DNA from: Sphaerochaeta associata
GTDB taxonomy: Bacteria > Spirochaetota > Spirochaetia > Sphaerochaetales > Sphaerochaetaceae
Reading direction: 5' to 3'
DNA length: 64,000 bases
Assembly: GCF_022869165.1 (NCBI RefSeq)
Contig: NZ_CP094929.1
Coordinates: 2,480,001 to 2,544,000, forward strand
The position numbers and the translations under genes were made by a program. The notes beneath the pieces are model-generated. The model made no database searches and was not told the DNA's origin. It saw only the letters and a list, made by a program, of their open reading frames with translations. Positions 1 to 64,000 of this stretch are shown piece after piece (the stretch's first letter is position 1; every line of letters begins with the position of its first letter).

Positions 1-197
1 ACCGGCTCACCCTTGGCGAGGCCGCTCACCACCTCGGTGTAGGTTGGAATCATCTTCAAAGAGCTGCCGCTCTCGTTTTCCAGCCCTTTCTCCATCTCGC
101 TCAGGAAGGTGGCGAGCAAGGACTTCATATCGATGGAAGCAGCTTCGATTCCCCACTTGGAAAGAAATGCTGTGGTATTCTGGACACAATCGGACAT
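1..197 (-). CDS. hexokinase family protein, N-terminal part (runs off the window)
   Basis: Partial gene; the first 65 codons are present. It starts at an ATG preceded by AAGGAG with a five-base spacer. The protein begins MSDCVQNTTAFLSKWGIEA and contains LKMIPTY near residue 48. This resembles the K-M-[LI]-P-T stretch that precedes the phosphate-binding loop in eukaryotic-type hexokinases, a family also found in treponemes. The sugar-binding and ATP-binding motifs would lie beyond the edge and cannot be checked. It would phosphorylate hexoses in the cytoplasm at the entry to glycolysis. It lies 32 bases downstream of the secreted-protein gene on the same strand and is probably co-transcribed. 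The family call rests on one short motif. Confidence 0.65.
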   Translation of the reverse strand, partial: MSDCVQNTTAFLSKWGIEAASIDMKSLLATFLSEMEKGLENESGSSLKMIPTYTEVVSGLAKGEP

Positions 198-229
198 GAT
201 TTCTCCTTATCAGAAGAAAGAAGGCGGGC

Positions 230-847
230 CTACACCCCCTTCTCCTCCCCATTGATTTTCATTGCAAGCGGTTTTACCGCAAAGTATCCCTCATCGTCTG
301 AGTGTAGCATAAAAGTACCCTCGACACGAACAGGGGTGCTCACTCTTCTTCCCTGTACCGTCACATCGGCAACCACGGTGATCTCGGGAATTTTCCCGCT
401 GGTCACCACACCCGCCATCAAACCGGCAAGACTTGCACCTTCTCCCCACTGGGTTACCATCGCTCCCTTGAGTACGGCATGACCGACCTCCCACCCATGA
501 ACCGTCAGATACTGGATTGCGATATCGTTGAGAGGACCGCGGGCTGTATTGAGCAGGCTTGCGAAGAAGGAGGGGTTTGGTTGGCGGGTCGTCATGAATA
601 CAGGTAGATAGGTACCGATATCCGAGTTCTGAAACGTCAAAAGATTGGGAAGCGACTCATCGGAGCGAAAGTGCAACATGGCGCCCGGCAGTTCCAAGGA
701 TGGGGAGTTCAAAAAGGCTGCCACCGCGCAGATAGCAGAATCGGTGATGGCTGCAATAGCCACGGTAACATCATTTGCTGTAGGGGCTTTCGCTCCCAAC
801 GGCATCATAAGGCTTACTACAATGAGAATCAGTACTGCTGCTTTCAT
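230..847 (-). CDS. secreted protein of unknown function
   Basis: A 205-residue protein starting MKAAVLILIVVSLMMPLGAKA, a classic Sec signal peptide with cleavage near residue 20 and no lipobox cysteine. An upstream in-frame ATG at 868 is possible, but AAAGGG lies just before the ATG at 847 and the promoter -10 (864-869) overlaps the upper start. The mature part is mixed alpha/beta, with an Ala-rich first third and a C-terminal stretch rich in alternating hydrophobics (EITVVADVTVQG) that suggests beta strands. I recognise no family. It precedes the hexokinase gene and is divergent from sbcB. Export to the periplasm or outer membrane is inferred from the signal peptide only. Confidence 0.7.
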   Translation of the reverse strand: MKAAVLILIVVSLMMPLGAKAPTANDVTVAIAAITDSAICAVAAFLNSPSLELPGAMLHFRSDESLPNLLTFQNSDIGTYLPVFMTTRQPNPSFFASLLNTARGPLNDIAIQYLTVHGWEVGHAVLKGAMVTQWGEGASLAGLMAGVVTSGKIPEITVVADVTVQGRRVSTPVRVEGTFMLHSDDEGYFAVKPLAMKINGEEKGV

Positions 848-863
848 GACTACCCTTTCTTGT

Positions 864-892
864 ATCATATGCTACGGATACAAAGAGAACAA
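864..892 (-). promoter_or_regulatory. promoter of the secreted-protein gene
   Basis: On the minus strand TTGTTC (892-887) and TATGAT (869-864) are separated by 17 bases. The -10 matches five of six consensus positions and the -35 only three. The predicted mRNA starts about ten bases before the ATG at 847. Confidence 0.45.
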
Positions 893-907
893 CCATAGGA
901 GAGAAAA

Positions 908-936
908 AAGACAGAGTGGGGCGAATGTGGTACAAT
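908..936 (+). promoter_or_regulatory. promoter of sbcB, predicted leaderless
   Basis: AAGACA (908-913) and TACAAT (931-936) have a 17-base spacer. TACAAT ends six bases before the ATG at 943, so the transcript should start at or within a base or two of the start codon. No Shine-Dalgarno of normal position would then be in the mRNA. Confidence 0.5.
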
Positions 937-942
937 CAGGGC

Positions 943-2358
943 ATGAGTTACCATCCGAAACAAACAACCATCTTCTGGTATGACTTGGAGACCTTCGGCC
1001 TGGACAGCAGGTACGACCGAATCGCCCAGTTCGCAGGCCAACGCACCGACTTGGATCTCAATCCCATCGGTGAGCCCATCGTCCTGTACTGCAAACTCAG
1101 TGACGACTATCTTCCCGATCCTCTCTCCTGCACCATAACCGGGATCACCCCCCAGGAGGTGAACAAGAAGGGAATGTGCGAGAACGACCTGATCGAGCGC
1201 ATCAATGCAGAGTTTTCCAAGCCCAATACCGTGGTGGCCGGCTTCAACACCATCCGTTTTGACGATGAATTCATCCGCAACGCCCTCTACCGCAATTTCC
1301 TTGACCCATACAAACGTGAGTGGGAAAACAACTGCAGCCGCTGGGATATCATCGACTTGGTAAGGGCGGCTTACGACCTCAGGCCTGATGGAATCAGCTG
1401 GCCTCCCCGCAAGGAGGAGACAGGCAACCCCACCTTCCGCCTGGTCGCCTTGACAGAGGCCAACAATATCGAGCAGATCGGCGCCCATGATGCGCTGGTA
1501 GATGTAAGGGCCACCATTGCAATCGCCAAGCTCATCAAGGAGAAACAGCCCAAGTTGTATGAGTACTATTTCGCCCTTCGCAACAAGACCCAGGTCAAGA
1601 AAATCGTGCAAACGCCCTTTGGCGAGCCGGTACTCTACACAGCTGCCTTCTTCAGCAAGAACGAGGGGTGTTCGCGCCTGATTACAGCAATCACCCATAT
1701 GAAGAGCAATGCCAACGCCATCATCTGTTTCGACTTGAGCAAGGATGTGGCCCCGCTTCTGAACGCTACAGAAGAGACGCTGCTGAAGACCGAAGGGGTG
1801 TTCACCCTTTCAATCAACAAGTGCCCGTTCGTTTCGCCGTTGAGTGTACTGACAGACCAGCTGGCGATAAAGCTGGGAATAGACAAGGAGCTTGCCCTTT
1901 TCAGGCACAAGCAGATCAGCAGCCACACAAAGCTGTTGATGACCGCACGCAATGTCGTGGACACGTATGAGGGTGTGGATGATGTTGACTTCCAGCTCTA
2001 TGACCGTTTCTTCGGGGATGCCGATCAGAAACGGTTCAATCTCATCCGCCAAGCCCAGCCCAAGGAGAAACTCTCACTGCATCTCGACTTTGAGGACGGC
2101 CGGGTCGCACCTCTGCTATTCAGGCATGTGGCACGCAATTGGAGTGAGGTGCTGAATGACGAGCAGAAACGCAAGTGGAGAAGCTTCTGTGCAAATCGCA
2201 CTCTCAACCCACCGGGCACCATCAAGATGAATTGGAACTTCTTCAAGAGAAAAATAGATGAAAAATTGGCAAGTACGGAAATCTCAGCCGAGGAGAAACG
2301 CGTACTTGCCGATTTGAAAGCCTATGGAGAGGAACTGGAGAAGAGAATCTTCGGTTAG
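943..2358 (+). CDS. sbcB: exodeoxyribonuclease I
   Basis: A 471-residue homologue of ExoI, close to the E. coli length (475). The DEDDh exonuclease domain is first: D14-x-E16 in FWYDLETFG (Exo I), the GFNTIRFDDEF stretch (Exo II), and HDALVDVRAT (Exo III, with the catalytic His and Asp). The SH3-like and helical ExoI C-terminal domains follow. It degrades single-stranded DNA 3'-5' and acts in mismatch repair and recombination clean-up. An in-frame ATG at 916 lies upstream of the -10 box and so is unlikely; 943 fits the residue-1 position of the family. Its stop overlaps that of the convergent kbl gene in the four bases TTAG. Confidence 0.93.
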   Translation: MSYHPKQTTIFWYDLETFGLDSRYDRIAQFAGQRTDLDLNPIGEPIVLYCKLSDDYLPDPLSCTITGITPQEVNKKGMCENDLIERINAEFSKPNTVVAGFNTIRFDDEFIRNALYRNFLDPYKREWENNCSRWDIIDLVRAAYDLRPDGISWPPRKEETGNPTFRLVALTEANNIEQIGAHDALVDVRATIAIAKLIKEKQPKLYEYYFALRNKTQVKKIVQTPFGEPVLYTAAFFSKNEGCSRLITAITHMKSNANAIICFDLSKDVAPLLNATEETLLKTEGVFTLSINKCPFVSPLSVLTDQLAIKLGIDKELALFRHKQISSHTKLLMTARNVVDTYEGVDDVDFQLYDRFFGDADQKRFNLIRQAQPKEKLSLHLDFEDGRVAPLLFRHVARNWSEVLNDEQKRKWRSFCANRTLNPPGTIKMNWNFFKRKIDEKLASTEISAEEKRVLADLKAYGEELEKRIFG

Positions 2359-3539
2359 AGCAGTTTCATCTCTTTTGCAACCGATACGAAAGCATCGACG
2401 GCTGTCTCGATATCCTGTTGGGTATGGACAGCCGACAGCTGCACCCTGATCCTGGCTCTTCCCTGGGGGACGACCGGATAACAGAATCCAATGACATAAA
2501 TTCCCCGTTCAAGCAGGGCGTCTGCCATCGCAACCGCCTTGTTCTCATCGTACACCATGACCGGAACGATGGCGGTCTCGCCCTTGACCAGATCGAAGCC
2601 CGCCGCCTCCATGAGAGAGCGGAAACGTTTGGCATTGCGCATCGTCAGGTCCTTGTAGGGGTTGTCCTGCTCAAGGATATCCAGAACCTTCAGCGTCCCT
2701 CCGCAGATGGCCGGCGCCAGGGTGTTGGAAAAGAGATACGGCCGGGCACGCTGGCGATAGAGGTCGATCAAAAGCTGGTTGCCGGAGATGCAACCACCGC
2801 TGGCCCCGCCGCACGCCTTGCCGAAGGTTGTTGTAATCAAATCAACCTGCCCTTCCACACCACAAAGTTCCACCGTTCCACGTCCTGTTGGACCCAGATA
2901 CCCGGTTGCATGCGAGTCATCCACCATTACAAGGGCATCAAAGTCCTTTGCCAGTGCACAAATCTCGGCAAGCTTGGCAACATCTCCGTCCATGGAAAAC
3001 ACCCCGTCGGTTGCAATGAGGCGACGACGACAATGCCGGCTCTGCTGCAAACACTCTTTCAGGTCATTCATGTCGCTGTGCTTGTACCGAAACCTTTCGG
3101 CCTTGCAGAGCCTGATGCCGTCGATGATCGAGGCATGGTTCAACTCATCGCTGATGACGGCATCCCCTTCTCCCAGCAGAGGCTCGAACAATGCTCCGTT
3201 GGCATCGAAGCAGGAGGAGAAGAGAATCGTGTCATCGGTTCTTAAAAAGGTGCTGATGCGTTTTTCCAACTGTTTGTGCAACGCCTGCGTACCGCAGATG
3301 AACCGCACCGATGAGAGACCGTAGCCCCATCTGTCCATCGCATCCTTGGCCGCTTGGATCACTTCCTTGTTGTCGGAGAGACCAAGATAGTTGTTGGCAC
3401 AAAAGTTCAGCACCTTCTTTCCCGCCACTTCGATGCTCCGGCTCTGGGAACTGGTCAGCACCCGTTCCTTCTTGAGCAACCCACGCTGTTCCTGCTCTGC
3501 TAAAAACGCCTGCAACTGCTGTCGCACTGTTTCGTTCAT
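2355..3539 (-). CDS. kbl: glycine C-acetyltransferase (2-amino-3-ketobutyrate CoA ligase)
   Basis: A 394-residue alpha-oxoamine synthase of PLP fold type I, near the E. coli Kbl length (398). Visible family signatures are NFCANNYLGLSD near the N-terminus, DELNHASIIDG, VDDSHATGY, and the PLP lysine K241 in TTTFGKACGGASGG. It cleaves 2-amino-3-oxobutyrate with CoA to glycine and acetyl-CoA. The ATG at 3539 is chosen because it overlaps the tdh stop as ATGA and has GGAGGGGGG just upstream. With tdh it forms a complete threonine-to-glycine route. Sister enzymes (BioF, HemA) are less likely given the tdh partner. Confidence 0.93.
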   Translation of the reverse strand: MNETVRQQLQAFLAEQEQRGLLKKERVLTSSQSRSIEVAGKKVLNFCANNYLGLSDNKEVIQAAKDAMDRWGYGLSSVRFICGTQALHKQLEKRISTFLRTDDTILFSSCFDANGALFEPLLGEGDAVISDELNHASIIDGIRLCKAERFRYKHSDMNDLKECLQQSRHCRRRLIATDGVFSMDGDVAKLAEICALAKDFDALVMVDDSHATGYLGPTGRGTVELCGVEGQVDLITTTFGKACGGASGGCISGNQLLIDLYRQRARPYLFSNTLAPAICGGTLKVLDILEQDNPYKDLTMRNAKRFRSLMEAAGFDLVKGETAIVPVMVYDENKAVAMADALLERGIYVIGFCYPVVPQGRARIRVQLSAVHTQQDIETAVDAFVSVAKEMKLL

Positions 3540-4486
3540 TCCCCCCTCCTTTGGATGGTAGTCAGCATGTCCGCTGTCATGGCTGCAAGGTCGAAACGGG
3601 GTTTCCAGTCCCATTCAACCCGGGCAGCATAATCTTCGAGGCTGTCCGGCCAGGAGTCGGCGATGGCCTGCTTGACCGGATCGATATCATAACTGATGGT
3701 GAAATCAGGAATATGGGTACGGATATAGGCAGCCTGCTCTTCAGGACAGAAGCTCATGGCGGCAATATTGAACGCGTTGCGGTGGCGCAGTCTGGCCGGG
3801 TTGGCCTCCATGATCTGGATGGCAGCCTGCACGGCATCCGGCATGTAGATCATATCGAGGTATGTGTCGCCGCGAAGGAAACAGGTATAGTGATGACTCT
3901 TCACCGCCTCGTAGTAAATTTCTACGGCATAGTCGGTGGTACCACCGCCCGGAGGAGTCATGTTGCTGATAACCCCGGGAAAACGGATGCCACGGGTATC
4001 GACATCGAACTTATGGTAATAATAGTCACACAGCAGCTCACCGGCGACCTTGGTCACCCCGTAGATCGAGGTGGGGCGCTGAATGGTATCCTGGGGCGTG
4101 TATTGCTTGGGTGTGGTCGGACCGAAGGCTCCGATTGAAGAAGGAGTGAAGACAGCACAACCATTGGCTTTGGCAACCTCCAAGGAAGCTATCAACCCAC
4201 CCATATTCAGGTTCCAGGCATTCAAGGGATCTTTCTCCGCCCTTGCAGAAAGGACGGCAGCCAAATGATAGATGGTGTCGATGTTGTGCTTTTTCACGAT
4301 TGCATCCACACTCTGTCCGTCACGGGCGTCAACAAGGTAGAAGGGTCCGCCTTCCACCAAAGGCTTGTTGACATCATTACGGATATCGGTCAGTACGACA
4401 TGATCGTCACCGTATCGTTTGCGACACTCCAAAGCTATTTCCGAGCCCAATTGGCCCAACGAACCGATGATCAGGATGTTCTTCAT
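3536..4486 (-). CDS. tdh: L-threonine 3-dehydrogenase, SDR/epimerase type
   Basis: A 316-residue extended short-chain dehydrogenase. The NAD motif is G8-x-x-G11-x-x-G14 (GSLGQLG) and the catalytic pair is Y142-xxx-K146 in IYGVTKVAGE. RGIRFPGVISN and the GGGTTDYA stretch match the UDP-glucose-epimerase-like threonine dehydrogenases, not the zinc-dependent E. coli enzyme. It oxidises L-threonine at C3 to 2-amino-3-oxobutyrate, the Kbl substrate. The start has GGAGG five bases upstream; an ATG at 4498 overlaps that site. It is the first gene of the tdh-kbl operon, driven by the divergent promoter at 4550-4578 and probably controlled by the XRE regulator next door. Confidence 0.9.
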   Translation of the reverse strand: MKNILIIGSLGQLGSEIALECRKRYGDDHVVLTDIRNDVNKPLVEGGPFYLVDARDGQSVDAIVKKHNIDTIYHLAAVLSARAEKDPLNAWNLNMGGLIASLEVAKANGCAVFTPSSIGAFGPTTPKQYTPQDTIQRPTSIYGVTKVAGELLCDYYYHKFDVDTRGIRFPGVISNMTPPGGGTTDYAVEIYYEAVKSHHYTCFLRGDTYLDMIYMPDAVQAAIQIMEANPARLRHRNAFNIAAMSFCPEEQAAYIRTHIPDFTISYDIDPVKQAIADSWPDSLEDYAARVEWDWKPRFDLAAMTADMLTTIQRRGE

Positions 4487-4510
4487 GGCGACCTCCACAG
4501 AGCGCTTTTC

Positions 4511-4539
4511 TTGACAAGGATGACAACCCGGCTTACAAT
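4511..4539 (+). promoter_or_regulatory. promoter of the XRE-cupin regulator
   Basis: TTGACA (4511-4516), a 17-base spacer and TACAAT (4534-4539). The last three bases of the -10 lie inside the palindrome at 4537-4552, so a bound regulator would block it. Confidence 0.85.
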
Positions 4540-4552
4540 GAACATGTTCATT
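4537..4552. promoter_or_regulatory. operator palindrome between tdh and the XRE gene
   Basis: AATGAACATGTTCATT is a perfect 16-base palindrome. It overlaps three bases of each divergent -10 box, and the two -10 boxes are exactly equidistant from its centre. This is the expected place for the XRE-cupin protein to repress both transcription units. Binding is inferred. Confidence 0.8.
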
Positions 4553-4578
4553 ATAATAAACTCAATTCACTATGTCAA
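4550..4578 (-). promoter_or_regulatory. promoter of tdh-kbl
   Basis: On the minus strand TTGACA (4578-4573), a 17-base spacer and TATAAT (4555-4550): a perfect sigma70 consensus. It would be strong unless repressed, which fits the operator that overlaps its -10. Confidence 0.88.
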
Positions 4579-4604
4579 ACTTTTTACCCAGCAGGAGCAG
4601 TCAG

Positions 4605-5177
4605 ATGGAAAACCCTCCGATGATCGGCAAAAACATCCAGCGGATACGAAACAGCCGCAAGCTTACCCTCAATGTTCTCTCCGAACGTTCCGGTGTCTCA
4701 AAAGCCATGCTCAGCCAAATTGAGTCCGACAAGGTTAATCCTACTGTAGCCACCGTCTGGAAGATAGCCCGAGGCCTGAATGTGGAGCTCAACGACCTGC
4801 TCGATACCGACGTTCAGCCCAAGCGGGTGTTCAGCATCAACCCCGCCGGTGATGATGCCCCGAAAATGGAAACCCACGACAATGGCGTCTCCATCCGCAT
4901 TCTCAGCCCCTTGAACATGGTCGAGGAGCTGGAGATGTACCTGCTCACCTTCGAGGCTCACAGCAAACTCGCAAGCGAGCCCCACTACCCTGGGACCCAG
5001 GAGTTCCTGACCGTAGTAAAAGGTGCGGTGAAAGTCCAGGTTGGAGAGAATGTCGCCGAAATCAAGAAAGGTGATTTCTTGGTCTATCACTGCGACATCG
5101 AACACTCCATCACCAATGAGAACAACCAGCCGGCAATCGTTCATATGGTAGTGCGCTTCACAGTCGACAAACGATAA
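4605..5177 (+). CDS. XRE-family regulator with C-terminal cupin domain
   Basis: A 190-residue protein. Residues about 8-62 form a helix-turn-helix (IGKNIQRIRNSRKLTLNVLS, then GVSKAMLSQIES). Residues about 110-185 form a single cupin barrel (HYPGTQEFLTVVKG, then KKGDFLVYHCDIEHSI). This is the common XRE-cupin architecture in which the cupin senses a small ligand such as an amino acid. The ATG at 4605 is chosen for AGGAG seven bases upstream; an ATG at 4572 lies upstream of that site. It is divergent from tdh-kbl and shares an operator with it, so it probably represses threonine degradation and itself. The effector (threonine, glycine or the ketone) is not visible from sequence. Confidence 0.88.
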   Translation: MENPPMIGKNIQRIRNSRKLTLNVLSERSGVSKAMLSQIESDKVNPTVATVWKIARGLNVELNDLLDTDVQPKRVFSINPAGDDAPKMETHDNGVSIRILSPLNMVEELEMYLLTFEAHSKLASEPHYPGTQEFLTVVKGAVKVQVGENVAEIKKGDFLVYHCDIEHSITNENNQPAIVHMVVRFTVDKR

Positions 5178-5190
5178 CCTTCCATATACT

Positions 5191-5219
5191 TTGACACACC
5201 CCTTTCTCTGCGGTATAAG
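5191..5219 (+). promoter_or_regulatory. promoter of the GPH-type transporter
   Basis: TTGACA (5191-5196), 17-base spacer, TATAAG (5214-5219). It excludes an in-frame start at 5191 and supports the ATG at 5245. Confidence 0.8.
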
Positions 5220-5244
5220 GAGAAGAAGAGGAAGGGTTGCGCAT

Positions 5245-6606
5245 ATGGTTAAGAAAGGCATCATGGTCTCCTATGGGATGGGCAAGTTCATCGCCGAGTT
5301 TCTCACCGGGGCGTTTGGATCCATTGTATTCATGTTCTACGAGACCGAAGTCGGCTTGGCAGGTGCCTACGCCGCCCTGGCTACGGTGATTTATTCTGTC
5401 TGGAATGCCGTCAACGACCCCATCATCGGGTATGTCACCAACAAGACAGCGCCATTGGCCAAGAAATTCGGCCGGCGTTTTGTCTGGATAATGGGTGGGT
5501 TGGTGCTTTGCAGCCTCGCTTTCATCTTGATTTTCTCGGTTCCCACAACATGGGATACAAAAAAACAGCCGCTTCCCGTCTTCTTGTGGATGGTTTTCAC
5601 CATCTGTCTCTACGACGGCTTGTATTCGCTGTGGGAAGTCAACTACCAGAGCCTGTACCCTGACAAGTTCCGAACCGATCGGGAGCGGACGACAACGGCT
5701 GCCATCGGAACGGGCATCGGAGTGCTCGGCATTGCCGGCGGGTTCATCATCCCCCCGCTCTTCTTCTCCTACGGTGTGAGGGCAAGCTATCAGGTCTGCG
5801 CCATCGTCATTGCGGCGATCAGCATTGTGTGCACTTTCGCCTTGAGCTTCGGCGTTTCCGAGACCAAGCAGATGATCGAACGATTCTCGGACCAGCACAC
5901 GAAAAGCACGCCTCCCTTTTTCAGCCAGATGCGCAGGGCACTGAAAAACAGAAACCTGCTCGCCTTCGTCATCCTCCTGTTCTTCTATCAGAGCGGATGC
6001 ATGCTGATGACCGCCAGCATCAACTATGTCGTCAAGTATGTATTAGGCGGCAAGAGCACCCAAGCCACTCCGATATTCGCCGGAATGTTGGTCGGCACCC
6101 TGCTTTCCATCCTTTTGTGGACACGTATCGCCAAGAAGGTCAAGAACAACCAGCGCATGCTAATCCTCTCGAGCTTCGCCCTGGCCCTCTTCGCCCTGCC
6201 CCTCACATTCCTCCCGAATACACTCTCATTCATCGTTGGGATGACACTTTGGGGACTGGGTTTCGGCGGTTTCTGGACCTTCATGAGTCCGGCCATGGCC
6301 GATGTAATTGATAGCCTGGTTGTCGATCAAAAGCGTCGTGATGATGGGGTTGTTCTCGGTATAAGAGCATTTTTCATGCGTTTCAGTTATGCAAGCCAGG
6401 CTATCGTATTCTTTGTAGTTCACAAGCTCACCGGCTTCGACGACCAGGTTATCACCCAGTCGGCAAAGTGGGGAATACGGTTGCATATGGGCCTCATTCC
6501 CGCCCTGTTTTTCCTTGCAGGAGGATTGCTCTTTCTGAGAATGAACCGTCTTGATTCCACACAGGTAGGGAAAAATCGTCTCGCCCTCTCCCAACTGGAT
6601 ATCTAG
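5245..6606 (+). CDS. MFS/GPH-family sodium- or proton-coupled sugar transporter
   Basis: A 453-residue integral membrane protein with about 12 hydrophobic segments. The N-terminal block has WNAVNDPIIGYVTNKT, which matches the D-P-x-x-G-x-x-x-D/N region of the MelB (glycoside-pentoside-hexuronide) family. KFGRRFVWIMGG matches the GRRxP loop after helix 2. It probably moves a sugar or uronide with Na+ or H+; substrate cannot be predicted and no sugar enzyme lies beside it. GAGGAAGGG precedes the ATG. It has its own promoter directly downstream of the XRE gene and is followed by prfA after 54 bases. Confidence 0.82.
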   Translation: MVKKGIMVSYGMGKFIAEFLTGAFGSIVFMFYETEVGLAGAYAALATVIYSVWNAVNDPIIGYVTNKTAPLAKKFGRRFVWIMGGLVLCSLAFILIFSVPTTWDTKKQPLPVFLWMVFTICLYDGLYSLWEVNYQSLYPDKFRTDRERTTTAAIGTGIGVLGIAGGFIIPPLFFSYGVRASYQVCAIVIAAISIVCTFALSFGVSETKQMIERFSDQHTKSTPPFFSQMRRALKNRNLLAFVILLFFYQSGCMLMTASINYVVKYVLGGKSTQATPIFAGMLVGTLLSILLWTRIAKKVKNNQRMLILSSFALALFALPLTFLPNTLSFIVGMTLWGLGFGGFWTFMSPAMADVIDSLVVDQKRRDDGVVLGIRAFFMRFSYASQAIVFFVVHKLTGFDDQVITQSAKWGIRLHMGLIPALFFLAGGLLFLRMNRLDSTQVGKNRLALSQLDI

Positions 6607-6635
6607 CAACGCTATGCAAAGAGCCGGCGGTTTTG

Positions 6636-6641
6636 TATACT
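6636..6641 (+). promoter_or_regulatory. -10 element upstream of prfA
   Basis: TATACT lies 19 bases before the prfA ATG, with AGGAGAG between them. I find no good -35 at 16-18 bases. The predicted mRNA has a short leader containing the ribosome site. Confidence 0.4.
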
Positions 6642-6660
6642 TTGCTTTTAGGAGAGATGA

Positions 6661-7725
6661 ATGCTGAAGAAACTGCCCGAGTATGAGAAACAGCTCGCAG
6701 ATATAGACGAAAAACTGAGCCGTCCTGAAACCATGCAGGACATGAAACTCTTTAAAAGCCTGAACCAGGAGCGGTCGCATCTTGCCCCCATCATCGACCA
6801 ATTGAGGTTGATGCATTCGCTGAACACCCAGATCAGTGAAGCCCATCAGCTCATGAAGGAAGAGACCGACCAGGAGATGCTTGAAATGACCCGTGAAGAG
6901 CTTCACGAGCTTGAGAAAGAACTTGCCTTGTGCGAGCAGAAAACCAAAGTACTGCTCATCCCCCCCGATCCCTTGGAAGGCAAGGATATCATCATGGAAA
7001 TCCGGGCCGGTACCGGTGGCGAGGAAGCTGCCCTGTTTGCAGCAAACCTGTACCGAATGTATTCGCACTACGCGGATGAGAAGGGATGGAAAATGGAAAT
7101 ACTTTCCTCCAATGAAACCGGTATCGGTGGCTACAAGGAGCTGGTTATTTCCATCAGTGGAAAGGATGTCTACGGTTCGCTTCGTTGGGAAAGCGGTGTT
7201 CACCGTGTCCAGCGTGTTCCGGAGACCGAAAGCGGAGGGAGAATCCACACCAGCGCCGTCACTGTAGCCGTGCTTCCGGAAGCAGAAGAGACCGATATTG
7301 AAATTCGCCAGGAAGATCTGAAAATCGACGTCATGCGCGCAGGAGGCCCGGGCGGGCAGTGCGTCAACACCACCGACAGTGCGGTGCGCCTCACTCACCT
7401 TCCCACCGGGTTGGTGGTCATCTGCCAGGACGAAAAGAGCCAGATCAAGAACCGCGCGAAAGCACTCAGGGTGCTGCGCTCACGCCTCTACGACTTGGAA
7501 GAGGAAAAAAAGAACCGTGAACGGGCGGAAGCCAGAAAGAGCCAGGTGGGCAGCGGCGACCGCAGTGAACGCATCAGAACCTACAACTTCCCCCAAAACC
7601 GGCTTACCGACCATCGCATCAATCTGACGTTGTACAAGCTGGAACTCATCATGGCAGGCCAGCTTGACGAGGTGGTTGAAGCACTGAAAATCGCCGCCGG
7701 CGAGGCAGCCCTGAAGGACGGTTGA
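6661..7725 (+). CDS. prfA: peptide chain release factor 1
   Basis: A 354-residue class I release factor. The GGQ motif that enters the peptidyl transferase centre is at residues 231-233 ([10 protein letters not shown]). The stop-codon tripeptide is P187-E-T189 within [20 protein letters not shown], the PxT form that marks RF1 (UAA/UAG) instead of the SPF of RF2. AGGAG sits seven bases before the ATG. It is followed by prmC, which methylates the GGQ glutamine; this pairing is conserved. The N-terminal domain and length are typical. Confidence 0.96.
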
Positions 7726-7729
7726 GCCT

Positions 7730-8587
7730 GTGACGACCATCCAAGCCTGGAAAGTGGAAACCGCCGCCTTGCTCAAGGAGGCGGGTCTTGCTTCCACGGC
7801 CGACCTGGATGCTCGGCTTCTGCTGCAGATGGCAACCGGGTATGACCAAGCCAAACAAATTTTATTATATGACCGGGTCCTCACCGATGCACAGCTGCAC
7901 AAGCTCTCCTCGATTCGAGAAGACCGCCTACGCCATAAGCCGATGGCCTACATTCTTGGTTGCAAGGAGTTCTACGGCCGCAATTTCCTCGTTGATGAAA
8001 GGACTCTCATACCCCGACCGGATACCGAGACCCTCATAGAGGCTGTCATCGCCTTTTCCAAAGGAAAACAGCAGCCACCCAGCATCATCGACCTCTGTTG
8101 CGGCAGCGGATGCATCGGCATAACACTGGCACTCGAGCTGGACGCCAACGTAACGCTCAGCGACCTCAGTGAAGATGCCCTATCGCTAGCAAGAGAGAAC
8201 GCAAAGCGGCTCCTGTCCAAGCCTGTGACGTTTTTACAGGGCGATCTACTCTCCCCTACCGACAAAATCTATGATATCATCGTCAGCAACCCACCTTACC
8301 TCACAGCCGCTTGGTGCGACGAAGTCTCAAACGAAGTAAGGTGGGAGCCGAGACTTGCTTTGGAAGGCTTCAGTGAGGACGGGCTCGGGCTCATCAGGAA
8401 ACTAGTCAAGGAGAGTGGCAACCACCTGTGCTGTGGTGGAGCTTTATTTTTAGAGTGCGATTATCGGCAGGCGAAGGATGTGGCAGAACTTCTTTCTTCC
8501 CACCGATTCACCGATGTCTGCATAGAACGTGACTTATCGGACCGCGACAGAGTCGTATGGGGGGTGCTTGCGTGTACGAACAGCTGA
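7730..8587 (+). CDS. prmC: release factor glutamine N5-methyltransferase
   Basis: A 285-residue SAM-dependent methyltransferase of the HemK/PrmC type. The SAM loop is IIDLCCGSGCIGITLAL, and the substrate-glutamine motif NPPY is at residues 187-190 (SNPPYLTAAW). The N-terminal helical domain that docks the release factor is also present (ALLKEAGLASTADLDARLLL and IPRPDTETL). It starts at GTG four bases after the prfA stop, so it is probably translated by coupling. It modifies the GGQ glutamine of RF1 and RF2 in the cytoplasm. Confidence 0.93.
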   Translation: MTTIQAWKVETAALLKEAGLASTADLDARLLLQMATGYDQAKQILLYDRVLTDAQLHKLSSIREDRLRHKPMAYILGCKEFYGRNFLVDERTLIPRPDTETLIEAVIAFSKGKQQPPSIIDLCCGSGCIGITLALELDANVTLSDLSEDALSLARENAKRLLSKPVTFLQGDLLSPTDKIYDIIVSNPPYLTAAWCDEVSNEVRWEPRLALEGFSEDGLGLIRKLVKESGNHLCCGGALFLECDYRQAKDVAELLSSHRFTDVCIERDLSDRDRVVWGVLACTNS

Positions 8588-10605
8588 TCGAGCGATTCAT
8601 CCAGAAAGCATTCAAGTATCCCAAGACCGACCAGGAAAAATTCTTGGCTGCAGCCACGTTCGCCGCGAGCAAGCACGAGAACCAAAAACGAGCCAGCGGG
8701 GAACCCTACATCATCCACCCTCTTGCGGTAGGAGAAATTCTGATCCAGTTGAAGATGGATGCCGATACCATCTGTGCAGGACTTCTGCATGATACCCTTG
8801 AGGATACCGCCACCACCTACGAGGAGCTCAAAGAGCTCTTCGGCCAGGCTGTGGCCGATATGGTCGAAGGCGAGACCAAGATTGCGAATCTGAAAACGAT
8901 GAACAAAAGCTTGGCCGAGGCTGAGACCATCCGCAAGATGTTCTTCGCCATGAGCAAGGATATCCGGGTCATCATCATAAAACTCGCAGACAAGCTGCAC
9001 AACATGCGTACGCTGCAGCACCTCAAGGCCGAGCGCGCCCGTGAGATCGCGGGAGACACCCTCGACATTTTCGCCCCGCTTGCCGACAGGCTCGGTATCT
9101 CCTGGCTCAAGGACGAGCTGGAGGATTTAAGCCTGAAGATTCTCAAGCCTGACACCTTCAACTACATACAAGAGTATCTTCTCTCAAAAAAGAGCGAGCA
9201 GAAAGCGTACCTGAGCAGAATCGACAAGTCCATCTACCGGGCTTGCGGTGATGCAAACCTAAGTGACATCATTGTAACGAGCAGGGCCAAGCACACCTAC
9301 TCGATCTACATGAAGATGAAAAAGCGCAAGAAGGAGATCGATGAGATTTTCGATATCCTTGGAGTACGCATCCTGTGCAATACCGTTACCGAGTGCTATA
9401 CGATCCTGGGTGTTGTACACCGCTTGTGGCCTCCCATTGAAGGGCGCTTCAAGGACTATATCGCCATGCCCAAGGCGAACAATTACCAGAGCCTCCATAC
9501 CACCGTCATGGCCTTGGACGGCAAGCTGCTGGAAATCCAGATCAGGACCAAGGAAATGCACTTCACCGCCGAGTACGGCGTTGCCGCCCACTGGTCCTAT
9601 AAAGCTGATTCGGGAAGCGACACCGGTTCCTGGTCGAAAATGGACAATGAGCAGTTCTCCAAGATCATCAGCAAGCTCAAGACCTGGTCGAACGAGATCG
9701 AGACCAGTGAATCATATATGGATGACATCAAGGGAGAGCTCCTGAAGGACACCATTTATGTGTTCACCCCCCAAGGTCACATCGTTGAGCTCGCAGCCAA
9801 CGCAACAGCCTTGGATTTTGCCTACCAAATCCATACTGAAGTGGGCAATCACACCACAGGGGCAAAAGCCGACGGATCGATCATCCCACTGAACGCTCCC
9901 TTGAAGAACACCCAAGTCATTGAGATTCTCACCAGTCCCAACGCAAGGCCCCATTTACAATGGCTGCGTTACGCACAGACCAACAGCGCGAGGAAAAAAA
10001 TCAAGGCTTGGCTGAACAAGTATGACGAGAACATCCTCATCGACAAGGACATCATTGCCAAACGCAAGGTGACCGAACCGCCGGTCAAGCTTGAACAGCA
10101 GCCATCCACCTCCGCACCCGTCGTTGATGATGAGAACATTGTTCGGCATGTAGTCGACGCCAAACGAATGAAATTCCGCGTCGGTGATGAGAAGAATATG
10201 ATGATTCACATTGCACAGTGCTGCACTCCGGTGCGCGGCGATGACATTGTGGGGTACATCAGCAGAGGAAGGGGCATCATCGTCCACAAGCGGGATTGTC
10301 CCAACCTCAAGAATATGAGTGAGATCGTAGACCGCTCCATCGAGGTAGAGTGGGAGACCGAGTTCCCCAAGCTCACCAAACGGTTCAGTGTCACCAGCAA
10401 GCGCACCTATGACTTGTTCGGTGAGATCGAGGGAGCTCTACGCAAATTCAAGGGCCATCTCATCGAAGGCCGTCTCTTCGACGATGAGGAAGGCAAGTTG
10501 ATGGGAACGTTCACCATGGAAGTCGAGCGGGAGGAGGATTTCAAGAAAATCATCAAGAACCTCAAGACAATCCCTTCCATCAACACCATCGCAGAGATTA
10601 AATAG
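8572..10605 (+). CDS. relA/spoT: bifunctional (p)ppGpp synthetase/hydrolase
   Basis: A 677-residue RSH protein with every domain in order: an HD hydrolase with intact H73-D74-xx-E77-D78 (HDTLEDT), a synthetase domain (RAKHTYSIYMKM, RFKDYIAMPKANNYQSLHTTV), a TGS domain (VFTPQGHIVELAANATALDFAYQIH), a zinc-finger/helical region (HIAQCCTPVRGDDIVGYISRG) and an ACT domain at the end. It should both make and degrade (p)ppGpp. The GTG at 8572 follows GGGGGGTG with suitable spacing; an ATG at 8557 is the alternative and would place that purine run inside the gene. It overlaps the 3' end of prmC. Its stop is three bases from that of the convergent pyrophosphatase gene. Confidence 0.93.
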   Translation: MYEQLIERFIQKAFKYPKTDQEKFLAAATFAASKHENQKRASGEPYIIHPLAVGEILIQLKMDADTICAGLLHDTLEDTATTYEELKELFGQAVADMVEGETKIANLKTMNKSLAEAETIRKMFFAMSKDIRVIIIKLADKLHNMRTLQHLKAERAREIAGDTLDIFAPLADRLGISWLKDELEDLSLKILKPDTFNYIQEYLLSKKSEQKAYLSRIDKSIYRACGDANLSDIIVTSRAKHTYSIYMKMKKRKKEIDEIFDILGVRILCNTVTECYTILGVVHRLWPPIEGRFKDYIAMPKANNYQSLHTTVMALDGKLLEIQIRTKEMHFTAEYGVAAHWSYKADSGSDTGSWSKMDNEQFSKIISKLKTWSNEIETSESYMDDIKGELLKDTIYVFTPQGHIVELAANATALDFAYQIHTEVGNHTTGAKADGSIIPLNAPLKNTQVIEILTSPNARPHLQWLRYAQTNSARKKIKAWLNKYDENILIDKDIIAKRKVTEPPVKLEQQPSTSAPVVDDENIVRHVVDAKRMKFRVGDEKNMMIHIAQCCTPVRGDDIVGYISRGRGIIVHKRDCPNLKNMSEIVDRSIEVEWETEFPKLTKRFSVTSKRTYDLFGEIEGALRKFKGHLIEGRLFDDEEGKLMGTFTMEVEREEDFKKIIKNLKTIPSINTIAEIK

Positions 10606-10608
10606 CCG

Positions 10609-12243
10609 CTACTCTTCCAGAACACGAAGAATCTCAGGCAGCAGCTGCTTCTTGCGCGACAGCACCCCGCTGAGCAGGAATTTCCCTTCGCTCTCTTTCT
10701 TGTAGGCAAGCTTGCGCTCTGCAATCGGCATGCTTGTCATCAACAGGACGCTGTTCTCCCGTACGACATCGGTTATCAGGAACATCGCCCAGTCGAGATT
10801 GTGCTCAATCTTCACTTTCTGCAGCTCAGCAAGGTAGGAAGCCTTGTAATCATCCACATCGCTGAGGGTGGTGACTTCACACTGCCCTATGCCGAAGCTC
10901 ACACCCAATTCCTTGTATTGCTTGAAGTCGGATTCCAGCATCCTGCGTGGATTCTCCTTGGCCAGCGAAGCGCCGCTGGCAAACATGGTTTGACCGAAGG
11001 CAACCATGTCGGCAACCTGTGCGAGGGCCAGCAGATCCTGTACGGCAGTGTAATCCTCAAAGGTGGTGGTAGGACTCTTGAGCATGATGGTGTCGCTGAT
11101 AATACCGCTGAGCAACACCTTCGCCAGCTGTGCGGTGATCGGGATGCTGTTGCGGATGAAAAGCTTGTAGATGATGGTACAGGTCGAACCGAGGGGTTCA
11201 CAGCAGATGAAGATGGGATTGCGGGTCTTTGCCGCTCCGAGGCGGTGGTGGTCGACGATCTCCACCACCTCGGCTTCCTCAAGACCTTCCACACCCTGCT
11301 CGGTCTCATTGTGGTCCACCATGATGAGCTTGGTCTTGGGCTTGTGCAGGAAACAACGGCGTGTCACAAACCCTGTATAGGTCTCTCCTTCAAAAACAGG
11401 GAGGCCGCGGAATTCGCTTTCGGCCAGGATATCCCTGGCCTCCTCAAACAGCGTATCAGCCTGGAGGCTTGGCGGATCCTGCACCATAAGCTGGACGACA
11501 GGAACGCTCAAGCGCAGCAGGCGCAGCGTTTCGGCGGTATCCAATGCGCTTACAAACACCGTACCCCGATAAGAATCCCAATCGACATTGCTGGTAATTT
11601 CATGTTCAATCCCTGTCAGGATGATAGCCGGGATCTGCAATTCAATAGCTTTCTTGATATGGTCTTCCCTGTCTCCGACTACCAGAATTGGAGCTTGACC
11701 CTCGAGAGCCTCCATATGCCTGCAAAATACCACATAGCGCATCGCCCCGACCATGATGGGGGCGGTAAAGCTCTTTCGTTCGCCCTTTTTCAAAAAGGAG
11801 CCTTTGAGCACCTTGGGGAAGTTATCCACCACAAAGTGATAAAGAGGACGCTTTCCGCTGTTCTCTTTGAGAATGAAGCTGCTTACTTCATCGACGCTGA
11901 GCAGGCCTCGATAGTGTTCGCCTTCCATGACAGGAACTACGGAAGATCGGCTGGAAGTGCCGTAGAAAGAGACCAGGGTATACACAGGGTCGTCGACCTG
12001 CACCACCGAATCAGCTTTTCGTATGACACTGCTCACCTTGGTTCTCACATCCTTGATAAAGGGAGGAGGCACAACCCCAAGCCGCTCAAACTGTGCCTTG
12101 GTGGCATCGTTGAGGCTGCCGCAACGAACAGGAAGATAGGTATTGTTCGGATCGATCTTATTCTTTAGATAGGCATAGCTATAGGCGGCACAGATGCTGT
12201 CCATATCAGGATTCCGGTGTCCACTTACATAAATCTCAGCCAC
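10609..12243 (-). CDS. ppaC: family II (Mn-dependent) inorganic pyrophosphatase with CBS and DRTGG-like domains
   Basis: A 544-residue DHH-superfamily protein. The N-terminal metal motif GHRNPDMDSI is at 8-17, D310-H-N and D331-H-H supply further metal ligands, and the DHHA2-like lid follows to the C-terminus. Between residues about 70 and 300 sits a regulatory insert of CBS half-domains flanking a DRTGG-like segment, as in clostridial CBS-PPases. In those enzymes this insert binds adenine nucleotides and diadenosine polyphosphates (family knowledge). It hydrolyses pyrophosphate in the cytoplasm. Start is GTG with AGGAG six bases upstream. It is convergent with the RSH gene. Confidence 0.9.
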   Translation of the reverse strand: MAEIYVSGHRNPDMDSICAAYSYAYLKNKIDPNNTYLPVRCGSLNDATKAQFERLGVVPPPFIKDVRTKVSSVIRKADSVVQVDDPVYTLVSFYGTSSRSSVVPVMEGEHYRGLLSVDEVSSFILKENSGKRPLYHFVVDNFPKVLKGSFLKKGERKSFTAPIMVGAMRYVVFCRHMEALEGQAPILVVGDREDHIKKAIELQIPAIILTGIEHEITSNVDWDSYRGTVFVSALDTAETLRLLRLSVPVVQLMVQDPPSLQADTLFEEARDILAESEFRGLPVFEGETYTGFVTRRCFLHKPKTKLIMVDHNETEQGVEGLEEAEVVEIVDHHRLGAAKTRNPIFICCEPLGSTCTIIYKLFIRNSIPITAQLAKVLLSGIISDTIMLKSPTTTFEDYTAVQDLLALAQVADMVAFGQTMFASGASLAKENPRRMLESDFKQYKELGVSFGIGQCEVTTLSDVDDYKASYLAELQKVKIEHNLDWAMFLITDVVRENSVLLMTSMPIAERKLAYKKESEGKFLLSGVLSRKKQLLPEILRVLEE

Positions 12244-12358
12244 TTCACACTCCTGTCGATGCCATATTTTATCCTAGTTGCACAAGTCTTACAACTCAAA
12301 CCATGCTAGTCAGAAACCGCTAAATGGAGTACCATCAAAAGACCGGAGGATAACGAAT

Positions 12359-12805
12359 ATGCCAAGTGTAGTACTCGCCAATGATCATGGGGCTGTTGAC
12401 CTAGCAGTCATATTTGCAGATTACCTGAAGAAAATCGGCTATGAGGTCAATCATCTCGGGGTCAAGACCAACGACTCGGTCGATTATCCTGATATGGCAA
12501 AAGCAGCCTGCGATGAGTATAAGAAGGGTGGTTATGAGTTCGGCATCCTTTTATGCGGAACGGGAATCGGCATCTCCATCAGCGCCAACAAAATTGACGG
12601 AATTCGATGCGCCCTCCCGCAAAACAGCTATGCCGCCGCCATGGCTCGCAGGCACAACAATGCCAACTTCATTGCCTTCGGAGGGAGAATCAACTACAGT
12701 GAAGATCCCGTGGAAATGCTCGACGCTTTCATCGAAGCTGCATTTGAAGGGGATCGTCACCAGCGGAGAGTCGATAAGATAATGGCACTCGAACAGAGCT
12801 GCTAA
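12359..12805 (+). CDS. rpiB: ribose-5-phosphate isomerase B (RpiB/LacAB family)
   Basis: A 148-residue protein of the RpiB fold and usual length. Catalytic C66 is in LLCGTGIGISISANK and H99 in ARRHNNANFIAFGGR, both at family positions. It interconverts ribose-5-phosphate and ribulose-5-phosphate in the pentose phosphate pathway; some relatives isomerise allose- or galactose-6-phosphate, which cannot be excluded. The ATG at 12359 has GGAGG nine bases upstream; a TTG at 12278 is open but lacks a site. The stop overlaps that of the convergent exported-protein gene in CTAA. Confidence 0.9.
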   Translation: MPSVVLANDHGAVDLAVIFADYLKKIGYEVNHLGVKTNDSVDYPDMAKAACDEYKKGGYEFGILLCGTGIGISISANKIDGIRCALPQNSYAAAMARRHNNANFIAFGGRINYSEDPVEMLDAFIEAAFEGDRHQRRVDKIMALEQSC

Positions 12806-13347
12806 CGGTAGTCCTTGTACGACCCCACCACGTAGAAATCGAACTTCAACAGATCGAAAAGCACGCCTACTTGTTTTGTTTGCAGGTTATACGCAAGCGT
12901 GACGGCGAGGAGTCTTTCACGCTTGCCGGTCACCGGACTGCCTACGGTTATCGGAGTAAGCGAAACCAACAGGTGAGTGAGTGTCGTTCTCCCATCGATT
13001 GTATACGGCGATATCATCGCCCCGACTCCAATCAGGGTATTGATGCCCACTCCGGCCGTCTGTCCTCCGGAGGAACGCTGACCGAGCAACGCCCTCTGGA
13101 CGAGGAAAGAAACAGAAGTGGTATCGACGAAGGTTGGAACCAACTGGGTGTTGGCTTGCACGTCCAGCTCCCAGACATCGGTCAATCCAATGGCCGCCCC
13201 CCAAGCCAGTTTCAATCGGCTCGGATCGAGATTCCTCTCTCCCAGATGAGCATTGGTGCCGATTGTGATGCCCACATCGAAATATCCGGCAAATACAGGA
13301 AGAGCCAACACTATCATCATGCTTAGCAGCAGTACTTTCTTTCGCAT
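12802..13347 (-). CDS. exported barrel-like protein, unknown function
   Basis: A 181-residue protein with a Sec signal peptide (MRKKVLLLSMMIVLALPVFAG). The mature part has alternating hydrophobic segments separated by polar turns (AWGAAIGLTDVWELDVQANTQ; ERLLAVTLAYNLQT), compatible with a small outer-membrane beta barrel. The pattern resembles the exported protein encoded at 45712. It is the last gene of the HAD-CDA/PLD operon, six bases after the previous stop. I recognise no named family. Confidence 0.7.
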   Translation of the reverse strand: MRKKVLLLSMMIVLALPVFAGYFDVGITIGTNAHLGERNLDPSRLKLAWGAAIGLTDVWELDVQANTQLVPTFVDTTSVSFLVQRALLGQRSSGGQTAGVGINTLIGVGAMISPYTIDGRTTLTHLLVSLTPITVGSPVTGKRERLLAVTLAYNLQTKQVGVLFDLLKFDFYVVGSYKDYR

Positions 13348-13353
13348 ACGAAC

Positions 13354-13878
13354 CTACTTGAAAAAATATGTGAATCGAATGATATTGAAGCCCCAGCTGT
13401 CAATCTCACCTTTTTCCATGTCTATAAAAAAATAGGGGCTGAGCACCTCATACCAAAAGTCTTTCTGGATCAACTTGAACGGACTTGCTTCGAGGGCAAG
13501 CAGAGACATATTCCTCTTTGGGTTGAACGAATAGGAAACACCTACCATCGGGGCATAGGCGATGACATTGTGTGCAAGAAAATTGAAGGGATGACGTGTC
13601 GTTCGAATGAGATCAACTCCAAAACCTATCTGTAGATACGGGACTCTATAGACACCGCCTTGATCGGTTCCCAACGAAGTCCTGGCAATGACCGAAGGAT
13701 TTGCAAATGCAAGATTCCAAGGCTTGTAAACCAATGAAAACTCGACACCGCTGGAGGTCAGCTGAGGCTGTGCCTCGACAGTCTGTCCATAATAGCCCAA
13801 CCCGTAGCCTATACTGCGTGCAGAGAGTGAACCGATCAAGACCAATCCAACCACCATGAATGCAAGAAGACGTTTCAT
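13354..13878 (-). CDS. exported protein, likely small outer-membrane protein
   Basis: A 174-residue protein beginning MKRLLAFMVVGLVLIGSLSA, a Sec signal peptide. The mature region is rich in aromatic and glycine residues (IGYGLGYYGQTVEAQ; YLQIGFGVDLI; PMVGVSYSFNP) and ends WGFNIIRFTYFFK, so the last residue is not aromatic but several just before it are. GGAGG lies six bases before the ATG; a TTG two codons upstream is less likely. It starts two bases after the PLD gene ends and is probably co-transcribed with it. Family not recognised. Confidence 0.7.
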   Translation of the reverse strand: MKRLLAFMVVGLVLIGSLSARSIGYGLGYYGQTVEAQPQLTSSGVEFSLVYKPWNLAFANPSVIARTSLGTDQGGVYRVPYLQIGFGVDLIRTTRHPFNFLAHNVIAYAPMVGVSYSFNPKRNMSLLALEASPFKLIQKDFWYEVLSPYFFIDMEKGEIDSWGFNIIRFTYFFK

Positions 13879-13880
13879 AC

Positions 13881-15158
13881 TCAACCTCCAATAAACCCGA
13901 AGGCAAAACGTGGATAGCTGGCAAACGTCCGCCAGGACTCGGCCATCTCATCGGTGATGGGGACTGTACTCGAGTACAGTTCATCAAAATGCGCCTCAAC
14001 CTGCTTGGCGAGCTCGGGGCTGTCGATCACCAGTGCAGTCTCATAGGCAAGATTGAAGGAACGATAGTTGATGTTGGTCGAACCGATCACCACATACCGG
14101 TCATCGATGATCATAAGCTTTTCATGCAGAAGGCTTCGACTCTCTTCGCTCTCCTTTTCAATTCGCAGATCGATACGCATGGTCAACAGGTCCTTGGCCA
14201 TGTACTCGATTCCCTTTCGGTTGCTCACCCGCTTATCGAAGGGGACGATCATTTGAATGTTCACTCCCTTCTCCCGGGCCCGCCGGAAGGACTCGATCAT
14301 ATGCTTGTCCATAAAAGGCAGGAAGGGCAGCACCTTGATCTCGTGCCGGGCCTCGTTGATCAGCGAGCCGAATAGCTGGCTCATCTTCTTAGACTTCGGG
14401 TGTTGGTCCAGATAGAAGGCGTCGTAGGCTTTCAAGCCGTCGGCGGCCTGTAAATCCACAGCAAAATCATCCCGTTCTATGGTCTCCCAGCTCTGCTCGT
14501 TCCACCATTCGACGAAGTGATCGAGCATGGTTGCTGCCAAGGAGGGAGAGTAAAACTCATACATGCTGTCTCGCTGCAGGTCTTCTCCGGGAGCCCCGAT
14601 GGAGATGTAGTTCAGGTTCATTCCGCCTACCGCAAGATGCTTACCGTCTATGATCAGGAACTTGCGATGGTCGCGGTACATGAGATTGATACCGCTGACC
14701 AGACGGGCCGCACTCATAGGGTTGTACTCAAGAAGGTGCACCCCGCTGTCCCTCAGATATGTAAGTGGTATCAGGTGATACCGGGTTTCGGTCATGTCAA
14801 ACGGACCGATGCCGTCCACCACAAAGTAGACACGCACTCCGCTTTGGGCCTTACGGACCAAAGCGGTATACAAGCCTTCCAGTTCCTCGGAACTGGAAGC
14901 CAGGAAGGCTGACGTGATCAGATAATCCTCGGCTCCCTCGATCAACTCAATCAGGCGTTCGCGCCACGCATTGCCGTCATAATAGACGGTCGGATAGGTG
15001 ACCTGCACCTTGGGTATATCAAAAGAGAGGAGCTTCTCCTCCAAGGTAAGCGCTTCATCAAGCGCCAAGGGACTCAGCATGTGACTGGTGGATGAACAAC
15101 TCAAGGTGAAGAACAGAAACAGCACAAGAAAAAGAACTAGACACAGACGTTTCATCAT
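13881..15158 (-). CDS. phospholipase D-like lipoprotein with two HKD motifs
   Basis: A 425-residue PLD-superfamily protein. The N-terminus is hydrophobic and ends FFTLSC21, a lipobox, so the protein should be a lipoprotein. Two complete catalytic motifs are present: H164-x-K166 with D171 (DHRKFLIIDGKH) and H345-x-K347 with D352 (LHEKLMIIDDRY). Cardiolipin synthases share the two-motif layout but carry transmembrane helices instead of a lipid anchor. It could hydrolyse or transfer phosphatidyl groups on the periplasmic face. The ATG overlaps the stop of the upstream fusion gene (ATGA); a second ATG follows directly and is better spaced from GAGG. Confidence 0.85.
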   Translation of the reverse strand: MMKRLCLVLFLVLFLFFTLSCSSTSHMLSPLALDEALTLEEKLLSFDIPKVQVTYPTVYYDGNAWRERLIELIEGAEDYLITSAFLASSSEELEGLYTALVRKAQSGVRVYFVVDGIGPFDMTETRYHLIPLTYLRDSGVHLLEYNPMSAARLVSGINLMYRDHRKFLIIDGKHLAVGGMNLNYISIGAPGEDLQRDSMYEFYSPSLAATMLDHFVEWWNEQSWETIERDDFAVDLQAADGLKAYDAFYLDQHPKSKKMSQLFGSLINEARHEIKVLPFLPFMDKHMIESFRRAREKGVNIQMIVPFDKRVSNRKGIEYMAKDLLTMRIDLRIEKESEESRSLLHEKLMIIDDRYVVIGSTNINYRSFNLAYETALVIDSPELAKQVEAHFDELYSSTVPITDEMAESWRTFASYPRFAFGFIGG

Positions 15159-16324
15159 AACCTCATGCTCGGAAATATAAACGGGTGAGGGAGCAGCTCG
15201 GAAAAGGCATACACAGTATGATCACCTCCCCTTCCCTCGGCAAAATCCACATCGACAAGGTGGATTTCAGTTTCAGGTCTCGAGAACTCTGCCAGAACCT
15301 GGAGGCAATGGGCGCAAGGCGGAGCCGGAGGAGCGTCCTGGCTTACCACGACGACCATCTTGATGCCGATCGTCCCTTCGCTGGCAATGGCATTGAGAAT
15401 GGCATTGCGTTCTGCGCAGATGGTCGCCCCATAGCTGGAATTCTCTACATTACAGCCGCTGTAGACCCGATTGGTTTTGGCGCTGACCACGGCGGCCCCG
15501 ACCTTGTAGCCCGAATAGGGAGTGTAGGCATTTTTCCGGGCCTTAGCGGCTTGTTCGATGCAGTACTCCAGCAAGGCTTTTTCTCCCATCCTTGCCTGCC
15601 CTGCTTCTAGAACCTTATTGGCACCAAACACGGTGCGTCCGTCACTTCCTCCATAGGAGGCCAACAGAGCGTTGAAATCTTCAATGCTTGAGAAGTCTTC
15701 GAAGGCATCGAGGCTTGAGAGCACGTAATCAGCTCCGGCATCGGAAAGTTCAGTGACAGTGAACGTAGACTCGAGGGCGCACACCGAGCACCCTGCAGCC
15801 TTGCCGGCTTGTACGCCGTTGAGCGCATCCTCCACGACCAGGCACTCATCGGTGGACAGCCCCAAGGAAAGGCCTGACAGCTGGTAGATGTCCGGATTAG
15901 GCTTTGTCCTTTTCACTACATCCCCGGTGACAACCATATCAAAATCCTCGAACTTCAGCCCGATGGCCTCAAGGTTGATGGCGGCCTTCATGCGCTGTGC
16001 GCTGGTGGCAAGGGCAAGCTTGAGCCCGGCCTTACGTGCATTGGCTATGAAACGAAGCACCCCCGGCATGGGTCCGCGGTTGTTGGCAAACCGCTGGTAA
16101 TAGGAGAACAAGGCCTTCTTTGCCTGTTCAAAATCGATGGAAACCCCGTACTTCTCCCCCACACCGCATAGATAGCGCTTGTCTCCGGTACCGATAAAGG
16201 GAATGAAGTCCTCAGGCTGTGCCGTAATTCCAATATCTGAAAGATACGCAAGTGCGGCCTGAAGGATGACGGGTTCCGAGTCGATGAGAACCCCATCCAT
16301 ATCAAATAATATTCCTTTGATCAT
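15155..16324 (-). CDS. HAD phosphatase-cytidine deaminase fusion
   Basis: A 389-residue two-domain enzyme. Residues 1-215 are a beta-phosphoglucomutase-like HAD hydrolase: D8-x-D10 in FDMDGVLIDSE, ATSAQRMKAA (motif II), KRTKPNPDIY (motif III lysine) and VVEDALNG (motif IV). Residues about 240-389 are a tetrameric-type cytidine deaminase: GCNVENSSYG, C303-A-E305 and P-C337-xx-C340 supply the catalytic glutamate and the three zinc cysteines. One frame joins them through about 30 residues. It may couple pyrimidine nucleoside deamination to dephosphorylation or salvage (inference). GAGGT precedes the ATG at 16324. It leads the operon with the PLD lipoprotein and two exported proteins. Confidence 0.88.
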   Translation of the reverse strand: MIKGILFDMDGVLIDSEPVILQAALAYLSDIGITAQPEDFIPFIGTGDKRYLCGVGEKYGVSIDFEQAKKALFSYYQRFANNRGPMPGVLRFIANARKAGLKLALATSAQRMKAAINLEAIGLKFEDFDMVVTGDVVKRTKPNPDIYQLSGLSLGLSTDECLVVEDALNGVQAGKAAGCSVCALESTFTVTELSDAGADYVLSSLDAFEDFSSIEDFNALLASYGGSDGRTVFGANKVLEAGQARMGEKALLEYCIEQAAKARKNAYTPYSGYKVGAAVVSAKTNRVYSGCNVENSSYGATICAERNAILNAIASEGTIGIKMVVVVSQDAPPAPPCAHCLQVLAEFSRPETEIHLVDVDFAEGRGGDHTVYAFSELLPHPFIFPSMRL

Positions 16325-16382
16325 GGTTATACCTCGCCGACAGTGTAGTGAAAACAACTGGTTGTGACAAGAAAGAGAGCAA

Positions 16383-16415
16383 CAAGAACGGCAGCCTGTT
16401 CAGCTGCCGCTCTTG
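16383..16415 (-). terminator. terminator of the hydantoinase gene
   Basis: On the minus strand a 13-base stem (one G-U pair) with a seven-base loop, followed by a T-rich stretch containing TTGCTCTCTTTCTT. It lies ten bases after the hydantoinase stop and separates it from the HAD-CDA operon. Confidence 0.7.
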
Positions 16416-16425
16416 GTCCGAACCA

Positions 16426-17826
16426 TCAATGCATGATGGTTTTTCCTCTTCCCACATCGTGTTGGCCGATGAATAGACCATTGCCCTCGATGCCAAGGTA
16501 CATACCGTCTCCCATGACCAATCTACCACGCAGATAGGTCATCAAAGGTTTTCCGATCACCTGCATGCCTTCGTAGGGGGTATACCCGCTTGCCGAGTGG
16601 GTTGTCTCCTTGCTGATCGTCCATGCAAAATCGGGGTTGAAAAGCACCAGGTCGGCATCGCTGCCCACCCTGATCGCACCCTTTCGTGGATACAATCCGA
16701 AGGCCTTCGCTGGTGCCGTCGAGAGCAGGTTGACCACCTGTTGCACCCCGATTCTCCCGCTGTTTGATGCAAAGGAATAGACCAGACTCAGCAACTCTTC
16801 GGTTCCCGGAATTCCTGGGAGTATGGTTCTGCAGTCGCTTCCCGCCATTTTTTGCTCTACGGTGAACGAACAGTGATCGGTTGCAATAATCTGTATCTCA
16901 CCATTGAGAACCGCTTCCTGCAGCGCCTCGTTGTCCTCGGCTCCCCGTAGAGGCGGTGTCATGATGTACAGAGCCCCGTCAGGTCCTTCAAGCTTCCCCT
17001 TATTCAGGAACAGATAGTGCGGGGTGGTCTCCACAATCACCCTCAGCCCTTTCGCCCTGAGTTCCCGGACTTTCTGCAGTCCCGCCTTGCTGGAGAGATG
17101 CACCACATACAACGGCATATCCAGCTCCAAGGCAATGGTACCCACCGTCTCAATGCCACGGGCTTCAGCCTCACTGGGTCTGAGCAGCGCATGGGCTGGT
17201 GGAGTATAGGGTCCTGCATACTCGGCATCGACTTTCTGGATGGTTGCATCGTCTTCGCAATGCACGCTTACCAAAAGGTCAAGTTTCTTGCACAAGGAGA
17301 AGACCGCTTTCAACTCTTCGCGCTTTTCAACCAAGTAGCCGACATTACGGTAGGTGGTGAACATCTTGATCACCTTCACCCCGGACTTCTTTAGGGAGGA
17401 GAGTTCTTCCTCAAGCCCGTCGCGGTAGGAGTACAAGCCTTGGTGCAGGGAAAAGTCTACGGCCATCTTCGCCTGCATGGCGTTGATGCGCTCTTTCGCG
17501 CATGAAGCAAGATCACCCTTCTTATCGTCATCGGCAAAATCAATGACAGTGGTCACTCCTCCATAGGCTGCACAACGGCTGCCTTCTTCGAAGGAGTCAG
17601 CGGTGACCGTCCCTCGGCTGACCAAGTGGAAATGGGTATGGGCATCGATGATTCCCGGCAACACACACAACCCCTCGGCGTGTATGATCTCGGTTCCCTG
17701 GGGAACCTCTTCGGCGTCAATCGATGCAGCGATACGCACTATCTTCGAATCTTCCACCAAGATGTCTGCATGCCTGGTCCATTCCGTATCAACAAGTAGT
17801 CCGTTTTGAATCAGTAGTCTCTTCAT
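16426..17826 (-). CDS. dihydropyrimidinase/hydantoinase-type amidohydrolase
   Basis: A 466-residue cyclic amidohydrolase. Metal ligands are visible in order: H63-x-H65 (DAHTHFH), K154 (the carbamylated lysine, in KVIKMFTTYR), H189 (VSVHCEDD), H243 (YVVHLSS) and D317 (ATDHC). Length and motifs fit D-hydantoinase/dihydropyrimidinase; allantoinase is a close alternative. It opens cyclic amides such as dihydrouracil or hydantoins. Together with the neighbouring cytidine deaminase fusion a pyrimidine catabolism role is possible, but no dihydropyrimidine dehydrogenase or ureidopropionase is in the window. The ATG is six bases after a -10 box, so the mRNA is predicted to be leaderless. Confidence 0.85.
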   Translation of the reverse strand: MKRLLIQNGLLVDTEWTRHADILVEDSKIVRIAASIDAEEVPQGTEIIHAEGLCVLPGIIDAHTHFHLVSRGTVTADSFEEGSRCAAYGGVTTVIDFADDDKKGDLASCAKERINAMQAKMAVDFSLHQGLYSYRDGLEEELSSLKKSGVKVIKMFTTYRNVGYLVEKREELKAVFSLCKKLDLLVSVHCEDDATIQKVDAEYAGPYTPPAHALLRPSEAEARGIETVGTIALELDMPLYVVHLSSKAGLQKVRELRAKGLRVIVETTPHYLFLNKGKLEGPDGALYIMTPPLRGAEDNEALQEAVLNGEIQIIATDHCSFTVEQKMAGSDCRTILPGIPGTEELLSLVYSFASNSGRIGVQQVVNLLSTAPAKAFGLYPRKGAIRVGSDADLVLFNPDFAWTISKETTHSASGYTPYEGMQVIGKPLMTYLRGRLVMGDGMYLGIEGNGLFIGQHDVGRGKTIMH

Positions 17827-17832
17827 ACCTAG

Positions 17833-17861
17833 AGAATACTCCAGGAATGAAGAGTCTGCAA
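17833..17861 (-). promoter_or_regulatory. promoter of the hydantoinase gene, predicted leaderless
   Basis: Minus strand: TTGCAG (17861-17856), 17-base spacer, TATTCT (17838-17833). The -10 ends six bases (CTAGGT) before the ATG at 17826. Confidence 0.6.
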
Positions 17862-17880
17862 AGCAAAAAGTGATGGCCTC

Positions 17881-19332
17881 TCAGTACCTCAGGTCAGGTT
17901 GCTTGACCGCCCTCACCTCATCGAGTCTTCCCACCACCGTGGTATGGGGAGCCGTCCTGAGGCTTTCACTGTCCGTTTTTGCACGCTCGGCGATGGCAAG
18001 CAGGGTATCGACAAATCTATCCAAGGTTTCCAGGCTTTCACTCTCGGTCGGCTCGATCATCAACGCTTCGCCGACCAAGGAGGGGAAGTACATCGTGGGA
18101 GGATGATAGCCTTCGTCGATCAAGGCCTTCGCTACATCCTGAGCGGAAACACCGTACTGCTCCTTCAAGGTTGCACAACTGAGCACGAACTCATGCATGC
18201 ACCGTTTCCCGTACGGAATGGGGAAGGTGGATGCAAGTCGTGCAGCCACATAATTGGCATTGAGGACCGCATGCCTTGCAGCCGCCCTGATGCCTTCACT
18301 ACCCATCCTCAGGATGTAGACATAGGCTCTCAGAAGCACCAGAAAGTTGCCCCAGAACATGCTGACCTTCCCTATGGAATCCTCGTCATCCCAGCGATAG
18401 ACATAGCCGCTGTCGGTCAATTCAATATCGGGCTTGGGTAAAAACGGCCTGAGCGTATCGTTGCACATCACCGGCCCGCTGCCCGGCCCTCCTCCCCCGT
18501 GCGGAGTGGAAAAGGTTTTGTGCAGGTTAAGATGAATAACGTCAAAGCCCATATCCCCAGGAGTGGCCATGCCCATTATGGCATTCAGATTCGCTCCATC
18601 GTAGTACAAGAGGGCCCCACTTGCATGCACCATCGCCGATATCTTGAGAATGTGCTTCTCGAACAGTCCCAGGGTGTTTGGGTTGGTCAGCATCAAGGCG
18701 GCTGTTGTTTCATCAAGCTTGGAGGCGAGGTCCTCCAAATCGACCATGCCCTGCTCATCGCTGGCTATCGGAACCACATCAAAGCCATTTACCGCTGCAC
18801 TCGCCGGATTCGTCCCATGAGCGCTGATGGGAATGAGAACCTTGGTGCGCTGACTCTGTCCGTTCTTGACGAAGTAGGAGCGAATCATCTTCAGGCCTGT
18901 GTACTCTCCATGAGCCCCTGCACACGGCTGAAGCGTTCCCCAGCTCATTCCTGTGATCGACGAAAGGTCCTCGATCAGGTTGTACATCACTGAGAGGCAC
19001 CCCTGGGAGGTGGAAACATCCTGCAATGGATGGATTTGAGTGAATTCACTCATGCCGGCAATGTGCTCACTCAGCTTTGGGTTGTATTTCATCGTACATG
19101 AACCGAGGGGGTACATGCCGTTGTCCACCCCGTGCACCATATTGGACAGGCGGGTGAAATGCCTGACTACATCCAGTTCAGCCACCTCGGGCAGTCGGGC
19201 GCTTTTTTGACGGGAAAGACTTTCAGGCAGGGAAGGCAGGGCCTGGTCGAAGCCGCGGGGGAGGTCAAGCGGGGGGAAGCAATAGGCTTTCCTTCCTGCC
19301 TTTGACAGATCGATCAACAATGGTTCACTCAT
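17881..19332 (-). CDS. gcvPB: glycine dehydrogenase (decarboxylating) subunit 2
   Basis: A 483-residue C-terminal half of the split P-protein. The PLP lysine is in LNLHKTFSTPHGGGGPGSGP, and MLTNPNTLGLFE and PCAGAHGEYTG are P-protein signatures. With GcvPA it decarboxylates glycine and loads aminomethyl onto GcvH. Its ATG overlaps the gcvPA stop (ATGA), so the two subunits are translationally coupled. It is the last gene of the glyA-gcvH-gcvPA-gcvPB operon. No obvious terminator follows before the hydantoinase promoter. Confidence 0.95.
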   Translation of the reverse strand: MSEPLLIDLSKAGRKAYCFPPLDLPRGFDQALPSLPESLSRQKSARLPEVAELDVVRHFTRLSNMVHGVDNGMYPLGSCTMKYNPKLSEHIAGMSEFTQIHPLQDVSTSQGCLSVMYNLIEDLSSITGMSWGTLQPCAGAHGEYTGLKMIRSYFVKNGQSQRTKVLIPISAHGTNPASAAVNGFDVVPIASDEQGMVDLEDLASKLDETTAALMLTNPNTLGLFEKHILKISAMVHASGALLYYDGANLNAIMGMATPGDMGFDVIHLNLHKTFSTPHGGGGPGSGPVMCNDTLRPFLPKPDIELTDSGYVYRWDDEDSIGKVSMFWGNFLVLLRAYVYILRMGSEGIRAAARHAVLNANYVAARLASTFPIPYGKRCMHEFVLSCATLKEQYGVSAQDVAKALIDEGYHPPTMYFPSLVGEALMIEPTESESLETLDRFVDTLLAIAERAKTDSESLRTAPHTTVVGRLDEVRAVKQPDLRY

Positions 19333-20684
19333 TTCATCACCCTCCGTGCAGCGGCCAGATACATCTCAAGTTCCTCACGACTGCGCTTTTCCGTCACAGC
19401 CACCAGCAGAACGAGTTCATCCTTGGCCTGGCGTGTGAGTGCAGAAAGCCTCACTCCTGCAAAAATACCTTCGTTTCGGAGCTCCTGCAGGAACTTGCGC
19501 ATCCGTTTTGCATCGGAGAATACCAACGGGAACTCACACCAGAACGGCTTGTCCCAGATCAAGGTGATCCCGGGAAGCTGGGCCAGATGGTAGGCAAGAT
19601 AGTGGGATTTTGCATAGCTTTGGTTGGCGGCTTCCACCATCCCACCCCATCCGAGTGAAGAGAGATGGATGGTGGTCATCAAGGCGGCAAGAGCCTGGTT
19701 GGAGCAGACATTGCTCGTAGCCCGTTCGCGTTTGATGTGTTGTTCCCTGGCCTGCAGGGTCAAGGTATAGCCCTTGCGTCCCTTGTTGTCGACGGTGGCA
19801 CCGACGATTCGGCCGGGGATTTTTCTCAGCAGTGCTTCCTTGACGGCCATGTATCCGCAGGAAGGACCTCCGAAAGCCAGGGAGAGCCCCAGCGACTGGG
19901 TGTCACCGACAGCAATATCGGCATCCCATTCCGCCGGACTCTTTTGGATGGCCAGAGAAAGAGGATCGCTGGAAACGGCGAACAGGCAACCTTTTTCATG
20001 CAGGAGGGAGGCGACATCGGTGTAGTCCTCCAACAAGCCGTACCGATTCGGACTCTGGACTATCAAGCCGGCACAGGATTCGTCGAGCAAGGAGGAAAGA
20101 TCGGAGAGGTCCACCACCCCATCCTTCTCTCCAACCAGACGGATCTCATGGTCTGTTCCTTTTGCCCACGTCTGCAACACCTGCAGCGTAAAGGGGTGCA
20201 AGGTCTCGGAGACCAGGACTGCGGTGGCCTTTCGCTTGGCTCCGATCATCAGCGAGGCGGCTTCTGCAGCAGCATTCGCTCCATCATAGAGGGAGGCATT
20301 GGCGACATCGAGACCGGTGATTTCACACACCATGCTCTGAAATTCGTAAATGGCTTGTAACAGACCTTGGCTCATCTCGGCCTGATACGGCGTATAGGCG
20401 GTCACAAAGGAGGGAAGCGAGGAGAGAGCTTTCACCGTCGCGGGAATAATATGATCGTAACAGCCGCAACCGAGGAACGGAATGCCCCTCACGTTACGCA
20501 AAGCTATGGAATCAATCATCCGCTGCACCTCGTCCTCGGTCCTCCCATGACTGATGGGAACGGAATCGGCGAGCAGCAGGTCTTCACCCAGCCCATCAAA
20601 GAGCTGGTCCATAGAATCAACACCGATGGCTTTCAGCATGTGCTTACGGTCCTCATCGGTATGGGGAATATAGGGGTAAACCAT
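19329..20684 (-). CDS. gcvPA: glycine dehydrogenase (decarboxylating) subunit 1
   Basis: A 451-residue N-terminal half of the split P-protein, with MVYPYIPHTDEDRKHMLKAIG at the start and FLGCGCYDHIIPATV, YTPYQAEMSQGLLQAIYEFQ and DVANASLYDGANAAAEA as family signatures. It pairs with GcvPB to form the alpha2beta2 enzyme known from Firmicutes, Thermotoga and others. GGAGG is five bases before the ATG at 20684; an upstream start at 20702 overlaps that site. A strong GC-rich hairpin separates it from gcvH. Confidence 0.95.
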   Translation of the reverse strand: MVYPYIPHTDEDRKHMLKAIGVDSMDQLFDGLGEDLLLADSVPISHGRTEDEVQRMIDSIALRNVRGIPFLGCGCYDHIIPATVKALSSLPSFVTAYTPYQAEMSQGLLQAIYEFQSMVCEITGLDVANASLYDGANAAAEAASLMIGAKRKATAVLVSETLHPFTLQVLQTWAKGTDHEIRLVGEKDGVVDLSDLSSLLDESCAGLIVQSPNRYGLLEDYTDVASLLHEKGCLFAVSSDPLSLAIQKSPAEWDADIAVGDTQSLGLSLAFGGPSCGYMAVKEALLRKIPGRIVGATVDNKGRKGYTLTLQAREQHIKRERATSNVCSNQALAALMTTIHLSSLGWGGMVEAANQSYAKSHYLAYHLAQLPGITLIWDKPFWCEFPLVFSDAKRMRKFLQELRNEGIFAGVRLSALTRQAKDELVLLVAVTEKRSREELEMYLAAARRVMK

Positions 20685-20713
20685 GGATACCTCCAAGTAC
20701 ATGGACAGAACAA

Positions 20714-20733
20714 CGCCGCCGAGATCGGCGGCG
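20714..20733 (-). other. intercistronic hairpin between gcvH and gcvPA
   Basis: CGCCGCCG and CGGCGGCG pair perfectly around a four-base loop. No T-run follows, so it is not a standard terminator. It could stabilise the gcvH mRNA end or reduce read-through into gcvPAB. Confidence 0.6.
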
Positions 20734-20746
20734 GAATACTTACAGA

Positions 20747-21130
20747 TTATAAAGAAGCGAGGTAAGCTTCGTAGGCTTTCGCATCCAACAGAGCTTCATA
20801 ATCCTCTTTGCTGAACGACTGCAGAACGTAGAGGTGATGCTCATAGCAATCCTCATTGATGAGTTCGGGAGAACCATCCAGCTCTTCGTTGGCTTCGGCG
20901 ACGACGCCTTCGATCGGATTGAGGATTGCAGATGCAGCCTTGACGCTTTCGACGGTCGAAATTTCCTCGCCCTTCCCATAGCGCTCCCCAAGGGGAGGCA
21001 ACTCAACAAACACAATCTCTCCGAGTTCATGCTGGGCATGGTCTGTTATTCCAACATACGCCTTCTCACCCTCAAGACGGACCCATTCATGGTCCTTGCT
21101 ATACCGCAATTGCTCTACAATCTTACTCAT
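20747..21130 (-). CDS. gcvH: glycine cleavage system H protein
   Basis: A 127-residue lipoyl carrier. The lipoylated lysine is K64 in STVESVKAAS, inside the conserved V-E-S-V-K context. DHEWVRLEGEKAYVGITDHAQHELGEIVFVELP is typical of H proteins. It shuttles the aminomethyl group between P, T and L proteins. GGAGG is five bases before the ATG. It lies 31 bases after glyA and before gcvPA. Confidence 0.96.
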   Translation of the reverse strand: MSKIVEQLRYSKDHEWVRLEGEKAYVGITDHAQHELGEIVFVELPPLGERYGKGEEISTVESVKAASAILNPIEGVVAEANEELDGSPELINEDCYEHHLYVLQSFSKEDYEALLDAKAYEAYLASL

Positions 21131-21161
21131 ATCTGACCTCCAACCATCGTCAATGCTACCA

Positions 21162-22691
21162 TCACCTCTGCTCGTTGTCGAGAGGGAAGTACTGCTGAAG
21201 GAAAGCCAAATCCAGCTCCGGATAAAGTTTGAATGTTTCCAAGAGAGCGAGTACCCTTCTCTGGGCTTCTTTCTTCACCTCGATATCCGTTATCGCCTTC
21301 GCCTTACTCTGCTGTCCGGCATTCTCGCCTTTGGTCAGGGTCACCGGTTTGGTGTTCCTCAAGACAAGTGCAATGATCGAGGCAATCTCCTTCATATGTT
21401 CAGGACCCATACCCAACGTAGTCACCGCCGGAGTTCCGACTCTCAGACCGCTGGTGTACCAAGGACCGTTGGGATCGAAGGGAAGTGCGTTACGGTTGAG
21501 CGTTACGCCGCACTCACGCATGGCGGTTTCAGCCTGACGGCCGTTGAGGCCGAAAGAGCGGACATCCAGGAGCATCAGGTGGTTGTCCGAACCTCCTGTC
21601 GCTACGGTGATGCCTTCATGCATGCAGGCATTTGCCAAAGCCTCCGAATTTCTGACAATAGCCTGGGCGTAGGCAGCAAAAGAAGGATCGAGTGCTTCCT
21701 TGAAGGCGATCGCTTTGGCGGCCATGACATGAGGAAGCGGTCCGCCGATCACCAACGGGCATCCTTTATCGACACTTTCGGCAAACTCAGCCTTGCAAAG
21801 GACCATACCGCCTCGGGGGCCGCGCAGGGTCTTGTGGGTGGTCGTAGTAACAACATCGGCCCAGAGCACCGGGTTGTACTGGTCTGCAAATACCTTACCG
21901 GCAACCAAACCTGCAAAGTGGGCCATATCAACCATGAAAACAGCCCCGACCGAGTGTGCGATATCGGCCATGCGCTTGAAGTCGATCTTTCGTGGATAGG
22001 CGCTGTAACCGGCAAGAAGAATCAAGGGTTTGATCGTTTTCGTCTGCTGTTCGATTGCATCATAGTCAAGCAAGCCGGTCTTCGGGTCCACCGAATAGCT
22101 GTAGGCATCAAACATCTGGGCCGAAACATTCTGACGATATCCATGGGTAAGGTGTCCGCCGCTGTAATAGTCCAAGCCGAGAATCTTCTGATTACCGAGT
22201 TTTTCACGAACCTGGTTCCACATTTCCCTGCTCATTTCGCTGGGGTTGGTGATTCCCATTTCGGCGAGGGTCGGGACCTGGACGCGGGCGTTGAGGATGG
22301 CCCAGTAGGCGACCAGGTTGGCATCAGCGCCGCTGTGCGGTTGCACATAGGCATGCTCTGCACCGAAAAGCTGGCAGGCATATTCACAAGCTATCGCCTC
22401 GATGGCATCGACATTATCGCAACCTGCATAAAAGCGGTGATAGGCATAGCCTTCACTGTATTTGTCAGTCAAGAGGTTGCCCATGGCAAGCTGGCTGGCT
22501 ATGGAGGAGAAGTTTTCACTTGCTATCAGCTTCAAGTGCGTCCTCTGATCATGCAGTTCGTTGACAATGCGTCCGGCAATACGGCTGTCAACATCCGCAA
22601 TTTGCTGCAAGGCTGCAGTATAGGAAACCATTGCCTCATTAACCTGTTCGCTCTGATGCAAATACGCTTGCAATGCTTTTGCTTTGGCCAT
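21162..22691 (-). CDS. glyA: serine hydroxymethyltransferase, long form
   Basis: A 509-residue PLP enzyme. The PLP lysine is in TTTTHKTLRGPRGGMVL; LIASENFSS, YAYHRFYAGC and ANLVAYWAIL are SHMT signatures. It is about 90 residues longer than E. coli GlyA, from an N-terminal extension of about 40 residues and an insertion after VAYWAILNAR (LAEMGITNPSEMSREMW region). Chlamydial and some spirochaete enzymes share this long form. It converts serine and tetrahydrofolate to glycine and methylene-THF. The ATG at 22691 is preferred over GTG at 22700, which overlaps the AGAGGTGG site. It heads the gcv operon. Confidence 0.94.
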   Translation of the reverse strand: MAKAKALQAYLHQSEQVNEAMVSYTAALQQIADVDSRIAGRIVNELHDQRTHLKLIASENFSSIASQLAMGNLLTDKYSEGYAYHRFYAGCDNVDAIEAIACEYACQLFGAEHAYVQPHSGADANLVAYWAILNARVQVPTLAEMGITNPSEMSREMWNQVREKLGNQKILGLDYYSGGHLTHGYRQNVSAQMFDAYSYSVDPKTGLLDYDAIEQQTKTIKPLILLAGYSAYPRKIDFKRMADIAHSVGAVFMVDMAHFAGLVAGKVFADQYNPVLWADVVTTTTHKTLRGPRGGMVLCKAEFAESVDKGCPLVIGGPLPHVMAAKAIAFKEALDPSFAAYAQAIVRNSEALANACMHEGITVATGGSDNHLMLLDVRSFGLNGRQAETAMRECGVTLNRNALPFDPNGPWYTSGLRVGTPAVTTLGMGPEHMKEIASIIALVLRNTKPVTLTKGENAGQQSKAKAITDIEVKKEAQRRVLALLETFKLYPELDLAFLQQYFPLDNEQR

Positions 22692-22724
22692 TCTTTCCAC
22701 CTCTTGCGTGAGTTCTTAGTTGGT

Positions 22725-22753
22725 ATCTTGCCCCTGCAAGCCTCCTCTGTCAA
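22725..22753 (-). promoter_or_regulatory. possible promoter of the glyA-gcv operon
   Basis: Minus strand TTGACA (22753-22748) is a perfect -35, but the -10 at 17 bases (CAAGAT) is poor. The predicted leader is about 20-30 bases, too short for a glycine riboswitch. Confidence 0.4.
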
Positions 22754-22781
22754 CGGACTTTGCCCTCTTTGCACATTTCTG

Positions 22782-22811
22782 TTGCATTTTTTGTGTGCAT
22801 CCCACTACAAT
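22782..22811 (+). promoter_or_regulatory. promoter of the NSS symporter gene
   Basis: TTGCAT (22782-22787), 18-base spacer, TACAAT (22806-22811). It gives a leader of about 50 bases before the ATG at 22871. Confidence 0.65.
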
Positions 22812-22870
22812 ACTCCGATTGTCTTTTTCAGGACAATCGTAAGAAACCACATGAAAGCGAGATATCCGGC

Positions 22871-24250
22871 ATGAAAGAGACAAAAGCACGCGAGACATTG
22901 GCCAGCAGACTAGGGTTCATCCTTCTCTCAGCTGGATGCGCCATCGGACTGGGAAATGTATGGAGATTTCCCTTTATTACCGGCAGATACGGCGGGGCTG
23001 CTTTTGTGCTCATCTACATCCTGTTTCTCATCATCCTCGGTCTTCCTGTCATGGTCATGGAACTCGCCATTGGAAGGGCCAGCAAGAAGAACATCGGTCT
23101 TGCCCTCGATACATTGACTCCTGCCAAAAAGCCTTGGCATGTCTACGGCAAGCTGGCGATCATCGGCAATTACACCTTGATGATGTTCTACACCACCATC
23201 ACCGGATGGCTTCTCTCCTACCTGCTGCATATGGCCAAGGGGGATTTTTCAGGTCTTGATGCAGCAGGTGTCGGAGCATTTTTCGGCGGCATGCTTGAAA
23301 ATCCTGTGAGCATGACCATGTGGATGATACTTGCTGTAATTATTGGGTTTGTACCGGTAGCCATCGGACTACAGAGCGGTGTAGAGAAAATCACCAAGTA
23401 CATGATGATCGGCTTGTTGGGCTTGATGCTCATCCTTGCCGGCAACAGCATATTGCTCAAAGGTGGAGCAGAGGGCTTAAAGTTCTATTTGATCCCTGAC
23501 TTCTCCAAACTGTCCGGCAATTTCTTTGAAGCTGTCTATGCAGCAATGGGACAAGCCTTCTTCACACTGAGCCTTGGCATCGGCAGCATAGCCATCTTCG
23601 GCTCCTACATCGACAAGAAACACCGCCTTACCGGAGAGGCCGTCCGTATCATCAGCCTGGATACATTCGTTGCTCTGTGCAGCGGCTTAATCATATTTCC
23701 TGCCGCCTTCGCCTTCGGTGTGCAGCCCGACGCGGGTCCGTCCTTGATCTTCATCACCCTTCCCAACATCTTCAACCAAATGGCCGGCGGTCGTTTCTGG
23801 GGTACCCTATTCTTCCTCTTCATGAGCTTTGCCGCCCTCAGTACGCTCATCGCCGTCTTTGAGAACATCATAAGCTTTTGGATCGACACCAAGGGTGTAA
23901 GCAGAAAGAAAGCCACCTTGATCAATGTCCTTGCGATTTCCCTTCTCAGCATCCCATGCGTTCTCGGCTTCAACATTCTCTCGGGCTTCCAACCGCTGGG
24001 ACCCGGTACCGGCGTTCTCGAGCTTGAGGATTTTGTGGTAAGTTCAACGTTGCTGCCTCTTGGATCTTTAATCTTTACTCTCTACTGTACTTGGAAATAC
24101 GGCTGGGGATGGGACAAGTTCATCGACGAGGCCGACAGTGGCGACGGTCTAAAATTTCCATCTGCCCTTCGTTTCTATTTCCAGTACATCCTTCCTGCAA
24201 TCATCCTAGGAATTTTCATCAAGGGCTACTGGGACATCTTTGTTAAATAG
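22871..24250 (+). CDS. sodium-dependent neurotransmitter-symporter (NSS/SNF) family transporter
   Basis: A 459-residue LeuT-fold protein with about 12 transmembrane segments. The first helix carries LGFILLSAGCAIGLGNVWRFPF, where the unwound GLGNVWRFP stretch forms the Na+ and substrate site; GRYGGAAFVLIY follows. NSS proteins import amino acids with Na+. Divergence from glyA-gcvHP suggests glycine, serine or alanine as substrate (inference only). The start is supported by family alignment; the ribosome site is weak (AAAGCGAGA). The stop is seven bases before the infA promoter. Confidence 0.88.
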   Translation: MKETKARETLASRLGFILLSAGCAIGLGNVWRFPFITGRYGGAAFVLIYILFLIILGLPVMVMELAIGRASKKNIGLALDTLTPAKKPWHVYGKLAIIGNYTLMMFYTTITGWLLSYLLHMAKGDFSGLDAAGVGAFFGGMLENPVSMTMWMILAVIIGFVPVAIGLQSGVEKITKYMMIGLLGLMLILAGNSILLKGGAEGLKFYLIPDFSKLSGNFFEAVYAAMGQAFFTLSLGIGSIAIFGSYIDKKHRLTGEAVRIISLDTFVALCSGLIIFPAAFAFGVQPDAGPSLIFITLPNIFNQMAGGRFWGTLFFLFMSFAALSTLIAVFENIISFWIDTKGVSRKKATLINVLAISLLSIPCVLGFNILSGFQPLGPGTGVLELEDFVVSSTLLPLGSLIFTLYCTWKYGWGWDKFIDEADSGDGLKFPSALRFYFQYILPAIILGIFIKGYWDIFVK

Positions 24251-24257
24251 CGCTAGG

Positions 24258-24286
24258 TTGACACGCACAATACTAGTGCATATAAT
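24258..24286 (+). promoter_or_regulatory. consensus promoter of infA
   Basis: TTGACA (24258-24263), 17-base spacer, TATAAT (24281-24286): both hexamers are perfect. It fits high expression of a translation factor. Confidence 0.92.
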
Positions 24287-24319
24287 TTCCTAGCTTTCAA
24301 GCAGATATTTGGAGGATTT

Positions 24320-24538
24320 GTGGCCAAAGAAGAAGCAATTGAAGTAGAAGGCGTCGTTCGCGAAGCGCTTCCCAATACGATGTTCCGCGTGGAACTGCAG
24401 AACCAGCACGTTATCCTTGCCCATCTCTCGGGCAAAATGCGCAAGCACTATATCAGGATTGTTCCTGGTGACACGGTGCGCGTTGCACTCTCCCCGTATG
24501 ATTTGACCAAGGGTCGCATCATCTACCGCGAACGTTAA
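24320..24538 (+). CDS. infA: translation initiation factor IF-1
   Basis: A 72-residue OB-fold protein of exact family length. [55 protein letters not shown] and the terminal YRER are canonical. It binds the A site of the 30S subunit during initiation. The start is GTG with GGAGG four bases upstream. It is monocistronic with its own consensus promoter and terminator, unlike the ribosomal-operon location common elsewhere. Confidence 0.97.
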
Positions 24539-24554
24539 TCCTATCATGCAATGA

Positions 24555-24581
24555 AGGCCGGATTCCTAGGGAACCCGGCCT
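24555..24581 (+). terminator. terminator after infA
   Basis: AGGCCGG and CCGGCCT pair, with an inner TTCC/GGAA stem, then CTTT. It lies 17 bases after the infA stop, between convergent genes, and may act in both directions. Confidence 0.75.
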
Positions 24582-24605
24582 CTTTCATGCCCTTTTCACT
24601 ACCGA

Positions 24606-25595
24606 TTACTCACTGGATTTCAGAATAATCCAAATCACACCGCTGCCGCCATGACATGCTTTCGGGGTGTAGGCTTCTCGTACAACCTTGCTCAATCTGA
24701 TCTGCGAAAGCGCTGCTTCCTTGAGCAGGGAATATCCCTTGTCGTTATGAAGACCCTTGCCGGTGATGATCGCTACTTTCATCAAATGCTTGTCCTTCGA
24801 TGCACGCAAGAAATCTCCACAGGCCTTCTCAGCCTCCAAAACCGTCATTCCATGCAGATCCAGGGTTGCTTCGGGTTCCAAGGCCCTGAGCTCGCCGATG
24901 GTCTTTTCAACGACCTTCGGTTCCTTCTTCTCCTTGCGGGCTTTCTGAATCGCTGCATGCTCATCGGAGAGCTCGTTCCATTTACGATAGGTATCGGCAA
25001 AGGACCAACTCACCGAGCTGTCTCGTTCACTGTCCAGTTCGTCCTTTTCAACAAGAGCTTCCTCAACCTCCTGGGTAGGCATCAAGGGAGTCTTGGAAAC
25101 AACCTTAGCCGTAGGACGGCCATCCACCTTGCGCATTTTTGCAGGCTGGTTACCTTCGAATGCATCCAAAAGAGCCCCGAAGTCCTTGGTCGGAACATAG
25201 CTGCCGCTCTTCTTGATCGGCTCAGCTTTTTTTTCCGCCTGGGCTTTTTTATCGGCTTTCTCTCCCTCCCACTGTGCAAGGATCTCCGCAAAAGATTTCT
25301 CGACCTGGACCTTGGAATGGCTCTTCATCCGCTTGGTCACCCCTTCAAGTTCTCCGGTGGCCTCCCAGCTTGTAAGGATGTCACCGAAGTTAGCCTTGGG
25401 ATCGTAGCCTTTGATCAAAGGCTCCTTGCGTTCACTGACAACGGGCTTGGCCACCTTGGGCTGTTCTTTCCTGATTACCTTGGGCTTGATTTCTTTAATG
25501 CCCTCAAACGGGCGATAAGCATCAGATTCAACACCAAGACGGCTGTTTCCAGCCGCCTTGTTTTGTTCTGAGGCCTTCTTTTTCTTCTTAGGCAC
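24606..25595 (-). CDS. Smr-domain protein with repeated F-x-x-x-L-x-x-W-E motifs
   Basis: A 329-residue protein. The C-terminal 90 residues are an Smr domain: L245-D-L-H248-G-M (LDLHGMTVLEAE), ITGKGLHN and the HGGSGV loop. Smr domains in MutS2 and related proteins cut or bind branched nucleic acid or RNA. The basic N-terminal part (MPKKKKKASEQ) is low-complexity and carries four spaced copies of a short motif: FGDILTSWE (70-78), FAEILAQWE (102-110), FGALLDAFE (139-147) and FADTYRKWN (199-207). Start is GTG with GGGAGG upstream, directly after the stop of the CBS-ACT gene. The repeats suggest multivalent binding to a partner. Confidence 0.85.
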   Translation of the reverse strand: MPKKKKKASEQNKAAGNSRLGVESDAYRPFEGIKEIKPKVIRKEQPKVAKPVVSERKEPLIKGYDPKANFGDILTSWEATGELEGVTKRMKSHSKVQVEKSFAEILAQWEGEKADKKAQAEKKAEPIKKSGSYVPTKDFGALLDAFEGNQPAKMRKVDGRPTAKVVSKTPLMPTQEVEEALVEKDELDSERDSSVSWSFADTYRKWNELSDEHAAIQKARKEKKEPKVVEKTIGELRALEPEATLDLHGMTVLEAEKACGDFLRASKDKHLMKVAIITGKGLHNDKGYSLLKEAALSQIRLSKVVREAYTPKACHGGSGVIWIILKSSE

Positions 25596-26240
25596 TCAAA
25601 CCTCCCTTACATCCAGCAACTGTGAGACAAAGGGCTTGATAATCTCCACCACCTTGCTGATCGGAGCTCCCTGTACCTTGATGGTGCAGATTGCATTGGT
25701 CGGGTCGGTTCCCATGAAGGTACCGAAGGTGATGATATCGATGCCCTGTTCGCTTAGGGCCTGGCTGATCTTTGCGATGGTTCCAGGCTTGTCCTCCACG
25801 ATGAACGAGACCCTGACTCCAAAGTGACGGGCGCCGAACAGCTCCAAAAGAATCTTGAACATATCACTTTTGGTGACGATGCCGATCAGCTTGTCTCCCT
25901 CAAGGACAGGAAGACTGGACAGGTCCTGGTCGACCATCATGCGGGCGGCTTCCTCAACAGTGGTATCCTTGTTGATGGTGACCACGTTTTTGCTCATAAG
26001 CTTCTTGACCGTCAGCTTACTCAGCAGATAGGCCATTTCGTGAATGGAAAGACTGCTGGCCGGAGAAGGAGAGGCGTACAGAATATCTTTCTCGGTTATG
26101 ATTCCGACCAACTTTTTGTCCTTGTCAAGAACCGGGAGGCGGTGAACCTTTTCCTGTTTCATCAAGGCCGAAGCTTCGGCAATTGACATATCCGGAGTAG
26201 CCGTAACAGGATTGCGCGTCATTCTTCGTTCGATAATCAT
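25596..26240 (-). CDS. CBS-CBS-ACT regulatory protein (AcuB-like)
   Basis: A 214-residue cytoplasmic protein. Two CBS motifs lie at about 7-60 (MTRNPVTATPDMSIAEASALM) and 82-134 (MSKNVVTINKDTTVEEAARMM). An ACT domain fills 140-214 (VRVSFIVEDKPGTIAKISQALSE). CBS pairs bind adenosyl ligands and ACT domains bind amino acids. The same layout is called AcuB in Bacillus, where it is linked to acetoin use. Here it sits between the liv operon and an Smr gene, so a branched-chain amino acid ligand is plausible. AGGAG is seven bases before the ATG. Confidence 0.85.
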   Translation of the reverse strand: MIIERRMTRNPVTATPDMSIAEASALMKQEKVHRLPVLDKDKKLVGIITEKDILYASPSPASSLSIHEMAYLLSKLTVKKLMSKNVVTINKDTTVEEAARMMVDQDLSSLPVLEGDKLIGIVTKSDMFKILLELFGARHFGVRVSFIVEDKPGTIAKISQALSEQGIDIITFGTFMGTDPTNAICTIKVQGAPISKVVEIIKPFVSQLLDVREV

Positions 26241-26266
26241 TTGAATCTCCTACCTACTCTACTCAC

Positions 26267-26295
26267 ACTATAATTCAACAGAGCGCTAATTTCCA
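26267..26295 (-). promoter_or_regulatory. promoter of the CBS-ACT gene
   Basis: Minus strand TGGAAA (26295-26290), 17-base spacer, TATAGT (26272-26267). The -10 is good, the -35 matches four of six. Confidence 0.5.
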
Positions 26296-26299
26296 GTCA

Positions 26300-27058
26300 T
26301 TATTCGCCCAGATACGCCGCCCTGACCTGCTCGTTCTCAAGCAAAGCCGACGATACGTCATGCAACACGATCCTGCCATTCTCCATGACATAGCCTTCGG
26401 TTGAGGCCTTGAGAGCCATGCGTGCATTCTGTTCGACCAGGAACACGGTGACCTTGTCCTGCTTGTTGATCATATCGATTTTTTCAAAAATATCAGCAAT
26501 CACCAGAGGGGCCAGCCCCAGTCCGGGCTCATCCAGGAGAATCAACCTCGGTCCGCTCATCAAGGCTCTTGCGATGGCCATCATCTGCTGTTCGCCGCCA
26601 CTGAGGGAGCGGGTCTTCTGCCGTCTGCGGGCTCCAAGAATCGGGAAGAAGTCGTACATGGCTTCCTTGCGTTCAGCGATGAGATTCTCATCACGAACCA
26701 GGAAGGCTCCCATATCAAGGTTCTCTTCAACAGTCATATCGGCAAAGACCCGACGGCCTTCAGGAACCAAGGCGATTCCTTTGGCGGCGATAAGGTCTGT
26801 GGTCAGGTACCTGCCCCGTTTCTCACCCTTCACCACTTCGGTTTTAGCTCTGCAAATCTCCTCACCATCGAAGGTGATGGATCCTCCAACCAGAGGTTCC
26901 TGACCGACAATAGCCTTCAGAAGCGTACTTTTCCCACTGCCATTGGCACCGATCAGACACACGATATTGCCTTCGTTGACATGCATGGAGACATGCTGCA
27001 ACGCCTTGATGTTTCCATAGGAGACGGAGATGTCGTCAATGGTTAGCAACTCTTTCAT
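26300..27058 (-). CDS. livF: branched-chain amino acid ABC transporter ATP-binding protein
   Basis: A 252-residue ATPase. Walker A GANGSGKST is at 37-45, the signature is LSGGEQQMMAIARALM and Walker B is LILLDEPGLGLAP. The EGRRVFADMTVEENLDMGA stretch marks the LivF subgroup. It powers import through LivHM. Its ATG overlaps the livG stop (ATGA). It is the last gene of the liv operon. Confidence 0.94.
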   Translation of the reverse strand: MKELLTIDDISVSYGNIKALQHVSMHVNEGNIVCLIGANGSGKSTLLKAIVGQEPLVGGSITFDGEEICRAKTEVVKGEKRGRYLTTDLIAAKGIALVPEGRRVFADMTVEENLDMGAFLVRDENLIAERKEAMYDFFPILGARRRQKTRSLSGGEQQMMAIARALMSGPRLILLDEPGLGLAPLVIADIFEKIDMINKQDKVTVFLVEQNARMALKASTEGYVMENGRIVLHDVSSALLENEQVRAAYLGE

Positions 27059-27834
27059 TCTTCTTCCTTTCCAAGATAGGCTTCAATGACACTCGGATTG
27101 TGCTTGATCTCCCTGGGTGTTCCCTGGGCGAGCTTCTGTCCGTAGTTGAGGACGGTGATGGAATCACAGATGTTCATCACCAGCTTCATGTCATGCTCGA
27201 TCAGGACAACGGTGATCCCAAGGTCCCTGATCTTGCGGATGGTAGCCATCAGATGGTCGGTTTCCTGGGGGTTCATGCCGGCAGCCGGCTCATCCAGGAA
27301 GAGCAGCTTGGGATCGGTTGCCAAGGCGCGGGCGATTTCCAGCTCGCGCTGTCTTCCATAGGGAAGATTCTTGGCAAGCTCGTTTTTCATCGAGCCCATT
27401 TCAAAGAAATCCAACCAATCACAGGCTCTTTCGTAGATCTGCTCTTCCTCGGCCTTGAGGTGAATGTAGCTGTTCACTGCATTGAGAAAACGGCCCTTGG
27501 TTTCACTCTTGCCGGTCTTGAAATGCCGACCGATCATAACGTTTTCCACCACCGTCAGTTCCTTGAAGAGACGGATGTTCTGGAAGGTTCTGGCAATACC
27601 CATTCTGCAAATCGTATGAGCGGGAAAACCTGTTATGTTCTTCTGATTGAAGAAGACCTTGCCTGCCGACGGTACATCGAGCCCCGTAACGTTATTGAAC
27701 AAGGTAGTCTTTCCTGCCCCGTTGGGACCGATCAGACCGGTGATCAAGCCGCTTTCAACCTGAAAGTCAACCTTATTGACTGCAATGACTCCACCATAGG
27801 CACGGGTCAATGCTTCAGTTTCCAAGAGAATCAT
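27055..27834 (-). CDS. livG: branched-chain amino acid ABC transporter ATP-binding protein
   Basis: A 259-residue ATPase. Walker A GPNGAGKTTLFN is followed by the LivG-type NVTGLDVPSAG and ARTFQNIRLFKELTVVENV, then RQRELEIARALATDPKLLFLDEPAAGMNPQET for the signature and Walker B. The signature reads LPYGRQ instead of LSGGQ, as is usual in LivG. It pairs with LivF. Its ATG overlaps the livM stop as TAATG. Confidence 0.94.
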   Translation of the reverse strand: MILLETEALTRAYGGVIAVNKVDFQVESGLITGLIGPNGAGKTTLFNNVTGLDVPSAGKVFFNQKNITGFPAHTICRMGIARTFQNIRLFKELTVVENVMIGRHFKTGKSETKGRFLNAVNSYIHLKAEEEQIYERACDWLDFFEMGSMKNELAKNLPYGRQRELEIARALATDPKLLFLDEPAAGMNPQETDHLMATIRKIRDLGITVVLIEHDMKLVMNICDSITVLNYGQKLAQGTPREIKHNPSVIEAYLGKEEE

Positions 27835-28748
27835 TATGCACCTCCCTTGCTTTTAGCAGCCTTTTTCCCATATCGGTTGGACTCACGTCCGAGCAGTCCC
27901 TGAGGACGCCAGATCATCATGACAACCAGGATCAAACCAAAAAGAATCTGCTTGAACTGGGGAGGTATGACACTGGACAAGCCGGTGAGCTGAGGCAGGT
28001 AGCTGATGAGCTGAATAATGAAGGCGCCGAGAATCGAGGCCTTGAAATTTCCCATCCCGCCGAGGACAACCATGCAAAGCACCATGATCGAGACCATGAA
28101 TGTATAGGTTCCCGGGGTAACGGAGAGAGTGAATACAGCTTGGAAGGAACCGGCGATACCGGCAACCGAGGCACCAAGAATGAAGGCATACACCTTGTAC
28201 TTGGTGATGTTGATGCCCATCGACTGGGCTGCAATCTCATCTTCACGGACAGCGGTGAGCGCCCTTCCCATTCTCGACCGTGCAAGACGCTGGAAGAGCA
28301 GGTAGGCAATCAACACTGTAATGACAAGCATGAACAGGAAGGCATACTTCTTATACGGGTTGATGGTAAAACCGAAAAGATCAGGCATCGGGATTCTCTG
28401 GATTCCCATGGGACCGTTGGTGAGACTGTCCCAGTTGTTGAGCACATTACGGACGATCTCCCCGAAGCCAAGGGTCGCAATGGCAAGATAGTCACCCTTG
28501 AGCCGCAGCGTCGGAAGTCCGATCAAAAGCCCGAAGAATGCACTCAACAGTGCTGCTACCGGCAAGGTCGCCCAGAAGGACCAACCGAAACGGGTTGCAA
28601 GGATTGCGGTGGCATAGCTGCCGATGGCAAAGAATCCAGCCTGGGTGAGACTGAGCATGCCGCCGTACCCGGTGATGATATTCTGACCGAGGGCCATCAA
28701 GGCATAGATGCCTGCATAGATGAGTATGAGTAGAAAGAAGTTGAACAT
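27834..28748 (-). CDS. livM: branched-chain amino acid ABC transporter permease
   Basis: A 304-residue membrane protein with about eight to ten hydrophobic segments. ITGYGGMLSLTQAGFFAIGSYATAIL and LKGDYLAIATLGFGEIVRNVLNNW are LivM signatures; the EAA-like loop is RSRMGRALTAVREDEIAAQSMGIN. It forms the channel with LivH. It begins one base after the livH stop region. Confidence 0.94.
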   Translation of the reverse strand: MFNFFLLILIYAGIYALMALGQNIITGYGGMLSLTQAGFFAIGSYATAILATRFGWSFWATLPVAALLSAFFGLLIGLPTLRLKGDYLAIATLGFGEIVRNVLNNWDSLTNGPMGIQRIPMPDLFGFTINPYKKYAFLFMLVITVLIAYLLFQRLARSRMGRALTAVREDEIAAQSMGINITKYKVYAFILGASVAGIAGSFQAVFTLSVTPGTYTFMVSIMVLCMVVLGGMGNFKASILGAFIIQLISYLPQLTGLSSVIPPQFKQILFGLILVVMMIWRPQGLLGRESNRYGKKAAKSKGGA

Positions 28749-28749
28749 A

Positions 28750-29667
28750 CTATACTTTCTCCTTTTCGACCTTGCCGAAGAGACCCTCGGGTTTGACCAG
28801 CAGGATGATGATCAGCACACCAAAGGCAATGGTGTCCTTCAGGCCCGTGGGAATGCCGAAGATGGCGACTCCGAATGTTTCCAAGAGTCCCAGCAGAATA
28901 CCTCCGAACATGGCTCCGCTGATATTGCCGATACCACCGACGACAGCTGCAACGAAGGCCTTCAAGCCTGTCATGGTGCCCATGGTCGCATAGACCTTGA
29001 AATCCAAGGCTATCAGAATACCACCAACGGCGGCCAAGGCGCTGCCGATTGCAAACGTCATGCTGATGACACGGTTGACGTTGATGCCCATGAGCATCGC
29101 AGTTCCTTGGTCCAGGCTGGTTGCACGCATCGCCTTGCCCATGCGGGTCCTGTCGACGAACAGCTTGAGAATGATCATCATCACAAGCGATACAACCAAA
29201 ATGAGTATCTGGTGCGGGGTTATGACCACATCCCCCAGGTGAACAGGAGTGTTGTCAAACGGATAGTTGAATTTTCTTGAGTGGGTTCCAAACATCCATG
29301 CAGCACTGTTGCTGAGAATGAAGGAAACACCGATGGCACTTAAAAGAGGTGCAAGGCGCGTAGCCCTGCGAAGCGGTTTGTAGGCAACCCGTTCGATGAA
29401 CACCCCCAGAACGGCACTGAATGCCATACTGATGAGCATGGCTATAAAGAATGCAATGATCGTCCATAACCCAAGCGGGGAAGAACCCCTGAGCAGGTCG
29501 AAGAGGAACAACCCTACATACGCGCCTACCATCAGGACGTCACCATGGGCGAAGTTGATAAATTTCAGAATGCCGTACACCATCGTATATCCGAGGGCTA
29601 TCAGGGCGTAGATGCCCCCGAGCGTCAGGCCATTCATCAAATGTTGGAAGAATTCAGCAATTCCCAC
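28750..29667 (-). CDS. livH: branched-chain amino acid ABC transporter permease
   Basis: A 305-residue membrane protein. FFQHLMNGLTLGGIYALIALGYTMVYGILKFINFAHGDVLMVGAY is the LivH N-terminal signature, and RTRMGKAMRATSLDQGTAMLMGINVNRVI is the cytoplasmic loop that contacts the ATPases. I choose the GTG at 29667 because GGAGAG precedes it by eight bases; the open frame extends further upstream without a site. It follows livJ after a hairpin terminator. Confidence 0.92.
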   Translation of the reverse strand: MGIAEFFQHLMNGLTLGGIYALIALGYTMVYGILKFINFAHGDVLMVGAYVGLFLFDLLRGSSPLGLWTIIAFFIAMLISMAFSAVLGVFIERVAYKPLRRATRLAPLLSAIGVSFILSNSAAWMFGTHSRKFNYPFDNTPVHLGDVVITPHQILILVVSLVMMIILKLFVDRTRMGKAMRATSLDQGTAMLMGINVNRVISMTFAIGSALAAVGGILIALDFKVYATMGTMTGLKAFVAAVVGGIGNISGAMFGGILLGLLETFGVAIFGIPTGLKDTIAFGVLIIILLVKPEGLFGKVEKEKV

Positions 29668-29715
29668 GATGCTCTCTCCTTCGTACGAGAACTGAACAGT
29701 ACGATAACATGAAAA

Positions 29716-29738
29716 GACCGGTGTAAACAACACCGGTC
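29716..29738 (-). terminator. hairpin terminator between livJ and livH
   Basis: GACCGGTGT and ACACCGGTC form a nine-base stem with a five-base loop; on the minus strand TTTTC follows. Partial read-through here would make more binding protein than permease, a common layout in ABC operons. Confidence 0.8.
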
Positions 29739-29775
29739 CTCCCATTTCCCGCAAGACCGGGAATACTTTTAGACC

Positions 29776-30948
29776 TTAGTCAATCTGGACTAGCTTACCA
29801 TCCACAACCGTGTAGGTTCCAAGATACTCAGGAGTAGTCTTGTTGACCTTGTACAGTCCCTGGTAGGCGACCAAGTCACCATTCTCGGCAAAGTTGACGG
29901 TTCCGCTTACACCAGGGAAATCCTTGGTTGCAGCAACTGCATCACGAATCGCCTTGCGGTCGAACTTTCCGGTTGCCTTATAGACCTTGTCCATGGCAGC
30001 GAGCAGTATGTTCGTTCCATCGTAGGCGTTGGTGGCAAAGCTGTCGGGACCGACACCATACTTGGCTGTGTAATCAGCAACGAACTTGCTGTAGGACGGG
30101 CTCTCCTTGACCTTGGCAGGACCGACATAGATGACTCCATCGGTGAAACCACCGGCGAGGTTGTAGATTTCGGGGTTGGAGAATCCGTCACAAGAGAGGA
30201 ACGGAATCTTCATGCCAAGCTGGGAAGCCTGCTCAAGAATCTGAGCCATCTCGGCTGTGTAGTTGGGAATGTAAATAGCCTGGGGATTGGCTGAGCGAAT
30301 CTTGGTCAACTGGGTTTTGAAATCCTTGTCGCCGACGTTGAATGCCTCGGCAATCGTCACCTTGCCGCCTGCAGCCTCAAAGGAAGCGGTCATACCTTCA
30401 TACAGACCCTGGCTGTAGTCGTTCTTGGCATAGAGGACGCCGATGGTGCGGTAGCCGAGCTTCTCAAAGAAGTAGCGACCCGCTACCTCGCCCTGGAGGC
30501 CGTCTGATACGACGGTGCGGAATACAAAGTCACCGATGCTGGTGATGTCTGCATGGGTTGCAGAGGGGCTGATCATCACGATGCCTTCATTCTGTACGCG
30601 TTCGCCTACTGCGAAGCTTACACCGGTGAAGACAGGTCCGATCAGACCGACAATCTTATCAGAAGAGGAGAGCTTCTCAATCGAAGAGAGACCCTTCTCG
30701 ACATTTCCTTCAGAATCTTCAGTCACCAATACGACGGGAAGTTTCCCACCGATTCCGCCCTTTGCATTGAACTCTGCAACTGCAAGCATGGCCGAGTTGT
30801 TGCTCAATACTCCATAGTTGGCATAGTCACCGGTCATCGGGCCGATGAAGCCGATTTTCGGGCTGGCTGCTTCAGAGCCGCCCTGAGCGAATACAGGAAA
30901 GGACAATACGGCCAAGATGGCCAACAGAACAAACAGGCTTTTCTTCAT
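29776..30948 (-). CDS. livJ: branched-chain amino acid ABC transporter substrate-binding protein
   Basis: A 390-residue periplasmic binding protein of the Leu/Ile/Val type (Peripla_BP_6). Signal peptide MKKSLFVLLAILAVLSFPVFA is followed by QGGSEAAS and then KIGFIGPMTGDYANYGV, the usual first strand. IGVLYAKNDYSQGLYEGM and NAYDGTNILLAAMDK are further family marks. GGAGG lies eight bases before the ATG at 30948. It is the promoter-proximal gene of livJHMGF and is separated from livH by a hairpin. The substrate could also be another aliphatic amino acid. Confidence 0.94.
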   Translation of the reverse strand: MKKSLFVLLAILAVLSFPVFAQGGSEAASPKIGFIGPMTGDYANYGVLSNNSAMLAVAEFNAKGGIGGKLPVVLVTEDSEGNVEKGLSSIEKLSSSDKIVGLIGPVFTGVSFAVGERVQNEGIVMISPSATHADITSIGDFVFRTVVSDGLQGEVAGRYFFEKLGYRTIGVLYAKNDYSQGLYEGMTASFEAAGGKVTIAEAFNVGDKDFKTQLTKIRSANPQAIYIPNYTAEMAQILEQASQLGMKIPFLSCDGFSNPEIYNLAGGFTDGVIYVGPAKVKESPSYSKFVADYTAKYGVGPDSFATNAYDGTNILLAAMDKVYKATGKFDRKAIRDAVAATKDFPGVSGTVNFAENGDLVAYQGLYKVNKTTPEYLGTYTVVDGKLVQID

Positions 30949-31000
30949 CTTTGGTACCTCCAAATAATGCCCGACAGTAAATTATCGAAACATTTACTAG

Positions 31001-31029
31001 GTTATACAATAACAAGTATATTTATGCAA
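31001..31029 (-). promoter_or_regulatory. promoter of the liv operon
   Basis: Minus strand TTGCAT (31029-31024), 17-base spacer, TATAAC (31006-31001), preceded by an AT-rich stretch up to about 31060 that could act as an UP element. Confidence 0.65.
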
Positions 31030-31142
31030 TATTTAAACACTGCAATTTGAAAATTTTCCGAACAAGAAGGGGTGGAAAGCCTCTCAGCCCTCATATATCA
31101 CTCACTGTTGCCTCCCTTTGCTATCCATAATTCCTAGTGTCG

Positions 31143-31151
31143 TGCTATACT
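31143..31151 (+). promoter_or_regulatory. extended -10 promoter of mscL
   Basis: TGCTATACT is an extended -10 (TGn plus TATACT) with no clear -35. It gives a leader of about 26 bases that contains GGGAGG. Confidence 0.6.
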
Positions 31152-31183
31152 CAAAGTACTAAAATTTTTTTTGGGAGGTCTCT

Positions 31184-31633
31184 ATGGCAGGAAAAAGCAA
31201 GATGCTTGGTGAATTCAAAACGTTCATCACCCGGGGAAACGTAATGGATTTGGCCGTCGGTCTTATAATCGGAAGTGCATTCACAGCAATTGTCAATTCA
31301 TTGGTCAAGGATGTTCTCATGCCCTTCATCGGTCTCATCCTCGGAGGCATCAGTTTTGTTGACTTGAAGATCGTCATTGCTGAAGCAACCGCAGAAACTG
31401 CCGAGGTAGCAATAATGTACGGCAATTTCATTCAGAAAGTCGTTGACTTCCTGATTATCGCCTTCGTCGTATTCATGCTTGTACGAACCATCAATCGCAT
31501 GCGCGAGCACCTCGATGCAAAGAAAAAGGCGGAAGAGAAAGCAAAAGCGGCGGCAACACCTGCTCCTGCACCTGTTATTCCGGCCGACGTGGTTCTGCTT
31601 ACCGAGATCAGAGACCTGTTGAAGAAAAAATAA
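31184..31633 (+). CDS. mscL: large-conductance mechanosensitive channel
   Basis: A 149-residue channel of usual length. The amphipathic N-terminus is MLGEFKTFITRGNVMDLAVGLIIGSAFTAIVNSLVKDVLMPFIG, with the first pore helix; the second helix is FIQKVVDFLIIAFVVFMLVRTINRM. A basic and alanine-rich linker leads to the C-terminal helix LLTEIRDLLKKK. It opens under membrane tension to release solutes on osmotic downshock. GGGAGG is five bases before the ATG. Confidence 0.96.
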   Translation: MAGKSKMLGEFKTFITRGNVMDLAVGLIIGSAFTAIVNSLVKDVLMPFIGLILGGISFVDLKIVIAEATAETAEVAIMYGNFIQKVVDFLIIAFVVFMLVRTINRMREHLDAKKKAEEKAKAAATPAPAPVIPADVVLLTEIRDLLKKK

Positions 31634-31644
31634 GGGGTATACCA

Positions 31645-31678
31645 GCAAGGGGAAAAAGTTTTCAACCCCTCCCCTTGC
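31645..31678 (+). terminator. possible terminator after mscL
   Basis: GCAAGGGG and CCCCTTGC form an eight-base stem with an 18-base loop, but no T-run follows and the tRNA -35 overlaps the right arm. Weak call. Confidence 0.3.
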
Positions 31679-31703
31679 AACCCATTTCCATTTACGGTAC
31701 TAT
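31675..31703 (+). promoter_or_regulatory. promoter of tRNA-Arg
   Basis: TTGCAA (31675-31680), 17-base spacer, TACTAT (31698-31703). The start should lie about seven bases before the mature tRNA. Confidence 0.65.
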
Positions 31704-31716
31704 CGATTTTGCATTT

Positions 31717-31790
31717 GCTCCTGTAGCTCAGCTGGATAGAGCACTTCCCTCCTAAGGAAGGGGTCGTGCGTTCGAATCGCGCCAGGGGCA
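31717..31790 (+). tRNA. tRNA-Arg (anticodon CCU)
   Basis: A 74-base cloverleaf to the discriminator A73. The acceptor stem is GCTCCTG with CAGGGGC (one G-U pair), the D arm GCTC/GAGC, the anticodon stem CTTCC/GGAAG with loop CTCCTAA, and the T arm GTGCG/CGCGC (one G-U) with TTCGAAT. The anticodon CCT is at 31751-31753 and reads AGG. CCA is not encoded, so a nucleotidyltransferase must add it. It stands alone with its own promoter and terminator. Confidence 0.96.
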
Positions 31791-31795
31791 CGTTT

Positions 31796-31827
31796 GAGAG
31801 GTTGTTTCAACACAACCTCTCTTTTTT
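31796..31827 (+). terminator. terminator of tRNA-Arg
   Basis: GAGAGGTTGT and ACAACCTCTC form a perfect ten-base stem around a six-base loop, followed directly by six T. Confidence 0.93.
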
Positions 31828-31831
31828 GTTT

Positions 31832-33055
31832 CTAGAGAATCTCCTCAATGAGCAGCGGGTATTTGGACAGAGGCTCGCAGCCCCTCTTGCCGATGAGAAT
31901 AGGGTTTTCGTAGCGAAAGCCAATTCCCTCTTCCAAGCTGGCGTACTGCATGGCGCAGATTACCATCTCCCCTTCCTGATAGACATGGTCGGGGTTCGTC
32001 CAATAGGGGAACGGCCCATCCATGGCATGCCCGATCCTCCACTCGTCGCCAAAAAGCCCGATGCCATGCTCGCAGCCGGGGAGCAGAAAATCTGAACAAT
32101 CAAGACTTTCGGCCCTGTCCATCATGACCTGGGCAAGAGATGAGGGTGTTGCACCCTCCTTGTAATGATCGAGCACCGTCTGAACCAAATCCACAAAATT
32201 ATCCGCATGGCGCCTTTGGCGTTTGGTGGCGGGTCCGATCAGGTAGTTGTGTGAGTGATCCCCCAGTGCAAGATGGAACATCGAATGCAGGTCGACCATC
32301 AGCGGTTCACCTTGGGCAAGCTTCTTCGTCGTAGGAGGTGTACAGGCACCAAGGGCGGTGCGATACCCGCTGGAAATCTCATTGAGTCCTGCAAAGTTCC
32401 ACTCCGAAACCGATCCTTCCTTACGCATGGCCAATGCGGCAATGCCTCCGACCACCGTCTCGGTCAGGTGTTTCCAACCACCATTGCTCAGTGCCTCGAA
32501 GACGGCTCGCTGTCCTACATCGACGATTCGCGAGGCTTCGCGGAAGCGGGCCACCGTACCGGCATCCTTGATGATCGAAAGCTCGTCCACCAGATGGTGG
32601 GCGTTGACCAGCGTCCAACCCGGCAATGCGGCTTCAAGTTGCGTGTACTCATAATGGCTGAGATTTCCTTCAGCCGTATAGGTTGCAATCCCATCCTCGA
32701 CGCCCAGCCTTCCCCTGCTTATCCCCAACTCCTCGGTCAGGCAGGCAGTAATCAGGCTTATGGGATCCTGCCCTCCCATCGGGGCGTAAGCGCGTACATT
32801 GTCGGTTGAAAGCCAAGTCTCATCACCAACCCGCGTGGCATCGACGATGAAGGTATGCAGTATTGGTTCTCCTGTGCGGGGGATGACCACATAGCTGCGC
32901 CAAGGGATGAAGGCATCCAACAGGAAGCTCAGCGTTCTGGGACGAGTCCCCACATAGGCATCCAGACCTTCTCTTTCCATTGCTTTTTGTAAATCCGCCA
33001 CGCGTTTACGGTTGTCGATATAGTACGGACTGCTTTGGTTTAGTCTTCCTGCCAT
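31832..33055 (-). CDS. M24-family metallopeptidase (creatinase/Xaa-Pro peptidase-like)
   Basis: A 407-residue pita-bread protein with an N-terminal creatinase-like domain (about 1-150) and a C-terminal M24 domain. Candidate metal ligands are the Asp of LMVDLHSM, the Asp of LALGDHSHN eleven residues later, the His of GCEHGIGL and Glu in YENPILIG. It may hydrolyse Xaa-Pro peptides or a C-N bond in a small molecule. GGAGG is seven bases before the ATG at 33055; a GTG two codons earlier is less likely. It starts two bases after the SCP2 gene ends, in an operon with it and a TetR regulator. Confidence 0.8.
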   Translation of the reverse strand: MAGRLNQSSPYYIDNRKRVADLQKAMEREGLDAYVGTRPRTLSFLLDAFIPWRSYVVIPRTGEPILHTFIVDATRVGDETWLSTDNVRAYAPMGGQDPISLITACLTEELGISRGRLGVEDGIATYTAEGNLSHYEYTQLEAALPGWTLVNAHHLVDELSIIKDAGTVARFREASRIVDVGQRAVFEALSNGGWKHLTETVVGGIAALAMRKEGSVSEWNFAGLNEISSGYRTALGACTPPTTKKLAQGEPLMVDLHSMFHLALGDHSHNYLIGPATKRQRRHADNFVDLVQTVLDHYKEGATPSSLAQVMMDRAESLDCSDFLLPGCEHGIGLFGDEWRIGHAMDGPFPYWTNPDHVYQEGEMVICAMQYASLEEGIGFRYENPILIGKRGCEPLSKYPLLIEEIL

Positions 33056-33057
33056 GC

Positions 33058-33468
33058 TCACACCTCCCTGTAGTCGGTCGGAATCATGCTCAAGACTTTA
33101 TTGACCCGGTCGGCAAGCGGTGCAAGCCTGACGGCTTTCGCCATATTGCCTTTGAGGCGGAGCTTTCCTGTCATCAAGGCACGCGTACTACTCAACTCAC
33201 CGCGGGTAATCGAGGCAAAGACCGAATAGGGACCGCGAATAATGAATTCCGCTTCAGGAGCTGGAACCTCGCCGGTCTCAAATGCCACCACCTTTCCGTC
33301 CTCGCACTTCAGAAAGAGAAAAAACTCTTTCCCCTCAGGGCCATGCTCATAAATGTCCACCATCGAGGTGGTCACGTTGTGCATCTTCTGTGGGTCGATT
33401 TCACTTTGCAGCAGCTTCAAACCCTCATCCCTCCACGATTTGCCTAGATACATCAGCTTCTCATCCAT
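33058..33468 (-). CDS. SCP2-like sterol/lipid-carrier domain protein
   Basis: A 136-residue protein. The segment FLFLKCEDGKVVAFETGEVPAPEAEFIIRGPYSVFASITRGEL and the following LMTGKLRLKGNMAKAVRLAP match the SCP2 fold, in which a beta sheet and helices enclose a hydrophobic tunnel for lipids or acyl chains. The ligand is unknown. GGAGG is nine bases before the ATG. Its start overlaps the end of the TetR gene by eight bases, which points to co-regulation. Confidence 0.78.
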   Translation of the reverse strand: MDEKLMYLGKSWRDEGLKLLQSEIDPQKMHNVTTSMVDIYEHGPEGKEFFLFLKCEDGKVVAFETGEVPAPEAEFIIRGPYSVFASITRGELSSTRALMTGKLRLKGNMAKAVRLAPLADRVNKVLSMIPTDYREV

Positions 33469-34093
33469 GTGTACAATCCTCCTTATCCGACTGACGGGCC
33501 AACAGCCCGTTCAAGACCAAATCAAGGCTTTGCATAAAACGTCTTTGCTCACTGCCCGACTCTTCAACATACGCACGCTCGATCGAAAACCGATAGAGCG
33601 AGAAAAGAATTTGGGCTGCGAGCTGTACGTCATCTATACAAAACACCTTTGCGTCCACCGCCTTCTGAATGACGCCAGCCAGCAACTGGACAGACTTTTC
33701 ATTGATGCGGGCGAAGGGATCAATGCCATCGAGCACAGGAAAGAGGGAGGGATCGCTTGCGAGTATTCTCCTGAGCCTGGTTTCCTTCTGCATGTAGGAG
33801 AAGGCACTCATGCACAGTGCCTTGAAGCTTGCAAGCGGATCCGATTGAGCCTGCGCCTGCTCAAGTGCATGCGACTGCCATTGCTCAAAGGCATACGCAA
33901 CGCATTGGATATAGAGATCCTGTTTGTCTTGCACATAGCGATAGAGCGTTCCGACAGCAACCTGCATGCGAAGAGCAATGTCTTCCATGCTGGTTTTTCG
34001 GTACCCGTATTCAGAGAATACCGACAGTGCTGTTTCAAAGAGTTGCTGCTTGCGCTTCTGACCCTTAGGTGAAAAAGTGAAGATTTCGTTCAT
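33461..34093 (-). CDS. TetR-family regulator leading the SCP2-M24 operon
   Basis: A 210-residue protein. The N-terminal helix-turn-helix is RKQQLFETALSVFSEYGYRKTSMEDIALRMQVAVGTLYRYVQDKQDL, typical of TetR; the rest is the helical ligand-binding domain. It leads the SCP2-M24 operon and should regulate it and itself, perhaps in response to a lipid-like ligand given the SCP2 partner (inference). The ATG follows a -10 box by six bases, so a leaderless mRNA is predicted. Its -35 spans the stop codon of the second TetR gene. Confidence 0.85.
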   Translation of the reverse strand: MNEIFTFSPKGQKRKQQLFETALSVFSEYGYRKTSMEDIALRMQVAVGTLYRYVQDKQDLYIQCVAYAFEQWQSHALEQAQAQSDPLASFKALCMSAFSYMQKETRLRRILASDPSLFPVLDGIDPFARINEKSVQLLAGVIQKAVDAKVFCIDDVQLAAQILFSLYRFSIERAYVEESGSEQRRFMQSLDLVLNGLLARQSDKEDCTHG

Positions 34094-34099
34094 ATCTTC

Positions 34100-34127
34100 A
34101 TTTTACACCTAATATCCCTCACGTCAA
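34100..34127 (-). promoter_or_regulatory. promoter of the TetR-SCP2-M24 operon, predicted leaderless
   Basis: Minus strand TTGACG (34127-34122), 16-base spacer, TAAAAT (34105-34100), then six bases to the ATG at 34093. No perfect TetR palindrome is visible in it. Confidence 0.6.
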
Positions 34128-34702
34128 GAGAAGCAGGAACCATAGAGAAGCATTCTTCCCATCGCAACGGTATCCTGGGCCAGGGTCTGCTGTTCTCCAT
34201 CATCCATTCGTCCGGTAACCGCCAGGCAAAGCCTGCCGTGCATGGAAGAAAAAAGCAGGGAACCAACTACAAGCACCTGCTCATCGCTCATATGACTTGG
34301 AGCGGAAAGCCGCAGCCACCGTGCCATGATATGGGACGGCCGGGCGAGAATCGGTTCAAGCTCGGAGGGCATCTCAGCGGCAAGCTCTTCCATCCAGATA
34401 AGCCGAAACCAAGCCGGATGCTGCTCAACAAACTGTACATACCGTTCGATCAGGTTACCAGGCTCCGACAACAATGGCATCCTGTCTTCCGGCATCAGGG
34501 CAATTAAATGCTCAAGGGCCGAACCAAGAGCGAACCAGAGCAATTCCTGTTGGGATTTGAACCAGTTATAGGCATTGGTATGGGCACAGCCCAACTCTTT
34601 TGCAACCCTGCGCAGGTTCAAGTCCCGGATTGGAACACCCTCATCCAACAGACGCAGAACCTCGTCAATAAAAGCCTGCCTCCCTATTGTCGTTGTTTTC
34701 AT
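34124..34702 (-). CDS. TetR-like regulator co-transcribed with a lipoprotein
   Basis: A 192-residue protein. The helix-turn-helix is FIDEVLRLLDEGVPIRDLNLRRVAKELGCAHTNAYNWFKSQQELLW, less canonical than its neighbour but with the TetR helix spacing. The helical C-terminal domain includes HPAWFRLIWMEELAAEMPSELEP. The ATG at 34702 overlaps the lipoprotein stop as ATGA and has AAGGTGG upstream, so it is coupled to that gene. It probably binds the tandem palindromes at 35900-35925 upstream of the lipoprotein gene and controls its own operon. Confidence 0.78.
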   Translation of the reverse strand: MKTTTIGRQAFIDEVLRLLDEGVPIRDLNLRRVAKELGCAHTNAYNWFKSQQELLWFALGSALEHLIALMPEDRMPLLSEPGNLIERYVQFVEQHPAWFRLIWMEELAAEMPSELEPILARPSHIMARWLRLSAPSHMSDEQVLVVGSLLFSSMHGRLCLAVTGRMDDGEQQTLAQDTVAMGRMLLYGSCFS

Positions 34703-35883
34703 AATCGTTGCCACCTTGCATCCACAAGCAGGTCTGTTCCGTGATGCTCAAAATCTGCAGTATGGTGAAAGGTCGATACCCACTTCTTTCCCATGAATGG
34801 AGGCTGCCAACTGGTCAAAGGATGCAGCATCAGATGAAGTCTGCCGTCTGTGGAAGCAACGGTATAGGAGCCGCCTATCACCCCATGAACGGAGTTGACC
34901 GAAAGGATGAACCTTCCTTCAACCGTCTGATCCGCCTTCAGATGGCGGACATCGGGAAGGGCAGGAGCAAAATCAAGTGTTACAGAACTATCGTGATGCG
35001 TGAATTGCACTTGCTTGATCTCGGGATATCCACTCTCCCATGCCAGGTGATAGGTTGCATTACCACCTGTAATGGACGGGGTGTTTTCTGCCAGTGGCTC
35101 ACTCTGCACCACCCTCTTCCCTGCACTCAGAATATCGGCGACCACGACATCACTTGCGTAGCGACTGTAGTACACCTGTCTGCCTTCCACAATGATGGGG
35201 AACGACACGGCTTGGCGTTTTTGCTTGTCAATCCATACCTCCAACCGAGTTCCCTTCTTGGCGACCATATTGAAATCATCGAGGAATACCATGGGAAACG
35301 ATGTCGGATTTTCGGCATGGACCGATACCGGGGCCAACATCGCCGTCGGCTTGGAATCGTTCCGATTCTCAGTGACGGCAAGTTCAATGAGTCGATTCTC
35401 CCAGTCGATGAAACTCGCACGCACGTCAAGTCCCCTTTCGACAACTTCCATCCAAGCATGCAATGTGGTCCGATGAAAGTATGGCTGACTGAGCAATGTT
35501 GATACCGAAGCTTGCCGTTTTTCATCCATCAAATCGGGATTCTCATAATAGTAATCTATTCTGCCGTCCTTCCGTTCAGTAATCACCGCCCAAGTCTCAG
35601 TGCCTGCAAGCAGAAATTTTTGTACCTCGATGGCCTTGTACACCGGGTCATCGGCAAGGTCTATAAGCATCAGGGCCTCGATATCGTCAAATGTTGTTTG
35701 AAAAAACCGTGCAAAACGACCATCGTAGGCTCTTCCGTATAGGGAGGAAGGGTGCATCAGCTCCTGATTCTTGAAAAAGGTCTCGGCATCCACAGCCTGC
35801 GGCTTGATGGACATGCATCCGGAGAACAGCATCACAAAAAGCGAGATACTGGCAACCGTACACGCAAAACGACGAATGAACAT
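34699..35883 (-). CDS. lipoprotein of unknown function under TetR control
   Basis: A 394-residue protein with an N-terminal hydrophobic stretch ending MLFSGC, a lipobox, near residue 24. The mature part is long and strand-rich with many aromatic residues (YGRAYDGRFARFFQTTFDDIEA; AWESGYPEIKQVQFTHH; SWQPPFMGKKWVSTFHHTADFEHHG). I recognise no family. GGAGG precedes the ATG at 35883. It is the first gene of a two-gene operon with a TetR regulator and has paired palindromes overlapping its promoter. That setting suggests induction by a small molecule, for example an envelope stress or a lipid. Confidence 0.75.
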   Translation of the reverse strand: MFIRRFACTVASISLFVMLFSGCMSIKPQAVDAETFFKNQELMHPSSLYGRAYDGRFARFFQTTFDDIEALMLIDLADDPVYKAIEVQKFLLAGTETWAVITERKDGRIDYYYENPDLMDEKRQASVSTLLSQPYFHRTTLHAWMEVVERGLDVRASFIDWENRLIELAVTENRNDSKPTAMLAPVSVHAENPTSFPMVFLDDFNMVAKKGTRLEVWIDKQKRQAVSFPIIVEGRQVYYSRYASDVVVADILSAGKRVVQSEPLAENTPSITGGNATYHLAWESGYPEIKQVQFTHHDSSVTLDFAPALPDVRHLKADQTVEGRFILSVNSVHGVIGGSYTVASTDGRLHLMLHPLTSWQPPFMGKKWVSTFHHTADFEHHGTDLLVDARWQRL

Positions 35884-35899
35884 AGGAACCTCCAAAATA

Positions 35900-35925
35900 T
35901 TACCATTGGTAATTACCACTGGTAA
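35900..35925. promoter_or_regulatory. tandem TetR-type operators
   Basis: Two abutting 13-base palindromes, TTACC-ATT-GGTAA (35900-35912) and TTACC-ACT-GGTAA (35913-35925). The right copy overlaps the -10 of the lipoprotein promoter. A third half-site TTACC lies at 35936-35940 inside the spacer. Two TetR dimers could bind side by side. Confidence 0.82.
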
Positions 35926-35952
35926 TATAAAGGAATTACCGAATCGTTGCAA
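35924..35952 (-). promoter_or_regulatory. promoter of the lipoprotein-TetR operon
   Basis: Minus strand TTGCAA (35952-35947), 17-base spacer, TATATT (35929-35924). The -10 and transcription start are covered by the palindromes. Confidence 0.75.
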
Positions 35953-35967
35953 CCTCTTCATCCTGGA

Positions 35968-35993
35968 AACCGCCTGCTCGATGGCAGGCGGTT
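35968..35993 (-). terminator. hairpin after the PIN-protein gene
   Basis: AACCGCCTGC and GCAGGCGGTT form a ten-base stem with a six-base loop, starting six bases after the stop. Only TT follows on the minus strand, so termination may be weak. Confidence 0.55.
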
Positions 35994-35998
35994 CAGGT

Positions 35999-37111
35999 TC
36001 ATAGGAGAATCAGTAGAAGTAGAATCAGCAGCAGGAGCACAATGGGGAGTGCTGTCAGGCCGATCCTCAACAATTTCTTTCGTTGCTGTTCCAGCCTTTG
36101 GGCGACAGTCTGCTTGCTTCGCTCGGCTTCAAGACGTTTCTCTTCTTCCTCGAGTTTGCGCTGCCGTTCTTCCTCGGCTTTCAGTTCGGCTTCACGTTTC
36201 TTCTTGTTCGCCTCGACCTGTCTGGCTTCCTGCTCCTTCAAGTCAAGGTAACAGCGGCCGCACAGTACCATGCCCTCGCAGTCATGAAGGTCGTCATAAT
36301 AGCTTTCATTGCATTCAGGACAGATGTAACAGCGCTTGAGCCTTCCCTCTTCCACCAGCTTGCACACCACCATGTGATGATCGTGTTCATGCTGCTCTTC
36401 CTTGCTTTTGAATATCTTCTTCCACCAAGGCAGCTCCTCCTTGACCTTGGGCTGTTTTTCCAGCTCCTGTGCAAGACGGACGATCCGTTCACTCAATCCC
36501 CGGTCCTGGGTGATGAGCAAGAGGCTCTTGTTCGCTCCAACCTGCCGAAATAGAGAGACCAGGTGGTCGTCGGCGATGCCGACGCTACCGGTGTCCCCGA
36601 TGCGTACAAGTCCCCGTTTGGCAAGCTGGCGAATCAGATCGGGGCGGATGGTGGCCCGAACGCGCACCTCCAAGTCCTTCTCCTGATTATCCTTCAGGCC
36701 GTGCAGCTCCTCCATCGTCTTCTCAAGAATAAGCAGCTTCTTCTTGCGACGCTTGAGAATAGGTTCGGCATTGGCAACGAAATACAAGAAATAGTCCAGC
36801 TGAATGATCGGAGCTGTATCGACATAGATTTCATCAAAGGAGCGCAGCTGCTCATCCAGCGTCTCCAGATACGCCTCATCAGAGGTGGCAAATCGTGACC
36901 GGTCGCCCAGCTTGCATGCAATGATCTCCCGATAGAGAGACAGCTCGCTTGCAGCCTTCGAACCTTCCACCTTGATGCCTACACTCCTGAGGATGCTTGC
37001 AATTTTCTCCTTGCCCAGGCGGAACTCGGAACCCAGCACATCCAGTGCATTTTCAGCCGATATCGTCTCCACCTTGAGAGCAGGGGCTCTTCTGCCCATT
37101 AGTTTTGCCAT
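35999..37111 (-). CDS. PIN-domain protein with zinc-binding module, coiled coil and C-terminal membrane anchor
   Basis: A 370-residue protein. Residues about 92-215 form a PIN-like nuclease fold with acidic candidates D98 (YVDTAPII), E134/E135 (EKTMEELHG), D181/D182 and D203 (ITQDRGLSERI). A cysteine cluster follows: C261, C264, C267, C278, C284 and C287 (CYICPECN to CGRC), with HEHDHH at 241-246. Residues about 291-345 are charged and Glu/Lys-rich, a likely coiled coil. Residues about 348-370 are a Leu/Ile-rich helix, a tail anchor. It could be a membrane-tethered RNase (inference). It starts 12 bases after topA ends; the ribosome site is weak. Confidence 0.72.
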   Translation of the reverse strand: MAKLMGRRAPALKVETISAENALDVLGSEFRLGKEKIASILRSVGIKVEGSKAASELSLYREIIACKLGDRSRFATSDEAYLETLDEQLRSFDEIYVDTAPIIQLDYFLYFVANAEPILKRRKKKLLILEKTMEELHGLKDNQEKDLEVRVRATIRPDLIRQLAKRGLVRIGDTGSVGIADDHLVSLFRQVGANKSLLLITQDRGLSERIVRLAQELEKQPKVKEELPWWKKIFKSKEEQHEHDHHMVVCKLVEEGRLKRCYICPECNESYYDDLHDCEGMVLCGRCYLDLKEQEARQVEANKKKREAELKAEEERQRKLEEEEKRLEAERSKQTVAQRLEQQRKKLLRIGLTALPIVLLLLILLLLILL

Positions 37112-37123
37112 GATAGGGTTCCA

Positions 37124-39667
37124 TCAATCCTTCGCACGCTTGGTGCGGATATGCTCGACAGCCTCGGCGAGCGTGAGCGAGAGTGCTTTCTCCTCATCTT
37201 TCTTATATTCATTGGGCAGGGCGATATTCTCCTTCCCCGCCTTCAGGTAGTAGCCGTACCGGCCGTTTGCCAGTGAGACAGGTACACCTTCAAACTCTCC
37301 AAGCTCCTTTACCGTGGAAGCCTTGGCCATCCTCGAGCCACCCTTCTTTCCCTTGGCACCGCTCTTTTCAACCTCTTGGGAGAGCAGGACAAGCGCCTCA
37401 TCCAGGGTAATCGAAAAGAGTTGCTGGTCATGGTCGGTCTTCTTCAAGTTTCTCGTCTTGTTATTGCAGGCGATATAAGGACCGTACTTGCCCTTGAAGG
37501 CAAGCACATCGTTGCCTTCCTCATCCTTCCCTAGATTTCTGGGAAGACCGAGGTAGCGGTTCGCCAGCTCAAGATCCTCAACACTATCGGCATCCTGCAC
37601 CCACTTGGGAATGCTTGCTCGCTTGGCATCCTTGCCTTCGCCCTCCTGCCAATAGGGTCCGAACCTTCCATTCATGACCTTCACAGCCTCGCCATTGACA
37701 GCCCCGTTTCCCAGACTTACCGGCTGGAGTTTCTCCTTGCCGTTTGCAATCAGGGTTTTGACATCCTCGTCGGTGATGGTGCCCGGGGTCCAAGAGAGAG
37801 GAAGAGAGATGAAAGCACCGTTGGCATCAATGACATAGGCACCGTACGGGCCGATCATGACCGGGTTGCTATCACTGATATGCGGCAGCTGCAGTGTTTT
37901 GGACACAACCTTGTTGTCTTGCTGAAGCTGTAGGACATTCTGGTTCTGCAACCCTGTATCGCCGCAATAGAACGAGCAAAGGAACGATTTCTTGTCAAGT
38001 TCGCCCGAGGCGATCTTATCCAAGCCGTCCTCCATCATTGAAGTGAAGTCATAATCGACAAATTGTGGAAAATTGGTTTCCAAAAACTGGCAGACGGCGA
38101 AACCGATGAAGGTGGGAGCCAAGGCGGCTCCTTCCTTGACCACATAGCGACGGTCGAGCAAAGTCTTGATGATCGTAGCGTAGGTCGAAGGACGTCCGAT
38201 ACCCCGTTTCTCCAACTCTTGCACGAGTGAAGCCTCGGTATAGCGTGCCGGGCTCTTGGTCTGGTGTTCCACCTCCACCAGGCTCTCCAACGGACAGACT
38301 TGGCCGACCTTCATGGCAGGCAGCAACGTCTCCTTGTCTTCCAAGGCGGCATCGGGATCGTCCGAGCCTTCCACGTACGCCCTCAAGAAGCCTGGAAATA
38401 CAATTTCGGTTCCGGTGGCGGTAAAGGTACCGCTTCCGGCTTCAAGGGTGACCGTCGTCGTTGCTTTCTTTGCCTCGGCCATCTGGCTTGCCAGGGTTCG
38501 TTTCCAAATCAATTCATAGAGGGCCAACTCCTTGCCGGTCAAATGGGTGTCCGAGGGCAGGAGAAATGTATCACCGGCTGGCCTGATGGCTTCATGAGCT
38601 TCCTGGGCACCGGCGCTCTTTGCTGCAAAGTAGCGGGGTGACGGTGACAAATACTCTTGACCGTACAGTTGACCTACCAGATTTCTTGCCGCCTGGGTGC
38701 CCTCTCCACTCAGTGAGGGACTGTCGGTTCTCATGTAGGTGATGAAGCCGTTCTCATACAACTTCTGGGCGATGCGCATGGTGTCGGAGGCGCTGATATG
38801 CAGCTTCTTGATGGCATCCTGCTGAAGTGTGCTGGTGGTGAATGGAATACTGGGTCGGGTTACGAAGGGCTTTCTCTGGATGTCCTGCACCTTGAACTGC
38901 TCGCCTTTGAGCTCCTTGACGATGGAAAGAGCCTGCTCCTTGGTAAGCATAAGCACCTGGCCTTTGGCCTTGTACTCGCCGGTTACCGAATCAAAATCCT
39001 TGCTGTTTGCCAGTCGTTGTCCCTGATAGGCCGTCAGCTTTGCTTCAAAGCCCTGCTTTTGGGCTGCCAGCAGCTGTGCTTTCGCATCGTAATACGTGCT
39101 TTGCTTGAACACCAATCGTTCGCGCTCGCGTTGAACCGTCAAGCGCAGACCCACCGATTGCACCCGTCCTGCAGAAAGTTTCTTGTTGGAAAGCTTCTTC
39201 CACAACGTCGGTGAGAGCGTATATCCGTAGAGTCGGTCGACAATACGCCTTCCCTCCTGGGCTTGCACCAGATTCTCATCCAGCGGCCGGCCCCCATCGA
39301 GGGCCTTGGTGATTGCACTCTTGGTTATTTCATGGAAAACCATCCGCCTAAACGGAATCTTGGGCTTGAGCACCTCAAGAAGGTGCCACGAAATACTCTC
39401 TCCCTCACGGTCCTCATCAGTTGCCAACAGAAGCCGGTCAGCCTTCTTCAGACTGCTTTTGAGCTCCTTGATCAAGGATTCCTTTCCCGACACCACCTCG
39501 TAGTCACACGCAAAATCATGCTCGACATCAATGGCCATCCGATCTTCCGGAAGGTCCCTGATATGTCCTTTACTCGCGACAACCTTGCAGTTGGAAGGAA
39601 GGAATTTTGTTATTGTCTTTGCCTTGGTCGGCGACTCGACTATGATCAACGTATTGGCATCATCCAT
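37124..39667 (-). CDS. topA: DNA topoisomerase I
   Basis: An 847-residue type IA topoisomerase. The Toprim domain has E11 (IVESPTKAKTI) and D84-x-D86-x-E88 (TDEDREGE); the catalytic tyrosine is Y311 in FITYMRTDSPSLS. The C-terminal third carries several topoisomerase C-terminal repeats (KVMNGRFGPYWQ, FKGKYGPYIACNNKTRNLKK, LANGRYGYYLKAGKENIALP) instead of zinc fingers. It relaxes negative supercoils. AGGAG lies nine bases before the ATG. It is transcribed from a promoter at 39706-39734 and is followed by the PIN gene. Confidence 0.96.
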   Translation of the reverse strand: MDDANTLIIVESPTKAKTITKFLPSNCKVVASKGHIRDLPEDRMAIDVEHDFACDYEVVSGKESLIKELKSSLKKADRLLLATDEDREGESISWHLLEVLKPKIPFRRMVFHEITKSAITKALDGGRPLDENLVQAQEGRRIVDRLYGYTLSPTLWKKLSNKKLSAGRVQSVGLRLTVQRERERLVFKQSTYYDAKAQLLAAQKQGFEAKLTAYQGQRLANSKDFDSVTGEYKAKGQVLMLTKEQALSIVKELKGEQFKVQDIQRKPFVTRPSIPFTTSTLQQDAIKKLHISASDTMRIAQKLYENGFITYMRTDSPSLSGEGTQAARNLVGQLYGQEYLSPSPRYFAAKSAGAQEAHEAIRPAGDTFLLPSDTHLTGKELALYELIWKRTLASQMAEAKKATTTVTLEAGSGTFTATGTEIVFPGFLRAYVEGSDDPDAALEDKETLLPAMKVGQVCPLESLVEVEHQTKSPARYTEASLVQELEKRGIGRPSTYATIIKTLLDRRYVVKEGAALAPTFIGFAVCQFLETNFPQFVDYDFTSMMEDGLDKIASGELDKKSFLCSFYCGDTGLQNQNVLQLQQDNKVVSKTLQLPHISDSNPVMIGPYGAYVIDANGAFISLPLSWTPGTITDEDVKTLIANGKEKLQPVSLGNGAVNGEAVKVMNGRFGPYWQEGEGKDAKRASIPKWVQDADSVEDLELANRYLGLPRNLGKDEEGNDVLAFKGKYGPYIACNNKTRNLKKTDHDQQLFSITLDEALVLLSQEVEKSGAKGKKGGSRMAKASTVKELGEFEGVPVSLANGRYGYYLKAGKENIALPNEYKKDEEKALSLTLAEAVEHIRTKRAKD

Positions 39668-39705
39668 GCATTCTTCTCCTGAAGACCCGAGGGCTTAGGT
39701 TAACA

Positions 39706-39734
39706 CATATACTGCCGCCTTCAGCTTTTGTCAA
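39706..39734 (-). promoter_or_regulatory. promoter of topA
   Basis: Minus strand TTGACA (39734-39729), 17-base spacer, TATATG (39711-39706). The leader is about 30 bases. Confidence 0.6.
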
Positions 39735-39764
39735 CGCATACTTTCCAATCGACATCCACGGAGG

Positions 39765-40562
39765 CTAGACAAGGAACGTACAGATGAATACCCCTTTTTG
39801 CCCGGGATTGGGGGAGGTGAACAACCCCCAGGAAGCAAGACCGTCTCCTTTTGTCTCGAAGTGCAGCTCTTTTTCCCCTTTAGGGGAAAGGATGAACCGA
39901 TAGGTGGACTTCGTCTTGAACGAAAGGGAACCGACCTTGGTCCGAACCTCGACCGCATACCGATCGATTCCATACTCAATGGAGGTCACACTCCAAACAG
40001 ACGGTTTGAAATTTGTTGTGTTGAAAACCTCGGCATTGGCCCGGTAGGCTTTCTGCAGTTCGCTCTCACCTTCGAACGGAATCTCCACATTGACAAGCTC
40101 CTGACCCAGCAATGGGAAAATCGTATAGGAGCGGTCATATATGCCCTGGATGGTGTAATAGGGCTTGGTATAGGAAACCAAAAAGTCCAGCTGTCTGCAC
40201 TTTCCCTTGTTGTCCTTGTCGGTAAGGTTCACCCAGCGGTAACGGCCTTCCCACCCGGAAGTTTCACACTGCACCTTGGCCGCCGCTACATCGACATTGC
40301 CTGTCTTGCGGGCGGCGACAATCACTTCATAGGTTCGATGACTTTCCAAAGGCTCCTCGTTTGAACCCACGACGACGCTTTCAGAGCGTACCCGCTGCAC
40401 AGGATTTCCATCCACGTAGACATCGTAATAGTCTGCACCGGCTACCGCCTTCCACTGCAAATGCAACTGGTTGGGATATGCTGAGATCAACTGCACATCC
40501 AGAGCCGAGGCAAAGAGAGGCAGGGCACAGATAAGCAACAGGCAAATTACCGCTTGTTTCAT
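39765..40562 (-). CDS. exported protein with fibronectin type III-like domain
   Basis: A 265-residue protein with signal peptide MKQAVICLLLICALPLFASA. Residues about 22-100 resemble a fibronectin type III repeat (VQLISAYPNQLHLQWKAVAGADYYDVYVDGNPV, then YEVIVAARKTG). The rest is strand-rich with no family I recognise. It is probably periplasmic or surface-bound. The ATG follows a TACAAT -10 by five bases, so a leaderless mRNA is predicted. It shares a -35 hexamer with the divergent radical SAM gene. No terminator is evident before topA's promoter. Confidence 0.7.
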   Translation of the reverse strand: MKQAVICLLLICALPLFASALDVQLISAYPNQLHLQWKAVAGADYYDVYVDGNPVQRVRSESVVVGSNEEPLESHRTYEVIVAARKTGNVDVAAAKVQCETSGWEGRYRWVNLTDKDNKGKCRQLDFLVSYTKPYYTIQGIYDRSYTIFPLLGQELVNVEIPFEGESELQKAYRANAEVFNTTNFKPSVWSVTSIEYGIDRYAVEVRTKVGSLSFKTKSTYRFILSPKGEKELHFETKGDGLASWGLFTSPNPGQKGVFICTFLV

Positions 40563-40567
40563 ACCTT

Positions 40568-40597
40568 ATTGTAGACACAGCGGTCTCCTAGTTGCAA
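40568..40597 (-). promoter_or_regulatory. promoter of the FnIII-like gene, predicted leaderless
   Basis: Minus strand TTGCAA (40597-40592), 18-base spacer, TACAAT (40573-40568), five bases to the ATG. TTGCAA is self-complementary and also serves the plus-strand promoter. Confidence 0.65.
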
Positions 40598-40620
40598 GAG
40601 TTTGTCATGCCAGCTACTAT
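40592..40620 (+). promoter_or_regulatory. promoter of the radical SAM gene, predicted leaderless
   Basis: TTGCAA (40592-40597), 17-base spacer, TACTAT (40615-40620), then seven bases to the ATG at 40628. Confidence 0.7.
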
Positions 40621-40627
40621 CGGTCAC

Positions 40628-42268
40628 ATGACCATACACTTGATATCCTGCTGCCTCGAAGAGGGAAACCTCAGCTACCCCCTTGGCGCACTCTGCATTC
40701 AAAGCGCCGTACTTTCTCATCTTGAAAACGAGCAGTGCATCCATCACGCTTTCACGCTTGCCGATGATCCCGTTGCATCAGCACAGTCGATACCCCTCGC
40801 TTCCTTGGATGTAGCAGGACTTTCGGTATATCTCTGGAATAGAGGTTGGATGGACACGTTCGCCCTGACCCTGAAGGCCCGCAACCCGTCCCTCCATCTC
40901 TTTGCCGGCGGCCCGGAGGCAACAGCAAATCCGGCATCCTTCGATTTGGGTCTCTATGATTTCCTCATCCTCGGGGAGGGAGAGGAAACGGTCATACAAG
41001 CCCTCAAACACATCAAGGAAGGAAAAATCCCCCGGCTTCCAGGCGTACTCTCCCGAACCAATGCCTTCGGTATCGCACCCAGTCCCAGACTCGACCTCCT
41101 GTCTTCACCGCTTTTGAGCGGTCTTGCCGACCCGTTTCTCTCCCCCGGTGCATCGGTATTATGGGAGATGACCCGCGGCTGTCCCTTCCATTGTTCGTTT
41201 TGCTTTGAATCGCGTGGAGAACGCAGCGTACGGCACTTCAGTTTCGAACGGCTTGAAGCTGAACTCGATTACCTGGTCGCCCATGAAGCAGGAGAGGTCT
41301 ATGTCCTCGATCCTACCTTCAATATGGATAAAAAGCGGACCATTGCCATCCTGGCAATGCTTGAGAAGAAGCAGGCTCCAATCCATTTTGTCTTTGAAGT
41401 GAGGGCCGAGCTGCTTGACAACGCTCTTGCCGATGCTTTTGCCAGAATCGACTGTTCGTTGCAGATAGGCTTGCAGTCGACCGACAAGAAAGTTCTTGAA
41501 GCGGCTAACCGGGTGTTCAAGGCAGACCAGTTCGCCAAGAAAATCCAGCTGCTCAACCAACGTGGCATCGCCTTCGGTCTGGACCTTATCATCGGCCTTC
41601 CCCATGACAGCCTTGCCTCCTTTACCAAGAGTCTGGACTATGCCATGCTGCTCAAACCCAGCAATCTAGACATTTTCCCCCTTTCTTTGCTTCCTGGAAC
41701 CCTGGTCAGCGACCAAGCGTCCTCCTACGGCATCGTAAGCATGGAACAAGCACCTTATACCATTCTACACTCGCCGACGTTCAGTGAATCGGATCTGAAG
41801 CAGGCGATGAGGCTCAAGAGTGCGTGCGACCTCTTCTTCACCCAAGGACAGGCAGGTATGTGGATGCACAAGCTATGCGAGGCAACCGGCCGAAAACCAT
41901 CTTCGCTGCTCACCCTCTTTGATTCCTACCTCTCTTATTATAAGGAGAAAATGAAGCCAGAGGATGAAGAGCCCGATGTATTTACTCTCCAGGAGGCTTT
42001 TGTTGTCAGCCTTCTTAAAAAACTGGGAAACCAGCGCTACCTGAAGCCGATGCTCTCATACATGGAGTTGCATCAGGGAATTGCGTTCTTCCATATGTAT
42101 CAAGAGAGTCCCACCATCACACTATCATACCCGCTTGAGCAGCTTGCACTGCTCGACACTATGTCCCTTGATGATTTTCTGGCATCCCATGCTGAGTCTG
42201 AAGAGATACGGCTCTCCATCCACAGCACCGATGAGGGGGAACTCTATTTTCTTCCTGTCACCGAGTAG
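40628..42268 (+). CDS. B12-binding-domain radical SAM protein
   Basis: A 546-residue protein of the cobalamin-dependent radical SAM class. The N-terminal 130 residues form a Rossmann-like B12-binding fold (AGLSVYLWNRGW; LFAGGPEATANP; YDFLILGEGEETVIQAL). The cluster motif is C185-xxx-C189-xx-C192 in TRGCPFHCSFCFE. FEVRAELLD, CSLQIGLQSTDKKVLEAANR and GLDLIIGLPHD continue the barrel. A C-terminal DUF4080-like region follows. The substrate is unknown; methyl transfer is common in the class. I choose 40628 because an ATG at 40607 falls between -35 and -10 and so would not be in the mRNA. Confidence 0.83.
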   Translation: MTIHLISCCLEEGNLSYPLGALCIQSAVLSHLENEQCIHHAFTLADDPVASAQSIPLASLDVAGLSVYLWNRGWMDTFALTLKARNPSLHLFAGGPEATANPASFDLGLYDFLILGEGEETVIQALKHIKEGKIPRLPGVLSRTNAFGIAPSPRLDLLSSPLLSGLADPFLSPGASVLWEMTRGCPFHCSFCFESRGERSVRHFSFERLEAELDYLVAHEAGEVYVLDPTFNMDKKRTIAILAMLEKKQAPIHFVFEVRAELLDNALADAFARIDCSLQIGLQSTDKKVLEAANRVFKADQFAKKIQLLNQRGIAFGLDLIIGLPHDSLASFTKSLDYAMLLKPSNLDIFPLSLLPGTLVSDQASSYGIVSMEQAPYTILHSPTFSESDLKQAMRLKSACDLFFTQGQAGMWMHKLCEATGRKPSSLLTLFDSYLSYYKEKMKPEDEEPDVFTLQEAFVVSLLKKLGNQRYLKPMLSYMELHQGIAFFHMYQESPTITLSYPLEQLALLDTMSLDDFLASHAESEEIRLSIHSTDEGELYFLPVTE

Positions 42269-42287
42269 CGTTGGGAAAACTTCTAGT

Positions 42288-42315
42288 TGAGAACCAACAA
42301 AAAATCCCGTACAGT
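42288..42315 (+). promoter_or_regulatory. promoter of the lipoprotein gene at 42327
   Basis: TTGAGA (42288-42293), 16-base spacer, TACAGT (42310-42315). It leaves only 11 bases before the ATG, so the leader would be about five bases. Confidence 0.6.
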
Positions 42316-42326
42316 ATGAGTAAGGA

Positions 42327-43055
42327 ATGAAACCAGTGAAATATGTGAATCATGCAATCCGAGCAGCTCTTCTGCTCGCTGTTTTATTTGTAGCTTCCGG
42401 GTGCACCGTCACCGAGGCTCTGACTTTTACCAATACACCGTCACATGCATCTGCATTCGACTTTACCGTTGAGGATTTCTTCATCGCGGTCCTTCAGGAT
42501 TTCAGTGAGTTTGTTCCCCCTGAAGGTGATCAATCCCTGATGGACAAGGCCATTGCCGATTTCGAGCGGGCTCTCGATTACAGCCCGACCACGGACAACG
42601 TCAGGATGACCAAACTCAATGACAATGCATACCAAGGAACTTTCACGTTCAGGAACCTGCAACAGCTGTTCAGTGACCTGGGAGCGGGAAGCAATCAGAG
42701 TTTGTTGAAGATGGAGAAGAACAGCATGTCATTCTTCCTCTCCATGGATAACTACGACCAGCTTGTTCCTGTCATTCCTTTTTTGGCGGATGAGAATTTT
42801 GAAGCGTTCGGCCCGGTATACAACCAAGGGCTCAGTGAAGCAGACTACCTGGAAATGATCAGCTTCATGCTCGGAGAGGAGGGGCCACCCGCAATCGAGC
42901 AATCTTTCATCACCATGAGGGTTGAAACGCCCACGCCCATTACCGGCTATACCAACGGCAGGAAAATCTCCAATACCCTCTATGAGTTCAGCTTCCCTCT
43001 TATCGACTTCCTTCTGCTGGAAAGTCCCATCACCTTCTCTGTCAGCTGGAAATAA
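42327..43055 (+). CDS. lipoprotein of unknown function
   Basis: A 242-residue protein. The N-terminus runs through ALLLAVLFVASGC, a lipobox, at about residue 25, so it should be lipidated. The mature part begins acidic and aromatic (FDFTVEDFFIAVLQDFSEFVPP) and contains no domain I can name. The start is preceded by AAGG almost abutting the ATG. A four-codon frame (ATG at 42316, stop overlapping the gene start) lies just upstream. It follows the radical SAM gene but has its own promoter and terminator. Confidence 0.7.
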   Translation: MKPVKYVNHAIRAALLLAVLFVASGCTVTEALTFTNTPSHASAFDFTVEDFFIAVLQDFSEFVPPEGDQSLMDKAIADFERALDYSPTTDNVRMTKLNDNAYQGTFTFRNLQQLFSDLGAGSNQSLLKMEKNSMSFFLSMDNYDQLVPVIPFLADENFEAFGPVYNQGLSEADYLEMISFMLGEEGPPAIEQSFITMRVETPTPITGYTNGRKISNTLYEFSFPLIDFLLLESPITFSVSWK

Positions 43056-43079
43056 GGCAGACAACCCACAAAATGTCAG

Positions 43080-43105
43080 AAAGGCAGCAGAAACCTGCTG
43101 CCTTT
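43080..43105. terminator. bidirectional hairpin between the lipoprotein gene and ychF
   Basis: AAAGGCAGCAG and CTGCTGCCTTT form a perfect 11-base stem with a four-base loop, flanked by T-rich sequence on the plus side. It serves two convergent genes. Confidence 0.8.
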
Positions 43106-43129
43106 CATATTTTCCCTTGGTTGGAACGA

Positions 43130-44236
43130 TTATACATTGAAGCGGAAATGCATGATGTCACCGTCCTGCACCACGTACTCCTTGCCTTCCATCCTGAGTT
43201 TTCCTGCTTCCTTTACCTTCTGTTCGGTCTTGTACAGAAAAAGGTCTTCACAATTGAACACCTCTGCCTTGATGAAGCCCTTTTCGAAGTCAGAATGGAT
43301 GACACCGGCGGCCTGGGGGGCCTTGTAGCCTGCATGGAATGTCCACGCACGGTCTTCATCAGAGCCGGCAGTAAAGAAGGTACGCATTCCCAGCGTATGG
43401 TAGGCACTGCGGATGAGCTGGTTCAACCCGGATTCCTTCAACCCCACCGCCTCAAGGAACTCGCGCTTCTCTTCCTCGGTCTCCAACACGGCAATCTCAG
43501 ATTCAATCTTGCCGCAGATGACCACCACTTCCGATCCCTCGGCTTCGGCGATGGCTCGTACGGTCTTGACATATTCATTCTCCTCTACGATGCCGTCTTC
43601 ATCGACGTTGCATACATAGATGACAGGCTTGAGGGTGATGAGGTGCAGGTCATAGACCATGGCTAGCTCCTCTTCCTCCAGCTTCAGTGACCGCGCTGAT
43701 TTTCCATCCTCCAGGCACTCTTTCAATTTGGTGAGAACGGGAAGTACTTTCTCGTTCTCCTTCTGTGCTTCCTTGCTCAAGCGGGTGAGCTTGGCCTGCT
43801 TCGCCCAACGGTTGGTCACCGTGTCCAGATCGGCGAGGGCCAGCTCGATGTTGATCGTCTCAATGTCACCTGCCGGATCGATTTTGTTGTTGACATGGAT
43901 GATGTCGCTGTCGTCGAAGCACCTGACTACATGGGCGATGACCCCCACCTCCCTGATGGAGGCCAGGAAGCGGTTGCCCAAGCCCTCCCCCTTGCTTGCT
44001 CCGGCGACCAAGCCTGCAATGTCTACAAACTCGAAGGTGGCAGGGACTACTTTTGCAGGAGGAATCAATGCAACAATCTTATCAAGACGTGGATCAGGAA
44101 CGCTGACAATGCCCACATTGGGGTCGATTGTACAAAAAGGATAGTTCGCAACTTCGGCAGGAGCTGCCGTCAAGGCTGAGAAAATCGTCGACTTACCAAC
44201 ATTGGGAAGCCCTACTATGCCGCAATTTAAACCCAT
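43130..44236 (-). CDS. ychF: redox-regulated ATPase/GTPase YchF (OLA1 family)
   Basis: A 368-residue Obg-family protein of usual length. G1 is GLPNVGKST near residue 9, G3 is VDIAGLV and the substituted G4 that gives ATP preference is in YVCNVDE (NxxE). The TGS domain closes the protein (GVIHSDFEKGFIKAEVF, then RMEGKEYVVQDGDIMHFRFNV). It associates with ribosomes and stress responses. GAGG is six bases before the ATG. It is divergent from hflX and their promoters overlap. Confidence 0.95.
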   Translation of the reverse strand: MGLNCGIVGLPNVGKSTIFSALTAAPAEVANYPFCTIDPNVGIVSVPDPRLDKIVALIPPAKVVPATFEFVDIAGLVAGASKGEGLGNRFLASIREVGVIAHVVRCFDDSDIIHVNNKIDPAGDIETINIELALADLDTVTNRWAKQAKLTRLSKEAQKENEKVLPVLTKLKECLEDGKSARSLKLEEEELAMVYDLHLITLKPVIYVCNVDEDGIVEENEYVKTVRAIAEAEGSEVVVICGKIESEIAVLETEEEKREFLEAVGLKESGLNQLIRSAYHTLGMRTFFTAGSDEDRAWTFHAGYKAPQAAGVIHSDFEKGFIKAEVFNCEDLFLYKTEQKVKEAGKLRMEGKEYVVQDGDIMHFRFNV

Positions 44237-44275
44237 TATTTACCTCATTCTCGGCTCATTGGAGCCAGCAGGGGA

Positions 44276-44304
44276 AGTGTAGCACATATTGACTTGCACG
44301 TTAA
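44276..44304 (-). promoter_or_regulatory. promoter of ychF
   Basis: Minus strand TTAACG (44304-44299), 17-base spacer, TACACT (44281-44276) extended by TGC. It overlaps the hflX -35 by six bases on the other strand. Confidence 0.55.
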
Positions 44305-44317
44305 CCAGCCCTATAGT
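44289..44317 (+). promoter_or_regulatory. promoter of hflX, predicted leaderless
   Basis: TTGACT (44289-44294), 17-base spacer, TATAGT (44312-44317), eight bases to the ATG at 44326. The bases between contain no Shine-Dalgarno. Confidence 0.75.
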
Positions 44318-44325
44318 CAACAGCA

Positions 44326-45651
44326 ATGGGTATTGAACAGTTCATCGGCTCCGAGGAGCCTGTTTCCAAAGGGAAACGTGTCTACGAAATCAAGGATGAA
44401 GACCAAAGGGCGCTCCTGCTCATCCTTGTTCCTCCAACAGAATCAGACCAAGGGGCAAAGCGAAGAGCCGAAGAGCTCAAGGCTCTTGTCGACACCATGG
44501 GAGCTCTCACCGTTAGGACTGAGTTCATTCCCTTGCGCCAAACCAACAGCGCCACGCTCATCGGCAGCGGCAAAGTCGCAGCCATCAAGCTCTTGGTGGA
44601 GGAACTGGAAATTGATGTCGTCATTTTCGACCAAGGCATCAACCCCCGGGTACAGCGCAACCTTGAGAAGGAGATGGAAACCTGCGTCATCGACCGTGAT
44701 GAGGTGATCCTTCAGATTTTTGCCGATCGCGCCGCAACCAAGGAAGCCACCTTGCAGGTGGAGCTCGCCCGCCTTGAATACTCGCTGCCCAGGCTGACCC
44801 GCCGGTGGACGAACCTCAATCGTCAGCAGGGCGGTGTCAAGGGCACCAAGGGTGAAGGAGAGACGCAGCTCGAGCTCGACCGAAGGCAGATCCAGGACCG
44901 GATCGTCGCCCTCAAGCAGATGCTTGAGAAAGTGGTGCAGCAACGCACCATCCAGCGCAACCAGCGACTCAGTGGAAATATCCCCACCGGAGCCATTGTA
45001 GGCTACACCAACAGCGGCAAGTCCTCGCTGCTCAATGCGCTGACCAATGCCGGAGTACTTGTTGAAGACAAACTTTTTGCCACCCTCGATCCGACGACCC
45101 GGATGGTCAAACTACCCGGAGGGGAGGAAATCTTGCTCTCCGATACCGTAGGGTTCATCAGCGATCTGCCGCACAACCTCGTGAATGCCTTCAAGAGCAC
45201 GCTCGAGGAGGCCAAATATGCTGATTTCTTGATTATCGTCTGTGATGCTTCCCATCCTGATATGATTGCAAGCTACACCACCACCGTCCAGGTACTGGAG
45301 GAGCTTGGCTGCACCGACAAGCCGGCAATCGTACTTGCGAACAAAATGGACAAGGTGGAGGATGCGTTTGCAGTTTCGCGTCTCAAGTCCCTGTATACTC
45401 CGGTACTGGAGACATCCATCAAAACCGGAGCCGGACTGGACACACTCCTCACGCAAATAGGCATCACACTTCACGAGCTCTGTCCCACGACAACCTATTT
45501 GATACCCAATTCACGGCACGATTTGGTCGCCCACATCCACCGGTTCGGCCAGGTTGAGAGCATCGACTACACTGAAGAGGGAATCCTGGTGAAAAGCCGC
45601 ATCCAAGAGAGATTCCAAGGGCAGCTGCATCCCTTCAGATACGAACAATAA
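44326..45651 (+). CDS. hflX: ribosome-splitting GTPase HflX
   Basis: A 441-residue GTPase. The N-terminal HflX domain (LVDTMGALTVRTEFIPLRQTNSATLIGSGKVAAIKLLV, DQGINPRVQRNLE) is followed by GGVKGTKGEGETQLELDRR and the G domain: G1 GYTNSGKSS, G3 DTVGFISDLP, G4 NKMD. It binds the 50S subunit and dissociates stalled or hibernating 70S ribosomes. The start has no Shine-Dalgarno and lies eight bases after a -10 box. Downstream is a bidirectional terminator. Confidence 0.95.
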   Translation: MGIEQFIGSEEPVSKGKRVYEIKDEDQRALLLILVPPTESDQGAKRRAEELKALVDTMGALTVRTEFIPLRQTNSATLIGSGKVAAIKLLVEELEIDVVIFDQGINPRVQRNLEKEMETCVIDRDEVILQIFADRAATKEATLQVELARLEYSLPRLTRRWTNLNRQQGGVKGTKGEGETQLELDRRQIQDRIVALKQMLEKVVQQRTIQRNQRLSGNIPTGAIVGYTNSGKSSLLNALTNAGVLVEDKLFATLDPTTRMVKLPGGEEILLSDTVGFISDLPHNLVNAFKSTLEEAKYADFLIIVCDASHPDMIASYTTTVQVLEELGCTDKPAIVLANKMDKVEDAFAVSRLKSLYTPVLETSIKTGAGLDTLLTQIGITLHELCPTTTYLIPNSRHDLVAHIHRFGQVESIDYTEEGILVKSRIQERFQGQLHPFRYEQ

Positions 45652-45652
45652 A

Positions 45653-45686
45653 AAGTGGGTGCCACCCCGAAAGGAAGCACCCATTT
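45653..45686. terminator. bidirectional terminator between hflX and the exported-protein gene
   Basis: A stem of about ten bases (TGGGTGC with GCACCCA at its core) and a 14-base loop. On the minus strand it is followed by TTTTTATT, so it best serves the gene at 45712; it starts one base after the hflX stop. Confidence 0.75.
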
Positions 45687-45711
45687 GCAATATCCGAACG
45701 TCCGTAGACGA

Positions 45712-46188
45712 TTAGTTGAATCTCCACAGAGCTCCTACATATCCACTGAAATGGAAGCTGACGTCAGGCAGAAGCCAGAGGCCGGGGGCTATGCGCAAAT
45801 AAAAATCAAGGGGAACATCATTGTTGTCAAGACTGTACATGACTCCGACGGGAGCAATGGCAGCAAGACCGAGCTTTGCACCCGACTTAATGGGGATTCC
45901 GACATATGCACCGCCACCGACGGTTACATCGAATTTTGCTTTCTCTATCTCGAACTCCGTCACCTTGTAGTTGGCTGCAACATCAAAGGAGAGGTATCCG
46001 TCAAGGAAACCAAAACCAAGATTTCCTACGATATCAAAATCATTCATTCTATACTGTACACCCACACCGGTATTGGTACCGAGGTTGAGACCTACAGCAA
46101 GATCACTCTTGGCTGCACCACCTGTGGCGGCAGTTACAGGAACTACAATAAGGGCTACCAGAATTAGAGCTAGTAATACTTTCTTCAT
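45712..46188 (-). CDS. small exported barrel-like protein
   Basis: A 158-residue protein starting MKKVLLALILVALIVVPVTA, a Sec signal peptide. The mature chain alternates short strands and turns (LAVGLNLGTNTGVGVQYRM, DIVGNLGFGFLDGYLSFDVAANY, FDVTVGGGAYVGIPI) and ends with FSGYVGALWRFN, aromatic near the C-terminus as in outer-membrane barrels. Eight strands would fit. GGGAGA lies eight bases before the ATG at 46188. A small hairpin (46204-46220) sits just upstream of the ribosome site. Family not recognised beyond the barrel pattern. Confidence 0.75.
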   Translation of the reverse strand: MKKVLLALILVALIVVPVTAATGGAAKSDLAVGLNLGTNTGVGVQYRMNDFDIVGNLGFGFLDGYLSFDVAANYKVTEFEIEKAKFDVTVGGGAYVGIPIKSGAKLGLAAIAPVGVMYSLDNNDVPLDFYLRIAPGLWLLPDVSFHFSGYVGALWRFN

Positions 46189-46203
46189 ACGCATTCTCCC
46201 TTT

Positions 46204-46220
46204 GTAGGACTCTCTCCTAC
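46204..46220 (-). other. 5' leader hairpin of the exported-protein gene
   Basis: GTAGGA and TCCTAC pair around a five-base loop on the minus strand, four bases from the GGGAGA site. It may protect the mRNA 5' end or tune initiation. Confidence 0.5.
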
Positions 46221-46231
46221 GTTGTGATGTT

Positions 46232-46266
46232 TTCTTGAATATACCACATGCTACTATTCTTGAATA
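46232..46266 (-). promoter_or_regulatory. promoter with duplicated 10-base element upstream of the exported-protein gene
   Basis: An extended -10 (TGG then TATATT, 46243-46238) lies on the minus strand with a weak -35. TATTCAAGAA occurs twice (46266-46257 and 46241-46232), 25 bases apart, covering the -35 and -10 zones. Confidence 0.5.
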
Positions 46267-46378
46267 GGCGGCCATCCGTGGAACAGCTCAATAAGCCAGG
46301 ATTTCACTCGGGGACAATGAACCACTAGCGTTTTTCAACAATCCTCGTTACCATACACTCACGGAGGAAGTGTAAAAT

Positions 46379-47974
46379 ATGAACAGACATCTGACTGTAC
46401 GTGGGACACTAATCGGCATTGCAGGACTCTTGGTCATTACCGCAAGTTCCATGTATGTGGCTTTACGTATGGGAGCCCTTCCTTGGCCCACCATCTTCGT
46501 CACGGTTGTCAGCATGGCCGCCTTGCGAAAGGCAAAGGGATCCACCCTGCAGGAAATCAATGTCACCCATACCATCATGAGCAGCGGGGCGATGGTCGCC
46601 GGAGGACTTGCCTTCACACTGCCGGGTCTTTGGATGCTGGACCCGACGGCAAACTTCTCCATTCCCAGCCTCCTGGTGCTCACAGTAGTGGGAGCCATTC
46701 TGGGAACCCTGTTTTCTTCACTCTTTCGTAAAAAACTCATCGAAGAAGAAGCTCTTCCATACCCGATGGGTATTGCCAGCTACAACACACTGCAAGCGGG
46801 AACCAAGGGAGGGAAAGGTGCAAAAACGCTCTTTGCCTCTATGGGAGGTTCCGTCATATTCACTGTATTGCGTGATGGATTCGGAAAAATCCCTGCGCTG
46901 CTCACCCTCTACGGCGGGAGTGCCGTCATCCCCTCGTTCTCCATCTGGGTCTCCCCCATGGCAATGGGTATCGGAGCCATCATCGGTCCGTTGTTCGCCT
47001 TGCTCTGGTTCGGAGGAGCCATCTTCGGCTACTACATCCTCACCCCGATCGGCATCTCCCAAGGCCTGTTCGCCTCCATGGCCGAGGCTGATGTTTTCAG
47101 GTCCAACCTGGGTATCGGGCTGATGATCGGAACCGGTCTGGGAGTCTTCTTCAAAGCCGTAGCATCAAGGCTGAGCGCACAAAAGAAGCTCGAAGAGAAA
47201 CAGGGAGGACTTCCGGCTTCCAGCCGCCTGATGATCATCCTCATACTTTTCTTTGCCGTCATCCTTCTCGCCCTGGGAACCGAGCTCGGCCTTATTGAAG
47301 CGCTGGTCCTCATGGCAGGCATCTACTTGGCGACCTATCTATCGGGCATGCTTACCGGACAGACCGGCATCAACCCGATGGAAATCTTCGGAATCCTCGT
47401 TCTCTTGGTCATCCAGCTCATCTCCAACCCTTCTCTGATAGCATCATTCAGCATCGCCGCCATCGTAGCAGTGGCATGCGGCCTGACCGGGGACGTCATG
47501 AACGACCTGAAGAGCGGGTACCTGCTCAAGACCGATCCAAGGCAGCAAATCCTTGGAGAGGGCATCGGAGGGGTCATCGGAGCCATCCTCTCGGTCTTCG
47601 TGCTCCTGATCATGAAGGCTGCCTTCGGCGGCTTCGGTACCGCAGAGCTTCCCGCTCCCCAGGCTGCAGCAGTCTCGGCGATGGTCGGAGGACTACAACA
47701 TATTCCCGCCTTCCTCATCGGTCTTGGCGTAGGATTGGTTCTCTACTTCTCCAAACTTCCCAGTGCAACCCTCGGCCTTGGAGTCTACCTGCCTATTTAC
47801 ATCTCTTCGATCATGGGCCTGGGAGCACTCTTGTCGGTTCTCATGAACAAAGTGCTGTTCAGAAAGCACGGCAAGGAAAAAATTGGTGAAGAGACCGGAC
47901 TGGTAGCCAGCGGCCTGTTGGGAGGCGAGGGAATAACAGGTGTGGCGATTGCTATTCTTTCGATGTTTAAATAG
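46379..47974 (+). CDS. OPT-family oligopeptide or metal-chelate transporter
   Basis: A 531-residue membrane protein with about 14 hydrophobic segments. SMYVALRMGALPWPTIFVTVVSMAALRK at the start and EEALPYPMGIASYNTLQAG are signatures of the oligopeptide transporter (OPT) family, as is AMGIGAIIGPLFALLWFGGAIFGYY. CGLTGDVMNDLKSGYLLKTDPRQQILGEGIGGVIGA is the conserved second-half loop. Members import small peptides or metal-siderophore complexes. GGAGG is 11 bases before the ATG. rlmN begins 14 bases after the stop with its own -10. Confidence 0.85.
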   Translation: MNRHLTVRGTLIGIAGLLVITASSMYVALRMGALPWPTIFVTVVSMAALRKAKGSTLQEINVTHTIMSSGAMVAGGLAFTLPGLWMLDPTANFSIPSLLVLTVVGAILGTLFSSLFRKKLIEEEALPYPMGIASYNTLQAGTKGGKGAKTLFASMGGSVIFTVLRDGFGKIPALLTLYGGSAVIPSFSIWVSPMAMGIGAIIGPLFALLWFGGAIFGYYILTPIGISQGLFASMAEADVFRSNLGIGLMIGTGLGVFFKAVASRLSAQKKLEEKQGGLPASSRLMIILILFFAVILLALGTELGLIEALVLMAGIYLATYLSGMLTGQTGINPMEIFGILVLLVIQLISNPSLIASFSIAAIVAVACGLTGDVMNDLKSGYLLKTDPRQQILGEGIGGVIGAILSVFVLLIMKAAFGGFGTAELPAPQAAAVSAMVGGLQHIPAFLIGLGVGLVLYFSKLPSATLGLGVYLPIYISSIMGLGALLSVLMNKVLFRKHGKEKIGEETGLVASGLLGGEGITGVAIAILSMFK

Positions 47975-47975
47975 G

Positions 47976-47981
47976 TATACT
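47976..47981 (+). promoter_or_regulatory. -10 element of rlmN, predicted leaderless
   Basis: TATACT ends seven bases before the ATG at 47989. No convincing -35 is seen; it lies just after the OPT stop. Confidence 0.45.
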
Positions 47982-47988
47982 GTCCACT

Positions 47989-49074
47989 ATGGAACAAACC
48001 AAACACCTACCCCTCTCCCTCTATGGGCTGGAGGCGGAGACAATCGCAGAAATATTGTCCCTTACAAAGAACTTCCAAGCCAAGCAAATCTTCAATTGGC
48101 TTGTCAAGGGAGTATATACCTTTGAGGCCATGACTGACCTGCCCAAGGCGGAACGGGAAAGGCTTTCCTCACTGATGAGCAGCGCCTGCTCCTCGAGTAT
48201 TCACACATCCGAAACCGATGAGAGCGGAGCCACCAAGATGGGTATCCGCCTTCATGACGGCAAGGTGGTTGAATGTGTCCTGCTTGTCGACAAAAAGGGT
48301 CGGCACACAGCCTGTCTTTCCAGCCAGGTCGGATGCGCCCAGGGGTGCACCTTCTGCCGAACCGGCACGATGGGCCTCTTTCGCAACCTCAGCGCAGAGG
48401 AGATCATCGAGCAGTACATCCACCTGCTGTCTGCAAGCAAGCAGCCCATTACCCACATCGTCTATATGGGAATGGGAGAACCACTTGCCAATATTGCACC
48501 TGTGACCCGCTCGATCCGGTATTTCCACAACCCCAAAACCTTCAACATCAGCCTCAGACGCATAACCGTCTCCACCTGTGGCGTTGTTCCCGGCATTCTC
48601 AAGTTGGCCGAACAGAAACTGCCGGTCAAGCTGGCAGTCTCGCTCGTCAGTGCCGACAACCGGCTGCGCGATCGGATCATGCCGGTCAACCAGACCTGGG
48701 ACATCATGACGCTGAAGAAAGCCTTGCTGCACTATCAGCGGCTCGGCGGCAAGCGATTTACCATCGAATATTGCATGTTGGGAAATACCAACACCGATGA
48801 GATCAGTGCAAAGAAACTTGCCAGCTATGTGAGAGATTTGGATGTAATCGTCAACCTCATCCCCTGGAACCCTGCCGAGGAGCTGCCTTACCAGACCCCG
48901 ACGGAAGAGGAAATCGATCACTTCACCCTGTTGCTCGACCGCCTGCACGTCAACTACACCCGCCGTCGTTCACGAGGCAGGGAGATCAACGGAGCCTGTG
49001 GACAGCTTGCTGTGCCCATCAACAAAGGGCTTGATTTGGACTATGAAAGCATGGTTGACGAGGATGACGAATAG
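47989..49074 (+). CDS. rlmN: 23S rRNA (adenine-C2)/tRNA A37 methyltransferase RlmN
   Basis: A 361-residue radical SAM methyltransferase. The cluster cysteines are C116, C120 and C123 (VGCAQGCTFCRTG). The two mechanistic cysteines are also present: C109 seven residues before the cluster (matching E. coli C118) and C337 in NGACGQLAV (matching C355). GMGEPLANI and ISLRRITVSTCGVVPGI follow the family. It methylates A2503 of 23S rRNA and A37 of some tRNAs. Its 3' end overlaps the convergent MFS gene by 34 bases. Confidence 0.95.
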   Translation: MEQTKHLPLSLYGLEAETIAEILSLTKNFQAKQIFNWLVKGVYTFEAMTDLPKAERERLSSLMSSACSSSIHTSETDESGATKMGIRLHDGKVVECVLLVDKKGRHTACLSSQVGCAQGCTFCRTGTMGLFRNLSAEEIIEQYIHLLSASKQPITHIVYMGMGEPLANIAPVTRSIRYFHNPKTFNISLRRITVSTCGVVPGILKLAEQKLPVKLAVSLVSADNRLRDRIMPVNQTWDIMTLKKALLHYQRLGGKRFTIEYCMLGNTNTDEISAKKLASYVRDLDVIVNLIPWNPAEELPYQTPTEEEIDHFTLLLDRLHVNYTRRRSRGREINGACGQLAVPINKGLDLDYESMVDEDDE

Positions 49075-50258
49075 AACTGTCGGTCAAAGCGGAGTTTGAG
49101 CACCAAAAGCATGAGCAAAACTCCGCTAAGGACCATGAGAACGCGCATGGACACTACATCCGACAAGGGCCCGAACAGGGCCATGCCCAGAGGGAGCGCT
49201 CCGCTGTACATGATGTTGAGAAATGCAAAAATCCTGCCTTGCATACTTGTATCGGTTCGTTGCTGAAGCAGTGTCATGGTAGCCGTCTGCACCATGGTAA
49301 GTGCAATTCCATAGATTGCCATGAGAGCCAGGTAGACGATGAAGCTGTCGATCAGGCCCATACCGATGGCAAGTATCCCGAAAGCACTCATCCCCGCCAG
49401 AAATGACGTAACCTGATTCTTGAATCCGCCCCAGGTGCTCATCAATACCCCGCCCAGGCTCATTCCGGCAAAGCCGACCACCTCTACAATGGTCATATAC
49501 GCATAGCTCTCCTTGTAATAACGAGTCACAAACAAGGTGGCAAGAAAACCTGCAGGAACCGCCAGGAAAATAAAGAGGCCGTGTACCATCAGCATTTTTC
49601 CGACCCAACGGTTTTGTAATGCATACACAGCACCTTGCTTGACATCCTGAAACAAGGAAGTCTTGCCTGTCTGCTTTTTCTCGTGTGGAATGAGAAGAAA
49701 TGCGAGCAGGCAGATTCCGACCACGGCTGTACTTACGTCAAGCAACAACGTTGAGCGAAGGCTTGATAAGGTCAGAAAGGCTCCCGCAGCAAAGGGTGAG
49801 GCAAACTGGACCAAGGATGTCAGAGCAGCATTGAGACCATTGAAACGCATCAGTTGTTCGGCTGGTACCAGTAAGGGAATCATGGATGCAACGGCCGGAA
49901 TCTGTACGCCGCTGCCTGCAGAACGGACTATGGAAACAACCAGAAGGGCATAGAAAACGGTGGTATCGGAGTCGAGGCGCGGCACCAGAAGCACCAAGGC
50001 AAGAGTGGCTGCGGCGATCACAGCATCGCTGGCGATAATCAAATATTTCTTATTGCACCGGTCCGAGAGAGCCCCCGATACAAACGAGACCAAAAACTGC
50101 GGGACGAAGGCACAGAGGGTCAGAGCCGACACCCACACTCCCGAAGAGCTCTGCAGTGTTATATACCAGACAAGCGCAAACTGGACGATCGAAGAGCCGA
50201 ACAGGGTAATTCCCTGGCTTGCCAAAAACAGGATTGTTTTGGTTTTCCAACCTTGCAT
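49041..50258 (-). CDS. MFS efflux transporter (MFS_3-like)
   Basis: A 405-residue protein with about 12 transmembrane segments. The first helix FLASQGITLFGSSIVQFALVWYI and the loop SGALSDRCNKKYLIIASD (motif A: G-x-x-x-D-R) place it with drug or enterobactin-exporter-type MFS proteins. SMQGRIFAFLNIMYSGALPLG in the C-terminal half is shared with that group. The Ser-rich tail SSSSSTMLS is encoded by the 34-base overlap with rlmN. GGAGG lies seven bases before the ATG. It is 42 bases after the MerR gene on the same strand, so the MerR protein may control export of its ligand. Confidence 0.83.
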   Translation of the reverse strand: MQGWKTKTILFLASQGITLFGSSIVQFALVWYITLQSSSGVWVSALTLCAFVPQFLVSFVSGALSDRCNKKYLIIASDAVIAAATLALVLLVPRLDSDTTVFYALLVVSIVRSAGSGVQIPAVASMIPLLVPAEQLMRFNGLNAALTSLVQFASPFAAGAFLTLSSLRSTLLLDVSTAVVGICLLAFLLIPHEKKQTGKTSLFQDVKQGAVYALQNRWVGKMLMVHGLFIFLAVPAGFLATLFVTRYYKESYAYMTIVEVVGFAGMSLGGVLMSTWGGFKNQVTSFLAGMSAFGILAIGMGLIDSFIVYLALMAIYGIALTMVQTATMTLLQQRTDTSMQGRIFAFLNIMYSGALPLGMALFGPLSDVVSMRVLMVLSGVLLMLLVLKLRFDRQFYSSSSSTMLS

Positions 50259-50300
50259 ATACGCACCTCCATTGCTGAAATACTGCAAGTATAGCGACAA

Positions 50301-51068
50301 TCAAAAGTCTGGTGGTTCAGTGGAGGGTTCCATCAGATGCATAATTTTCAACAACAGTTGTTCCATCTGCAAGGCATCGGCTTTTGCCGCTTCCAGAGAG
50401 ATCAGAAGCCGATCACAAACAGAGATTATGTCCTCGGAGGGTGCAGGTGTATTAAGAATCGTCTCAAGCTCGGATTCTCCGGCATCTTCGAGCCCGTTCA
50501 TCAATCTCAGAATCGACATAAGCGAGTAATTGGCCAGTCTGAGCGTACGGATGATCGAAAGGCGCTTCAGGTCCTCGCCGTCATAGATGCGATACCCATT
50601 CCTGCTGCGTTTTGTCTGGATCAGACCATTGAGCTCCCAGTTGCGCAGTGTATCGATGGTGAGGCCCAATCTCAGTGCCGTCTGCTTTCTGGTAAGAGCG
50701 ACCGGGCAACCGATATGATCGCTGGCAAGCAGTGAGGCGACATCACTGACTGCCGAGCGTGCTCGCACTATCTCCTCTTCAAGGCTCGATGCATACGCGG
50801 CAGTTGCATCCAAGGCTCCCTCCAAATCCAAGTCGGCACTCCGTCGCAGGATGTACAACGCTTGGTCACGCAATCCATGCTGCAGGATCTCCGATCGGAG
50901 GGACAAACGCGTGAGCTGCATCTGAATCACATGGATGTCGGTGAAAACCCGATAGCCATTTGCTTTTCGTTCCGAGCAGGTGATGAACTGGAGCCGCTCA
51001 TAGAGGCGTACGGTATTCGGATGCACATGGGCCAGCGAGGCCAATGCCTTTGTCGTGTACGTTTGCAT
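50301..51068 (-). CDS. regulator with two MerR-type DNA-binding domains
   Basis: A 255-residue protein with two MerR helix-turn-helix/wing modules in one chain. The first is at residues about 4-60 (KALASLAHVHPNTVRLYERL, NGYRVFTDIHV). The second is at 124-190 (ALTRKQTALRLGLTIDTLRNWELNGL, NGYRIYDGEDLKRLSII). Single-domain MerR proteins bind as dimers, so this chain could bind as a built-in dimer. No metal cysteines typical of MerR are visible. GGGAG is six bases before the ATG at 51068. It sits upstream of an MFS exporter in the same operon. Confidence 0.85.
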   Translation of the reverse strand: MQTYTTKALASLAHVHPNTVRLYERLQFITCSERKANGYRVFTDIHVIQMQLTRLSLRSEILQHGLRDQALYILRRSADLDLEGALDATAAYASSLEEEIVRARSAVSDVASLLASDHIGCPVALTRKQTALRLGLTIDTLRNWELNGLIQTKRSRNGYRIYDGEDLKRLSIIRTLRLANYSLMSILRLMNGLEDAGESELETILNTPAPSEDIISVCDRLLISLEAAKADALQMEQLLLKIMHLMEPSTEPPDF

Positions 51069-51134
51069 ATCAAACTCCCATTCTGCCAAGCTACCACCAG
51101 CATCCAACACCATCAAGCAATCTGCACAAGGAAA

Positions 51135-51168
51135 AAGGCTGTTTCAAGGTTTCCCCTGAGACAGCCTT
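51135..51168 (-). terminator. terminator of alaS
   Basis: A 12-base stem (one G-U pair) and ten-base loop; on the minus strand TTTTTCC follows directly. It lies 22 bases after the alaS stop. Confidence 0.88.
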
Positions 51169-51190
51169 CCATCGTTAATCTATGACTACC

Positions 51191-52987
51191 CTATTTCTCC
51201 AGAACAGCCTTGATTCTCCTCACACCGGCGGAGGAAGACTGCTCCTTGAGAATCTTGAACCGGCCCATCTGACTGGTATTCTGCACATGGGGGCCTCCGC
51301 ACACTTCCTTGGAGTAGTCGCCGATAGAGTAAACCTTGACCTGCTCGCCGTACTTGCTGTCAAAAAATGCGATGGCACCCTGCTCCTTCGCCTCTTCCAA
51401 GGTCATGGTCTCACAGACAACCTCAAGGTTCTGGCTTATGGCCTCATTTACCATGTCCTCCACCCTCTGGATCTCCTCGGCTGTCATGGGAGCGGGATGC
51501 GTGAAGTCAAAGCGAAGTCGCTCGACGGTGATGTTCGAACCTTTCTGGCCGACATGTTCGCCCAAAACGGTACGAAGCGCCTTATGCAGCATGTGGGTTG
51601 CCGTATGCAAGGCGGTGGTTTTATCACTATGGTCGGCGAGACCTCCCTTGAACTGCTGTTCCGAACCGCTTCGGCTGATCTCCTGATGCTTCTCAAAGGC
51701 TTCCTTGAACCCTGCCTCATCAACGGTAAAGCCGTGCTCGGAAGCAAGCTCTTTGGTCAGCTCGATCGGGTAACCGTAGGTATCGTACAGCTTGAAGGCG
51801 GTGCGACCGCTGATCTGGCGGCTGTTGCCCTTCAGCAGGTTGGGAAGCATTTTCTCAAACTCACGCTCGCCCTTTGCAAGGGTTTCAGAGAACTTGGCCT
51901 CTTCCTGAGCGAGCTCCTTGAGCACAAATTCGCGATTCTCAACCAGCTCCGGATAGGGCACGCCGTACAACTCAAGTACGATGAGTGCGAGCTCGCCGAG
52001 GAAAGCCCCCTCGATGCCCAGCTTGTGGCCGTGGCGTACCGCACGCCTGATCAGGCGTCTGAGAATATAGCCCTGTCCCACGTTCGAGGGGGCTACACCC
52101 CGCTGATCGCCAAGAATGAACACGCTGGTACGCACATGATCGGCCAGAATGCGGATGGAAACATCATTCTCCTCATCATCACCATAGTGTTTCTGCGAGA
52201 GACGTTCGATACCTGCAATAATTGGAGTGAAGACTTCGGTTTCATAGACGGACTTCTTGCCCTGCAGGATGGCAATCGTGCGTTCAATGCCCATACCGGT
52301 ATCGACACACTTGCGGCTCATCTCCTCATAGGTGCCGTCGCTGTTCTTCTTGTACCCCATGAATACGTCGTTCCAGATCTCAAAGTACTTGCCGCAGGAA
52401 CAACCCGGACGGCAATCGGGACCGCAGGAAGGACGGCCCGTGTCGATGAACATTTCGCTATCGGGACCGCACGGACCGGTCTCCCCGGCAGGACCCCACC
52501 AGTTGTCCTCGCGGGGAAGGAAGTAGATACGCTCGCGGGGAATGCCGAAGCTTTCCCAGGTCTGAGCTGCTTCCTCATCGCGGGGTACAAGATCATCACC
52601 GGCGAAAACGGTAACCGAGAGCTGGGAAATATCGAGGTTGAGCCACTTGGTGAGAAACTCAAAGCTGTAGGCTATGGCCTCTTGCTTGAAATAGTCCCCC
52701 AAGGACCAGTTGCCGAGCATCTCAAAGAAGGTGAGATGATGGGGATCGCCCACCGCCTCGATGTCACCGGTCCGGATGCACTTCTGGTAATCAGTGAGCC
52801 GCTTCCCGCTGGGATGGTCACTGCCCAAAATATAAGGCACCAAGGGGTGCATGCCTGCAGTGGTGAAAAGCACTGTCGGATCGTTTTCGGGAATCAGGGA
52901 AGCCCCACTGATTTGAACATGGTCTTTTGATACAAAGAAGTCAATGAATTTTTGCCGTAATTCGTTGGCGGTCAGCTGTTTTTTCAT
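51191..52987 (-). CDS. alaS: alanyl-tRNA synthetase, short form without C-Ala domain
   Basis: A 598-residue class II synthetase. The catalytic core has RQKFIDFF, TVLFTTAGMHPLVPY, HHLTFFEMLGNWSLGDYFK and GMGIERT; the tRNA-recognition region follows. The editing domain keeps its zinc site: HTATH around residue 480 and C563-xxx-H567 (EVCGGPHV). The chain ends about 30 residues later, so the DHHA1/C-Ala domain of the usual 850-880-residue enzyme is missing. Borrelia AlaS is similarly short (family knowledge). Start is supported by homology; no Shine-Dalgarno is present and a -10 box lies nine bases upstream. Confidence 0.95.
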   Translation of the reverse strand: MKKQLTANELRQKFIDFFVSKDHVQISGASLIPENDPTVLFTTAGMHPLVPYILGSDHPSGKRLTDYQKCIRTGDIEAVGDPHHLTFFEMLGNWSLGDYFKQEAIAYSFEFLTKWLNLDISQLSVTVFAGDDLVPRDEEAAQTWESFGIPRERIYFLPREDNWWGPAGETGPCGPDSEMFIDTGRPSCGPDCRPGCSCGKYFEIWNDVFMGYKKNSDGTYEEMSRKCVDTGMGIERTIAILQGKKSVYETEVFTPIIAGIERLSQKHYGDDEENDVSIRILADHVRTSVFILGDQRGVAPSNVGQGYILRRLIRRAVRHGHKLGIEGAFLGELALIVLELYGVPYPELVENREFVLKELAQEEAKFSETLAKGEREFEKMLPNLLKGNSRQISGRTAFKLYDTYGYPIELTKELASEHGFTVDEAGFKEAFEKHQEISRSGSEQQFKGGLADHSDKTTALHTATHMLHKALRTVLGEHVGQKGSNITVERLRFDFTHPAPMTAEEIQRVEDMVNEAISQNLEVVCETMTLEEAKEQGAIAFFDSKYGEQVKVYSIGDYSKEVCGGPHVQNTSQMGRFKILKEQSSSAGVRRIKAVLEK

Positions 52988-52996
52988 AATATGCAG

Positions 52997-53026
52997 ATAG
53001 TAGTCTCGTCGGCAATCGCATGTCAA
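52997..53026 (-). promoter_or_regulatory. promoter of alaS, predicted near-leaderless
   Basis: Minus strand TTGACA (53026-53021), 18-base spacer, TACTAT (53002-52997), nine bases to the ATG at 52987. It lies between the dprA-like stop and alaS. Confidence 0.7.
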
Positions 53027-53037
53027 GGAGCGACTGG

Positions 53038-53976
53038 TCAGAAGAGGTCGAGTTGCACAGCCTTTTGCCTGGGTTTCCCCACCCCTTCGCGTGTCTTCTT
53101 CGCCTGATTGAGCACCCTTGGCAGGTCTTGGCTCTTCTTGATGATGAACACCCTGCTCTGGTTGGCGAATTGGCGGGGCCATAGGACACTATGGTTGTCC
53201 ACACTGCTTTGGTAGATGAAGAGGTACTTCTTCTGTTCCAAGGCAAAAGCAGCCTGCCGAACCGCACCTCCCCCGTCCCGGTCCTCGACCACCACCGAAG
53301 CATCACTGAGCGCACTCATCAGACGGTTGCGGAGCAGGAAATGCCACTTCTGGGTCACCGTTGCAGGAGAAAAGCGGCTTACTACAGCCCCGGCTTTGGC
53401 GATTTCCTGCTGCAAGGCTCGATGTTCGGGAGGATAGCAGGCATTGATGGGTGTACCGATGACCGCGATGGTCGGATACCCTGCAGCCAAGGCAGCCTTG
53501 TGAGCAACACCGTCTATGCCCAATGCCAAACCGCTGGCAACCACATACCCGGCTTTTCCCAGCGATTGGGCGGTGCTGAGAGCCAACTGCTTCCCTTCCA
53601 AGGAAGGAGAACGGGTGCCTATGACCGATACCGCACACTGACTGAGCAGCCCCACATTACCCTGGACATACAGAAATCTTGGACGAAAGGCAAAGGAGTC
53701 AACCTGCCTGGGCCAGTGGGGGCTTTCCCAACCGAGGATTGCGACAGAATCATCCATGGTATCGAAGTGTGGGCGAATTTCGTAATACGCATCGCTGATG
53801 AACGAAGCCTCCACTCCAAGCAACTGTGCATAGGTCTGGGCGTGCAACACTAGACTCTCGTTGAGGATTGAGTACTCCATGGCCTTCTCAAAGGCGTAGG
53901 AAGCCTTGGCCTCGGCTCCTTTGGAGGCCTTCAGCAATGTTTCGTAATGCAGAGCTTGAAGCTGTATGCTATCCAT
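53038..53976 (-). CDS. dprA: DprA/Smf-like DNA-processing protein with C-terminal clamp-binding motif
   Basis: A 312-residue protein. Residues about 110-280 are the Rossmann-like DprA core: VSVIGTRSPSLEGKQLA, GYVVASGLALGIDGVAHKAALAAG, TIAVIGTPINACYPPEHRAL and LLRNRLMSALSDASVVVEDRDGGG. DprA loads RecA on incoming single-stranded DNA in transformable bacteria; many non-competent species keep it. The very C-terminus is QLDLF, the consensus beta-clamp-binding pentapeptide (QL[SD]LF). The first 100 residues are unlike the standard SAM domain. The mRNA is predicted leaderless. It is divergent from the glycosylase gene. Confidence 0.85.
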   Translation of the reverse strand: MDSIQLQALHYETLLKASKGAEAKASYAFEKAMEYSILNESLVLHAQTYAQLLGVEASFISDAYYEIRPHFDTMDDSVAILGWESPHWPRQVDSFAFRPRFLYVQGNVGLLSQCAVSVIGTRSPSLEGKQLALSTAQSLGKAGYVVASGLALGIDGVAHKAALAAGYPTIAVIGTPINACYPPEHRALQQEIAKAGAVVSRFSPATVTQKWHFLLRNRLMSALSDASVVVEDRDGGGAVRQAAFALEQKKYLFIYQSSVDNHSVLWPRQFANQSRVFIIKKSQDLPRVLNQAKKTREGVGKPRQKAVQLDLF

Positions 53977-53982
53977 ACGAGC

Positions 53983-54012
53983 ATGGTATCACAAGCAGGA
54001 AAGAAAGGGCAA
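53983..54012 (-). promoter_or_regulatory. promoter of the dprA-like gene, predicted leaderless
   Basis: Minus strand TTGCCC (54012-54007), 18-base spacer, TACCAT (53988-53983) extended by TGA, six bases to the ATG at 53976. Confidence 0.5.
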
Positions 54013-54045
54013 TCAAAGCAGCGGGCGCAAAAAGTACCAAACGTG

Positions 54046-54073
54046 TTGTCAGTTGGAAAGAATGCGCTATACT
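54046..54073 (+). promoter_or_regulatory. promoter of the DNA glycosylase gene, predicted leaderless
   Basis: TTGTCA (54046-54051), 16-base spacer, TATACT (54068-54073), then CAGCCT and the ATG at 54080. Confidence 0.65.
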
Positions 54074-54079
54074 CAGCCT

Positions 54080-54667
54080 ATGCACGAGCAAGCCATACAA
54101 CACTTCAAAAATGCCGATCCAATCCTGGATTACGTGATTGGAAAAGTCGGAGCATTGGACTATACGCCCGAATCAGACGGTTTCGCCTTCCTGGTGCAGG
54201 TCATCATCGGACAGATGCTTTCAGCGAAGGCTGCCGATACCATCCATTCCCGCCTTCTTGCCAAGGTTGACGGTACTGTCACTCCTACTGCTGTTGCAAT
54301 GCTTGAAGAAGACTCATTGCGCAGTCTGGGAATAGCGCGAAGAAAGGCCCAAACCATCCTTGCCCTGGCTCAACAGGTCATCCAAGACCCACAGGTCCTT
54401 GAGGATCTCTCCTCCTTGGATGACCGGCAGTGTCTGACACGTCTGTGCAAATACAAGGGCATCGGGCCCTGGACGGCGAAAATGTATCTGATTTTTGTAT
54501 TGGATAGACCGGATGTCCTTCCCCTCGAGGATGGAGCGTTCCTGCAAGCCTATCGCCACCTCTACGGCGATGCAGATATAGAAACAAGGGCCTCCGTCTG
54601 GAAGCCCTATCGTTCACTCGCTGCACGGTATCTCTACCGCTTTCTCGATCTCGGGTACTGCCGCTAG
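54080..54667 (+). CDS. DNA-3-methyladenine glycosylase II-like protein (HhH-GPD superfamily)
   Basis: A 195-residue base-excision enzyme. The helix-hairpin-helix is LCKYKGIGPWTAKMYLIF and the following RPDVLPLEDGAF carries the catalytic-type aspartate. FLVQVIIGQMLSAKAADTIHSRL is the usual N-terminal helix of AlkA-type glycosylases. It lacks the AlkA N-terminal sheet domain, so it is a short form. It would remove alkylated purines. The start lies six bases after a -10 box. Its stop shares the four bases CTAG with the stop of the convergent flavodiiron gene. Confidence 0.87.
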   Translation: MHEQAIQHFKNADPILDYVIGKVGALDYTPESDGFAFLVQVIIGQMLSAKAADTIHSRLLAKVDGTVTPTAVAMLEEDSLRSLGIARRKAQTILALAQQVIQDPQVLEDLSSLDDRQCLTRLCKYKGIGPWTAKMYLIFVLDRPDVLPLEDGAFLQAYRHLYGDADIETRASVWKPYRSLAARYLYRFLDLGYCR

Positions 54668-55851
54668 GCCAGAAGCGCCTTGGCAAGCTCCTGCATTCCC
54701 GACAAATCCTGGTCGGTCGGGTTCCAATTCACCTTGACCTCGGCATCGACTACAGAGAAGCCCGCTTTGGTCAGCTCCGTACGAAGGACGGAATTTCCCT
54801 CTCCACTCCAGCCGTAACAGCCGTATACGCCGGCCTTCTTGTTCTTGAACTGCAGTTCGGAGAGGAAATGGAGCCAGCCGCCGACCGAAGAGAGAATCGA
54901 TTTGCCCGCCGTCGGAGAGCCTACGGCTATCGCCTTCGACTTGAACACCTGCGTCATGATGTCATTCTTGTCGGTCTGGCTGATATTGAACACCTTGACC
55001 TTGGTATCGGGACTCAGTGCCTGTATCTGAGATGCAAGGGCATGGGAAAGCTGCTTTGTTCCATCCCACATCGTGTCGTAGACGATGGTGATCTGGTCCT
55101 CCTGATAGGCATCAGACCACGCCGCATACTTCTCTACGATCTGCAAGGGGTTGTCACGCCAGATGGCTCCATGGCTGGGGGCGATGATGTCGATGGGGAG
55201 ATTCAGCTTCACAATCTCCTCGATCTTTCGTTTCACCAACGAGGAGAACGGGGTGAGGATGTTCGCATAGTACTTGATCGCCTCCTCTGCGAGCAGGCAC
55301 TGGTCGGCCTTGTCGTTGAAGAGCTCCTCGATTCCGTAGTGCTGACCAAATGCATCGTTGGAGAACAAAATGTTGTCACCGGTCAGGTACGTCGCCATGC
55401 TGTCAGGCCAATGGAGCATGCGCATCTCAACAAATACCAGGCTCTTGCCGTTGCCCACGTCGACTGAATCGCCGGTCTTAACCACCTTGAAGTTCCATTC
55501 AGGATGATGGTACTGGCCCACCAGGGACTTCACTGCATTGGCTGTGCAATAGATCGGAGTCTCGGGGATTCTTTCCATCAGATACGGCAGAGCCCCGCTA
55601 TGGTCGACCTCCCCGTGATTGACTACGATGAAGTCGATTTTCTCAAGCTGTATTTCCTTTTCAAGATTGTCCCGGAACTCCTTCTCATACGGTTTCCAGA
55701 TGGTGTCGATGAGGACAGTCTTCTCCTCCTCGATCAAATAGGCGTTCTGACTTGAGCCGTGATTGATCGAATAGTCATCGCCATGGAAGGTCTTGAGTTC
55801 CCAATCAATCCTTCCAACCCAAGATACATTGTTCTTGATCGTCCTTTTCAT
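54664..55851 (-). CDS. flavodiiron protein (FprA/NorV type, without rubredoxin domain)
   Basis: A 395-residue protein. The N-terminal metallo-beta-lactamase domain keeps all seven diiron ligands: H79-x-E81-x-D83-H84 (NHGEVDHSG), H147 (MLHWPD), D166 (SNDAFG) and H227 (APSHGAI). The C-terminal flavodoxin domain (TIVYDTMWDGTKQLSHALA, VGSPTAGKSILSSV, YGCYGWSGEG) binds FMN. It reduces O2 to water or NO to N2O in anaerobes. AAGGAG lies before the ATG. It is 78 bases downstream of the FNR-type gene on the same strand, which fits oxygen-linked control. Confidence 0.93.
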   Translation of the reverse strand: MKRTIKNNVSWVGRIDWELKTFHGDDYSINHGSSQNAYLIEEEKTVLIDTIWKPYEKEFRDNLEKEIQLEKIDFIVVNHGEVDHSGALPYLMERIPETPIYCTANAVKSLVGQYHHPEWNFKVVKTGDSVDVGNGKSLVFVEMRMLHWPDSMATYLTGDNILFSNDAFGQHYGIEELFNDKADQCLLAEEAIKYYANILTPFSSLVKRKIEEIVKLNLPIDIIAPSHGAIWRDNPLQIVEKYAAWSDAYQEDQITIVYDTMWDGTKQLSHALASQIQALSPDTKVKVFNISQTDKNDIMTQVFKSKAIAVGSPTAGKSILSSVGGWLHFLSELQFKNKKAGVYGCYGWSGEGNSVLRTELTKAGFSVVDAEVKVNWNPTDQDLSGMQELAKALLA

Positions 55852-55929
55852 GCATTCTCTCCTTGTCTTTATCAGAATACACCACCTTCAACTGAACCGC
55901 TATGCTGCAGCTCGATGCAGGATCCATAT

Positions 55930-56622
55930 TTAAAAAGCCAGTTCTTTCAGCTTCGCCAAGTCGGCAATGGTGATTTTCTTCTTCCCGGTTATGCGAATAA
56001 TCTGCTGTTCCTGCAGGACTGCCAGCTTGCGGTTCACCGTCTCCTTCGTCAGGTGGGTGGCATTCCCTATGTCCTCCTGCGACAGGAACAACTCAAGATT
56101 TGCGCTGCGAACAGCGCGTTGATGCAGGTACATGCAGATGCGCTTGGTCACATCCTTGGTACAGAGCATCTCAAGCTGCTGGCGGTACTGCTCCAGTTTG
56201 GTATTCAAATATGTCATGACTTTCAGCGAGATGGAAGGATCGGCGAGCATCAACTGCTTGAGCTTTTCCCCCTGTATCATGCAAATTCCGCTTCCTTGCT
56301 CGGCTATTGCACTCTCCTGCACCGTCCCGGGGGCGAACAAGCCGTCAGATCCGTAGAAGTCCCCGGGAAAGAGGGTGTCCAACAGCAGCTCCTTGCCGTC
56401 GACGGAGTAGCGCACCAGCTTCAGTGAGCCCGAGCGGACGATGTACAGGTTTTCCGATGCATCACCCTCGCGGAACAGCACTTCATCGGCCTCCAGCTCC
56501 CGCTGGAGAATGAGTCTCTGCACCCGCCCTATCTCGGAGGGGTCCAGATGTTGGAAAATGGGGACATTATGCAGACAAGGAGAGGTACCGTCGGAACAGG
56601 CGCTGCAATGCATCATAGCCAT
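55930..56622 (-). CDS. FNR-type Crp-family regulator with N-terminal iron-sulfur cysteines
   Basis: A 230-residue Crp/Fnr protein. The N-terminus has C6-xx-C9 and C16 (HCSACSDGTSPC), and C114 lies at the position of E. coli Fnr C122 (GSGICMIQG); together they match the four ligands of the [4Fe-4S] oxygen sensor. A cyclic-nucleotide-like barrel (EGDASENLYIVRSGSLKLV) and a C-terminal winged helix (LSQEDIGNATHLTKETVNRKL) follow. It should switch genes on low oxygen. The ATG at 56622 overlaps the upstream stop (TGATG) and has GAGG seven bases upstream. Flanking genes encode a flavodiiron protein and an unknown protein. Confidence 0.88.
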   Translation of the reverse strand: MAMMHCSACSDGTSPCLHNVPIFQHLDPSEIGRVQRLILQRELEADEVLFREGDASENLYIVRSGSLKLVRYSVDGKELLLDTLFPGDFYGSDGLFAPGTVQESAIAEQGSGICMIQGEKLKQLMLADPSISLKVMTYLNTKLEQYRQQLEMLCTKDVTKRICMYLHQRAVRSANLELFLSQEDIGNATHLTKETVNRKLAVLQEQQIIRITGKKKITIADLAKLKELAF

Positions 56623-56972
56623 CAATCGTCCTCGTAGAGTTCGTTGACCAGAGCCCATGCATCCCCGTCGCTCTTTCTCAGACCGCAGAGCAGCGTGTAC
56701 TGATTGAGCAAGGTCAAAAGATGTTTTTCCCTCACTTCCTGAGGACTGGAGAGAGCAATAACCGACTTCAGCTCCTCGCTATTGTCGTCCAGGTTTTGCA
56801 CACGGTCGAACTCTCTGAGCATATCCTCCCTGGTGAACAGGAAGAAGTCCTTCACACCAAGTATCATGACCGGCATGTACTGCCTGCGCTGCAAGGCCTC
56901 GGCGGTAAGCTTGATCTGCTCTTGCGACGCATCCGGCTGCAATGCCTCATAGGCTGCTTGTAAATCATCCAT
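56622..56972 (-). CDS. uncharacterised 116-residue protein co-transcribed with the FNR gene
   Basis: A 116-residue acidic, mostly helical cytoplasmic protein with no signal peptide. Notable are QRRQYMPVMILGVKDFFLFTREDM and the C-terminal LLTLLNQYTLLCGLRKSDGDAWALVNELYEDD. A single cysteine is present. I recognise no family. GGAGG is nine bases before the ATG and a promoter lies 21 bases upstream. The stop overlaps the FNR start, so the two are translationally coupled. A role in redox or oxygen response is inferred only from neighbours. Confidence 0.65.
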   Translation of the reverse strand: MDDLQAAYEALQPDASQEQIKLTAEALQRRQYMPVMILGVKDFFLFTREDMLREFDRVQNLDDNSEELKSVIALSSPQEVREKHLLTLLNQYTLLCGLRKSDGDAWALVNELYEDD

Positions 56973-56992
56973 ACAGAGTGCCTCCTCTCTCT

Positions 56993-57021
56993 ATGATACT
57001 CAAGGTCTAGAGAAAAAGCAA
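56993..57021 (-). promoter_or_regulatory. promoter of the 116-residue protein/FNR operon
   Basis: Minus strand TTGCTT (57021-57016), 17-base spacer, TATCAT (56998-56993). No TTGAT-N4-ATCAA box is visible at it. Confidence 0.6.
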
Positions 57022-57226
57022 AATGAATAGGAGTTGTCATGATTATGCAGAAAATCCAAGAAACTAATGCATATTCCGATAAATATACATTTATCCGGCA
57101 ATGGATTAGTTCAGACTTGATAAAAAGTACAAATATTTGATGCAAAATTCTGTAATATTTGTTAATATCTATGTAGCAGTTCGGAATTTTTATTACAGGA
57201 TTGTACCACCGGTGGGGAGAAACAAC
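57022..57226. other. AT-rich intergenic region upstream of the RpiR operon
   Basis: About 200 bases without a gene. It holds CAAATATTTG (57130-57139), a perfect palindrome, several A/T runs, and CCACCGGTGG (57206-57215), a perfect palindrome that abuts the GGGGAG ribosome site of the RpiR gene. A plus-strand promoter must lie here but I cannot choose one with confidence. Confidence 0.5.
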
Positions 57227-58096
57227 ATGATCAGGGAGAGGATTCGAGAAAATCTTGGCAGCATGTCCCCGTCCTTTCAGGAGATCGGGCGATGGCTGTT
57301 GGACAACTACGATGCAATAGGATTCTCCTCGGTTCATGACCTGAGCAAGACCATCGGGGTCAGCAATGCATCCTTGGTCCGATACACGCAGGCCCTCGGC
57401 TTCAAAGGCTACAAGCAGTTCAGGGAGGCAGTCCAGGAAGAGGTGAAAACAAAGCTGCATCCCGACTCAGAGGTCACCCTCAACGAACTGGACCTGTTGC
57501 CGGTCAAGAAACAGCTGCAGCGTCTCTCGGAGAACGAAATCAACAATCTCAGCAAAACCTTGAAAGACATCAGTGTACAGTCGTTGCTTGAGATGGTTGA
57601 AGGAGTGTTTGCCAGCAACCGTATATTCATCAGTGGATTCGGTGTCAGCAAGAACATCATGCAGATTTTTGAATACGCACTGACGTGTTTACAAATCAAG
57701 GATGTGCATGGCATCACCGGATCGATCAGTGACTACAGCCCGAAACTGCACACCATCGCAGAAGGAGACAGCCTCTTCATCCTGACCATGCCCCCCTACT
57801 CTCCCGAGGCCATCCATGTGGCAAGCCAAGCGAAGATGCAAGGGGCAAAGGTGTTTCTTTTCACCGATTCGGCAAACTGCCCCATCTATCCAGATGCAAA
57901 AGCGGTGGTGCGTTGTGCGAATAATTCACTGCTGCTCACCAACTCCTATGTGGGAATGATTGCAGTGATCCAAGTATTCATCAACATGCTTTTGCTCTCC
58001 AGCAAAGGCAGCCTCATATCCCATATGAAGGAAATCTACCATACAGAACAAGAGGGCTACGCATTCCTGAAAGCCCAGAAGGAAGGTTTACTGTGA
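57227..58096 (+). CDS. RpiR-family regulator (HTH plus SIS domain)
   Basis: A 289-residue protein. The N-terminal HTH is MSPSFQEIGRWLLDNYDAIGFSSVHDLSKTIGVSNASLVRYTQALGFKGYKQFRE. The SIS domain (about 110-250) has NRIFISGFGVSKNIMQIFEYAL and GDSLFILTMPPYSPEAIHVASQAKMQGAKVFLFTD. RpiR proteins usually sense phosphosugars. The ATG at 57227 has GGGGAG eight bases upstream. It leads an operon with the M55 peptidase and dppBCDF, so it may link peptide uptake to amino-sugar metabolism, for example murein turnover (inference). Confidence 0.87.
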   Translation: MIRERIRENLGSMSPSFQEIGRWLLDNYDAIGFSSVHDLSKTIGVSNASLVRYTQALGFKGYKQFREAVQEEVKTKLHPDSEVTLNELDLLPVKKQLQRLSENEINNLSKTLKDISVQSLLEMVEGVFASNRIFISGFGVSKNIMQIFEYALTCLQIKDVHGITGSISDYSPKLHTIAEGDSLFILTMPPYSPEAIHVASQAKMQGAKVFLFTDSANCPIYPDAKAVVRCANNSLLLTNSYVGMIAVIQVFINMLLLSSKGSLISHMKEIYHTEQEGYAFLKAQKEGLL

Positions 58097-58914
58097 AGAT
58101 ATTCATTTCAACCGACATGGAAGGCATTGAAGGCATCAGTTCGTGGAACGAGATGACCACCAAGGAAGCTTGGTGTGCCGGGCTTCTGAAACAGGAACTC
58201 ACCTATGTAATCTCGACGCTGCTCGCACATGCCGACATCGAGGAAGTCTGCATCTGTGATTCGCACAGCAGAGGGGAGAACCTGCTCTACGGCTCGTTCT
58301 CAGATGAGCGGATCACCCATGTGAAAGGCTACCCACGCCGCAACTATATGATGGAAGGCCTGGATGAAAGCTTCGATGCGGTCTTCCTGCTCGGCTACCA
58401 TGCAAGCATCGGGTCGCTGAACGGCGGCATGGACCACTCCTACAGCTCGTCGTGCATCTATCGGGTGCGCCTGAACGGCAGGGAGGTGGGGGAAGTCGAG
58501 ATCAACGCCTACTATGCCGGTATGTTCGGCGTCCCTATCGCCCTCATCAGCGGCGATGACATTCTAGAGGCCCAGATGAAGGACTTTCTGAAGGTTCCTT
58601 ATGTTCGAACCAAGGAAGGAATGGGCCGCTATGCTGCAAAAATGTACAGCCCCGAACGGGTGAAGCAGACGTTTGAAACGCAGGTGCAGGCCTTCCTTAC
58701 ACAAAAAGAGTTCGAAGTGAAACGATTGGACGGTGAGGTTACGTTGGAAGTAGACCTGGCCACCACGGTCATAGCAGACGCGGTTTCCATCGTCCCGGGC
58801 ATCAAACGTCTCGATGGAAGAACGGTGCAGTATACCAGCAGCAGGTATGAAGACATCTTTCATATGATCCTGACCATTGCCATGCTTGGTGGCAAATTCG
58901 CCCAGTATACATAA
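58093..58914 (+). CDS. dppA: M55-family zinc D-aminopeptidase (DppA-like)
   Basis: A 273-residue protein matching Bacillus subtilis DppA. D8 and E10 (STDMEGIEG), H58 (CDSHSRGEN), H103 (GYHAS) and E134 (GEVEIN) are the likely dinuclear zinc ligands; H115 (GGMDHSY) is at the proposed catalytic position. DppA releases D-amino acids from peptides such as D-Ala-D-Ala. Start is GTG overlapping the RpiR stop (GTGA). Next to a dipeptide ABC transporter this repeats the B. subtilis dpp gene set. It probably degrades imported murein-type peptides. Confidence 0.88.
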   Translation: MKIFISTDMEGIEGISSWNEMTTKEAWCAGLLKQELTYVISTLLAHADIEEVCICDSHSRGENLLYGSFSDERITHVKGYPRRNYMMEGLDESFDAVFLLGYHASIGSLNGGMDHSYSSSCIYRVRLNGREVGEVEINAYYAGMFGVPIALISGDDILEAQMKDFLKVPYVRTKEGMGRYAAKMYSPERVKQTFETQVQAFLTQKEFEVKRLDGEVTLEVDLATTVIADAVSIVPGIKRLDGRTVQYTSSRYEDIFHMILTIAMLGGKFAQYT

Positions 58915-58944
58915 GATGAACCCGCGTTTGAGAGAGGAAGAGGT

Positions 58945-59922
58945 ATGGGAAAGTATATAGTACGACGCTTGCTCATGATGATACCGGTGCTCCTTGGAGT
59001 CACCTTCATAGTATTTTTCATCATGTCCCTGACGCCCGGCGATCCGGCCGCCATCATTCTGGGAGACCAGGCGAGCGCCGAATCGCTTGCACAAAAACGA
59101 ATCGAGCTGGGATTGGATAAACCCTTGCTCGTACGGTATGCAAGCTACATGGGAAGCCTCTTTCGCGGAGATCTTGGGGTTAGTTACCGCAACCAGCTCT
59201 CGGTGGCCGAGCAGGTGTGGGATAAGTTCCCGAACACCGCGTTATTGGCCATCGCCGGTATTCTGGTTGCGCTGCTCATCGGTATTCCGGTGGGAATCCT
59301 CTCTGCAAAGAAACAGTACACATTCATGGACAACTCCTCGATGGTGCTGTCCTTGGTTGGGGTTTCCATGCCCAATTTCTGGTTGGGCCTTTTACTCTCC
59401 CTTCTGTTCGCGCTCAAGCTCGGCTGGCTTCCTTCACAAGGAATGGGCAGCGGGTTTTTCGGGTTGCTGCGCTCCTTGGTCCTGCCCGCCATCACCCTGG
59501 GAACAGGTGTTGCAGCGACTGTGGTGCGCATGACCCGCTCCTCCATGCTTGAGGTAATCCGCCAGGACTATATCTCCACTGCACGGGCGAAGGGAATTAC
59601 AGAAAAGCAGATCACCAACAAGCACATGCTCAAGAACGCCCTCATTCCCATCGTCACTGCAGTGGGTCTGCAGTTCGGCCACCTCCTCGGAGGAGCCATG
59701 CTTACCGAAACCATCTTCTCCTGGCCGGGGCTGGGACGCCTGATGGTCGATTCGATTACCAGCAAGGATATTCCCATGGTACTGGGAGCTGTAATTTTCA
59801 TGGCGGTCATGTTCAGCTTCGTCAATCTTCTGGTCGACATCCTCTATGCCTTCCTCGACCCGCGCATAAAGAGCCAATACAAGGGGAGAAAGGCAACCAT
59901 CAGAAAGGAGGTCACCGCATGA
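58945..59922 (+). CDS. dppB: dipeptide/oligopeptide ABC transporter permease
   Basis: A 325-residue membrane protein with about six transmembrane segments. MGKYIVRRLLMMIPVLLGVTFIVFFIMSLTPGDPA is the DppB N-terminal signature; TARAKGITEKQITNKHMLKNALIPIVTAVG is the EAA loop that docks the ATPases. GAGGAAGAGG precedes the ATG. It begins 30 bases after the M55 gene and overlaps dppC by four bases. Confidence 0.94.
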   Translation: MGKYIVRRLLMMIPVLLGVTFIVFFIMSLTPGDPAAIILGDQASAESLAQKRIELGLDKPLLVRYASYMGSLFRGDLGVSYRNQLSVAEQVWDKFPNTALLAIAGILVALLIGIPVGILSAKKQYTFMDNSSMVLSLVGVSMPNFWLGLLLSLLFALKLGWLPSQGMGSGFFGLLRSLVLPAITLGTGVAATVVRMTRSSMLEVIRQDYISTARAKGITEKQITNKHMLKNALIPIVTAVGLQFGHLLGGAMLTETIFSWPGLGRLMVDSITSKDIPMVLGAVIFMAVMFSFVNLLVDILYAFLDPRIKSQYKGRKATIRKEVTA

Positions 59923-60809
59923 AGACATCGGATGCCAGGAAACAACGCACCCTTGCAGCAGAGACCTGGAGACGTTTCAGGAAAAACAAGCTGGCACTTG
60001 CCGGCATGATCGTCCTGATCACCCTGGTGCTTATCGCCCTGAGCACCATAGTAATCGACTTGGTCACCGACAATGCCATTTACAACAACTATGTAATCAA
60101 GCAAAACCTTCGACTCAGGCTGCAGGGCCCGAGCAAGGCCCATTTATTCGGCCTCGATGAGTTCGGCCGTGACGTACTCATGCGAATGCTCTGGGCGGTG
60201 CGATACTCCCTGTTCATGGGAACCATCGCCATCGCACTGTCGACAGTCGTCGGGGTCGTTCTCGGTTCGATCGCCGGCTACTACGGCAAGGTTACCGACA
60301 ACATCATCATGCGCTTCATGGATGTGCTGCTCGCCATTCCTTCCATGTTGCTGGCAACCGCCATCGTCGCCGCCTTGGGCACCAGCCTGACCAATGTCCT
60401 GATAGCAATCGCCATCAGCTATGTACCCACCTTCGCCCGCACGGTCCGCGCCTCGGTGCTGACCATCAAGGACCAGGAGTTCATCGAGGCAGCACGTGCA
60501 ATGGGTGCCAGTGATTTCCGCATCATTTTCAAATACATTCTCCCCAACTCGATGGCCCCGCTCATCGTACAGTCAACATTGGGAGTCGCCGGTGCGATTT
60601 TATCCATTGCAGGGCTTTCCTTCCTTGGCTTGGGCATACAGCCGCCGACCCCCGAATGGGGTTCGATGCTCTCCTCGGCAAGGTCCTACATCCGGGAAGG
60701 CTGGCATATAACCGTAATTCCAGGGTTGGGAATCATGATCACCATCCTCGCACTCAACGTCATGGGTGATGGATTGCGCGACGCCCTCGATCCACGATTG
60801 AAGAATTAG
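59919..60809 (+). CDS. dppC: dipeptide/oligopeptide ABC transporter permease
   Basis: A 296-residue membrane protein. ETWRRFRKNKLALAGMIVLITLVLIAL is the DppC/OppC N-terminal helix, HLFGLDEFGRDVLMRMLWAVRYSLFMG the periplasmic-side signature, and AARAMGASDFRIIFKYILPNSMAPLIV the EAA loop. AAAGGAGG is upstream of the ATG. It forms the pore with DppB. Confidence 0.94.
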   Translation: MKTSDARKQRTLAAETWRRFRKNKLALAGMIVLITLVLIALSTIVIDLVTDNAIYNNYVIKQNLRLRLQGPSKAHLFGLDEFGRDVLMRMLWAVRYSLFMGTIAIALSTVVGVVLGSIAGYYGKVTDNIIMRFMDVLLAIPSMLLATAIVAALGTSLTNVLIAIAISYVPTFARTVRASVLTIKDQEFIEAARAMGASDFRIIFKYILPNSMAPLIVQSTLGVAGAILSIAGLSFLGLGIQPPTPEWGSMLSSARSYIREGWHITVIPGLGIMITILALNVMGDGLRDALDPRLKN

Positions 60810-60817
60810 GAGAGACC

Positions 60818-61810
60818 ATGAAGACTACTACCGAAGAGCTGATACGCATTGAAAATCTCACCGTTCAGTATGAAACCGATGACGCGGTGGTCCATGCGCT
60901 CAACGCCGTCTCGCTTTTCATGAGAAAAGGAGAGACGCTGGGCCTGGTTGGAGAGACCGGAGCCGGCAAGACCACCCTCGCACGAAGCATCCTGCGTCTG
61001 ATTCCCTCCCCTCCGGGCGTCATTAAATCCGGCAAAATTTTCTTTGACGGCATGGACCTGCTCAGTTTGAGCGAGAACCAGATGCGCGCCATTCGAGGCA
61101 ACAGCATCTCCATGATTTTCCAAGATCCCATGACCAGTTTGAATCCTGTGATGAGCGTCGGGGACCAGATCATGGAGGTTGTGGAGGCCCACAACAAGGA
61201 ATTGAGTAAAGCTGAGATGGAAAAGCAGGCACTTTCCATGCTGGAGATGGTCGGTATTCCTTCATCAAGAAGCCATGAATATCCTCATCAGTTCTCAGGG
61301 GGAATGAAGCAGCGGGTCATCATCGCCATCGCCCTCGCATGCAATCCCACCCTGCTGATCGCCGACGAGCCGACCACCGCCTTGGATGTAACCATCCAGG
61401 CCCAGGTTCTCGATATGATCACAGCCCTCAAGACCCGGCTGAATACTGCAATGCTGCTCATCACCCACGACCTCGGGGTGGTGGCGCAGAATTGCGACCG
61501 CGTTGCAATCCTGTATGCCGGGCAGATCATCGAACTGGGTACGCTCAGCGATATTTTCAAACGCCCCACCCACCCCTACACCAAGGGGTTGCTCGGTTCC
61601 ATTCCCTCTCTGACCAAGGAAGTAAGGCGGCTCAGTCCGATCAAGGGCATGATGCCAGACCCGACCGACCTGCCGCCGGGATGCAAGTTTGCACCCCGCT
61701 GCCAATTTGCAACGGACATCTGCAGACAGGCTGTCCCGCCATCCTATCAGATCAGCGACACTCATCAAGTGCGCTGCGTCCTTGCCAATGCGGAGGTGCA
61801 CAATGGCTGA
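60818..61810 (+). CDS. dppD: dipeptide/oligopeptide ABC transporter ATP-binding protein
   Basis: A 330-residue ATPase with Walker A GETGAGKTT, signature FSGGMKQRVIIAIALACNP and Walker B LLIADEPTTALDVTIQAQ. The C-terminal oligopeptide-transporter motif has PPGCKFAPRCQFATDICRQ with the cysteines that bind an iron-sulfur cluster in DppD-type proteins. AGGAG precedes the ATG. It overlaps dppF by eight bases. Confidence 0.94.
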   Translation: MKTTTEELIRIENLTVQYETDDAVVHALNAVSLFMRKGETLGLVGETGAGKTTLARSILRLIPSPPGVIKSGKIFFDGMDLLSLSENQMRAIRGNSISMIFQDPMTSLNPVMSVGDQIMEVVEAHNKELSKAEMEKQALSMLEMVGIPSSRSHEYPHQFSGGMKQRVIIAIALACNPTLLIADEPTTALDVTIQAQVLDMITALKTRLNTAMLLITHDLGVVAQNCDRVAILYAGQIIELGTLSDIFKRPTHPYTKGLLGSIPSLTKEVRRLSPIKGMMPDPTDLPPGCKFAPRCQFATDICRQAVPPSYQISDTHQVRCVLANAEVHNG

Positions 61811-62756
61811 ACCCTTGCTCAAGGTTGAACACCTGAAGAAATACTTTCATACCAATCAAGGCACCCTGCATGCGGTTGACGATGTCTCCTTCACCCTCAA
61901 CAAGGGCGAGACGCTGGGGGTTGTCGGTGAGTCAGGCTGTGGAAAGTCCACCTTGGGAAGAACCATCCTGCGCCTCCACGAGCCGACGGACGGAAAAGTC
62001 TTCTTTGAAGGGAAGGAGATTACCACTCTGGGCAAGCTGGAGATGAAGAACATCAGGCGCGATATGCAAATCATCTTCCAAGATCCATTCGCCTCACTCA
62101 ATCCGCGCATGACCATCAGCGAGACAATCGGAGAGAGCCTGCTCATCCAAAAGATCTACACCCGCAAGCAAGCCGATCAGTTGAGAAAGCGTGTGCTGGA
62201 GCTGATGGATTTCGTCGGACTGTCGCCAAGGCTGGTCAACAGCTATCCGCATGAGCTGGACGGAGGCAGAAGGCAGCGCATCGGAATCGCCCGAACCCTC
62301 GCCCTCGATCCGAAGTTCATTGTCTGCGATGAGCCGGTATCTGCGTTGGACGTCTCCATTCAGGCTCAGATTCTCAACCTCATGCAGGATCTGCAGGATG
62401 AGTTCGGCCTGACCTACCTCTTCATCACTCATGACCTTTCGGTGGTGAAGCATCTCTCCAATACCATTGCGGTCATGTACTTGGGACAGGTGGTCGAGCA
62501 TGCACCTTCCTTGCAGCTCTTTGAAAAACCGCTGCACCCCTATACCCAGGCCCTGCTTTCCGCCATTCCCGTTCCCGACCCCGATTACGAGGTCAATCGG
62601 GTGCTTCTACAGGGAGAACTGACCAGTCCCGTCGATCCAATCCCCGGTTGTCGATTCGCCAAGCGGTGTCCGTATGCCTGTGATGCATGCAGGAAGGCTG
62701 ATATTCCTCTCAAGGAAGTGGCCCCCGGTCACTTTGTTGCTTGTACGTTGGTGTAA
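61803..62756 (+). CDS. dppF: dipeptide/oligopeptide ABC transporter ATP-binding protein
   Basis: A 317-residue ATPase. Walker A is GESGCGKSTLGR; Walker B is FIVCDEPVSALDVSIQAQ. The signature reads LDGGRRQRIGIARTLALDP, so the usual SGGQ is DGGR. The C-terminal PGCRFAKRCPYACDACRK cysteine motif is present. The ATG at 61803 is chosen by homology within the dppD overlap. It pairs with DppD. Confidence 0.93.
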   Translation: MAEPLLKVEHLKKYFHTNQGTLHAVDDVSFTLNKGETLGVVGESGCGKSTLGRTILRLHEPTDGKVFFEGKEITTLGKLEMKNIRRDMQIIFQDPFASLNPRMTISETIGESLLIQKIYTRKQADQLRKRVLELMDFVGLSPRLVNSYPHELDGGRRQRIGIARTLALDPKFIVCDEPVSALDVSIQAQILNLMQDLQDEFGLTYLFITHDLSVVKHLSNTIAVMYLGQVVEHAPSLQLFEKPLHPYTQALLSAIPVPDPDYEVNRVLLQGELTSPVDPIPGCRFAKRCPYACDACRKADIPLKEVAPGHFVACTLV

Positions 62757-62804
62757 AACATTGTTCCTGCCAAAGGGCCAATGAAAGAAATAGGAGAAAA
62801 GACC

Positions 62805-64000
62805 ATGAAAAAGATGCTGACCGTGCTACTCGTTTTACTCTGCAGCGCAGCCCTCTTCGCTGGCGGGTCCGCAGAATCGTCCACCACAGCCGCAACAGGC
62901 TACAAGGATACGATTACTGTCGGACAAGGTGCGGATGTCACCTCATTCGATCCTCACATCGGTAAGGAGACCCCCGCTGTCGCAGTCACCAACCACATCT
63001 TTGACACGCTTGTGGACACCAATCCGACTACCGGTGAGGTTGTCCCCCAGATTGCTGAGAAATGGGAGGTAGTATCCCCTACTTCGTACCGGTTCTTTAT
63101 CCGCAAGGGCCTTACGTTCCACAACGGTGAAGCCCTGGATGCCGACGACGTAAAGTTCTCACTCGATCGCGCCATTGCAAGCGGATCGGTCTCCTACATC
63201 GTCGACTTCATCAAGGAAGTAAAGATCGAAGACCAGTACACCGTCCTTGTCACCACCAAGGCTCCGTACGGACCGACGCTGCGCAACCTCGCAGTTCCCT
63301 TCGCCGCCATCGTTCCCAAGGACTATGTCTCTGCAAACCAGGACATCCTGAAGACCAAGCCCGTCGGATCAGGTCCCTACAAGTTCGTCTCCTGGACCCA
63401 GAACGACAATGCCAAGCTTGAAGCCTATGACCAGTACTACAACGGCGCCCCCAAGACCAAGAACCTGATCATCAAGGTCATTCCTGAAGCATCCCAGAGA
63501 ACCATAGCCCTAGAGACCGGTGAACTGGATATAGTGTACGATGTGCTGGTATCAGACCTCAAGCGTGTGAAGGAAAACAAGAACCTCGTTCTTTTGGAAG
63601 CACCGTCGTTGACCTGTTTCTACATCTCCTTCAACATGCGCAAGCCCCCGTTCGACAACCAGAAGGTCCGTCAGGCCATCAACATGGCGATCGACCGCCA
63701 GCTGCTGGTTGACACCGTCAACAGCGGTACCGGAGCCGCAGCCGATGAGATCATCGCCCCGGCCGTATACGGCTACTACTCCACCGGTGTATGGGAATAC
63801 AATCCCACCAAGGCAAAGCAACTGCTTGCAGAAGCCGGCTACCCCAACGGGTTCAATGCAACATTGTGGGTGAACAACAACCAGAGCCGTGTAGAGATGT
63901 GCCAGGCCATTCAGGAGATGCTCAGGGAAATCGGCATCACCGTAAAGGTCGAGGTGATGGAATTCGGCACCTTCATCAGCCGTACCACCGCCGGGGAGCA
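62805..64000 (+). CDS. dipeptide/oligopeptide ABC transporter substrate-binding protein (runs off the window)
   Basis: Partial gene, 398 codons present, no stop before the edge. Signal peptide MKKMLTVLLVLLCSAALFAG is followed by GSAESSTTAATG, then the SBP_bac_5 start ITVGQGADVTSFDPHIGKET. LTFHNGEALDADDVKFSLDRAI, PVGSGPYKFVSW and RKPPFDNQKVRQAINMAIDR are signatures of DppA/OppA-type binding proteins. No lipobox cysteine is seen, so the protein is likely a soluble periplasmic protein. AGGAG precedes the ATG. It is the sixth structural gene of the RpiR operon. Confidence 0.93.
   Translation, partial: MKKMLTVLLVLLCSAALFAGGSAESSTTAATGYKDTITVGQGADVTSFDPHIGKETPAVAVTNHIFDTLVDTNPTTGEVVPQIAEKWEVVSPTSYRFFIRKGLTFHNGEALDADDVKFSLDRAIASGSVSYIVDFIKEVKIEDQYTVLVTTKAPYGPTLRNLAVPFAAIVPKDYVSANQDILKTKPVGSGPYKFVSWTQNDNAKLEAYDQYYNGAPKTKNLIIKVIPEASQRTIALETGELDIVYDVLVSDLKRVKENKNLVLLEAPSLTCFYISFNMRKPPFDNQKVRQAINMAIDRQLLVDTVNSGTGAAADEIIAPAVYGYYSTGVWEYNPTKAKQLLAEAGYPNGFNATLWVNNNQSRVEMCQAIQEMLREIGITVKVEVMEFGTFISRTTAGE

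Follow-up and report, generated by a model that had tools for sequence, protein, structure and literature searches.

Bidirectional promoters (Warman et al., 2021, 2026; PMC12825309, PMC10268837) contain a symmetric core element which engages RNA polymerase in both directions. Binding in one direction excludes binding in the other, and these promoters are often found between divergent mRNAs. In ordinary divergent back-to-back arrangements, two promoters read away from each other and each uses a -10 element of its own. In TA-led leaderless genes (PMC3160421), also described in Leptospira interrogans (PMC5243855), the -10 element is located about 6 nt before the ATG and there is no Shine-Dalgarno (SD) sequence. 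Leaderless genes of spirochetes were described in 6 of 18 genomes, with a mean of 3.9% of genes (PMC3160421), and the map of L. interrogans contains about 440 mRNAs whose leader is shorter than 10 nt (PMC5243855).

We analyzed a short intergenic region of Sphaerochaeta associata which resembles each of these systems in part. It is located in a window of 64,000 nucleotides (the whole stretch of DNA that was analyzed; NZ_CP094929.1, positions 2,480,001 to 2,544,000). In the bidirectional promoters of Warman et al. the -10 element is shared and the starts are 7-25 bp apart (PMC10268837), whereas here the -35 element appears to be common, each direction has its own predicted -10 and the predicted starts are ~66 bp apart. 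Unlike in ordinary back-to-back promoters, the putative -35 elements coincide, so that the polymerase footprints would overlap. In contrast to the known TA-led leaderless genes, both divergent members are predicted to be leaderless, which allows the gap to shrink to about 64 bp. Judged from its sequence, the module may be classed with the bidirectional or the overlapping divergent promoters, as a form whose symmetric element is the -35 and not the -10. A literature search of openly accessible papers returned no named precedent for divergent promoters with a shared -35, which is weak evidence of absence.

Anatomy of the intergenic region

The following features were assigned:
40563..40627, no strand: intergenic region of 65 bp, the whole putative promoter module (direct reading)
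40592..40597, no strand: TTGCAA, palindromic, proposed common -35 (direct reading; 11 of 11 genus sequences)
40615..40620, + strand: TACTAT, predicted -10 of the rightward promoter, spacer 17 (direct reading; TACTATC in 11 of 11)
40568..40573, - strand (ATTGTA on the + strand): TACAAT, predicted -10 of the leftward promoter, spacer 18 (TAnnnT in 11 of 11)
40628..42268, + strand: radical SAM protein, 546 aa, B12-binding-like N-terminal domain, predicted leaderless start (ATG invariant in the genus)
39765..40562, - strand: FnIII-like (weak) protein with signal peptide, 265 aa, predicted leaderless start

A sequence-only reading had described TTGCAA as the -35 element of two divergent leaderless promoters, and its coordinates, hexamers, spacings and 65-base gap proved to be exact base for base on direct reading. 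Rightward, the layout is TTGCAA-N17-TACTAT-N7-ATG with the start codon at 40628-40630. Leftward, it is TTGCAA-N18-TACAAT-N5-ATG, and the start codon appears as CAT at 40560-40562 on the + strand. No SD was found in the window at either ATG (40628 and 40562), and with 7 nt (rightward) and 5 nt (leftward) between TAnnnT and ATG both starts have the form of TA-led leaderless genes. Taken singly, the matches to the E. coli consensus are modest (TTGCAA 4/6, TACTAT 4/6, TACAAT 5/6). A standard consensus scan listed the leftward promoter alone, with 9/12 vs. 0.5 expected per 700 bp. In 200,000 mono-nucleotide shuffles of the 65-mer, a leaderless-spaced promoter was obtained rightward in 0.68%, leftward in 0.50% and in both directions in 0.0055% (5.5e-5) of the trials, and both promoters with a coincident -35 in none (0/200,000). 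A chance origin of the combined arrangement is ruled out by these shuffles. A search against Rfam revealed no structured RNA in the gap; its sole match in the window is a tRNA at 31717-31790. This tRNA is preceded at 31675-31703 (+) by TTGCAA-N17-TACTAT, the hexamers and spacing of the rightward promoter.

The radical SAM protein passes no curated NCBIfam cut-off, and the named records with close relatives belong to Sphaerochaeta and other Spirochaetales. The FnIII match of the leftward protein is weak (E = 0.03) and its signal peptide was called by eye. An earlier start of the FnIII-like gene is excluded, since an in-frame TAA lies two codons upstream of the ATG at 40562. For the radical SAM gene, starts at the in-frame ATG at 40607 and at the TTG at 40592, which overlaps TTGCAA, were rejected because they are not conserved as starts in the relatives. 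In addition, TTGCAA and ATG are 35 bases apart in several relatives vs. 36 bases here, which breaks the frame for upstream starts. Therefore, 40628 is regarded as the correct start.

Conservation within the genus

The genus set was drawn from Sphaerochaeta in the broad sense and comprises 11 distinct intergenic sequences, with radical SAM identities down to 52%. These sequences are related and the lineages are therefore only partly independent. The divergent radical SAM/FnIII-like pair is present in most genus members. The expected conservation of the hexamer in related genomes was confirmed, as TTGCAA is invariant in all 11 sequences, and so are the longer motifs TTGCAAG and TACTATC, always 17 bp apart and followed by an invariant ATG 6-7 nt later. 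In most relatives the palindrome is extended to eight bases, CTTGCAAG. On the leftward side, TAnnnT is located 16-18 bp from TTGCAA in 11 of 11 sequences (per-sequence shuffle probability 0.03-0.10), so that throughout the set a single hexamer has a -10 at a distance of 16-18 bp on either strand. The letters of the leftward -10 vary (TACAAT, TATAGT, TACAGT, TAGTGT, TAGAGT, TACCTT). The same strand carries an invariant TG 14 nt from TTGCAA, where the TG of an extended -10 would be located if the spacing is 17 bp.

The distance from the leftward TAnnnT to the ATG is 5-8 nt in 9 of the 11 sequences. In the other two (L018 and L020) the leftward gene has a short leader of ~ten bases and an SD-like motif (GGAG in L018, GGTGG in L020). 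The gap measures 73-74 bp in these two lineages and 63-66 bp in the other relatives. The remainder of the gap is not conserved, since a DNA search with 101 bp recovered the two nearest relatives alone; most other gap columns vary. The proposal of two divergent leaderless promoters around a shared TTGCAA is thus supported, as the hexamer and both -10 elements stayed in register while the flanking DNA diverged.

In S. halotolerans (L016, downstream of 3126), the FnIII-like gene is degraded to fragments and the upstream promoter letters persist. In the genus members L076, L077, L078, L083 and L084, the flank retrieved with the FnIII-like gene contained no match to the radical SAM protein. Of these, L076 has kept the extended -10 (TGGTACATT) and the leaderless ATG but carries no TTG -35, and TTGCAA may therefore be dispensable for leftward transcription.

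The same gene pair occurs in the sister genus (g4; L085, L086 and L087). L085 shows leaderless spacing at both starts with a gap of 56 bp. Its -35-like hexamers, assigned by eye, cross rather than coincide (TTGCCC rightward, TTGCTC leftward), which suggests that the -35 elements can overlap to various degrees and that exact coincidence is one of these forms. An SD precedes the leftward gene in L086 and L087.

Leaderless starts and -35 hexamers in the genome

The source genome has a size of 3.55 Mb on a single contig, and statistics were taken from stretches totalling 1.66 Mb. A sample of 864 kb showed a sharp maximum of TAnnnT at a distance of 6 nt from the first ATG, with 27 of 576 genes vs. 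~4 expected from internal ATGs. The leaderless share in this sample is roughly 4-5% of the genes, and most genes have an SD. This rate agrees with the published figures for spirochetes (PMC3160421, PMC5243855). When the TTGNNN hexamers in non-coding DNA of the sample were ranked by their enrichment at -35 spacing, TTGACA came first (39 vs. 9.4 at control spacings) and TTGCAA second (19 vs. 9.4). Because of this enrichment and the occurrence before the tRNA gene, it is very likely that TTGCAA is used as the rightward -35. As one-way leaderless controls we used rnz (L143:2064, +) and cca (L140:19267, -), whose promoters are conserved genus-wide. Their -35 is TTGAC[T/C/G] or TTGATT and the CAA half is absent.

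Other divergent gene pairs of the same design

The 170 divergent pairs in the 1.66 Mb were screened for TAnnnT 5-7 nt from the ATG on both sides. ATGs 40-85 apart were found in 24 of these pairs. Double leaderless spacing occurred in 4 of the 170, of which 3 were validated, and control offsets, overlapping ones aside, gave no such pair and once a single one. In the lepB/SUMF1-like pair (L146:17008 - / 17074 +) the gap is 65 bp and both genes are leaderless-spaced. Here TTGACAA carries both -35 elements with an overlap of 5/6 bp, and TTGACAAG is invariant at all intact junctions read across the genus. The transporter/cobT pair (L124:3483 - / 3543 +) is also leaderless-spaced on both sides, with a gap of 59 bp. 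Its -35 elements, TTGTCA and CTGGCA, abut, and each strand carries a TACAAT that hardly varies within the genus. Both pairs are kept genus-wide. The transporter and the SUMF1-like protein were recognized by eye and neither passes an NCBIfam cut-off. A patatin/radical-SAM pair (genome 2473171/2473218) passed the screen and was rejected, as stop codons occur at the would-be patatin N-terminus in relatives. The second half of the 1.66-Mb sample contained no further double leaderless pair, which indicates that the module is rare. The compact divergent module is real and recurring, and the leaderless divergent design gains further support from the genome-wide leaderless signal and from the two additional conserved pairs.

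Proposed mechanism and alternative explanations

The 65-bp gap is probably a minimal back-to-back promoter module in which the palindromic TTGCAA is read both ways and both mRNAs are leaderless. Domain 4 of the housekeeping sigma factor would dock on TTGCAA in either orientation. In the rightward orientation, the polymerase would melt TACTAT and initiate at the radical SAM ATG or no more than one or two bases from it. Leftward, it would melt TACAAT and initiate at the FnIII-like ATG. Both mRNAs would be leaderless and translated without an SD site. The length of the gap would follow from the geometry of the module (about 6+6+17+6+17+6+6 = 64 bp). Occupancy would be exclusive per binding event and initiation rates could compete if either promoter is heavily used, while at ordinary initiation rates both genes would simply be expressed. 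The start sites, the leftward use of TTGCAA, the sigma factor and any competition are what we infer from this layout.

The assignment of TTGCAA as -35 of both promoters is very likely correct for the rightward side and is weaker for the leftward side, where an extended -10 could suffice. Leftward use is suggested by the register, as TAnnnT and the invariant TG hold their distance to TTGCAA. Against two-way use, TTGCAA serves one-way promoters too, and the rightward gene by itself could account for the invariance of the hexamer; moreover, the leftward -10 letters vary and the spacing wobbles between 16 and 18. Alternatively, TTGCAA might be the rightward -35 only. The leftward gene would then be transcribed from an extended -10 promoter which overlaps the rightward one and needs no -35, and the location of the hexamer at a leftward -35 position would be incidental or of minor weight. 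The TG just upstream of the leftward -10, the situation in L076 and the one-way use of TTGCAA all point in this direction. However, the leftward -10 and the TG are in register with TTGCAA in 11 of 11 sequences, the one-way leaderless genes rnz and cca manage without the CAA half and the whole TTGACAA is invariant at the parallel lepB locus, and we consider this explanation rather unlikely. It is highly improbable that TTGCAAG is a transcription factor site instead of a -35. Its palindromic form, seen as the eight-base version in most relatives, would fit such a site, but it is located exactly at -35 for two -10 elements, and TTGCAA is found at the same position before the tRNA gene and enriched at this spacing in the genome sample.

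It had also been proposed that polymerase bound one way should exclude the other, so that expression of the two genes may be mutually exclusive. From the geometry, exclusion probably applies to one DNA molecule at one moment, but not beyond the time of promoter occupancy. Mutually exclusive expression is unsupported, as there is no sign of strong promoters, a switch or opposite functions. A genetic switch at the shared site would be in line with the steric overlap of the footprints and with the maintenance of the gene pair across most of the genus, but an exclusion that acts on single binding events does not amount to exclusive expression. In 5 of 5 bidirectional promoters tested in E. coli, one direction hardly responded at basal activity when the other was weakened, and competition or repression was seen when one side was strongly activated, not otherwise (PMC12825309). 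Since these promoters overlap more tightly and show no basal competition, mutual exclusion is not a fair inference from sequence. Furthermore, the gap shows neither a regulator site nor an inversion element, and the adjacency of the genes is explicable by the shared DNA itself. A switch therefore has very little probability. The long persistence of this gene order may be explained more simply, as any separation of the promoters would break one of them.

Implications

Returning to the reading of TTGCAA as a two-way -35, it is conceivable, though tentative, that Sphaerochaeta keeps a few divergent pairs on one palindromic or near-palindromic -35 of this kind, with each side leaderless and the orientation of the sigma factor setting the ratio of the two mRNAs. 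Bacterial bidirectional promoters have so far been defined by a shared -10. If true, a conserved -35-symmetric module, enabled by leaderless starts, would represent a second geometry and would account for the characteristic gap of ~60-66 bp between some divergent genes. It would also provide a clean test bed for polymerase competition, in which mutation of one hexamer should affect both directions.
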